Source of the DNA: Pseudomonadota bacterium
GTDB lineage: Bacteria > Pseudomonadota > Gammaproteobacteria > Competibacterales > Competibacteraceae
DNA: 32,248 bases
Assembly (NCBI GenBank): GCA_030917925.1
Contig: JAUPTV010000009.1
Span: 1 to 32,248 of the forward strand
Reading direction: 5' to 3'
The translations under genes and the position numbers were made by a program. Numbering within the stretch: the first letter of the stretch is position 1; each line of letters opens with the position of its first letter. Shown here piece by piece: positions 1-32,248 of the stretch. The notes beneath the pieces were generated by a model. That model had not been told where the DNA came from and did not search any database. It saw only the letters and a program-made list of their open reading frames with translations.

Positions 1-289
1 CGTACTGCTGCAATTGCCGCAGCGCCGCCTTCAAATCCTTATGCTTGCCCTTGTATTCCCAGGCGAAGCAATGCCGCCGCCAGACATCCGCCCAACCATC
101 GCCGCCGCCGGTCTTCTTTGCACCCTTCTCGAAGGTGAACCACTCGCCACGCGGGTCTTCCTCCAGGGGCGGTTTCAGGCCCAGCAACCCACACAGGGCA
201 ATGAAATGACTCTGGGAACCGCTGCGCTCGGTGAGCGTACTCTCGCGGCACATCCGGATGAATTCGGCAATTTCAGCAGGGGTGCTCAT
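1..289 (-). CDS. MmeI-like type IIL/IIG restriction-modification protein, N-terminal fragment
   Basis: The start codon is the ATG at 289 on the minus strand, preceded by a GAGGAA ribosome-binding site; the gene leaves the left edge after 96 codons. The visible part resembles the N-terminal domain of MmeI-type enzymes, which fuse an endonuclease and an adenine methyltransferase in one chain. The segment WRRHCFAWEYKGKHKDL is typical of this group. Asp68, Glu78 and Lys80 form a D-X9-E-X-K arrangement, which as I recall is the MmeI nuclease motif, so the nuclease may be intact. The methyltransferase motifs and target-recognition domain lie outside the window, so function and specificity cannot be confirmed. 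It is transcribed divergently from the sulfate-binding protein gene. A methyltransferase-only relative is the main alternative. Confidence 0.7.
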   Translation of the reverse strand, partial: MSTPAEIAEFIRMCRESTLTERSGSQSHFIALCGLLGLKPPLEEDPRGEWFTFEKGAKKTGGGDGWADVWRRHCFAWEYKGKHKDLKAALRQLQQY

Positions 290-360
290 CAGCGTGGTTC
301 CTCAATTCAGATCATTGTTCGGGTTGCTTATCTGCAACGCCGATAAGCAATGCTGTTTTG

Positions 361-381
361 TTTATTTAACTTATAAATAAA
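361..381. promoter_or_regulatory. AT-rich perfect inverted repeat between divergent genes
   Basis: TTTATTTA and TAAATAAA form 8-bp perfect arms around a 5-bp spacer (361-368 and 374-381). The site lies between the start of the restriction-modification gene (289, minus) and the sulfate-binding protein (427, plus). It is placed where an operator or promoter element for either gene would be. LysR-type regulators such as CysB bind AT-rich dyads, so CysB is a conceivable ligand, but nothing in the sequence proves this. Confidence 0.35.
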
Positions 382-426
382 TCGCTTGTATATTTCGTCA
401 GGTTATTAACTAATGGAGAACCCTCG

Positions 427-1440
427 ATGAAAAATGTTCGATTTTCCCGCACGCTATTTGCCTTGGCGCTGACTGTTGGCGTCTATACCTCTTCTTGGGC
501 GGAGACGACCTTGCTGAATGTCTCTTACGATCCGACCCGCGAACTCTATCAGGACTTCAACGCCGCTTTCATCAAGCACTGGAAGGCGCAAACTGGGGAA
601 ACTGTGACCATCCAGCAATCGCATGGCGGGGCGGGCAAGCAGGCGCGGGCGGTGATCGATGGTCTGGAAGCCGATGTGGTGACCTTGGCGCTGGCCTACG
701 ATATCGACGCCATCGCTGAAAGAGCGAAGCTGATTCCCAAAGATTGGCAGGCGCGGCTGCCGAATAACAGTTCACCCTATACCTCAACCATCGTGTTTCT
801 AGTTCGCAAGGGCAATCCCAAAGCCATCAAGGACTGGAATGATCTGGTGAAGCCGGGCGTCTCGGTCATTACCCCGAACCCGAAAACTTCGGGCGGGGCG
901 CGCTGGAATTATTTAGCCGCCTGGGGCTATGCCCTGAAACAACCAGGCAGCGATGACGCCAAAGCGCGTGATTTCGTCAACCGATTGTATAAAAACGTCA
1001 CGGTGCTGGACTCCGGGGCGCGGGGTTCCACCACCACCTTTGTCGAGCGTGGCATCGGCGATGTGTTCATTTCCTGGGAGAACGAGGCGTTTCTCGCGAC
1101 CAAAGAACTGGGACCGGACAAGTTCGAGATCGTGGTGCCGTCCCTGTCGGTTCTCGCCGAACCGCCGGTCACGGTGATTGATAAGGTCGTGGATAAGAAG
1201 GGTACGCGCAAGGTTGCCGAAGCCTATTTGCAATACCTCTACAGTGCCGAAGGTCAGGACTTGGCCGGCAAACACTACTACCGGCCGCGTGATCCGCAGG
1301 TCGCGGCCCAATACGCCAGTCAGTTTCCCAAGGTCAATCTTTTTACCATTGATGAGGTTTTCGGGGGCTGGCAGCAGGCGCAGAAAACCCACTTCAGTGA
1401 TGGCGGTTTTTTCGACCAGATCTATCAGCCCGGTCGCTAA
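427..1440 (+). CDS. sbp: Periplasmic sulfate-binding protein of an ABC transporter
   Basis: This 337-aa protein matches the Sbp/CysP family of sulfate/thiosulfate binding proteins in length and sequence. It has a Sec signal peptide ending near SSWA-ETT (about residue 25) and the family motif [18 protein letters not shown] directly after it. Further along are [12 protein letters not shown] and the [19 protein letters not shown] segment, part of the oxyanion-binding region. The start is set by GGAGAA eight bases upstream. It would deliver sulfate to a CysTWA permease that is not in this window. The CysB-type regulator gene follows after 56 bp on the same strand, fitting control by sulfur status. 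Sbp versus CysP cannot be separated from sequence alone. Confidence 0.93.
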
Positions 1441-1496
1441 ACGCTGTACACCCGGAATCCAGTCCTGAACCGCCCAATGGAATCGGAGTGATTGCT

Positions 1497-2474
1497 ATGA
1501 ATTTCCAGCAACTGCGCATTGTGCAGGAAGCGGTCCGCTGCAACTTTAACCTCACCGAGGTCGCCAACGCATTGTTCACCTCGCAGTCCGGGGTGAGCAA
1601 GCACATCAAGGATCTGGAAGATGAACTGGGCGTCGAGTTGTTTGTCCGGCGCGGCAAGCGGTTCCTGGGCTTGACCGAGCCGGGCAAGGAATTGATCAAG
1701 ATCGTCAAGCGCCTGTTGCTGGACGCCAACAATATCCGCCAACTGGCCGCGCAATTTTCCCATAGTGATCAAGGTCAACTCTGCATCGCTACGACACACA
1801 CCCAGGCCCGTTATGCATTGCCGCCGATTGTGGGGCGGTTCAAGGCGGCGTTCCCTAAGGTCCATCTGGTTCTGCGCCAGGGCGATCCGGCGGAAATCGC
1901 CGCGTTATTGCTGTCCGGGGAAGCCGATATCGGCATTGCGACCGAGACGCTGGCCGATGTCGCTGAACTGGCGACCTTTCCCTTCTACAACTGGTGTCAT
2001 GCTGTGATTGTTCCGGAGACTCACCCACTGGCCGCAACAGCCCCGCTGACGCTGGAGGCGATAGCCGAATACCCGATTATCACCTACCACGAAGGCTTCA
2101 CTGGGCGCACCCGGATTGATGCGGCCTTCGCCCAGGCCGGACTCGTGCCCGATATCGTGATTTCCGCCCTGGACGCCGATGTGATCAAGACCTATGTGGA
2201 ACTGGGACTGGGCATCGGTATCATCGCTGCCATGGCCTACCACCCCAGCCGCGATACGGGACTGCGGCTGCTCGACAGTGCGCATTTGTTTCAGAACAAT
2301 ACGGCCTGGATCGCCGTCCATCGGGGGCACTACCTGAGAAACTTTGCGGTTCAGTTCATCGAACTGTGTAACCCCGCCCTCAACGAACCCATCATACGCG
2401 GCGTTGCTTCGCTACCGGGTAGCAGCCAGCCACTGGCGTACACTGAGGTGTTCGAAGACGGTGCCGGGATCTAG
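1497..2474 (+). CDS. cysB: CysB-family LysR-type transcriptional regulator
   Basis: This 325-aa protein aligns throughout with CysB/Cbl. Residues about 1-60 form the LysR winged helix-turn-helix (TEVANALFTSQSGVSKHIKDLEDELG). The effector-binding domain carries the CysB signatures CIATTHTQARYALP, GEADIGIATE, YPIITYHEGFTGR and ALDADVIKTYVELGLGIGIIA. These residues bind O-/N-acetylserine or sulfate in the known family. A GTG at 1488 is in frame, but CGGAG at 1484-1488 is well spaced for the ATG at 1497, which I chose. It follows the sulfate-binding protein gene on the same strand and probably regulates it and other cysteine-biosynthesis genes. It ends 18 bp from the convergent PPK1 gene. Confidence in the family is high; CysB versus Cbl is less certain. 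Confidence 0.92.
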   Translation: MNFQQLRIVQEAVRCNFNLTEVANALFTSQSGVSKHIKDLEDELGVELFVRRGKRFLGLTEPGKELIKIVKRLLLDANNIRQLAAQFSHSDQGQLCIATTHTQARYALPPIVGRFKAAFPKVHLVLRQGDPAEIAALLLSGEADIGIATETLADVAELATFPFYNWCHAVIVPETHPLAATAPLTLEAIAEYPIITYHEGFTGRTRIDAAFAQAGLVPDIVISALDADVIKTYVELGLGIGIIAAMAYHPSRDTGLRLLDSAHLFQNNTAWIAVHRGHYLRNFAVQFIELCNPALNEPIIRGVASLPGSSQPLAYTEVFEDGAGI

Positions 2475-2492
2475 TCGTGCGGGCGTCAACGC

Positions 2493-4754
2493 TCAACCCA
2501 ACGCCCGACGGGCGATGCCTTTGGGTTTGCGTTTCTTCAACCGCAGCGCTTCCTTTTGTCGCCGTTCGGCCAACTCGATCATGATTTGCTGCGTCCCGCG
2601 TGGATCATCGCCCTCGCCCGGCGTCCGCTGGAGATAACTGCCATCCGGTTGCATCTCCCAGGCGCTGCGCCGGTCATTGAGTTGCACATCCAGAATCTGT
2701 CGCAATTCCCGCTGTAATTCCGGGGTGTCCACCGGCGCGACCACCTCGACCCGGCTTTCCAGATTGCGTTTCATGCAGTCAGCGGAACCAATAAAGTACT
2801 CTTCATTGCCCCCATTGCGGAAATGGAAAATCCGCGTGTGTTCCAGGAACCGCCCGACAATGCTGATGACCCGCACCGTATCGGAAATGCCCGGAATACC
2901 CGGTCGCAACCGGCAAGTGTCGCGCACGATCAGATCAACCTTGACGCCCATCTGAGCCGCCCGGTACAGCGCCGCCGTCACTTCCTTATCCTCCAGTGCA
3001 TTCATTTTGAACTGGATCAGCGCGGGCTTACCAGCCTTAGCGTGACTGATCTCCCGGTCAATCTTCGCCAGCAGCGCCGGTTTCAGCACCTTGGGCGCGG
3101 GCAGCAGCTTGCGGTAATTGCGCTTGGGAACGTAGCCGGTAGTCAAATAGTTGAACAACTCGGTTAAGTCCTCACCGATCACCGGATCACAGGTCAGCAT
3201 ACCCAGATCGCTGTACATACGGGCGGTGCCGGAGTGATAGTTGCCGGTGCCGATATGAGCATAGCGGCGCAGACCGTTGAAGTCGCGGCGCACGACGAGA
3301 ATCACCTTGCTGTGGGTTTTCAACCCGACCACGCCATAAGTGACGTGAATGCCAGCCTCTTCCAACCGGTTCGCCCAGCGGATATTAGCCGCTTCGTCAA
3401 ACCGCGCTTTCAATTCCACGACGACTGCGACCTGCTTGTCATTTTGCGCGGCGTCAATCAGATATTCGATGATCTTGGAATCTTCCGAGGTGCGATACAG
3501 GGTCATCTTGATCGCCAGCACCTTGGGGTCCAGGCTGGCTTCCAGCACAAACCGTTCGACCGAAGTTGCAAAGGATTCATAGGGATGCTGCAACAGAATC
3601 GGCCCGGTTTCGCGGATGATGTGGAAGATATTGCGCTTGTCGTTCAGCTTGGGATGGTCGAGGGGATGGTGTGAGGGATCATGCAGATCAGGCCGGTTAA
3701 TGGCGACGATCTGGAACAGATCCTTCAAAGCCATCATGCCGTCCACTTCAAACACTTCATTAGCCTCATCCAGCCCCAGTTCCGCGGCCAGCATACCGCG
3801 ATGGGTCGGATCCATATTCTTTTCTACCTCCAGCCGAACGATGGGTGCCACCTTGCGTTCTCGCAGTTCCGATTCAATCATCACCAGTAAATCATCAGCC
3901 TGATCTTCGGCGCGTTCAGTAATTGCGTTGCGGGTGACGCGAAACAATTCGCAGGCTTCAATGACCATGCCCGGAAACAGCAGATCCATGTTGTTGGCCA
4001 TGACATCTTCCAGCGGCACATACAGCTCCTCATCGCTGACCTTGAGGAAACGTGAAATGCCCGAACCAATGGGCACCTTGATCCGCGCCAGACCGCTGGC
4101 GTCGTCATTGGCGTAGTGGACCGTCACCAGTAAATTGAGCGACAGATTGGAAATGAACGGGAAAGGATGGGCCGGGTCCATGGTCTGCGGCGTGACCAGC
4201 GGGAAGATGTTGCGGATATAGTAGTCCCGCATCAACTTGCGCTCGTCATCGGACAGCCGCTTGTAGCTGCGCAGCCGGATGCCCTGCGCCTTGAGTAACT
4301 CATGCAGATGAGATGCCAGTATCCGTTGCTGTTCAACGATATCGCGCACGACGGCCAGACATTCGCTTAACTGTTGCTCGGGACTGCGGCCATCGACGGA
4401 CAGTTCCCGCACGCGGGCACCAATCTGTTGTTTGAGTCCGCCGAGGCGCTTCATGAAAAATTCGTTGAGGTTGGTGCTGACAATGGCCAGAAACTTGATC
4501 CGCTCCAGCAAGGGCGTGCGTTCATCCTGGGCTTCATGGAGCACGCGCTGGTTAAACGCCAGCCAGGTTAATTCCCGGTTCAAATACCATTCGGGCGCAT
4601 TGGGATCAAAGACCGGTGGGGCGGGTTCCGGCGTAGATTCCGGTGCCGGTTCCGGAGTTGTCGCCTCAGCAGGAGACTCACTGGCCCGCTTGTTGCGCGG
4701 TCGGGCAGGGGTGGATTCGGCTTCCTGGACAGGAGCCTGGATGGGGTCAGTCAT
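2493..4754 (-). CDS. ppk1: Polyphosphate kinase 1
   Basis: PPK1 reversibly transfers the gamma phosphate of ATP to polyphosphate. The protein (753 aa) has the full family architecture: the N-terminal domain from about residue 50 (WYLNRELTWLAFNQRVL), a middle domain, and two phospholipase D-like domains. The catalytic histidine sits in GLKTHSK (His481), and the second conserved histidine region is HTRIFHFRNGGNEEYFIGSADCMKRNLE. An unusual Pro/Glu/Ala-rich extension of about 45 residues precedes the conserved core and is probably disordered. A GTG at 4763 is in frame, but AAGG spacing favours the ATG at 4754. It lies 38 bp downstream of the polyphosphate:AMP phosphotransferase gene on the same strand, so the two are probably co-transcribed. 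No clear Pho box was seen upstream of the pair. Confidence 0.96.
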   Translation of the reverse strand: MTDPIQAPVQEAESTPARPRNKRASESPAEATTPEPAPESTPEPAPPVFDPNAPEWYLNRELTWLAFNQRVLHEAQDERTPLLERIKFLAIVSTNLNEFFMKRLGGLKQQIGARVRELSVDGRSPEQQLSECLAVVRDIVEQQRILASHLHELLKAQGIRLRSYKRLSDDERKLMRDYYIRNIFPLVTPQTMDPAHPFPFISNLSLNLLVTVHYANDDASGLARIKVPIGSGISRFLKVSDEELYVPLEDVMANNMDLLFPGMVIEACELFRVTRNAITERAEDQADDLLVMIESELRERKVAPIVRLEVEKNMDPTHRGMLAAELGLDEANEVFEVDGMMALKDLFQIVAINRPDLHDPSHHPLDHPKLNDKRNIFHIIRETGPILLQHPYESFATSVERFVLEASLDPKVLAIKMTLYRTSEDSKIIEYLIDAAQNDKQVAVVVELKARFDEAANIRWANRLEEAGIHVTYGVVGLKTHSKVILVVRRDFNGLRRYAHIGTGNYHSGTARMYSDLGMLTCDPVIGEDLTELFNYLTTGYVPKRNYRKLLPAPKVLKPALLAKIDREISHAKAGKPALIQFKMNALEDKEVTAALYRAAQMGVKVDLIVRDTCRLRPGIPGISDTVRVISIVGRFLEHTRIFHFRNGGNEEYFIGSADCMKRNLESRVEVVAPVDTPELQRELRQILDVQLNDRRSAWEMQPDGSYLQRTPGEGDDPRGTQQIMIELAERRQKEALRLKKRKPKGIARRALG

Positions 4755-4792
4755 GATCGTCACGCCTTGGGCTAAAATAGGTAGTCGTTTGT

Positions 4793-6292
4793 TCAGTTTC
4801 CGGCCAGCGCGGATTCCAGCCGTTCACACAGCGTCCGCAACACTTCGATACGCGCATGGCGTTTGTCGTTCGCGGCAACCAGCGTCCATGGAGCCTGACG
4901 GGTGCTGGTGCGCTCCACCAGGTCATTAACCGCCAGTTCGTAATCGGCCCAGCGCTCGCGGTTGCGCCAGTCTTCGTCGGTCAGTTTCCAGGCTTTGTAG
5001 GCAATCTGTTCGCGTTCCTGGAACCGTCGCAACTGCTCATCCGGGGTGATGTGCAGCCAGAATTTCAGTAACACGATGCCGCGCTCCACCAACTGCGCCT
5101 CGAAGTCGTTGATCTCGGCATAGGCGCGCTGCCATTCGCGGGTGCGGGCGAACCCTTCGATGCGCTCCACCAGGACGCGCCCATACCAACTGCGGTCATA
5201 AATGGTGACGCGGCCCGCCCGTGGCAAATGTCGCCAGAATCGCCAGAGATAGTTGTGCGCGGCTTCTTCATCAGTCGGCGCGGCGACTTGAATCACCTGA
5301 TAATCGCGGGCGTCCAGGGCGGCGGTGATGCGGCGGATACTGCCGCCCTTGCCCGCGGCGTCCCAACCCTCGAAGACCAGCAGCGTCGATACTTTCTTGT
5401 CGCGGGCGGTGCGTTGTAATTGATTGAGTTTAGCCTGGTAACGTTTCAGTTCCGTGTCATAGACGTCTTTAGCCAAGGTTTTTTCCATCTCCAGTCGGGA
5501 CAGAATCGTCACCGTCGGCAGTCCCCCAGTGTCCAGAGGCGTCGGTTTCTTCTCACCATTGCTGCTGAGGGCTGGTGCTTTGGACTCGTCCAACCGGAAG
5601 CGAATCGCATCGCGGATGGCCGTCGCTACGGCAACACTGCGATAGCGCTCGTCGTAACCTTCGACAATCTTCCATGGGGCCAGTCCGGTGCTGGTCTTCA
5701 TAATGGTTCGTTCAGCGGCGGCGATGAACCGGTCGTACATTTCCCAGTGCTGCCAATCGCGTTTGGAAATCCGCCAGTGCAGCAGTGGATTTTTCTCCAG
5801 TTTGCGCAACCGGTCTTTCTGGGCGTCCTTGGAGAGATGCATCCAGAATTTCAAAATCAGTGCACCATCATCGGCCAGAGTCTGTTCGAAGGTCTTGATT
5901 CGTTCCAGCCGCTCGTCAAAGCTGGCCAGATCATTCCGGTCAAAGACGCGATCCAGGATCGGCATGGAATACCAGGAGCTGAGGAACAGACCAATGCGGC
6001 CTTTGGGGGGCAGATCCCGCCAGAAGCGCCAGTATTCCGGCCGGTCGCGCTCCTCGTCTGACGGTTCGCCGAAGGCGCGAGTCATTAGCCAGCGCGAGTC
6101 CAGCCACTCATGCAGCTTGTTGACGGTTTCGCCCTTGCCCGCGCCATCGACTCCGGCAAACACGACAATGACGGGAAACGGGGCTTTGCGTAATTCCATC
6201 TGCATCATCAGCAATTCTTCCCGCAACTGGGAAACTTGCAGGTGATAGTCTTCTTTCGGCAGCTTGCGTTGCAGTTCGGCAGTTCTGAACAT
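4793..6292 (-). CDS. pap: Polyphosphate:AMP phosphotransferase, two-domain PPK2 protein
   Basis: This 499-aa protein contains two fused PPK2 domains. In characterised relatives this architecture transfers phosphate from polyphosphate to AMP, giving ADP. Domain 1 has a Walker A-like loop, GVDGAGKGET (47-56). Its second catalytic motif reads LSSWYSMP (104-111), so the usual Asp-Arg is replaced by Ser-Ser. Domain 2 has both GWDAAGKGGS (309-318) and the canonical YDRSWYGR (365-372). Domain 2 is therefore the likely catalytic unit and domain 1 is probably degenerate. The ATG at 6292 has a GAGG seven bases upstream, better than the in-frame ATG at 6310. It is the first gene of the pap-ppk1 pair and is divergent from a lytic transglycosylase gene. 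Confidence 0.93.
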   Translation of the reverse strand: MFRTAELQRKLPKEDYHLQVSQLREELLMMQMELRKAPFPVIVVFAGVDGAGKGETVNKLHEWLDSRWLMTRAFGEPSDEERDRPEYWRFWRDLPPKGRIGLFLSSWYSMPILDRVFDRNDLASFDERLERIKTFEQTLADDGALILKFWMHLSKDAQKDRLRKLEKNPLLHWRISKRDWQHWEMYDRFIAAAERTIMKTSTGLAPWKIVEGYDERYRSVAVATAIRDAIRFRLDESKAPALSSNGEKKPTPLDTGGLPTVTILSRLEMEKTLAKDVYDTELKRYQAKLNQLQRTARDKKVSTLLVFEGWDAAGKGGSIRRITAALDARDYQVIQVAAPTDEEAAHNYLWRFWRHLPRAGRVTIYDRSWYGRVLVERIEGFARTREWQRAYAEINDFEAQLVERGIVLLKFWLHITPDEQLRRFQEREQIAYKAWKLTDEDWRNRERWADYELAVNDLVERTSTRQAPWTLVAANDKRHARIEVLRTLCERLESALAGN

Positions 6293-6493
6293 AGTGATCC
6301 TCGCGGGCATGAATACCGGACAGGCGCTGAAAAAGCCGGCAGCGGGTGAGCGTCCTGTCAGGGATTACAGCCGCCCAGTTTGGTGTTAATCTTAATCCAG
6401 TTGACCGACATACGCTCGACTCTCCCGCTTGAGTCCCAACGGCCTCCCGACCGTAGAAAAAGACCAAGTTAATGATAAATAAAGGAGAAACTA

Positions 6494-7438
6494 ATGAAGC
6501 GGCGACTTTTGGCCGGTCTGATGTTCATTTTGATTCCCGTACTGTTAGCGCTGTCCAGCCCCGTCCATGCAGATATTTACGCTTTTGTGGACAAAAACGG
6601 GGTGCGGCATCTCAGTAATGTACCTAACGATCCGCGTTATAAACTGGTGATGCGCACCCCCGCCTACAGCAAGCAAGCCGCTATCCCCTCCAGTTATGCG
6701 CCCATCAATCTCCACGGCGGCGTGACCATTACCCCGCGCAACTATGCGCAAAGAGCTGCCGGGATCAAACCGCGTCGGGTGAATGAACAGAACCGCCAGC
6801 GGTTCGCTGCCGACGTCAATCGCATTGCCGCCTATCACCGTTTGGAACCGGCGCTGCTCCATGCCGTGATTAGCGCTGAATCTTCCTACAATCCCTGGGC
6901 GGTTTCTCCCAAGGGTGCCATGGGCCTGATGCAACTTATGCCCGGCACCGCTGAACGGTTCGGCGTTAGCAATCCCTATGATCCGGTCGCCAATATGAAC
7001 GGCGGCGCTCGTTATCTGCGCTGGTTGCTGGATCGGTTCAACGACACACGCCTGGCGGTCGCCGCCTACAATGCCGGGGAAGGCGCGGTGCAGAAATATG
7101 GTAACCAGATCCCGCCTTATCAGGAAACCCAGACTTATGTGGTGCGCGTGCTGGATTTCTACCAGCGTTATCGCATGGGTCCTTACAACACCGGGGCCGT
7201 AGCGATGAACGCCGGTTCCGGGGTCAACCGGGGCGCTGGCGGCATCACGATTATCACCCCGCGCACCAGTGGCCGAAATGCGGTCACGCAGGTCACCAAC
7301 TCCGGGCGTCCCGGCGCAACCCCGGCACCCCGCACTTATCTGACCCCAACCGGCGACCGAGTGATTGTGGGCAACAGTTCGGGTAATCGCAGCACGGTTC
7401 GCTCGCTGACGAACACGCCCTCATTCGGCAACCGGTAG
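6494..7438 (+). CDS. Exported lytic transglycosylase with DUF4124-like N-terminus
   Basis: The 314-aa protein has a Sec signal peptide ending near VHA-DIYA (about residue 27). A DUF4124-like stretch follows (IYAFVDKNGVRHLSN), then an SLT/goose-type lysozyme domain at about 105-225. The catalytic glutamate is Glu129 in AESSYNPWAVSPKGAMGLMQLMPGTA, and YNAGEGAVQKYG closes the fold. It would cleave the peptidoglycan MurNAc-GlcNAc bond with formation of 1,6-anhydro-MurNAc, in the periplasm. The C-terminal 90 residues are Gly/Thr/Asn-rich and probably flexible. AAAGGAG eight bases upstream supports the start. It is 20 bp from the Slt gene and the two probably form an operon. Confidence 0.9.
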   Translation: MKRRLLAGLMFILIPVLLALSSPVHADIYAFVDKNGVRHLSNVPNDPRYKLVMRTPAYSKQAAIPSSYAPINLHGGVTITPRNYAQRAAGIKPRRVNEQNRQRFAADVNRIAAYHRLEPALLHAVISAESSYNPWAVSPKGAMGLMQLMPGTAERFGVSNPYDPVANMNGGARYLRWLLDRFNDTRLAVAAYNAGEGAVQKYGNQIPPYQETQTYVVRVLDFYQRYRMGPYNTGAVAMNAGSGVNRGAGGITIITPRTSGRNAVTQVTNSGRPGATPAPRTYLTPTGDRVIVGNSSGNRSTVRSLTNTPSFGNR

Positions 7439-7458
7439 CCGGCAACGGAGAGTTGGTC

Positions 7459-9396
7459 GTGCATCGCGGAATAGGGTTACTGGCGGGCCTGTTGGCCATC
7501 AGCATCGGCGGCGACGTCGGTGCGACGGCATCGCTGCAACACCGCCGGGAAGCCTTTCAGATCGCTGAGCAATCCCTGCGAAACGGAACGCAGGTGGATG
7601 ACACTGCGCTGCGTGATTACCCCCTCTATCCGTATTTGCGTTACCAGGATTTAACCCGCCGACTGGCGACCGTTCCTGCCGCTGAAGTGCGGGAGTTCCT
7701 CCAAACCTGGGCCGATATGCCGCTGGCCGGTCCCCTGCGCACCGCCTGGTTGCGACAACTCGTCCGTACCCGGCGTTGGGATGATTATCTGCGCGATGCG
7801 ATTCCGGGGCGTGAACCAACGCTGGAATGCTGGCGTCGGCAGGCGTTGTTGAATACCGGGCAGCGCGATGCCGCCTTGCAGGATTTTGCGGCGCTCTGGT
7901 TGCGCGGCAGTTCACTCCCCAATGCCTGTGATCCAGTAATTGCTGTTTGGCAAACCCAGGGCCAGCCTTCCCCGGAATTGCGCTGGCAGCGGTTCGCGCT
8001 GGCGATGACCAGTGGTGATGCCGGACTGACCCGCTTTCTGCGGACGGAGATGGCGGCCGCCGATCAGAGGTTCGCGGATGCCTGGCTGGCGGTCGCGGAT
8101 GATCCGGAGCTGATTCTGGATGCCGCGCGGTTCAAAGCGGATGATCCACGCACTCCCGTCATTCTGGCCGATGGGTTGCGCCGCTGGCTGCGCCGCGATG
8201 CGCTGGCGGCAGCAGCAGCGCTGGATGCGTTGAAAGCGCGTGACGCGACCCTGATTCCCGCCCTGGCCGACGTGGAACGGCAGTTGGCGTTATGGATCGC
8301 CAGTGATTATCACCCGACGTCCATGACGCGGTTGCGGGCCTTGCCGGAAGCGGTTGTTGACCAGGATGTGCGGGAATGGCGGATTCGAGTCGGATTGCGG
8401 CAGAGCGATTGGGCCGGCGTCCTCAGCGAAATTGAGGCCATGCCGCCAGAGGGCCGCGATAGTCCGCGCTGGCAATACTGGCGGGGGCGGGCGCTGGAGG
8501 CGCTGGGTCGTAGCGAAGAAGCGCGTTCGGCGTATCAACGCATCGCGGGCCAGCGCGATTATCACGGATTTCTCGCTGCCGACCGGTTGGGTGTTGCTTA
8601 TACGATAACGGACACGCCGCTGGACATTCCGGCGACGGTTCTGGATAGCCTGTTGGCCAGTTCGCCGGGTCTGCAACGGGCGCAGGAGTTATATATTCTG
8701 GGCCGTCAAGCCGAGGCGGAAGTGGAATGGCGGTCCGCGACCCGAATGTTCAATCAGGCCACGCTGCAACAGGCAGCGCGGCTGGCTCATCGTTGGGAAT
8801 GGCGCTATCAGGCGATTGTCACTGTGGCCCGTGCCGAACATTGGGATGATTTGGAACTGCGCTTTCCGCTGGCCTACCGTGACCGGGTGCTGGCCAGTGC
8901 GGGCGCGGAGTCGCCGGTCGATCCGGCCTGGGTGTATGCGGTCATTCGCCAGGAAAGCAGTTTCCGGCCCGACGCCCGCTCGCCGGTAGGGGCATTGGGG
9001 TTGATGCAACTGATGCCGGCTACCGGTCAGCAAATCGCCCGGGACTTGCGAGAAGCGAATCCGCCCAATCTGCTGCAACCCGACATCAACATTCGTTACG
9101 GCGCTTATTATTTGCAACAGATTTTGCAGCGGTTACAGAACCATCCGGTGTTGGCGACCGCCGCCTATAACGCCGGTCCGAATAAAGTCGCGCAATGGTT
9201 GCCCGCCGGCGATCCATCGCCTGCGGATGTCTGGGCGGAAACCATTCCTTATCGGGAAACGCGAGCCTATGTGCAGCGGGTCATGGAATATGCGGTGGTT
9301 TACCGGTTTTTGCTCGGGTTGCAGAGTGCGGAAACGACTTTGAGCGCCCAGATGAAGCCGGTGTTACCGGAGTCGGCTGGCGGCGCTTCGGGTTAG
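7459..9396 (+). CDS. slt: Soluble lytic murein transglycosylase (Slt70 family)
   Basis: This 645-aa protein matches Slt70 in length and layout: a signal peptide, a long alpha-helical superhelical region (about 30-470), and a C-terminal SLT domain. The catalytic Glu499 lies in YAVIRQESSFRPDARSPVGA, followed by LGLMQLMPATG and AAYNAGPNKVAQW. It degrades peptidoglycan in the periplasm to anhydromuropeptides. The start is non-AUG. A TTG at 7453 is in frame but directly abuts the GGAGAG at 7447-7452, whereas the GTG at 7459 has normal spacing, so 7459 is preferred. Two transglycosylases in tandem suggests shared expression. The gene ends one base before the convergent carbonic anhydrase gene. Confidence 0.93.
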   Translation: MHRGIGLLAGLLAISIGGDVGATASLQHRREAFQIAEQSLRNGTQVDDTALRDYPLYPYLRYQDLTRRLATVPAAEVREFLQTWADMPLAGPLRTAWLRQLVRTRRWDDYLRDAIPGREPTLECWRRQALLNTGQRDAALQDFAALWLRGSSLPNACDPVIAVWQTQGQPSPELRWQRFALAMTSGDAGLTRFLRTEMAAADQRFADAWLAVADDPELILDAARFKADDPRTPVILADGLRRWLRRDALAAAAALDALKARDATLIPALADVERQLALWIASDYHPTSMTRLRALPEAVVDQDVREWRIRVGLRQSDWAGVLSEIEAMPPEGRDSPRWQYWRGRALEALGRSEEARSAYQRIAGQRDYHGFLAADRLGVAYTITDTPLDIPATVLDSLLASSPGLQRAQELYILGRQAEAEVEWRSATRMFNQATLQQAARLAHRWEWRYQAIVTVARAEHWDDLELRFPLAYRDRVLASAGAESPVDPAWVYAVIRQESSFRPDARSPVGALGLMQLMPATGQQIARDLREANPPNLLQPDINIRYGAYYLQQILQRLQNHPVLATAAYNAGPNKVAQWLPAGDPSPADVWAETIPYRETRAYVQRVMEYAVVYRFLLGLQSAETTLSAQMKPVLPESAGGASG

Positions 9397-9397
9397 C

Positions 9398-10192
9398 TTA
9401 ACTGAACAGCACTTCTACCCCGCCGCTGTCCAGGTCATAACGGGCACCAATGATTTTGAGCCGTCCGCTTTCCACCGCGGCAGACAGCACCGGGGATTTT
9501 TTCAGGCGCTGTACGATCAGGGATACATTGGCGCGCATAGCGTTTTCCGCCAGATCGCCCATCCCCCAGGACTTGGCTTTTTCAATAGCGGGGCGCAGAC
9601 CCTGGACCAGATAGCCGATTTGGCCAGGTTCGGCGCTGTGTTTGCCCTTGGCCTTGCCGTGCTTCTGATCGCCGCCACCATGTTCAACGGCTTCAATCGC
9701 GGCTTTGACCGCCCCGCAGCGTTCGTGACCCAGAACCACGACTAGGGGAATCTTGAGTTCGAAGCTGCCGAATTCGATACTGCCCATCACGGCTTCGTCA
9801 ATGACCTCACCGGCAGAGCGGATGACGAAGAGATCGCCGATGCCGCGATCGAAGACGATTTCCGGCGGCACCCGCGAATCAACGCAACCCAGAATGGTCG
9901 CGAACGGTTGTTGGGAGTTGGCGACCGCTGTACGGCGCTGGTGCGAGCGGTTCGGATCAATCTGGCGACTGGCGACGAAACGCTGATTGCCTTCCATTAG
10001 TCGTTGCAGAGCTTCCTGAGGTGAGGCGACCGGGCCTTCAGTCAGGTCACTGGCGGTGGGTCTGGTAATTTGTGGTGGCATCGCGCCGGACTCCTGGCCG
10101 GATGGGCTGGCGCAGGCGGTTATGCTCGCGCCCAGGGCGGTAACGCCGGACAGGCGCAGGAAATTGCGGCGCGACAGAACAGATTCAGACAT
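9398..10192 (-). CDS. Exported beta-class carbonic anhydrase with Tat signal and lipobox
   Basis: The 264-aa protein is a beta-carbonic anhydrase (CO2 hydration to bicarbonate). Zinc ligands are Cys103, His156 and Cys159 (GCVDSR and GHERCGA), with the Asp105-Arg107 dyad intact. Unusually it starts with a twin-arginine signal, SRRNFLRLSG, followed by a hydrophobic stretch ending in ITAC. This reads as a lipobox, so it may be a Tat-exported lipoprotein. A linker of about 20 residues precedes the catalytic domain. GGGAG eight bases upstream supports the ATG at 10192. An insert of basic and histidine-rich residues (HGGGDQKHGKAKGKHSAEPG, about 170-189) follows the zinc site. The convergent slt gene ends one base away. 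Export is inferred from the signal only. Confidence 0.9.
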   Translation of the reverse strand: MSESVLSRRNFLRLSGVTALGASITACASPSGQESGAMPPQITRPTASDLTEGPVASPQEALQRLMEGNQRFVASRQIDPNRSHQRRTAVANSQQPFATILGCVDSRVPPEIVFDRGIGDLFVIRSAGEVIDEAVMGSIEFGSFELKIPLVVVLGHERCGAVKAAIEAVEHGGGDQKHGKAKGKHSAEPGQIGYLVQGLRPAIEKAKSWGMGDLAENAMRANVSLIVQRLKKSPVLSAAVESGRLKIIGARYDLDSGGVEVLFS

Positions 10193-10291
10193 GCAGGAGT
10201 CTCCCAGTGGGGTTTATGGTGGCAATCGGTCTTATTGTAGGGGTTCCGCCGGATTTTGGCGGCAGGTCTCGTTAAATTTCCCACTATTATC

Positions 10292-11434
10292 ATGTTGACG
10301 GCAACGCTCTATATCCGCCTTTCCGGTTTTTATCTGTTTTATTTCGCGATTCTGGGCGTGATACTGCCCTATTGGAGTTTGTACCTGCAGGCGCTGGGGT
10401 TTGAACCGGCGCGGATCGGCGAATTGTTGGCGGTCATGCAATTGACCAAAGTGGTCGCGCCCAATGTGTGGGGTTGGCTGGGTGATCGCACCGGCCAGCG
10501 CATCCGCATTGTGCGCTGGGCCAGTCTGGTCAGCGGGGTGAGCTTTGCAGGGGTCTATGCGGCGGGCGGTTCATACAACTGGTTGGCGCTGGTGACGTTG
10601 TTATTCAGCTTTTTCTGGAATGCCGCGTTGCCGCAATTTGAGGCGGTGACGCTGGATCATCTGGGGGAAGATATTCATCACTACAGCCGGGTGCGGTTGT
10701 GGGGGTCAGTGGGGTTCATCGCGGCGGCAGTGGCGATGGGGCCAGTGGTGGGGATGTGGGGGGTGTCCACGGTACCGGCGGTGCTGTTGGGACTGTTCAG
10801 CCTGCTGTGGCTAAACAGCCTGCTGGCACCAGAGGCCAGGAAGTTGCCGGATGCCTATCCCGCGCCACCTATCGGTCAGGTCTTGCGCCGCCCGGCCGTC
10901 ATGGCCTTTTTTATTGCCTGCTTTCTCCATCAGGTCGCGTTTGCGCCGTATTACGGGTTTTTCTCGCTGTATCTGGAGACGTTGCGCTATTCACGCGAAT
11001 TCATCGGGCTGATGTGGGGGCTGGGTGTCGCAGTGGAAGTGGGGATATTCATGTTCGTACCCCGGTTGTTGCCGCGCTTTGGTCCTCGGTTGTTGCTGTT
11101 GACAGCCTTGGCGACGGCAGTGCTGCGCTGGCTGCTGATTGGCTATTTTGCGGCGGATTTGCCGGTGTTGTTGTTAGCGCAGACCCTGCACGCTATCACC
11201 TTCGGCATCTTTCATGCGGCGTCTATTCACTTGATCCATCAGTTTTTTCCAGGATCTTTGCAGGGGCGCGGCCAGGCGCTGTACAGCAGTGTGAGCTTCG
11301 GGGCGGGTAATGCGGTGGGGACGCTGGCGGCCGGTTATCTGTGGCAGGGATTGGGGCCGGTGGTGATGTTTGAGCTGGCGGCGCTGCTGGCCGCACTGGG
11401 CTGGCTGGTCGCGTGGCGGGGACTGCGGTTGTGA
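10292..11434 (+). CDS. MFS transporter, MFS_1-like / HcaT-type
   Basis: The protein (380 aa from the chosen ATG) is hydrophobic throughout, with about 12 predicted membrane helices. It resembles the MFS_1-like group that includes the 3-phenylpropionate transporter HcaT and LacY-like permeases. Typical features are the N-terminal RLSGFYLFYFAILGVILPYWSLYL and the cytoplasmic loop GWLGDRTGQRIR (the MFS motif A position). An open frame extends upstream to a TTG at 10256, but the family N-terminus matches the ATG at 10292; the ribosome-binding site there is poor. The substrate cannot be predicted. It is divergent from the carbonic anhydrase gene, with only about 100 bp for both promoters, and convergent with the aldolase-like gene. 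Confidence 0.85.
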   Translation: MLTATLYIRLSGFYLFYFAILGVILPYWSLYLQALGFEPARIGELLAVMQLTKVVAPNVWGWLGDRTGQRIRIVRWASLVSGVSFAGVYAAGGSYNWLALVTLLFSFFWNAALPQFEAVTLDHLGEDIHHYSRVRLWGSVGFIAAAVAMGPVVGMWGVSTVPAVLLGLFSLLWLNSLLAPEARKLPDAYPAPPIGQVLRRPAVMAFFIACFLHQVAFAPYYGFFSLYLETLRYSREFIGLMWGLGVAVEVGIFMFVPRLLPRFGPRLLLLTALATAVLRWLLIGYFAADLPVLLLAQTLHAITFGIFHAASIHLIHQFFPGSLQGRGQALYSSVSFGAGNAVGTLAAGYLWQGLGPVVMFELAALLAALGWLVAWRGLRL

Positions 11435-11500
11435 GAGCAGTTGGTGGATTCCCGGATGGGCGTGGACGACATCCAGGAATTCAGCCAAATCGGTATTTTT

Positions 11501-12058
11501 TTAAATCTTCCCGGCTTGTTGGGCGATGAAGGCGGTCTTGGCCGACAGTTCCAGGGAGCAAGTCCATTTGTAGGCGAGGTTGAGGCTGTCAGCGCAGGCG
11601 TAGACACCATGGCCGCGCACTACGGCGATGGGGTAGTCAGCGAGAATTTCAGCGACCATTCGGGGCGAGCAGGCTTCGTATTGATCGTAGGGAATGGTTA
11701 GCACCGGCACCCGGCTGAAATACAGTTGCCCTTCAAAATCCGCCGGCAGGAATTCCTCGTTGTCCATGGTCATGGCCACGGAGTAGGGGCCGTGGCTGTG
11801 CAGGACAGCGCGGGCGTTGGGATTTTTTTGGTAAACCGCTAAATGCAATCGGGCGTCCATCGATGCGCCCTTGCCAATCACGCCATTAAAACCACATTCG
11901 ATCAGTTCGCCACTGCTCAGGGTGTCAGCGCAGCAGCCGGTTGGGGTGATCCAGAGGGCGTCGTTTTCCCGCACCGAGGCGTTGCCGCTGTGCGAGTCGT
12001 TGAGGCCGTACTGGCGCAGCCAGTGGTAGTGTCGTACCAGGTCGTCTTTGATATTCAT
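11501..12058 (-). CDS. Class II aldolase/adducin-family protein
   Basis: This 185-aa protein belongs to the fuculose-phosphate aldolase/adducin family, which uses a divalent metal to cleave or epimerise sugar phosphates. The metal-binding histidines are His87, His89 (VLHSHGPYSVA) and His150 (VVRGHGVYA). The N-terminal segment SHSGNASVRENDALWITPTG matches the phosphate-binding loop region. The position aligned with the catalytic Glu73 of E. coli FucA appears to be Asp68 (GASMDARLHLAVY), so chemistry may differ from classical aldolases. The length is slightly short for the family. No sugar pathway genes are adjacent, so the substrate is unknown. The stop lies about 65 bp from the MFS gene's stop (convergent). 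Confidence 0.85.
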   Translation of the reverse strand: MNIKDDLVRHYHWLRQYGLNDSHSGNASVRENDALWITPTGCCADTLSSGELIECGFNGVIGKGASMDARLHLAVYQKNPNARAVLHSHGPYSVAMTMDNEEFLPADFEGQLYFSRVPVLTIPYDQYEACSPRMVAEILADYPIAVVRGHGVYACADSLNLAYKWTCSLELSAKTAFIAQQAGKI

Positions 12059-12144
12059 AAGAATTCGGAGAGGGTTTCCATGCTTTTGTTGCCGCCATTA
12101 TTGATGATTTTTAAAGAAATATCCAATCTGCATTGATAGAAACT

Positions 12145-12798
12145 CTATTCAGCGAGGCCATGGGTGACGGCGTAGTGCATCAGTTCAGCGTTATTCTTCA
12201 TCTGCATTTTTTCCAGGATGCGGGTGCGATAGGTGCTGATGGTTTTCACGCTCAGGCACAGATCGCTGGCGATGGCTGACACCGGTTTGCCAGCGCCGAT
12301 CATTCGGAGAATCTGAAATTCCCGGGTTGACAGCATTTCATGCGGTTGCTCTGTGGCTGATCCTGCGACATGTTCCAGCAGTTTATCCGCTAGTTGCGGA
12401 CTGATATAGCGTCCGCCGTTCATGATTTTGGTGATCGCCAGCAGCAGGTTTTCCGAGGCGCTGGCCTTGTTGAGATAGCCCGCTGCGCCAGCCTGAATGG
12501 CGCGCAGGCCATACTGATCTTCATTGTGCATACTGAGAATGAGGACGGGCAATTCCGGCCACTCCTGATGGAGCCGTTTGAGCAGATCCAGCCCATTTTG
12601 ATCAGGCAGGTTCAGGTCCAGCACGACGATTTCGGCAGCGTTCGCCCGCAGCAGCGCCAAACCCTCCTGAGCAGTGCCGGCTTCCTGGATGGCAACGAGC
12701 TTCCAGGCCTCTTCGATGATGGCTCGCAGACCCCTCCGAACGACCGTATGGTCATCAATGATCAGAACGTTGTGCATCGTTTGCTCGCAGTGTTGCAT
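12145..12798 (-). CDS. NarL/GacA-type LuxR response regulator
   Basis: The 217-aa protein has an N-terminal receiver (about 8-125) and a C-terminal LuxR helix-turn-helix (about 150-215). The receiver is complete: the acidic pair in LIIDDH, the phospho-acceptor Asp in VVLDLNLPDQNG, and the Lys in GYLNKAS. The HTH reads LSTREFQILRMIGAGKPVSAIASDLCLSVKTISTYRTRILEKM. It most resembles the UvrY/GacA subgroup, whose members control carbon-storage and biofilm regulons, but paralogues are common. No sensor kinase is adjacent. The ATG at 12798 has GAGG 11 bases upstream. The ATG at 12777 (MHNVLIIDDH) gives a more typical family start and is a real alternative. Confidence 0.88.
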   Translation of the reverse strand: MQHCEQTMHNVLIIDDHTVVRRGLRAIIEEAWKLVAIQEAGTAQEGLALLRANAAEIVVLDLNLPDQNGLDLLKRLHQEWPELPVLILSMHNEDQYGLRAIQAGAAGYLNKASASENLLLAITKIMNGGRYISPQLADKLLEHVAGSATEQPHEMLSTREFQILRMIGAGKPVSAIASDLCLSVKTISTYRTRILEKMQMKNNAELMHYAVTHGLAE

Positions 12799-13236
12799 GA
12801 TGGGTCATACCTCGGTGCAGGGCATTATACGAATATGCTGCATAACAGCAATTTTTATATCATTGCCAAAAAAATTTTTTCTGTAAATTTTCCTGTGGGT
12901 TAAATTCGGAAACCGGCTTACCCCTTTCCCTGGTCTGAATGACCGATTTAAGAGATTACGAGATTACACGGAAAAATCTACGGAATCCGCGTCATCTGTG
13001 GTTATCCGTGATTCAGACCGAAGGGCGCGTCGACCGCCAGCTTCGATTTCCTCGACCTTGGCCTGAGCATCACGCGAAAATTTACACAAGAAACAATTTT
13101 AAAAACCTCAGAAAATGTAGGACAAACACTGACATCAGATTCAGCCGATTCCCGATATTCACCGTGTTCTTGCTAGGCTAATGTAGAGATAGCAAATAAA
13201 GGGGGCTAATTTCGGTGGTAGCCTCTGAGGAAAAAA
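12799..13236. other. Intergenic region with dispersed-repeat-like sequence
   Basis: No convincing gene was found in these 440 bases. About 12830-12905 is AT-rich and probably holds the promoter of the minus-strand response regulator. The stretch about 12950-13015 (including AATCCGCGTCATCTGTGG and GTTATCCGTGATTC) looks like the short dispersed repeats common between genes in many proteobacteria. A conserved element shared with 24451-24490 lies at 13121-13160. An open frame at 12939-13181 reads straight through the repeat and has no start context, so it was not called. Confidence 0.5.
13121..13160 (+). repeat. Conserved 40-bp element, copy 1 (partner at 24451-24490)
   Basis: GACAAACACTGACATCAG begins this element; the partner has GACAAACACTGACATTAA. 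Similarity continues through ATTCAG and GATATT. It lies about 110 bp upstream of the PAS-GGDEF start codon. In the partner the element is part of a dyad, TGTCAG-N7-CTGACA; here the left arm has decayed to TGTAGG. It may be a regulatory site or a short dispersed repeat. Confidence 0.5.
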
Positions 13237-13272
13237 ATGCCGATGAATAAAAACCTGGAGGATATCCAATGA
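13237..13272 (+). CDS. Putative 11-codon leader ORF coupled to the PAS-GGDEF gene
   Basis: An ATG at 13237 follows GAGG with six to seven bases spacing and encodes MPMNKNLEDIQ. Its TGA overlaps the ATG of the downstream gene as ATGA (13269-13272), the classical layout for translational coupling. The downstream gene's own GGAGG (13257-13261) lies inside this mini-ORF. Whether it is translated is unknown; the overlap could be chance. Confidence 0.35.
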   Translation: MPMNKNLEDIQ

Positions 13273-15140
13273 GTCATGTTTCGCACCAGATGGCTGTTAC
13301 TGAGCAGTGGCGTCCCCGCAGCGAAGAATTAATCAGGGATTCTTTGGTTTTTGATCACCAGTCGATCACCGGCTTAGAAAATAACAAGCCGATTTTCCCA
13401 TCACAGCGTCCAGGGCTGGATCTGGAACTGCAAAACTATGCATTGTTAAAGATTCGCCATCAGCTTGAACAGGAACTGGAAAGATACACCGACCTTTATG
13501 ATTTTGCGCCGATAGGCTATATGGCCATGGCCAGCGATACGACAATTCAAAAGATTAATCTGGAAGGTGCTATTTTACTAGGAGTCGCGCGCCATTGCCT
13601 GGTCAAAAAGCGATTTGATGAATTTGTCTCGATGGAAACCTTGCCGGTTTTCAAAGATTTTTTGCAGCGGATGTGGAGTGGAGCTAATCGGGAAAGTTGC
13701 GAAATCATTCTCAATTTAAAGGAACAGACCCCGGTACGGCTGGAAGGGATAGGATTGGGGTCTACTGGCGGCTGGTTGTCTCAGATTATCATATTGGATA
13801 TGACCGACCATAAGCAGACCGGGGAGTTGCTGAAGCTCAGTGAAGCGCGCTATCACGCTGCTATCGAAAGTCACAAGGATCTGATCTGTCGATTTCTACC
13901 CGATGGAATTCTCACATTCGTTAATCCGGCCTACTGCGGCTATTTTGGCCACATCTATAATAATCGATTGGCAACCAGTTTTGTATCGGTAATCCCTGAA
14001 GACGTACAGGCGGATCTAATCGCCCGGACGAAGGATGGTAGCGCTGATCGACCTTCTAATACCTGTGAACACCGAGTGACTCGCGCCGATGGTCAGTCGC
14101 GTTGGGTGCAGTGGACTAATCAGGCTATTCTCGATAGCAATCGATGTCTGATTGAAATTCAATCGGTTGGTCGAGATATCACCGAGCAGCGCCTGGCTGA
14201 GGAGGCGTTACGGCATAGTGAGGAACGTTGCCAACGAATCGTTGAAATGGTCCAGGAGGGCGTCTGGCAGGTTAATGCTCAGGGACATATTACCTTTATT
14301 AATGCCCGAATGGCTGAAATACTGGGCTATACCATTGTAGAGCTAATGGGCCAGTCTTTGTTCGATGAAACCATTTTTATGGATAAGGTATGGCGGGAAC
14401 GGGCCAAGGGTGGTGTAGAAAACAGCAGCTATGGAACCGTTGAGCAACACGAGGTTCAGTTCCGCCGCAAGGATGGTGAAGTGATCTGGATTCGGGTTTC
14501 CATCAATTCAATCTTTGATAGCCAGGGTTGCTATAGCGGAGCGCTGGGCATGACGATGGATATGACGGATTGTAAGCTAATGGAAGAGGACCCCCATCTG
14601 TCAACCACGGTTCGGTTGACGGGTCTGTTCAATCGTTGCCGCTTTATGACCGTCGCCCGGCATGAATTCGAGCGCAGTCAATATGAACTGCAACCTCTGG
14701 TGGCGCTGATGCTGGATATTAGTCAGTTCAGGCTGATTAACGATACCTTCGGCTCCCGGATTGGTGATCAAGTGTTGCAGCAGGTAATAAGAACCATGCG
14801 TAGTACGCTACGGCGCACGGATTTGCTTGGTCGGTATGATGGTGAAAAGTTTGTGATGCTGTTGCCGGAAACCACGCTATCCATGGCTATAACGATAGCT
14901 AAACGATTGAGCATAGCACTGACTACAGAACCGATAATTACCGATAAGGGGACATTTATCGTGACAGTCAGTATCGGGGTCGCGGCGCTGATGGATCAGT
15001 CGGGACTAACGCTGGAACAATTGCTCGAAAGGGCTGATCAGGCGCTGTATGCAGCAAAACAGCCCGGCAATTATCAGGTGCAAGTCTGGCCTGGTGCTGA
15101 TGAGGAGGGGGGTTCACTGAGAACCGATGGGGTTGTATAA
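13269..15140 (+). CDS. Multi-PAS protein with degenerate GGDEF domain
   Basis: The 623-aa soluble protein carries three PAS-type sensor domains (about 60-185, 190-310 and 318-440), separated by S-box style linkers such as DITEQRLAEEALRHSEER. A GGDEF domain follows at about 450-610. The signature loop is DGEKF (residues 524-528) rather than GG[DE]EF: the first Gly is Asp and the second acidic residue is Lys. LDISQFRLINDTFG keeps the first metal-binding Asp, and RRTD at the inhibitory I-site position is intact. Diguanylate cyclase activity is therefore doubtful, and a c-di-GMP-binding sensory role is plausible. GGAGG lies eight bases upstream of the start. No transmembrane segment is seen, and codon usage is more AT-rich than in the left half. 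Confidence 0.88.
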   Translation: MSHVSHQMAVTEQWRPRSEELIRDSLVFDHQSITGLENNKPIFPSQRPGLDLELQNYALLKIRHQLEQELERYTDLYDFAPIGYMAMASDTTIQKINLEGAILLGVARHCLVKKRFDEFVSMETLPVFKDFLQRMWSGANRESCEIILNLKEQTPVRLEGIGLGSTGGWLSQIIILDMTDHKQTGELLKLSEARYHAAIESHKDLICRFLPDGILTFVNPAYCGYFGHIYNNRLATSFVSVIPEDVQADLIARTKDGSADRPSNTCEHRVTRADGQSRWVQWTNQAILDSNRCLIEIQSVGRDITEQRLAEEALRHSEERCQRIVEMVQEGVWQVNAQGHITFINARMAEILGYTIVELMGQSLFDETIFMDKVWRERAKGGVENSSYGTVEQHEVQFRRKDGEVIWIRVSINSIFDSQGCYSGALGMTMDMTDCKLMEEDPHLSTTVRLTGLFNRCRFMTVARHEFERSQYELQPLVALMLDISQFRLINDTFGSRIGDQVLQQVIRTMRSTLRRTDLLGRYDGEKFVMLLPETTLSMAITIAKRLSIALTTEPIITDKGTFIVTVSIGVAALMDQSGLTLEQLLERADQALYAAKQPGNYQVQVWPGADEEGGSLRTDGVV

Positions 15141-15221
15141 AAATTATCTTGTAGCTAATCAGTCCACTCTTTGGCACAGAGGGGTCAGGGGAGATAGGGG
15201 TTCTGTTGCTGGCGCGAAATC

Positions 15222-15252
15222 TCCCTGTATCCCCTTTTTCAAAGGGGGAGGC
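15222..15252. repeat. Short palindromic intergenic repeat (CCCCTTTTTCAAAGGGGG type)
   Basis: AAATCTCCCTGTATCCCC and CAAAGGGGGAGG form an imperfect inverted repeat of a kind dispersed in many proteobacterial genomes. A related copy lies at about 28178-28210. Here it precedes the pseudo-receiver regulator gene by about 30 bp, so its hairpin would sit in that gene's 5' untranslated region. Confidence 0.55.
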
Positions 15253-15284
15253 GAACGCTTGCAAATCCCAGGGGAGATTTTTTT

Positions 15285-16178
15285 ATGAACTCTCAAAGAT
15301 TGGAGGCAGCGATTGTTCGATCAGTCAACTACAGTTTTCAACTTTTGATCGTCTCGGATTCCAGAGTGAAAATCGATCAACTCGCGTCACGGCTGGAAAA
15401 AATCGGCTACTCCTTTATTGAAAGACAGTCGGCCATGGAGGTTAAGTGGTTGGAGACGCTGCGCCCCAATGTCATTGTGATTTGTTGTCCAGCAATTTAT
15501 ATCGGGTTGATGGAGAAAATAACGCTCTTCGACTGGGCGCGCCAGATTCCAGTGATTTGCTTGATCAGCATTCATAATAAATCTCAACTTTTTATGCTGG
15601 TTAATGCCGGTATTACTGATTTTATGTTTAGACCTTTTGAGCCTGAGGATCTGGAAGCGCGAGTGTTATTGCACCTGAAAAAGTCTCTCAATCAAGGTAT
15701 TCAAGGGGTTTGTTATCCGATTGTGGAGCGGCGCAATAGTGAGCGTCGGAAGTCGGCACAGCCGGTTGCAGAACTGGTTAATTTCGTTAGTGTTGGCCCG
15801 GACTCCGCGCTTTCGATTCATTTGGCTAAAAAGGAAGTTTTTCTCAATGGACAATTGCTGTCTCTGACCCCGAAAGAATTTGCGCTGCTGGCGCTGTTGG
15901 CTTCCGATCCGGGACGGGTATTTCCTGATCAGGAAATTCTGATTCGCCTGTGGAGTGATAGTAAATATGCATCGAGCGCTGATATTGCGCAGTATGTGCA
16001 TCGGTTGAGAAAGAAGTTGGGCGATGATCCCTGCTGCCCGAAGTGGATTTTGAATGTGAAGCGGTTTGGTTATCGATTGAACCCAAACCCGGAGATCCAG
16101 TCTTCCTGCGCGGCGTTACCCGTTGAGCCTCAATCTGCGCCGGAATGTTGCGATACCCGTATTTTTGCGGCCCACTGA
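15285..16178 (+). CDS. OmpR-type regulator with pseudo-receiver domain
   Basis: The 297-aa protein has a receiver-like domain (about 18-135) and an OmpR/PhoB winged-helix domain (about 180-265: LSLTPKEFALLALLASDPGRVF and YVHRLRKKLGDDP). The receiver lacks the phosphorylation chemistry. The acidic pair is reduced to SD (24-25). The phospho-acceptor position is Cys67 (PNVIVICCPAIY). The conserved Lys is Arg116 (DFMFRPF). It probably works without phosphorylation, or through ligand binding, protein contact or cysteine chemistry. A ribosome-binding site, GGGGAG, lies eight bases upstream. It follows the PAS-GGDEF gene by 144 bp on the same strand, suggesting a functional pair, and precedes the DsbA-like gene by 22 bp. 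Target genes are unknown. Confidence 0.87.
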   Translation: MNSQRLEAAIVRSVNYSFQLLIVSDSRVKIDQLASRLEKIGYSFIERQSAMEVKWLETLRPNVIVICCPAIYIGLMEKITLFDWARQIPVICLISIHNKSQLFMLVNAGITDFMFRPFEPEDLEARVLLHLKKSLNQGIQGVCYPIVERRNSERRKSAQPVAELVNFVSVGPDSALSIHLAKKEVFLNGQLLSLTPKEFALLALLASDPGRVFPDQEILIRLWSDSKYASSADIAQYVHRLRKKLGDDPCCPKWILNVKRFGYRLNPNPEIQSSCAALPVEPQSAPECCDTRIFAAH

Positions 16179-16200
16179 AACCTGTACGAAGGAGTTTGAT

Positions 16201-16992
16201 ATGACATCCAAGACTAATTTTACTATGGTCGGCGCACTATTTTTGACAGGAGCGGCTCTAGTCACGCTGGCCCTGGCAGGGTCGGAGGAGAGCGGTTCTC
16301 TGGCTGAGGAAGTCACTGAGTTGCGGAAAGGGCAGGAAGCGATTCTCAAGGATTTGGGCGAGATTAAGAAATTGCTGTCAACACGGCCGGCACAGCCGCC
16401 GGTTGCGGAGAAAATTAATGGGGTGGTCGGGATTGGGAGTATTGCGCCCAAGGGTGAAAAGACCGCGCCGTTAACGGTGATCGAGTTCTCTGATTATCAG
16501 TGCCCGTTCTGCAATCGCCATGTCCGGCAGACCTTGCCGCAGTTGATGAAGGACTATGTGGATACCGGCAAGGTGCGTTATGTGTTCCGTGATTTCCCGC
16601 TGGAATCGATCCACCCGAATGCAGTTAAGGCAGCGGAGGCGGCGCGTTGTGCGGGTGATGAGAATAAGTATTGGGAGATGCATGACCAGTTGTTTGAGCA
16701 TCAGCGTGACTTGCAGGCGGACAAGCTGCCTGAATATGCGAAGACGATTGGCCTGAATGAAGAGGCTTTCAAGACCTGTCTGGATCAGGGTAAATATGCC
16801 GAGGCGGTCAAGAAGGATATTGAGGAAGCGAGCAAACTGGGCATCCGGGGTACGCCGACACTGGTGCTTGGGGTCACTGATGGCGATCAGGCGAAGGATG
16901 GGGTGATGATTCGCGGTGCCCATCCCTTGGCGACGTTCAAGACCGAGATTGATAAGTTGCTGGCTCCACCGCCGGCGGTGGTGCAGAAGTAG
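16201..16992 (+). CDS. Exported DsbA-family thiol:disulfide oxidoreductase
   Basis: The 263-aa protein has an N-terminal hydrophobic segment (about 8-26, signal peptide or anchor). A short helical region (about 30-60) precedes the DsbA-like thioredoxin fold. The active site is Cys101-Pro-Phe-Cys104 in FSDYQCPFCNRH, with the cis-proline loop RGTPTLVLG near residue 220. It resembles DsbA/ScsC/DsbG-like or BdbD-type proteins that form or isomerise disulfides in the periplasm. The frame opens upstream to 16123, but AAGGAG seven bases before the ATG at 16201 and the signal sequence fix the start. The secreted protein encoded downstream is very rich in cysteines, a possible client. A terminator follows at 17035-17071. 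Confidence 0.9.
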   Translation: MTSKTNFTMVGALFLTGAALVTLALAGSEESGSLAEEVTELRKGQEAILKDLGEIKKLLSTRPAQPPVAEKINGVVGIGSIAPKGEKTAPLTVIEFSDYQCPFCNRHVRQTLPQLMKDYVDTGKVRYVFRDFPLESIHPNAVKAAEAARCAGDENKYWEMHDQLFEHQRDLQADKLPEYAKTIGLNEEAFKTCLDQGKYAEAVKKDIEEASKLGIRGTPTLVLGVTDGDQAKDGVMIRGAHPLATFKTEIDKLLAPPPAVVQK

Positions 16993-17034
16993 GTGGGTTC
17001 CTGAAAAAGTGGATGAACCGCCCGAAACGCCAAG

Positions 17035-17071
17035 ACGCCCGGAACTTTAAGAAGAGAAGTTCGGGCGTTTT
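17035..17071 (+). terminator. Intrinsic terminator after the DsbA-like gene
   Basis: ACGCCCGgAACTT pairs with AAGTTCGGGCGT across a short A/G-rich loop, with one bulged G, and is followed by TTTT. It lies about 45 bp after the DsbA-like stop codon. Confidence 0.75.
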
Positions 17072-17170
17072 GATGTTCTGCATCGCTCTGCATCGCTCAC
17101 GAAAAGACCCAATCAGATAACAGAAACATCTTGATGCCAGGCGCTTAACATTGCAGTACAGCCCTGCTGG

Positions 17171-17227
17171 ATTCCCCTCCTTGGCTAAGGAGGGGTGGCG
17201 CGAAGCGCCGGGGTGGTTCGGGAGGTC
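17171..17227 (+). repeat. Dispersed palindromic repeat, copy A
   Basis: This 57-bp element starts with CCCCTCCTTGGCTAAGGAGG and continues with GGCGCGAAGCGCC and GGGGTGGTTCGGGAGGTC; the first two parts are palindromes. Close copies lie at 20167-20217 (minus orientation) and 31320-31376. Copies A and B flank the Cys-rich protein gene in opposite orientation. It is probably a REP/MITE-like element. Confidence 0.75.
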
Positions 17228-17339
17228 CGCTGATCAGCCGATCATGGCTGATAGTGGTGCCCTCAATAATTGGGTTGTGGCTAAATCTAATGAGCCGGTC
17301 ATCCAGCTTGCACCTGCTATTTTTGCAAATCCCCCTGAT

Positions 17340-17356
17340 ATTAACATTCCGTTAAT
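17340..17356. promoter_or_regulatory. Palindromic operator candidate, copy 1
   Basis: ATTAACATTCCGTTAAT has perfect 6-bp arms (ATTAAC and GTTAAT) around ATTCC. Confidence 0.55.
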
Positions 17357-17412
17357 TGAATTCTGCCCGGCACTTTGTTTCTTGCGCTTGCTGTTTTTCA
17401 AATCCCCTTGAC

Positions 17413-17429
17413 GTTAACATTCCGTTAAT
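17413..17429. promoter_or_regulatory. Palindromic operator candidate, copy 2
   Basis: GTTAACATTCCGTTAAT has 5-bp perfect arms with the same ATTCC spacer as copy 1. Confidence 0.55.
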
Positions 17430-17490
17430 TGAATTCTGCCTGGCGCTTTGTTTCTTGCGCCTGCTGTTTTTGCAAATATCCATGACGTTA

Positions 17491-17507
17491 ATTAACATTC
17501 TGTTAAT
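17491..17507. promoter_or_regulatory. Palindromic operator candidate, copy 3
   Basis: ATTAACATTCTGTTAAT keeps perfect 6-bp arms although the spacer has changed by one base. Conservation of the arms over the spacer is what a protein-binding site would show. Confidence 0.55.
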
Positions 17508-17566
17508 TTAATTCGGCCTGGCACTTTCTTTGCTTGCGCCTGCTTTTTTTTGCAAATCCACCTAAC

Positions 17567-17583
17567 ATTAATATTCCGTTAAT
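17567..17583. promoter_or_regulatory. Palindromic operator candidate, copy 4 (promoter-proximal)
   Basis: ATTAATATTCCGTTAAT carries one arm mismatch. Its centre (17575) lies 32 bp before the TAGAGT -10-like element, the same distance as in the copy at 23606-23620. That places it around -44 from the predicted transcription start, near the position of a class II activator site. Confidence 0.6.
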
Positions 17584-17612
17584 TGAATCATGCCTGGCGC
17601 TTTCACTAGAGT
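17583..17612 (+). promoter_or_regulatory. Predicted promoter of the riboswitch-controlled Cys-rich gene
   Basis: TTGAAT (17583-17588) and TAGAGT (17607-17612) are separated by 18 bp and lie just upstream of the riboswitch core. The -10 match is weak, which fits a promoter that needs an activator at the adjoining palindrome. Confidence 0.45.
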
Positions 17613-17618
17613 AGTGCG

Positions 17619-17697
17619 GCGAGAAAGGCAAACCTGCTGCGAGGCAGAGGCGCAAAGCTTCGGATCTCATTAGAGATGGCTGGGCTGCCGAGGGCGA
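17619..17697 (+). promoter_or_regulatory. Cyclic di-GMP class I (GEMM-I) riboswitch upstream of the Cys-rich secreted protein
   Basis: The core GGCAAACC, a P2 hairpin with a GCGA loop (CTGCT/GGCAG), GGCGCAAAGC, a second hairpin (ATCTC/GAGAT) and GGCTGGGCTGCCGAGG occur in the order of the GEMM-I consensus. The G just before CAAACC corresponds to the G20 that favours c-di-GMP over cGAMP in the known class. About 120 nt separate it from the start codon at 17818. A hairpin without a U-run lies between (about 17769-17797), so control may be translational or through an alternative fold; I see no clear terminator. Confidence 0.9.
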
Positions 17698-17817
17698 CAA
17701 CGCTGGATGCCGGGATGCGTGGAGTATGAAGCGAGGGAAGGCAGGCGTTAGTCGCTAAATTCCTGGCGGGAAGCAATCGGACCCGCTGGATAGGCAAAAC
17801 CTCGAGGAGGATAGTTC

Positions 17818-20022
17818 ATGCTTACTCAATATTCATGTAGGCGCGGCGGAGTAAAGAAGTGGGCAGGCTTGGCCAGCACCACGGCTTTGTTGCTCGGTCT
17901 GGGGTTGTCCAATCATGCGCTGGCGGTGCAAAGCCCACCTGGCTGTAATGCTAACACCCTCAACCTGACTCTGAGCCGGTCCACCGCCGTGGCGGTTCCT
18001 GGTCAGACCGTGACCTTTGGCGTCAGCGTAGCGGTGCCTACGACCGATGGTGCCGGCGTCCCGGCCTGTGATACGGCTGATGTCGATATTACGGCTCAGT
18101 GTCCGGATGGGGCTAATAACGTTCCGCCAACAACGCCGGTGCAGACGTTGGTCACCGACGCGGATTATCCGGCAGGTACGCCTCCGACCCCGGTCGGGTC
18201 GATTGACTGCGTTATGCCCGACGTGCCAGCCGTCCAGGCGGTCAGCGCCTATTCGCAAGCCGATGGTTTGTTGCTGGATACGGATCTGCTCGCGGGTAGC
18301 CCGTTTACCCGGTCCAACACCATTACGGTCACCGTCACGCCGTGCCAGGTCCAGGTTGACAAGCAGGTGTCCTGCGATGGTGGGGCAACCTGGGTTGATC
18401 CAAGTCTGGTGCTGAACAATGAGGACGGCACCCTGAATTGCTCCGTCATTGGTCTGGCCGGGCCTGTCCAGGTGCGCTATCAAGCAGCCAATACCAGCGA
18501 GAGTTGTTTGCTGACGGAGTGCGTGCTGACGGAAACCAACGGAGCCTTTGGTACGCCGCCAGTGGTTGGTGCCATCCCTCCGGGCGTAACGACCGACTTC
18601 CTGCCGGCCGCAAACACTCCGGCCTGCTCCGATGCTTATGGCGATCCAGCAAACCCGAATGAGCCTAATACCGCGACGATCACCTGTCAGACCGGCGGCG
18701 AACCGGTTACGGCGAGCGATACTGCCAGCTTCAATTGCCTGGAGGTCGATGCGACGGTTGACCGGGCGGTCAATTGTGGCGAAGGCTTTGTCGATGAGAC
18801 CCAGGTTCGCAACAACGAAGATGGCACGAATGGCTGTACGGCTGTCGATGGTGAACCGGTCAACTGGCAGTACGCGGCCTGTAATGAAGGCACGGCCCCG
18901 TTGTATGACTGCACCCTCGTGGATCAGAACCTGACGGTCAGCAGCTCGATCATTGTGGGTAACCTGGCGGCGGGTGTCTGTGCGAATAATCTTCCTGCGA
19001 CCAACAATCCGGTACCTTGCAGTGATGCGCTGGAGGCGAGTGAAGCGCCCGATCAAGGCCGCGTTGATCTGACCTGCTGTATACAAGATGTTGGCAGCAT
19101 CGCCGACTGTGCGGAAGCCAATCGGGTCAACGTCTTTGACGTCTCGACCGTCGCCTGCTCCACGCCTTCCGGCCTGAATGCGATTAAGGAATGTGTGGAT
19201 ACCGACCTTGATGGTACGGCGGATAACGTTCGGGTGGTGGCCACTGCGACCGCTGGCGATTTGGGCTTCGTAGACTGCACCGCGACAGATACTATTTATC
19301 TGGACGATGCGACTTGCCCGCCCGTCGGCCCCGGCACCGACCTGCCACTGAGTCCGCAACCGTTTACTCTGGCTCCTACCGCTTCGCATGAGCTGTTTGG
19401 AACCATCGCTCCGCCGTTGGATCAGGATGCCTGCAACACCGCATCGGTAACCTGCACCATCGAAGGAACCACAGAAACCGTTACGGCTGTGGCCCCACCG
19501 GTCGTCTGCGACTTCCAGGAGCGTGCCGGCTGCTTCACGCGGACCCCAGGTTTCTGGTCAACGCATCCGGGTGATGATGATCGCATCGGCACTTACGATT
19601 TCCTGCCGCAGACTGTTTGTGGTACGGAACTCGATAACGTCCTGGCTGGCAACGGTAACTCGGCCATTGAAGCCATGTGCTCAGTGGGCAAGGATGGCAA
19701 GATTCTGGGTGAGCAGAATACGCAATTGATCCGTCAGTGCACCGCGGCCTACCTGAACGTGGCGGCGACCCTGGCTAACGAAGGCGACTGCGGCTCCGGG
19801 ACTAACATTGAGACCTTGTTGGATAACTGCTGCGATGCCGCCAGCGCCTGCACGGGAGAGGACACCGGCATGAGCGTCAACGAATGTATCACCGCATTGG
19901 ATACGTTCAACAACAGCGAGGATACCCTGGATCCGGATGCGTTCGCCAACCCGGGTAGCGCTAATCCGACGTACTGCCAGGATGCAAAGAACAACGGCGT
20001 CGTGGTACACCCGGCTCCGTAG
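17818..20022 (+). CDS. Large Cys-rich secreted protein, riboswitch-controlled
   Basis: The 734-aa protein has a signal peptide ending near NHALA-VQS (about residue 36). The mature chain is acidic, Thr/Val/Pro-rich and has dozens of cysteines. Its beta-rich middle has loosely repeated units with the motif NNEDGT and CS(D/A) segments, reminiscent of DUF11-like or Ig-like extracellular repeats. From about residue 570 a distinct C-terminal module begins (ERAGCFTRTPGFWSTHPGDDD) and runs to the end with further cysteines. No enzyme motif is seen. The likely role is a disulfide-stabilised surface or matrix protein. AGGAGG is well placed before the ATG. Upstream are a GEMM-I riboswitch and four operator-like palindromes; a strong terminator follows. 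The DsbA-like protein upstream could assist folding. I do not recognise a named family for the full length. Confidence 0.85.
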   Translation: MLTQYSCRRGGVKKWAGLASTTALLLGLGLSNHALAVQSPPGCNANTLNLTLSRSTAVAVPGQTVTFGVSVAVPTTDGAGVPACDTADVDITAQCPDGANNVPPTTPVQTLVTDADYPAGTPPTPVGSIDCVMPDVPAVQAVSAYSQADGLLLDTDLLAGSPFTRSNTITVTVTPCQVQVDKQVSCDGGATWVDPSLVLNNEDGTLNCSVIGLAGPVQVRYQAANTSESCLLTECVLTETNGAFGTPPVVGAIPPGVTTDFLPAANTPACSDAYGDPANPNEPNTATITCQTGGEPVTASDTASFNCLEVDATVDRAVNCGEGFVDETQVRNNEDGTNGCTAVDGEPVNWQYAACNEGTAPLYDCTLVDQNLTVSSSIIVGNLAAGVCANNLPATNNPVPCSDALEASEAPDQGRVDLTCCIQDVGSIADCAEANRVNVFDVSTVACSTPSGLNAIKECVDTDLDGTADNVRVVATATAGDLGFVDCTATDTIYLDDATCPPVGPGTDLPLSPQPFTLAPTASHELFGTIAPPLDQDACNTASVTCTIEGTTETVTAVAPPVVCDFQERAGCFTRTPGFWSTHPGDDDRIGTYDFLPQTVCGTELDNVLAGNGNSAIEAMCSVGKDGKILGEQNTQLIRQCTAAYLNVAATLANEGDCGSGTNIETLLDNCCDAASACTGEDTGMSVNECITALDTFNNSEDTLDPDAFANPGSANPTYCQDAKNNGVVVHPAP

Positions 20023-20082
20023 TTTCAGCGCCATCCCGCTAAGGCAGAAAGATTAACTTTCTGTTGTTAGGGACTAGGAAGT

Positions 20083-20117
20083 AAACCCGTCAGGGAAACC
20101 TGGCGGGTTTTTTTTGG
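20083..20117 (+). terminator. Intrinsic terminator after the Cys-rich protein gene
   Basis: AAACCCGtCAGG and CCTGgCGGGTTT form a stem with a GAAA loop, followed by an uninterrupted run of T (20108-20115). Confidence 0.92.
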
Positions 20118-20166
20118 TTCCGGGGTTTTTCGACTACCCGTCTTTCCGGCTGATTAGCGGGTATTC

Positions 20167-20217
20167 CGAACCACCCCGGCGCTTCGCGCCACCCCTCCTT
20201 GGCCAAGGAGGGGAATT
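20167..20217 (-). repeat. Dispersed palindromic repeat, copy B (inverted)
   Basis: Reverse complement of the element at 17171-17227, with CTCCTTGGCCAAGGAG as the palindromic core and GGCGCTTCGCGCC beside it. It lies between the terminators of two convergent genes. Confidence 0.75.
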
Positions 20218-20253
20218 CAGTAGTCCCGCGATCATTGGGAAAGACAATAACTG

Positions 20254-20287
20254 TGCAAAAGAAACCCGCCGGTGATTTCCGGCGGGT
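20254..20287 (-). terminator. Intrinsic terminator after the Ig-repeat protein gene
   Basis: On the minus strand ACCCGCCGG pairs with CCGGCGGGT across a 6-nt loop, followed by TTTCTTTT. Confidence 0.9.
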
Positions 20288-20310
20288 ACCTTAGCTTGCG
20301 GTTGCGCGGT

Positions 20311-22950
20311 TTATGGCGCGTAACGCACGAGGTAGCCGTCGGTGCTGCCGACTACCGTGGACATCAGGCCGCCACCGAGGTCGATACCCTTGTAGAAACT
20401 GCCGGTAGCAACGACCTCGCCCGCGTCATCAAGGGCAATGCTATTGCTGTAGTCATCCCAGTCCACTCCGGCACCTTTCGACCAGAGAAGCGCCCCACTG
20501 GCATCATATTTGGCGATAAACACATCGGTAGAGCCGTTGCCGAAGTGATAAGCGCCACCCACGTCGATCCAGCTCAGGAAAGTACCCGTGGCCGCAATCT
20601 CGCCTGAGGCATTGACAGCCAGGCCATTAACAGCGTCGTTATTGCTCCCGCCAAGCTTGCGAACCCACTGTACGGCACCCGTCGGTGAATACTGCGCCAG
20701 AGCAATATCCACATAACCGGCGCTGGTCAGCGGCTGCCCGCTAAAGTTGACTGAACCCTCGAAGTGCGCAGCGAGTACCACATTGCCGAAGCCATCCATC
20801 GCGATGCGACGTCCACTGTCGCGACTAGCGCCGCCCTCCCGCCAGGAATAAGGGAATGTTCCATTAGCGGAGAAGTTGGCGATGAAGGCATCGGTGTAGC
20901 CGGCGCTGGTCAATGACCCGTCGCCGAAGTCAATCGTGCCCTGGAAGGAGCCAGTGAACCAGGGACTGCCGCTACCATCCACCGCTATCCCTAATCCTTC
21001 ATCGGTCGATGATCCACCGAACGACTTGGACCACAAATGAGCGCCACTCGAAGAATATTTGGCTACAAAGACATCCCGGCTACCGCTGACGGTATTTAGC
21101 GTACTCCCGCCTAAAGTCGCAGCGCCCTGAATATATCCAGTCAGGAACAGATTGCCCGAAGCATCCACTGCCAGCGCCTGCGCCGCTTCTGATCCAGTAC
21201 TGCCAAAGCGCTTGGCCCACTGATATTGTCCCGTGCTCGAGTACTTGACCAAGTACATATCATAGCCGCCCGCACTGGTCAGCGCTGCGCCGCCGAAATC
21301 AATAGTGCCAAAGAAGTACCCGGTGACCACCACCGAGCCATCGGGGTTGACGATCAAACCGCGTGGGTAAAACTCGGCGCTCTCCTGGCGGGTCCACAGC
21401 CGCGACCACTGAATGTCGCCCGATGCGCTGTACTTGGCCAGCATGATGCCGCCTTTGCTGGTCTTGAGACCATCGCCGAACTCTACGGCCCCGCTGACCT
21501 GAGCGGCTACGAACACATTCCCCCAGGAGTCGATAGCGGTCGCTTGCCCGGCAGCAACGTCTTCCGTGGTGTCACCGCCAAAATGCAGCGACCAAAGGTG
21601 TGCGCCGGTGCTGGCCGTGGCGATATTCACACTCAGGCTAACGGCAGTAGATACCTTGCTATTCCCCGCTGCGTCATACGCTTTCGCGGTCCAGCTATGG
21701 CTACCGTTAGCAGCGCTGCTGATGCTCCAGCTATAGCTGTACGGTGCCGCCGTGTCTGTCCCTTTCAGCGTCGCGCCATCGTAAAACTCCACCTTACTGA
21801 CGCCCACGTTGTCGCTGGCTGAGGCTGTAATAGCCACAGTTTGTGCGATGGTGTAGGTCGTGCCCGAGGTGGGACTGGAGAGGGACACGGTTGGCGCAGT
21901 GGTGTCCGTCGTGGCGATATTCACCGTTAAACTGACCGTGCTGGACGTGGCCGCATTTCCGGCAGCGTCGAAGGCTTTTGCCGTCCAACTGTGCGTACCG
22001 TTGCTGGAACTGGAGACCGACCAGGCATGGCTGAACGGCGAAGCGGTATCGGTACTCTGCAAAGCGCCATTGCGATAAAACTCCACCTTACTGACGCCCA
22101 CGTTGTCGCTGGCCGAAGCCACAAGGGTCACGGTCTGGGCCGAGGTGTAGGTCGTCCCCGAAGTGGGGCTGGAGATGGACACGGTGGGCGCGGTGGTGTC
22201 CGTCGTCGCAATATTGACCGTTAAGCTGGTCTCGGTAGAAGTCTTGTTATTTCCCATCGCGTCATAAGCTTTGGCCATCCAGCGGTGGCTGCCATTGGTG
22301 GAACTGGAGACGGGCCAGGCATGGCTGAACGGCGAGACGGTATCAGTACTTTGCAGAGCGCCATCTTTATAGAACTCGACCTTGTTCACGCCCACGTTGT
22401 CGCTGGCCGAAGCGGCAACGGTCACGGTCTGAGCGGTGGTGTAGGTCGTGCCCGAGGTGGGGCTGGAGATCGACACGGTTGGTGCGGTGGTGTCCGCTGT
22501 GGCGATATTGACCGTTAAGCTGACGGCGCTGCATGTGGCCGCGTTCCGGGTGGCGTCGAAGGCCTTGGCCGTCCAACTGTGCGTACCGTTATTGGAACTG
22601 GTAAAGCTCCACGCACAACCATAGGGACTGCTGGTATCGGTGCATTTAAGAACACCGTTTTGATAAAACTCGACCTTGCTGACTCCGATATTGTCAGACG
22701 CAGAAGCAGCAATGTTCACGGTTTGCGCCGCTGTATAACCCGCCCCCGAAGCCGGACTGGTGATTGAAACGCTCGGCGCGATCTTGTCTTTACCCCCCCC
22801 AGGTGCCGCTTTAGCAACACTGCTCAGACCGGCAAAAGCAATCCCGCCAATCATTAAATAAGTAAATCCCTTGAAGATTCGTCTCTTCTGTTGGGATTGA
22901 TAAAGAAGATGACTAATTTGTGCACGATTAGGCACAGAAGACTTAAACAT
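20311..22950 (-). CDS. Secreted protein with four Ig-like repeats and an SBBP-type beta-propeller
   Basis: The 879-aa protein has a long-tailed signal peptide ending near VAKA-APGG (about residue 48). Four Ig-like repeats of 98 residues follow (about 55-446), each with (T)APTVSISSP, a YT.AQTV. segment, ASASDNVGVSKVEFY, and a closing TAKA.DA.GN. The C-terminal half (about 446-879) is an array of short propeller-type repeats of the SBBP kind (LWSLHFGG, AIDSWGNVFVAAQVSGAVEFG and similar). Such architectures occur in adhesins and matrix proteins. The first Ig repeat has three cysteines absent from the others. GAGGAGG precedes the ATG at 22950, and a GEMM-I riboswitch lies upstream. The gene is convergent with the Cys-rich protein gene, which is controlled in the same way. 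Confidence 0.88.
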   Translation of the reverse strand: MFKSSVPNRAQISHLLYQSQQKRRIFKGFTYLMIGGIAFAGLSSVAKAAPGGGKDKIAPSVSITSPASGAGYTAAQTVNIAASASDNIGVSKVEFYQNGVLKCTDTSSPYGCAWSFTSSNNGTHSWTAKAFDATRNAATCSAVSLTVNIATADTTAPTVSISSPTSGTTYTTAQTVTVAASASDNVGVNKVEFYKDGALQSTDTVSPFSHAWPVSSSTNGSHRWMAKAYDAMGNNKTSTETSLTVNIATTDTTAPTVSISSPTSGTTYTSAQTVTLVASASDNVGVSKVEFYRNGALQSTDTASPFSHAWSVSSSSNGTHSWTAKAFDAAGNAATSSTVSLTVNIATTDTTAPTVSLSSPTSGTTYTIAQTVAITASASDNVGVSKVEFYDGATLKGTDTAAPYSYSWSISSAANGSHSWTAKAYDAAGNSKVSTAVSLSVNIATASTGAHLWSLHFGGDTTEDVAAGQATAIDSWGNVFVAAQVSGAVEFGDGLKTSKGGIMLAKYSASGDIQWSRLWTRQESAEFYPRGLIVNPDGSVVVTGYFFGTIDFGGAALTSAGGYDMYLVKYSSTGQYQWAKRFGSTGSEAAQALAVDASGNLFLTGYIQGAATLGGSTLNTVSGSRDVFVAKYSSSGAHLWSKSFGGSSTDEGLGIAVDGSGSPWFTGSFQGTIDFGDGSLTSAGYTDAFIANFSANGTFPYSWREGGASRDSGRRIAMDGFGNVVLAAHFEGSVNFSGQPLTSAGYVDIALAQYSPTGAVQWVRKLGGSNNDAVNGLAVNASGEIAATGTFLSWIDVGGAYHFGNGSTDVFIAKYDASGALLWSKGAGVDWDDYSNSIALDDAGEVVATGSFYKGIDLGGGLMSTVVGSTDGYLVRYAP
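21612..22788 (-). repeat. Four 294-bp tandem repeats encoding Ig-like domains
   Basis: Four in-frame units of 98 codons repeat within the Ig/propeller gene. Units 2 and 3 are nearly identical at DNA level over long stretches, while units 1 and 4 are more diverged. This favours recombination-driven change in repeat number and is a place where short-read assembly may have collapsed copies. Confidence 0.8.
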
Positions 22951-23008
22951 GGCAATGCCTCCTCACGAGATGGCGAATTCAATAAATAGTGCCCGTGGGA
23001 AAGCAATA

Positions 23009-23093
23009 CCCGTCCGGCAACCTGTCTGCCTTATCCCCGGAGGGACTTAGGCCATGGTTTTGCGTCCCACTCTTTCAAGTGGTTTGCCTTTAT
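23009..23093 (-). promoter_or_regulatory. Cyclic di-GMP class I (GEMM-I) riboswitch upstream of the Ig-repeat protein
   Basis: Read on the minus strand: AAAGGCAAACC, a P2 hairpin CCACTT-GAAA-GAGTGG, GGGACGCAAAACC, then ATGGCCTAAG, a second hairpin and GGTTGCCGGACGG. This follows the GEMM-I consensus closely, including the GNRA loop, the GGGACGCAAA segment and the c-di-GMP-type G before CAAACC. The gene's start codon lies about 60 nt downstream with GAGGAGG as ribosome-binding site. No terminator is visible between them, so translational control is the simpler reading. Confidence 0.93.
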
Positions 23094-23107
23094 CGAACGC
23101 TTCTCGC

Positions 23108-23137
23108 GTAATAATAAATGAATAATAAACCGGTCAA
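23108..23137 (-). promoter_or_regulatory. Predicted promoter of the Ig-repeat protein gene
   Basis: On the minus strand TTGACC (23137-23132) is followed after 17-18 bp by TTATTA/TATTAC (23114-23108). The predicted start falls a few bases before the riboswitch, as expected. Confidence 0.5.
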
Positions 23138-23605
23138 TCAGTTCGGTTCGGCTCGGGTTAATTGACTTTAACTTATCCGGCTGTTTTTTGTTTTTGAAGC
23201 TAAAATCAGCTATGGAAACGGCATTTTCCATGCCATTTTTTATCAATTAAAATTCTGAGAGTGTGGCTAATAAATATCCATACAAACATCAAAAATCAAC
23301 TAGAGGTTAAATTTGCCAATATTTATTGGAATTTGTTTTGATATCAATTGATATAATGACAAATAAAGACCATATAAAAAGTCAAATTTTTCGTAACAAA
23401 ATTATCCTGACTGACTTTTTTTGTCACCTAAACCACGATATTCAGGCCAAAATAGACCGCTTTTAACAGTAAAATCATAAAATTAAAAGCTTTATGACCT
23501 TTAAAGTCACTTATTGACAATTTACGTCATCCATTTTGGCCCGATGGAGTCCATCGTCAGGGCAACCGACAGAGGCATCAAAAACTGGTATTTAATTGAT
23601 TAACG

Positions 23606-23620
23606 TTAACATTCCGTTAA
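23606..23620. promoter_or_regulatory. Palindromic operator candidate, single copy upstream of the HTH gene
   Basis: TTAACATTCCGTTAA is identical to the core of copies 1 and 2 at 17340 and 17413. Its centre is 32 bp before TAGAGT at 23645-23650, exactly as at 17575/17607. Confidence 0.6.
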
Positions 23621-23642
23621 TTTAATTCCAGGTTAGGCTTTT

Positions 23643-23650
23643 TATAGAGT
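23643..23650 (+). promoter_or_regulatory. Predicted -10 element of the HTH gene
   Basis: TATAGAGT overlaps TATAGA and TAGAGT readings of a -10 hexamer. TTAATT lies upstream at -35 distance, next to the palindrome. The start codon is about 65 bp downstream. Confidence 0.4.
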
Positions 23651-23714
23651 GAGTTGTCGATGAATATCGGTTAACGTATTTATCAGTTCAGGCTGATGAA
23701 TAAAGGAGAAAATC

Positions 23715-24179
23715 ATGCACGGGGAAAGTCGCTCTGCGGTCATGAAAGCAAACTGGCTATTTGATGCACGAAAAATACCCGATGATGTCATGAGTTATCT
23801 TCGTCGGATCGCGGTTCGTGCGGTGGAAGAAAAAAGCTACAGCCCTGAACTCATTGCGGATATTTTCGGAATTAGCCGCAGCAGCGTTTATGACTGGCTG
23901 CGCCGGTACCGCAAAAAAGGGGAGAACGCTCTGGATACCCAGCCGGCGCCAGGCGCACCACGGGTTATCACTCCCAACATGGACCAGTGGCTCAGAGAAA
24001 CCATTATGGAATCAACACCAGGTGATTATGGCTATGATGCGAAAACCGAGTGGACGCATAGTCTGCTGGCCGATTTACTGAAAAAGCAGTTTGGCGTTGA
24101 AGTGGCGGGTTCAACCGTCGGGTTGCACTTGCGCAATATGGATTTAAACGGCCACATACATAACCATCAAATCAAGTAA
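23715..24179 (+). CDS. Stand-alone IS630-type helix-turn-helix DNA-binding protein
   Basis: The 154-aa protein matches the N-terminal DNA-binding half of IS630-family transposases. It has a first HTH (about 35-75: SPELIADIFGISRSSVYDWLRRYRKKG), a GAPRVITPNMDQWLRETIM linker, and a second winged-helix (about 105-145: WTHSLLADLLKKQFGVEVAGSTVGLHLRNM). It stops where the transposase would continue into the DDE catalytic domain. No remnant of that domain follows and no terminal inverted repeats were seen. The reading frame is intact with GGAG eight bases upstream and its own promoter-like region. Either it is a remnant of an insertion sequence or it has been adopted as a transcription factor; the shared operator favours the second. 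Confidence 0.75.
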   Translation: MHGESRSAVMKANWLFDARKIPDDVMSYLRRIAVRAVEEKSYSPELIADIFGISRSSVYDWLRRYRKKGENALDTQPAPGAPRVITPNMDQWLRETIMESTPGDYGYDAKTEWTHSLLADLLKKQFGVEVAGSTVGLHLRNMDLNGHIHNHQIK

Positions 24180-24444
24180 TCGGACTCGAAGCCATGGAGC
24201 TACAAACCGACACGACGATTGTATTGAGATAATAAATAAAGTCGCGTAGATACAAGGTTAGGTGGCCTGTATTGTTGGCAACCCAACAATAGCGCTATCC
24301 CCCACTGTTTCATCCCCCCTCGATTTTCCAATGACTTGGCGTTCTTGGCGTTCCTGGCGTTTTGGCAGTTCAACTGCTTGCTCCAGAACGGCCAGCCAAA
24401 TCATCATCCCATCTTTCGCATTAATTTCCTGTTTTGATGACATC

Positions 24445-24490
24445 CTGTCAGACAAACACTGACATTAAATTCAGTGCGTCTCTGATATTG
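24445..24490 (+). repeat. Conserved 40-bp element, copy 2, with TGTCAG-N7-CTGACA dyad
   Basis: GACAAACACTGACATTAA (from 24451) matches the element at 13121. Here TGTCAG and CTGACA make a perfect 6-bp dyad around ACAAACA. It lies about 290 bp upstream of the lipoprotein start. Confidence 0.5.
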
Positions 24491-24633
24491 ATATTTTTCT
24501 CAATGTTGTAGCCTTCAAATCAGACAGTGTGAACTTCGTAATTGACATCTATGAAGGGAACCTGCCGATGGGCGTCTACTACAAGAGCGATCAAATAGTA
24601 GATACCTCCGGATCATCATTGGCAAAGCCATGA
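24484..24633 (+). pseudogene. Possible gene remnant upstream of the lipoprotein
   Basis: The frame is open for 49 codons and includes FVIDIYEGNLPMGVYYKSDQ, which has protein-like composition, ending in TGA. There is no ATG near the front, only a GTG at 24529 without a ribosome-binding site. It could be the 3' end of a decayed gene or chance. I do not recognise a family. Confidence 0.2.
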
Positions 24634-24662
24634 TCAGGCGATAAGGGCTAAAGGGGAGAAAA

Positions 24663-24734
24663 ATGATGACAAGATATATCGGATTATCCAGAAATTCATT
24701 CAGTATTCAATATTGCCAGTCCAGCCGAGGGTAA
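24663..24734 (+). CDS. Putative 23-codon leader ORF before the Ig-like lipoprotein
   Basis: AAGGGGAGAAAA directly precedes the ATG at 24663, a very strong ribosome-binding site. The ORF encodes MMTRYIGLSRNSFSIQYCQS plus three residues and stops four bases before the lipoprotein ATG at 24739. The lipoprotein's own GAGGG lies inside the last codons of the mini-ORF. The arrangement suggests translational coupling; there is no recognisable product. Confidence 0.4.
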   Translation: MMTRYIGLSRNSFSIQYCQSSRG

Positions 24735-24738
24735 ACCC

Positions 24739-27006
24739 ATGCCTTCCACCAAAATGAATACGCAAAAAACCAATGGCTGGCGCTGGCCTTTAACCATCAT
24801 GGCCGCCCTGATCAGTAGCTGTGGCGGAGGGAGCGACGGGGGAACCTTTGAAAATGGGGGCATTGCGCCAGTCACTGTTTCAATCAGTGCCGACAAAACC
24901 ATCCTGCAAAGCAATTCCTTGAATGCGTTGCCTGATTTATCGGGGCCGTACACGAACACTATAACGGTCCAGGTCAAGAAAGACGGCAATCCCTTTGCAG
25001 CGCAAAGCGTGGCGATTGATGTCGTTTCCGGGCTATCCAGTGGCGCGCTCTATTATCTCGATGGCAATCCGGATCATGAGTATTGCCCGGAACCCGGTTA
25101 TGACGTCGATAAATGCCCGGTGGCCTTGCTGCCTACTGCCTATCGCAGCCTGGTGTTTGGCGGCGCTGAAACGTCCACTTCAGGAACGGTCACCGCCCAC
25201 TTCCATGCCAGCGGTACGCCGGGCAAGGTCGTGGTGCGGGTATCCACGCAGAATCCGGATACCAGCGCCCAGGTCTGGTCCGAACTGACGCTCACTGTCG
25301 GCCCAGGCGTCAGTACTGGCCAGGCAGCGGTGGTAGGTTTACTGATTGCCCCATCGCCGTTGTACATCACCGGTCAGGGGCGGCAGGACGTCAAACCCTT
25401 CCAGGCGGCAGTGCTGGACGACGCCAATCAGCCAGTCCCGAACCCATCCGGCAATAATCTGCGCCTACAGTTGTTATCCAACCGTCCTTATGGCGGCGAG
25501 AAACTCGTAGCGGTTTCCGCCTCCGGCAATATTGAGGAAGGCTCGATGGTCAATACCCGGACCATCAACGGGGTCGCGGAAGTGGCGCTGTACAGTGGAA
25601 CCCTGCCGGGAACCATCGCGATCCTGGCGACCGCCGACCGTGCTGATAATAATGTCGATAACGGCATTCAGACGCCGATCACCGATGTAGACACGATCCC
25701 CATTGGCAGCGGCCAGATCACCTCGCTGATCTTTGCCGGCGCTTATCCGAACGCGGTCCAGTCCCGCGCTAATGTGCTGGCGCTCGGTCCGGGCGAAACG
25801 CTGGATGCCAGTGGCGGCATCTATGTTCGGGGCATCAGCGTGTTGGCGGTGGACGAGTTTGGCAATCCGCCGCCACCCGGTCAGTTCATCACCTTTCGAC
25901 TGATCGACGGACCGTTGAACGGTTATCCCGACCAGGGCCGGGGCGTCTTCCAGTACACCGGGAAAGATGGCAATCCGGAGGAGGGTGGAGCCACCTTTAG
26001 GACGCCAGTGACCGGCAGTTCGTTGCTGGGCGCAGACACTAACTGCCAGTTGGTGCTGGAAGGCGGGTTAGGTCAGGAAGGGAGTTGGATCATCAATGGC
26101 CAGGCGCAGGCGCATCTGCTGGCGGTGTTCAATCCATTTAACGCCGTCGCCGATACCGGTTTCACTGTGCCGTACACCATCGGCTGCCCGCCCTACGTTG
26201 GCAACATCGCCAATAATATCAATGGTGTGTCCGTCTATACCGACGAGTATGGTATGGCCGCGACGGTCATCAGCTATCCGGTGACTCAGTTGGGGCGGTG
26301 CTTCAAGCTGACCGCTGAAGCCAATGGCGGCCAGGTTGGGGCGGTCATGGGCAAGCAACCGTCGGATAGCGAGATCGTGGGTGATGAATGCGCCAGTTGG
26401 TATCTGGGGATTGCCGATGGCAGCGCACTCTCGACGATTCCCGCCAGCGACCAAAATCTGCAAATCCCGGTCGGGCAGACCGAATCCTTCACCAAGACCC
26501 TCATGCTCCAATTGCTGGATGGCGATCAGAATGCCCCGCCTGCCCCATTGCCTGCCGAGAAGTTGGCGGTGCAGATGGTCGTCACCGATCCCGATAAAGA
26601 GGCCGTGGCGGCAGCCGAACAGGTCGTGGAAGCCGCCCAGGCCGCGCTGGATACGGTCGTGGCCAGTAATACGGCTAGTTGCAGCGCCACCAAGCCAGAA
26701 AATGCTGTTTCGGAACCTGAACAATGTGCGTCGTGGCGGACGGCTTTGGATGCGGCGCAACAGGCATTGACTGACGCGAATAACGAGTTGGCCGCCGCTA
26801 AAGCGAATGATGCGCTGCACACCCCAACCGCCAGTTTCAGCCCCGCCAGCCCGCTAATCACCGGGGTTGATGGATTAGCGACCCTGACAATCACCGTAGC
26901 CGGTCTGTACAGCGGTGCCAGGGTGGAGTTCTTCGTGAGCACGGTTGGCCCGGAGGTCCGCGCCCCAACGCTGACGATCACAGCATCGCCGGAAGGGAGT
27001 AAGTGA
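24739..27006 (+). CDS. Ig-like surface lipoprotein with helical C-terminal segment
   Basis: The 755-aa protein starts with a lipoprotein signal; the lipobox ISSC precedes a Gly-rich tether (GGGSDGG). The chain is beta-rich with several Ig-like/invasin-type segments (for example TVSISADKTILQSNS and ISVLAVDEFGNPPPPGQFITF). Near the C-terminus an Ala-rich helical, probably coiled-coil stretch (about 615-690, AAEQVVEAAQAALDTV and LDAAQQALTDANNELAAAK) is inserted before a last beta segment. Paired cysteines appear in several places. It is probably anchored in the outer membrane and exposed or periplasmic. It ends just before the FlgO-like lipoprotein gene, so the two form an operon. No specific function can be assigned. 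Confidence 0.8.
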   Translation: MPSTKMNTQKTNGWRWPLTIMAALISSCGGGSDGGTFENGGIAPVTVSISADKTILQSNSLNALPDLSGPYTNTITVQVKKDGNPFAAQSVAIDVVSGLSSGALYYLDGNPDHEYCPEPGYDVDKCPVALLPTAYRSLVFGGAETSTSGTVTAHFHASGTPGKVVVRVSTQNPDTSAQVWSELTLTVGPGVSTGQAAVVGLLIAPSPLYITGQGRQDVKPFQAAVLDDANQPVPNPSGNNLRLQLLSNRPYGGEKLVAVSASGNIEEGSMVNTRTINGVAEVALYSGTLPGTIAILATADRADNNVDNGIQTPITDVDTIPIGSGQITSLIFAGAYPNAVQSRANVLALGPGETLDASGGIYVRGISVLAVDEFGNPPPPGQFITFRLIDGPLNGYPDQGRGVFQYTGKDGNPEEGGATFRTPVTGSSLLGADTNCQLVLEGGLGQEGSWIINGQAQAHLLAVFNPFNAVADTGFTVPYTIGCPPYVGNIANNINGVSVYTDEYGMAATVISYPVTQLGRCFKLTAEANGGQVGAVMGKQPSDSEIVGDECASWYLGIADGSALSTIPASDQNLQIPVGQTESFTKTLMLQLLDGDQNAPPAPLPAEKLAVQMVVTDPDKEAVAAAEQVVEAAQAALDTVVASNTASCSATKPENAVSEPEQCASWRTALDAAQQALTDANNELAAAKANDALHTPTASFSPASPLITGVDGLATLTITVAGLYSGARVEFFVSTVGPEVRAPTLTITASPEGSK

Positions 27007-27061
27007 GATGAACAACAGCGAGAAGCCTTGCGGTTTTCTGCAAAAAATTCAGGGGATTAAC

Positions 27062-27826
27062 ATGAAAACGCTGACCTTCGGCAACGGTTCCGGGTTTCGG
27101 GGATGGACGGCTTTAGCAGTGCTGTCGGCGGGATTGCTCAGCGGTTGCGCCAGTTACCCGGAGGCGGATGCATCGGCAGAGGCCGTGGAAGCGCCGAATC
27201 CAGCGCCAACGGTTCAACCTGCTGCCGCGCCCGTCCCGCCGCCAACGGTTCAACCCGTAGCCGTGAGTGTTCCCCCGCCCCCGATGGCCCAGGGTTATAC
27301 GGACAAGACGGTGAATGGGTCTTACCTGACCACGCCGGAGTATGAGGAAGCGCTGGAATACGAAGCGGCGCTGGATCGGTATCTCACGGACCCGTTCATT
27401 GTGGCCAATTATCTGGCGACCGAGCAGTTGCTCCGGGACAGCCAGGTGGACATGGTTCGTTACCGGTGGTTGTCGGTTGCGCCCTTTACTGATCTGGATC
27501 GTCCGGGATCGGGGGCGCACCTGGGCCAGATGATCCGTGGACAGATTGCTTCGCGTTTAACGCAATTGGGTTATTCAGTGACGAATGCGGATTATGCAGC
27601 GCGGGATGCACGGGGCTTCTACACCAATGATCCCACGGTGGGAGTGGTCGTCGGTCACTACGCCATTTCCCAGGATCGTATTTTTGTCAACGCCCGCTTG
27701 CTCGATGCGGGAGCCAGCCACCGGGTGGTGTCAGCAGTTGATTACGCGCTGCCGCTGGATCAAACCACACTGGGATTGGCAACCGGTTGCTTCCGACAGG
27801 GCCAGTGGATTTGCCGACTGCCCTAG
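27062..27826 (+). CDS. FlgO-domain lipoprotein
   Basis: The protein (254 aa) begins with a lipoprotein signal peptide whose lipobox is LLSGC (Cys about residue 29). A Pro/Val-rich linker with two similar PTVQP(A/V) segments follows. The C-terminal part (about 115-245) resembles the FlgO domain: YRWLSVAPFTDLDRPGSGAHLGQMIRGQIASRL, then QLGYSVT and GVVVGHYAISQDRIFVNARLLDA. FlgO is an outer-membrane lipoprotein first described in Vibrio flagellar biology, but the domain also occurs away from flagellar genes, as here. An in-frame ATG at 27008 with GGGAG would add 18 residues. I prefer 27062 because it gives a normal signal-peptide length. It probably acts with the adjacent Ig-like lipoprotein. Confidence 0.8.
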   Translation: MKTLTFGNGSGFRGWTALAVLSAGLLSGCASYPEADASAEAVEAPNPAPTVQPAAAPVPPPTVQPVAVSVPPPPMAQGYTDKTVNGSYLTTPEYEEALEYEAALDRYLTDPFIVANYLATEQLLRDSQVDMVRYRWLSVAPFTDLDRPGSGAHLGQMIRGQIASRLTQLGYSVTNADYAARDARGFYTNDPTVGVVVGHYAISQDRIFVNARLLDAGASHRVVSAVDYALPLDQTTLGLATGCFRQGQWICRLP

Positions 27827-27839
27827 GGAATGAAGAAAA

Positions 27840-27930
27840 ACTCCCCTCTCCCCATGTGGGAGAGAGAAGAGATGGAAAAGAAAAAAGCTTCCCTCTTTCA
27901 TGGTGGGAGAGGGCTTGGAGATGAGGGGGA
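27840..27930. repeat. Two short palindromic intergenic repeats (CTCTCCC type)
   Basis: CTCTCCC and GGGAGAG pair at 27846-27864, and CCCTCT with AGAGGG at 27891-27913. These resemble dispersed short repeats found between genes in many proteobacteria. A 65-codon open frame runs through them (27830-28027) and is not convincing as a gene. Confidence 0.5.
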
Positions 27931-28030
27931 TATTTTTCAGCTATGGAGTTCTGGATTTGACCATGGAGCTTGGAATCGCAAAGGGATTTGTTTGACAGGG
28001 ATTGTGGCAGGGATGATGGAAGTTTGAGCA

Positions 28031-28110
28031 GAAAAAGCTAAACCTGCCGCGAGACAGGGGCGGAAAGCCACAGGTCTTTTGTCATGGGAAGATTGCTGGG
28101 CTGCCTGGGA
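28031..28110 (+). promoter_or_regulatory. GEMM-I-type cyclic dinucleotide riboswitch upstream of the Flp pilin
   Basis: AAGCTAAACC, a P2 hairpin with a GCGA loop (CTGCC/GACAG), GGGGCGGAAAGCCACAGG, a second hairpin region and GCTGGGCTGCCTGGG follow the GEMM-I consensus in order. The core differs from the other two copies: CTAAACC instead of CAAACC, and GGGCGGAAAGCC instead of GGACGCAAAGCC. Ligand specificity (c-di-GMP or 3',3'-cGAMP) is therefore less sure. A terminator-like hairpin lies between it and the pilin gene. TTGACA at 27992-27997 is a candidate -35, with a poor -10. Confidence 0.85.
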
Positions 28111-28145
28111 AAAGTTTTTATGTAGCGTTCGGTCTCTTTTTAAGT

Positions 28146-28202
28146 GGGGTTGGTGGGATTTTTGTCGAGTCGCTCGTGGGAGATCTCCCAACCCCCTTTT
28201 TT
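28146..28202 (+). terminator. Terminator-like hairpin between riboswitch and flp, possible expression platform
   Basis: GGGGTTGG (28146-28153) pairs perfectly with CCAACCCC (28188-28195), followed by six T (28197-28202). The 34-nt interior contains its own CGAG-TCG-CTCG hairpin. The 3' arm overlaps an intergenic repeat of the CCCCTTTTT type. It lies 35 nt after the riboswitch core and 48 nt before the flp start. Confidence 0.5.
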
Positions 28203-28249
28203 GAAAGGGATGATATGAATGCTGAACTCTTTGATCAGGAGAAACTGAC

Positions 28250-28420
28250 ATGTTAGCTATAGTTCGCAACTTCCTGCAGGAAGATGAAGGTTTGACCACA
28301 GTTGAGTATGCCGTTGCTGGCGGACTTATTGCTTTGGCGGTGATCTTAGCATTTCAAGCACTCGGTCTTGAAGTTGGAAGGATCATCACAGCGATTACGG
28401 CGCTTCTTGCAGCAATATAG
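28250..28420 (+). CDS. flp: Flp/Tad-type major pilin
   Basis: A 56-aa prepilin with an AGGAG ribosome-binding site eight bases upstream. It has a short leader (MLAIVRNFLQEDEG), cleavage after the Gly, and the Flp hydrophobic core with the conserved Glu-Tyr pair: LTTVEYAVAGGLIALAVILA. The subunit is processed by the TadV/CpaA peptidase encoded next and assembled by the Tad machinery into adhesive Flp pili. It is the first gene of the Tad locus and has a GEMM-I riboswitch in its leader. The length is typical of Flp pilins. Confidence 0.92.
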   Translation: MLAIVRNFLQEDEGLTTVEYAVAGGLIALAVILAFQALGLEVGRIITAITALLAAI

Positions 28421-28429
28421 CCTGAACTA

Positions 28430-28540
28430 ACTCCCACGCTCCAGTGTGGGAGTACGTCTGGACGCTCCAGCGTCTTGATCATCATTAAAATGATTTAGTC
28501 TGCTGGAGCGATTTATCATCATTTCCACGCTGGAGTGTGG
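28430..28540. repeat. Hairpin repeats of the CCACGCTCCAG type between flp and tadV
   Basis: Perfect or near-perfect hairpins follow each other: ACTCCCAC/GTGGGAGT (28430-28453), GACGCT/AGCGTC (28461-28474), ATCATT/AATGAT (28481-28494) and CCAC/GTGG (28525-28540). The first, second and fourth share the CGCTCCAG or CGCTGGAG core. They could reduce read-through from the highly expressed pilin gene into the machinery genes or stabilise the flp mRNA 3' end; there is no T-run. Confidence 0.6.
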
Positions 28541-28564
28541 GAACAGAAAAGGGTATTTATCTCA

Positions 28565-29083
28565 ATGAATAATTACATTTTTCTGTTATTCGCTACCCTG
28601 CTGGTGGCTACTTTAATAGATCTAAAACTGCATCGAATTCCGAATATTCTTTCTCTCGGTCTTGTTGCAACCGGATTATTTTTTCAGATTTACGCTAAAG
28701 GTTTTTATGGTTTATGGACAGGTACGAGTGGAGTGTTGGTAGGTTTAATTGGCTTCCTACCTTTTTACCTGGGCGGCGGCATGGGCGCTGGCGATGTGAA
28801 ATTAATGGCGGCAGTAGGCACTTTTCTCGGTCCCATGAACACGCTGTTGGCAGCTTGCTTGACGCTGATCACGGGAGGCGTAATGGCTCTGATGATTCTG
28901 ATCGCCAGGAAAGGCGCGGGGGCATTTTTGCAACGCTATGGACAGATGTTACGGCACCTGTTGGCTACCGGCCAAGCAGTCTATATCCCGCCGCAACCCG
29001 GCGATGCCGCAGCCAGCCGGTTTCCCTATGCCGCCGCTATTACCGTTGGCACCTTCGCGACTTTGATTTGGCAAGCGCCTTAA
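28565..29083 (+). CDS. tadV: Flp prepilin peptidase (TadV/CpaA)
   Basis: The 172-aa membrane protein belongs to the A24 aspartyl prepilin peptidases. The catalytic aspartates are Asp19 (TLIDLKLHRIPN) and Asp77 in GAGDVKL, the GxGD motif. It has about five membrane helices and lacks the N-methyltransferase domain of PilD, as expected for the TadV/CpaA type. The frame opens upstream to 28535, but the family start matches the ATG at 28565. It would cleave the Flp leader at the inner membrane. It is the second gene of the Tad locus. A C-terminal tail of about 60 residues includes a last hydrophobic helix. Confidence 0.92.
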   Translation: MNNYIFLLFATLLVATLIDLKLHRIPNILSLGLVATGLFFQIYAKGFYGLWTGTSGVLVGLIGFLPFYLGGGMGAGDVKLMAAVGTFLGPMNTLLAACLTLITGGVMALMILIARKGAGAFLQRYGQMLRHLLATGQAVYIPPQPGDAAASRFPYAAAITVGTFATLIWQAP

Positions 29084-29125
29084 TGCAGTACAGAAGAATA
29101 TTAACCTGAGGAAGGGAGATTGGTC

Positions 29126-30451
29126 ATGAAACTCAGAACTTTCGCCAGCGAAACACCGCAGCCATGGGCGATTGAAGCCCCGACGCCGCTGGCTCCACGC
29201 CCGCGAACCTTGGCAGAAACCGGCCTTGACCGGCATTTTCTGGCCGAACTGGTGGTCAAGCACCTCCACGCTGGCGGCGTCCTGACCCTCAGCCAACTCA
29301 GTGAGCGCCTCACTCTCGCTGGTTCCATTCTGGAAACTATCCTCGATTTTCTACGCAAGGAAGCGCGCATTGAAGTACTCGGCAGCGCATCGGGCGGGGC
29401 CGAGTTGCGCTATGCGCTCACCGACCGGGGTCGCATTGCGGCGCTGGAGGGGTTGTTGCGGAGCGGCTACATCGGCCCGGCACCGGTCACGCTGAATGCC
29501 TACACCGAAGTCGTCCGCGCCCAGTCCGTGCATCATAAAGTGGTCACTCAGGCCGACATGCGCCAAGCCTTTCATGGTGTGCTGATTCGTGACTCGTTGC
29601 TGGACCAGTTCGGCCCCGCTCTGCATTCCGGGCGCGCCATTTTCGTTTATGGCCAGCCCGGCACCGGCAAAACCTATCTCAGCCAGCGGTTGAGTCGCTT
29701 GCTGGGGGATGCCGTATTGATCCCTTACGCCATCCAGATTGATGGCGTGGTGGTGCAAATTTTCGATCCGGTGTTGCATCAGCCGGTGGCGAACGCCCGA
29801 CAACCGGCCAGCCCGAATTTGTGCAACGGCCATGACCCTCGCTATGTGCTCTGTCAGCGTCCCTCCGTCCTCACCGGCGGCGAGTTGACCCTGGACATGC
29901 TGGAGTTGCAGTACGACGCTGACCACAAACTGTATCGTGCCCCCTTGCAGCTCAAAGCCACTAATGGCCTTTACCTCATCGACGATCTGGGTCGGCAACG
30001 GGTAGCGCCGGTGGATTTGTTAAACCGCTGGATCGTGCCCATGGATACCAATGTGGACTATCTGACCCTGAGTTCCGGGCAGCGCTTTTCCGTGCTGTTC
30101 GACGTGGTGCTGGTGTTCTCCACCAACCTCAATCCGCTGGATCTGGCCGATGAAGCCTTCCTGCGTCGGCTGGGCTACAAAATCCGTTTCGATCCCCTTG
30201 AACCGGACGAGTACGAGCGCCTCTGGCGGTTGGTCTGTCAACAGATGGGCATCGTGTTCGACGCCGACCTGCTGCACTACCTGCTGGAATGCTTTTACGC
30301 ACGGGATCAAGTTCCGCTGCTGCCTTGCCATCCCCGCGATCTGCTGGGGTTGATCCGGGATCATTGCCGCTACCACGGCCAAGAAGTTGAGCAGGTGACG
30401 CTAGAGAATCTGGCCTTTGCCTGGAGCAGCTATTTTATTTATCCGATTTAA
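29126..30451 (+). CDS. AAA+ ATPase embedded in the Tad locus
   Basis: The 441-aa protein has an N-terminal region with a winged-helix-like segment (about 40-105: TLSQLSERLTLAGSILETIL). An AAA+ domain follows: Walker A GQPGTGKT (176-183), Walker B LYLIDD (282-287), sensor-1 STN (332-334) and arginine-finger candidates Arg347/Arg348 (EAFLRRLGYKIRF). It is not the CpaF/TadA secretion ATPase or the CpaE/TadZ MinD-like protein, which have different motifs. GGGAG seven bases before the ATG at 29126 fixes the start (a TTG at 29120 is also in frame). It lies between tadV and cpaB on the same strand and ends about 30 bp before cpaB. Its role in pilus assembly or regulation is unknown. Confidence 0.85.
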   Translation: MKLRTFASETPQPWAIEAPTPLAPRPRTLAETGLDRHFLAELVVKHLHAGGVLTLSQLSERLTLAGSILETILDFLRKEARIEVLGSASGGAELRYALTDRGRIAALEGLLRSGYIGPAPVTLNAYTEVVRAQSVHHKVVTQADMRQAFHGVLIRDSLLDQFGPALHSGRAIFVYGQPGTGKTYLSQRLSRLLGDAVLIPYAIQIDGVVVQIFDPVLHQPVANARQPASPNLCNGHDPRYVLCQRPSVLTGGELTLDMLELQYDADHKLYRAPLQLKATNGLYLIDDLGRQRVAPVDLLNRWIVPMDTNVDYLTLSSGQRFSVLFDVVLVFSTNLNPLDLADEAFLRRLGYKIRFDPLEPDEYERLWRLVCQQMGIVFDADLLHYLLECFYARDQVPLLPCHPRDLLGLIRDHCRYHGQEVEQVTLENLAFAWSSYFIYPI

Positions 30452-30483
30452 TGGCCTGGACCGCCAGCCATGGAGAAGACCTT

Positions 30484-31275
30484 ATGATAAACCGAGCCTT
30501 CTGGATGTTTTTGATTGCCGTACTGCTGGCGGTAGGAGCGGCCTTTCTGGCCAACCGCTGGCTGGAAGCGGCCCGTCTCAGCGCCGAACACACGGATGAA
30601 TTGACCACGCCGCTGGTCGTCGCGGCCCTCAAGATTCCCTTCGCCACGAAAATCGAGGCGATCCATGTCAAGACGCTGGCCTGGCCGCGTGCGAGTGCGC
30701 CGGAAGGAGCGTTTAGCGAACTCGATCAAGTCATCGGCAAGGTCGCCAATCAGACCATTCTGGCCAATGAACCGGTATTAAAGGACCGCGTGGCCGAACA
30801 CCTGGGCGGCAGTACGCTGTCGGCCTTCATCGAACGCAACAAGCGCGCTGTCAGCGTTCGGGTCAATGATGTCACCGGAGTTGGTGGCTTCGTACTCCCC
30901 GGTAATCAGGTCGATGTTTTGGAAGCCCGCAAGGGAGGCATTTCCCGGATTCTCCTGCAAAACGTCAAAGTGCTGGCAGTGGATCAGGAAGCCTCGCCCG
31001 ACAAGGACAAACCAGCCATTGTCAAGGCGGTGACTTTGGAACTGACGCCCGAGCAGTCGGAAATTCTGGTGGAAGCCACGCAGGAAGGTTCGATTCACCT
31101 GGCGCTACGCAATCCGCTGGACGATCAGTTATTGGCGCAGGCACCGTCTCCACCGCCTCCACTGACTGCGGTCGCACTGCCGGCAAAGCAGCCACCCGCC
31201 CAGGAACCGCAAAAGCACTCGCGATTTTTGACGGTAGTCCGGGGTGATAAGACCACTGTGTATGAGGGCCGATAA
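30484..31275 (+). CDS. cpaB: Flp pilus assembly protein CpaB/RcpC
   Basis: The 263-aa protein has one N-terminal membrane helix (about 6-24, FWMFLIAVLLAVGAAFLA). A SAF-like domain (about 48-115) follows, then the RcpC/CpaB core with NDVTGVGGFVLPGNQVDVLEAR and AVTLELTPEQSEILVEATQEGSIHLALRNP. The C-terminal 50 residues are Pro-rich. CpaB is a periplasmic component needed for Flp pilus export and secretin stability. GGAGAAG precedes the ATG at 30484; the frame extends upstream to 30451, overlapping the previous stop. It is separated from cpaC by about 160 bp that hold a dispersed repeat. Confidence 0.93.
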   Translation: MINRAFWMFLIAVLLAVGAAFLANRWLEAARLSAEHTDELTTPLVVAALKIPFATKIEAIHVKTLAWPRASAPEGAFSELDQVIGKVANQTILANEPVLKDRVAEHLGGSTLSAFIERNKRAVSVRVNDVTGVGGFVLPGNQVDVLEARKGGISRILLQNVKVLAVDQEASPDKDKPAIVKAVTLELTPEQSEILVEATQEGSIHLALRNPLDDQLLAQAPSPPPPLTAVALPAKQPPAQEPQKHSRFLTVVRGDKTTVYEGR

Positions 31276-31319
31276 GAAGTTGCTGCTATAGCTTTTCCCG
31301 ATGATCGCCGGACTTCCGG

Positions 31320-31376
31320 ATTCCTCTCCTTGGCTAAGGAGGGGTAGCGCGAAGCGACGGGGTGGTTCGGGAGGTC
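31320..31376 (+). repeat. Dispersed palindromic repeat, copy C
   Basis: Same element as at 17171-17227 with a few changes (TCTCCTTGGCTAAGGAGG, then TAGCGCGAAGCGACGG and GGTGGTTCGGGAGGTC). It sits between cpaB and cpaC, inside the pilus locus. Confidence 0.75.
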
Positions 31377-31433
31377 GGCGACTCAGGTTGAAAGACGATA
31401 TTTGAAGGCGTTGCTGTCAACGGGGAGACAAAA

Positions 31434-32248
31434 ATGAATAATCATCAGGAAAAACGCTTATTGCAACCGGCGCTACTGACCGGGATGCTGATTTTAGGGT
31501 CATCGCTCTGGTTCAATCCGGCTCAGGGCGCGGAATGTAAGCCAACACAGTCCAGACCGATCACGCTAACCTTGAACAAGTCGCGGGTGGTCACACTGGA
31601 TCAGGCAGTGGGTAAGCTGTCGGTCGGCACACCTAATATTGCCAACATTCCCGACATGCCTCAGCAGACTGTCGCGGAATCGGTCGATTATCTGATGGTC
31701 AGCCAGGGCCAGATTCTGCTGGTCGGCAAGATGCCGGGCAGTACCAATCTGATTGTCTGGGATGAAACCGGCTGTGTCATCGCCATTTTTGACATCGAAG
31801 TGACCCCGGATGTATCCACCCTGCAGGCCAAACTGCACGATGTGTTGCCGGGGGAAAAAAATATCAAAATCCACGCCGCGCAAAATGCATTGATCCTGAG
31901 CGGCGAAGTATCCAACCCTTGGCGGATGAGTGCGGCGTTGCGGCTGGCGAATGCCTTCGTCGGTAACTCAGCGACATCGGGCGCTGCCGGTGGGCAAAGC
32001 GGGGCCGGGCAAGAGAATGTTATCAACATGTTGCAGGTTGGCGGTGTGCAGCAGGTGATGCTGGAAGTCAAGGTCGCGGAGGTCAACCGCCAGGTCTTCA
32101 AGAAACTCGGGATCAACACCAACATTTTCAGCCCGCAAGGCAAATGGGGTTTCGGGGCGGTCAAGGGCGGCGCGACCTTCCCGAATGCTGATTTCGGGGA
32201 TGCCGGTCAAATCGGGATTGACCCCAGCAGCAGTGAGATCGGAAGAGC
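31434..32248 (+). CDS. cpaC: Flp pilus secretin CpaC/RcpA, N-terminal part
   Basis: The start is fixed by GGGGAG seven bases upstream of the ATG at 31434; the gene runs off the right edge after about 270 codons. Features in order: a signal peptide ending near NPAQG-AECK; the secretin N-terminal pilus domain (about 45-125, TLNKSRVVTLDQAVGKLSVG, ending in IFDIEVTPD); a BON-like domain (about 128-180, ILSGEVSNPWRMSAAL); and the beginning of the secretin domain (VMLEVKVAEVNRQVFKKLGINT). It would form the outer-membrane channel for Flp pili. The last four or five codons come from sequence identical to an Illumina adapter and should not be trusted. Confidence 0.92.
   Translation, partial: MNNHQEKRLLQPALLTGMLILGSSLWFNPAQGAECKPTQSRPITLTLNKSRVVTLDQAVGKLSVGTPNIANIPDMPQQTVAESVDYLMVSQGQILLVGKMPGSTNLIVWDETGCVIAIFDIEVTPDVSTLQAKLHDVLPGEKNIKIHAAQNALILSGEVSNPWRMSAALRLANAFVGNSATSGAAGGQSGAGQENVINMLQVGGVQQVMLEVKVAEVNRQVFKKLGINTNIFSPQGKWGFGAVKGGATFPNADFGDAGQIGIDPSSSEIGR
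32236..32248 (+). other. Illumina adapter sequence at contig end
   Basis: AGATCGGAAGAGC, the universal 13-base start of Illumina TruSeq-type adapters, forms the exact last 13 bases. It is almost certainly a library artefact left by read-through, not genomic DNA. Confidence 0.9.

Follow-up and report, generated by a model that had tools for sequence, protein, structure and literature searches.

A 21-nt core, probably a shared operator, before a gene with a c-di-GMP-I riboswitch and an HTH gene in a Competibacteraceae genome

The window analysed here is the whole stretch of 32,248 nucleotides of contig JAUPTV010000009.1 from a genome of the family Competibacteraceae (assembly GCA_030917925.1), and the features considered are collected in Table 1. 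The first locus in it consists of a tandem array, a riboswitch-bearing leader and a gene for a Cys-rich protein, for which no Pfam match, nothing convincing in NCBIfam, and no homologue among 38 family genomes were found. The aptamer in the leader passes the Rfam gathering threshold and is in itself unremarkable, and folding of the leader (17618-17840) gave a stability no greater than that of shuffles. Compared with other riboswitches of RF01051, the leader is a member of the class, and the putative operator array upstream is a feature added here. Note that the window contains three of the genome's five c-di-GMP-I riboswitches (17617-17692 on the + strand, 23013-23098 on the - strand, and 28028-28109 on the + strand), where they precede the Cys-rich gene, a gene for a Big_7/SBBP repeat protein, and (0.4 kb further) a prepilin peptidase gene, respectively; the three may form a c-di-GMP-controlled surface island. 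No literature on c-di-GMP riboswitches in Competibacter was found. A G+C-rich imperfect palindrome that resembles a dispersed repeat (CCCCTCCTTGGCTAAGGAGGGGTGGCGCGAAGCGCCGGGG, 17172-17220) is located just before the array.

Table 1. Features of the two loci in the window and of the copy outside it
Feature	Position	Strand	Remarks
Candidate regulator, orphan, OmpR-type DNA-binding domain with degenerate receiver	15285..16178	+	C-terminal winged-helix Trans_reg_C (PF00486, 8e-21)
Tandem array, four 73-78 bp units, one core each	17307..17603	+	Tandem Repeats Finder, repeat families, unit alignment
Core copy 1	17341..17361	+	TTAACATTCCGTTAATTGAAT
Core copy 2	17414..17434	+	TTAACATTCCGTTAATTGAAT
Core copy 3	17492..17512	+	TTAACATTCTGTTAATTTAAT
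Core copy 4 (promoter-proximal; imperfect left arm)	17568..17588	+	TTAATATTCCGTTAATTGAAT
Possible -35 in copy 4	17583-17588	+	TTGAAT
Putative -10, 32 bp from centre of copy 4	17607..17612	+	TAGAGT; position and hexamer only
c-di-GMP-I riboswitch aptamer, leader of Cys-rich gene	17617..17692	+	RF01051, 54.4 bits (gathering score 35)
Putative target, 734-aa Cys-rich protein, signal-peptide-like N terminus	17818..20022	+	
Core copy 5	23606..23626	+	TTAACATTCCGTTAATTTAAT
Putative -10, 32 bp from centre of copy 5	23645..23650	+	TAGAGT
Putative target or possible regulator, 154-aa, N-terminal DNA-binding part of IS630 transposase	23715..24179	+	
Sixth core copy	C105:24461		TTAACACTCTGTTAATTGAAT; outside window

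At the second locus, core copy 5 precedes a gene for an HTH protein, which was assigned to Pfam HTH_32/HTH_33 and fell below the NCBIfam cut-off for IS630. The protein shows 59-63% identity to longer ORFs in relatives (open frames of 340-368 aa), and of a full relative only residues 1-135 are matched in the window; neither a DDE catalytic domain of IS630 nor recognisable terminal repeats near the gene were found in the window. Thus, whereas its N-terminal DNA-binding part is like that of IS630-family transposases, the catalytic domain and the terminal repeats are absent here, and because it is an IS630 DNA-binding domain without the catalytic part, the gene product may be a target, the regulator itself, or a relic. 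The gene has its own ribosome-binding site (AAAGGAG) and a new N terminus. The intergenic region at 23250-23499 has 28% GC vs ~55-60% in the region. The sixth copy, on C105, sits between ORFs, with genes for STAS, CheA-type, and MCP proteins downstream.

The original prediction had described five palindromes of the form TTAAC-N5-GTTAA. Four exact ones were found in the window (17341, 17414, 17492, and 23606), the upstream coordinates having been given one base too low, and the copy at 17568, TTAATATTCCGTTAA, has one mismatch in its left arm (TTAAT); the proximal copy at the Cys-rich gene is therefore an imperfect palindrome. In the alignment of all copies, conservation reached rightward to TTKAAT, and the 21-nt core, TTAAYAYTCYGTTAATTKAAT, is a fuller description of the motif than the short palindrome. 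TTAA-N7-TTAA is present in all six core copies (6/6), TTKAAT is conserved on one side only, which makes the core asymmetric, and the spacer is fixed as ATTCY.

The spacing of 73-78 bp that had been noted for the upstream copies was confirmed, with 73, 78, and 76 bp between successive copies of the array. However, three of the five copies that had been taken as separate sites turned out to be repeats of a longer 73-78 bp unit, and within the array the core did not significantly exceed the remainder of the unit in conservation (18/23 vs 33/58 invariant columns, p = 0.08). It could be considered that there is no operator at all, and that the core copies are pieces of a dispersed repeat, which underwent tandem duplication ahead of the Cys-rich gene and is also present at two more sites. 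The position of four of the six copies inside a tandem repeat, the IS66 fragment adjoining the C105 copy and the IS630 fragment adjoining copy 5, and the occurrence of a core 16-mer inside a different three-copy repeat of another genus are consistent with this. We regard it as very unlikely, since copy 5 and the C105 copy have only the core (~23 bp) in common with the array unit while their flanks differ, all the copies are oriented alike relative to the next gene, and the distance to a -10-like hexamer does not vary.

With one mismatch at most, TTAAC-N5-GTTAA occurred six times in the window (a count that includes an unrelated match at 23296) vs 0.42 expected, and 0 of 100 shuffles reached six. 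The genome-wide scan that had been proposed as a check gave opposite outcomes for the two forms of the motif. The short palindrome was not enriched (50 sites with one mismatch at most vs 114 for the reversed control), and a genome-wide regulon of this palindrome was rejected, whereas the extended core was enriched, with six sites in the 4.2-Mb genome vs 0 for the reversed control at the same threshold. The array at the Cys-rich gene accounts for four of these, and the others are copy 5 at the HTH gene and the copy on C105. The random expectation for the extended core with one mismatch at most is ~0.0003, a figure for which the degenerate positions had been picked after the copies were seen. 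A match with three mismatches at C256:9003, which lies in no ORF of at least 70 codons in the stretch examined, was not counted as a copy. None of the 38 other family genomes had the core, their matches all having two or three mismatches, and ~85,000 species genomes, when scanned, yielded seven isolated matches scattered over unrelated taxa, approximately the chance level; thus, as far as the collections searched show, the core appears to be private to this species. The core was also considered as a general partner of c-di-GMP riboswitches, and this was rejected, as it was absent from the DNA fetched around the aptamers of C283 and C268.

The promoter-proximal copies had been predicted to be centred 32 bp before a TAGAGT element, and this spacing proved exact at both loci (17575/17607 and 23613/23645); the companion claim, that the distal copies have no such element at this distance, also held, a -10-like hexamer being absent at +32 of all distal array copies. 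Six identical bases at one offset within 45 nt downstream were obtained in ~0.8% of mononucleotide shuffles. At exactly +32 from its centre, the C105 copy has GAAAAT, which agrees with TATAAT at 4/6 positions including A2 and T6; hexamers of this grade occupy ~2% of the local positions there, and the C105 site was found afterwards. All three promoter-type sites have a -10-like hexamer at this +32 position. The starts predicted near 17619, 23657, and C105:24512 put the core centre at -44 and the beginning of the core at -51. Note that, with the aptamer model beginning at 17617, the start predicted at 17619 would lie 2 nt within it and can be approximate at best. The -35/-10 pairs are weak (4/6 and 3-4/6), and a consensus scan found no standalone sigma-70 promoter at the core-associated promoter sites; these therefore fit promoters that need the help of an activator.

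OmpR-type proteins usually use direct repeats. The boxes of the ArcA, PhoB, and PmrA type are direct repeats with 11 bp from centre to centre, and the TTAA elements are 11 bp apart here as well; the ArcA element resembles GTTAATT of the core, whereas the core copies are better described by a dyad than by an 11-bp direct repeat. Extra elements beside an ArcA-type box are usual (PMC3798270). An ArcA site, suggested by GTTAATT and the 11-bp spacing, was rejected, the best match having 38% identity and 189 bits vs the ArcA cut-off of 334. In its arms and spacing, the core is the same as the CtrA box, TTAA-N7-TTAA (PMC4287350), of CtrA, an OmpR/PhoB-family regulator of Alphaproteobacteria, for which TTAAC-N5-GTTAAC is the published site (PMC7232146); by analogy, the TTAA-N7-TTAA layout suggests a regulator of the OmpR/PhoB type. 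CtrA sites near -35 are activating (PMC6180460). However, the CtrA regulon is global, whereas here there are six sites with the fixed spacer ATTCY and the one-sided TTKAAT. The site of ctrA P2 (one Caulobacter example) begins at -39, and the core begins at -51, thus approximately one helical turn further out. With E. coli ArcA as the query, no CtrA orthologue was recognised among the OmpR-type regulators of the genome: none of the ten full-length ArcA matches had a CtrA-like recognition helix, and the five scanned with NCBIfam missed the CtrA cut-off. Because neither a CtrA nor an ArcA orthologue was recognised, the core may be said to work like a CtrA site, by analogy, and not to belong to a CtrA regulon.

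The layout of the array, with one proximal and three distal copies, is like that of Caulobacter pilA, which has one proximal CtrA site of lower affinity and three upstream sites that lower and delay expression (PMC11264516). Such lowering of expression would suit a repressor site: a dimer bound to the core, beside the -35, would keep RNA polymerase out, with the distal copies reinforcing the effect. In line with this, the putative -35 directly adjoins the core, and repressors commonly act on repeated operators. Nevertheless, we consider repression improbable, as the weakness of the -35/-10 pairs and the outcome of the consensus scan fit an activator-dependent promoter.

As for the binding protein, the orphan regulator at 15285-16178, 1.2 kb upstream of the array, would be the best placed candidate. 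In its receiver, the position of the phospho-acceptor Asp falls in VICCPAI, in an alignment where the Asp column is gapped, and Lys is replaced by Arg. No full-length relative was found in the 38 family genomes and a class sample of 368 others, and nothing was found in viral contigs; the regulator is as private as the core. In a genome with a DNA-binding domain 48% identical to that of the regulator, the core is absent. The HTH protein would be a second candidate: it might bind the core, autoregulate via copy 5, which lies at the promoter of its own gene, and control the Cys-rich gene via the array. The reading frame is uninterrupted throughout the DNA-binding part, with its own ribosome-binding site and new N terminus and with no catalytic remnant or nearby terminal repeats, and both the stand-alone form and the core are private to this genome. 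However, the terminal repeats of its relatives are unlike the core (by which an IS terminal repeat was also rejected as the source of the core), the gene may be a recent functionless truncation in a single genome, and the HTH protein alone does not explain the C105 copy; we thus think this role unlikely. That a transposase DNA-binding domain has become a bacterial transcription factor governing its own gene and, via an amplified array, a c-di-GMP-gated surface protein is, in our estimation, quite unlikely.

The proposal of one factor at both promoters is still the best reading, because within the genome the core is confined to three otherwise unrelated places and keeps the same distance to a -10-like hexamer at each of them. 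From these comparisons, an operator common to these promoters is well supported, and a single DNA-binding protein is probably in charge of a small private group of genes with surface and signalling functions. The more complete explanation, in which the core is the operator of one protein with a small, species-private regulon, acts in activation, and has distal copies for tuning, is given a probability of roughly 0.55; it rests on one genome and three promoters. The putative regulon would consist of the Cys-rich surface protein gene, the HTH gene, and probably the STAS-CheA-MCP genes on C105. The regulator would sit at approximately -44, directly upstream of the weak -35/-10 pair, and when bound would most likely recruit RNA polymerase. 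At the Cys-rich gene, the operator-bearing unit would have been tandemly duplicated to give the three distal copies, which may tune the response by delay, cooperativity, or titration, and the transcript would afterwards be gated by the c-di-GMP-I riboswitch. Activation, binding, the identity of the regulator, and the role of the distal copies are what we infer here from sequence. If true, this would be a compact private regulon in which a single surface gene combines control by a transcription factor with an amplified operator array and a c-di-GMP riboswitch. It would also represent a CtrA-type site in a genome where CtrA went unrecognised, and a case of the origin of an array by tandem duplication of a promoter-proximal unit and of a role for distal copies.

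Retention of the core in the other genus of the family, suggested by the 16-mer match, was rejected, as the 16-mer belongs to the different three-copy repeat mentioned above. This repeat, GGTTACAAAAATTAACATTCYGTTAATCTTC, is located at L070:6827-6855, L071 6060-6088 (reverse), and G019:C36:9469-9497 (reverse), and two of its copies carry TTAACATTCYGTTAAT followed by a G+C hairpin and a T run, like a small RNA gene with a promoter.
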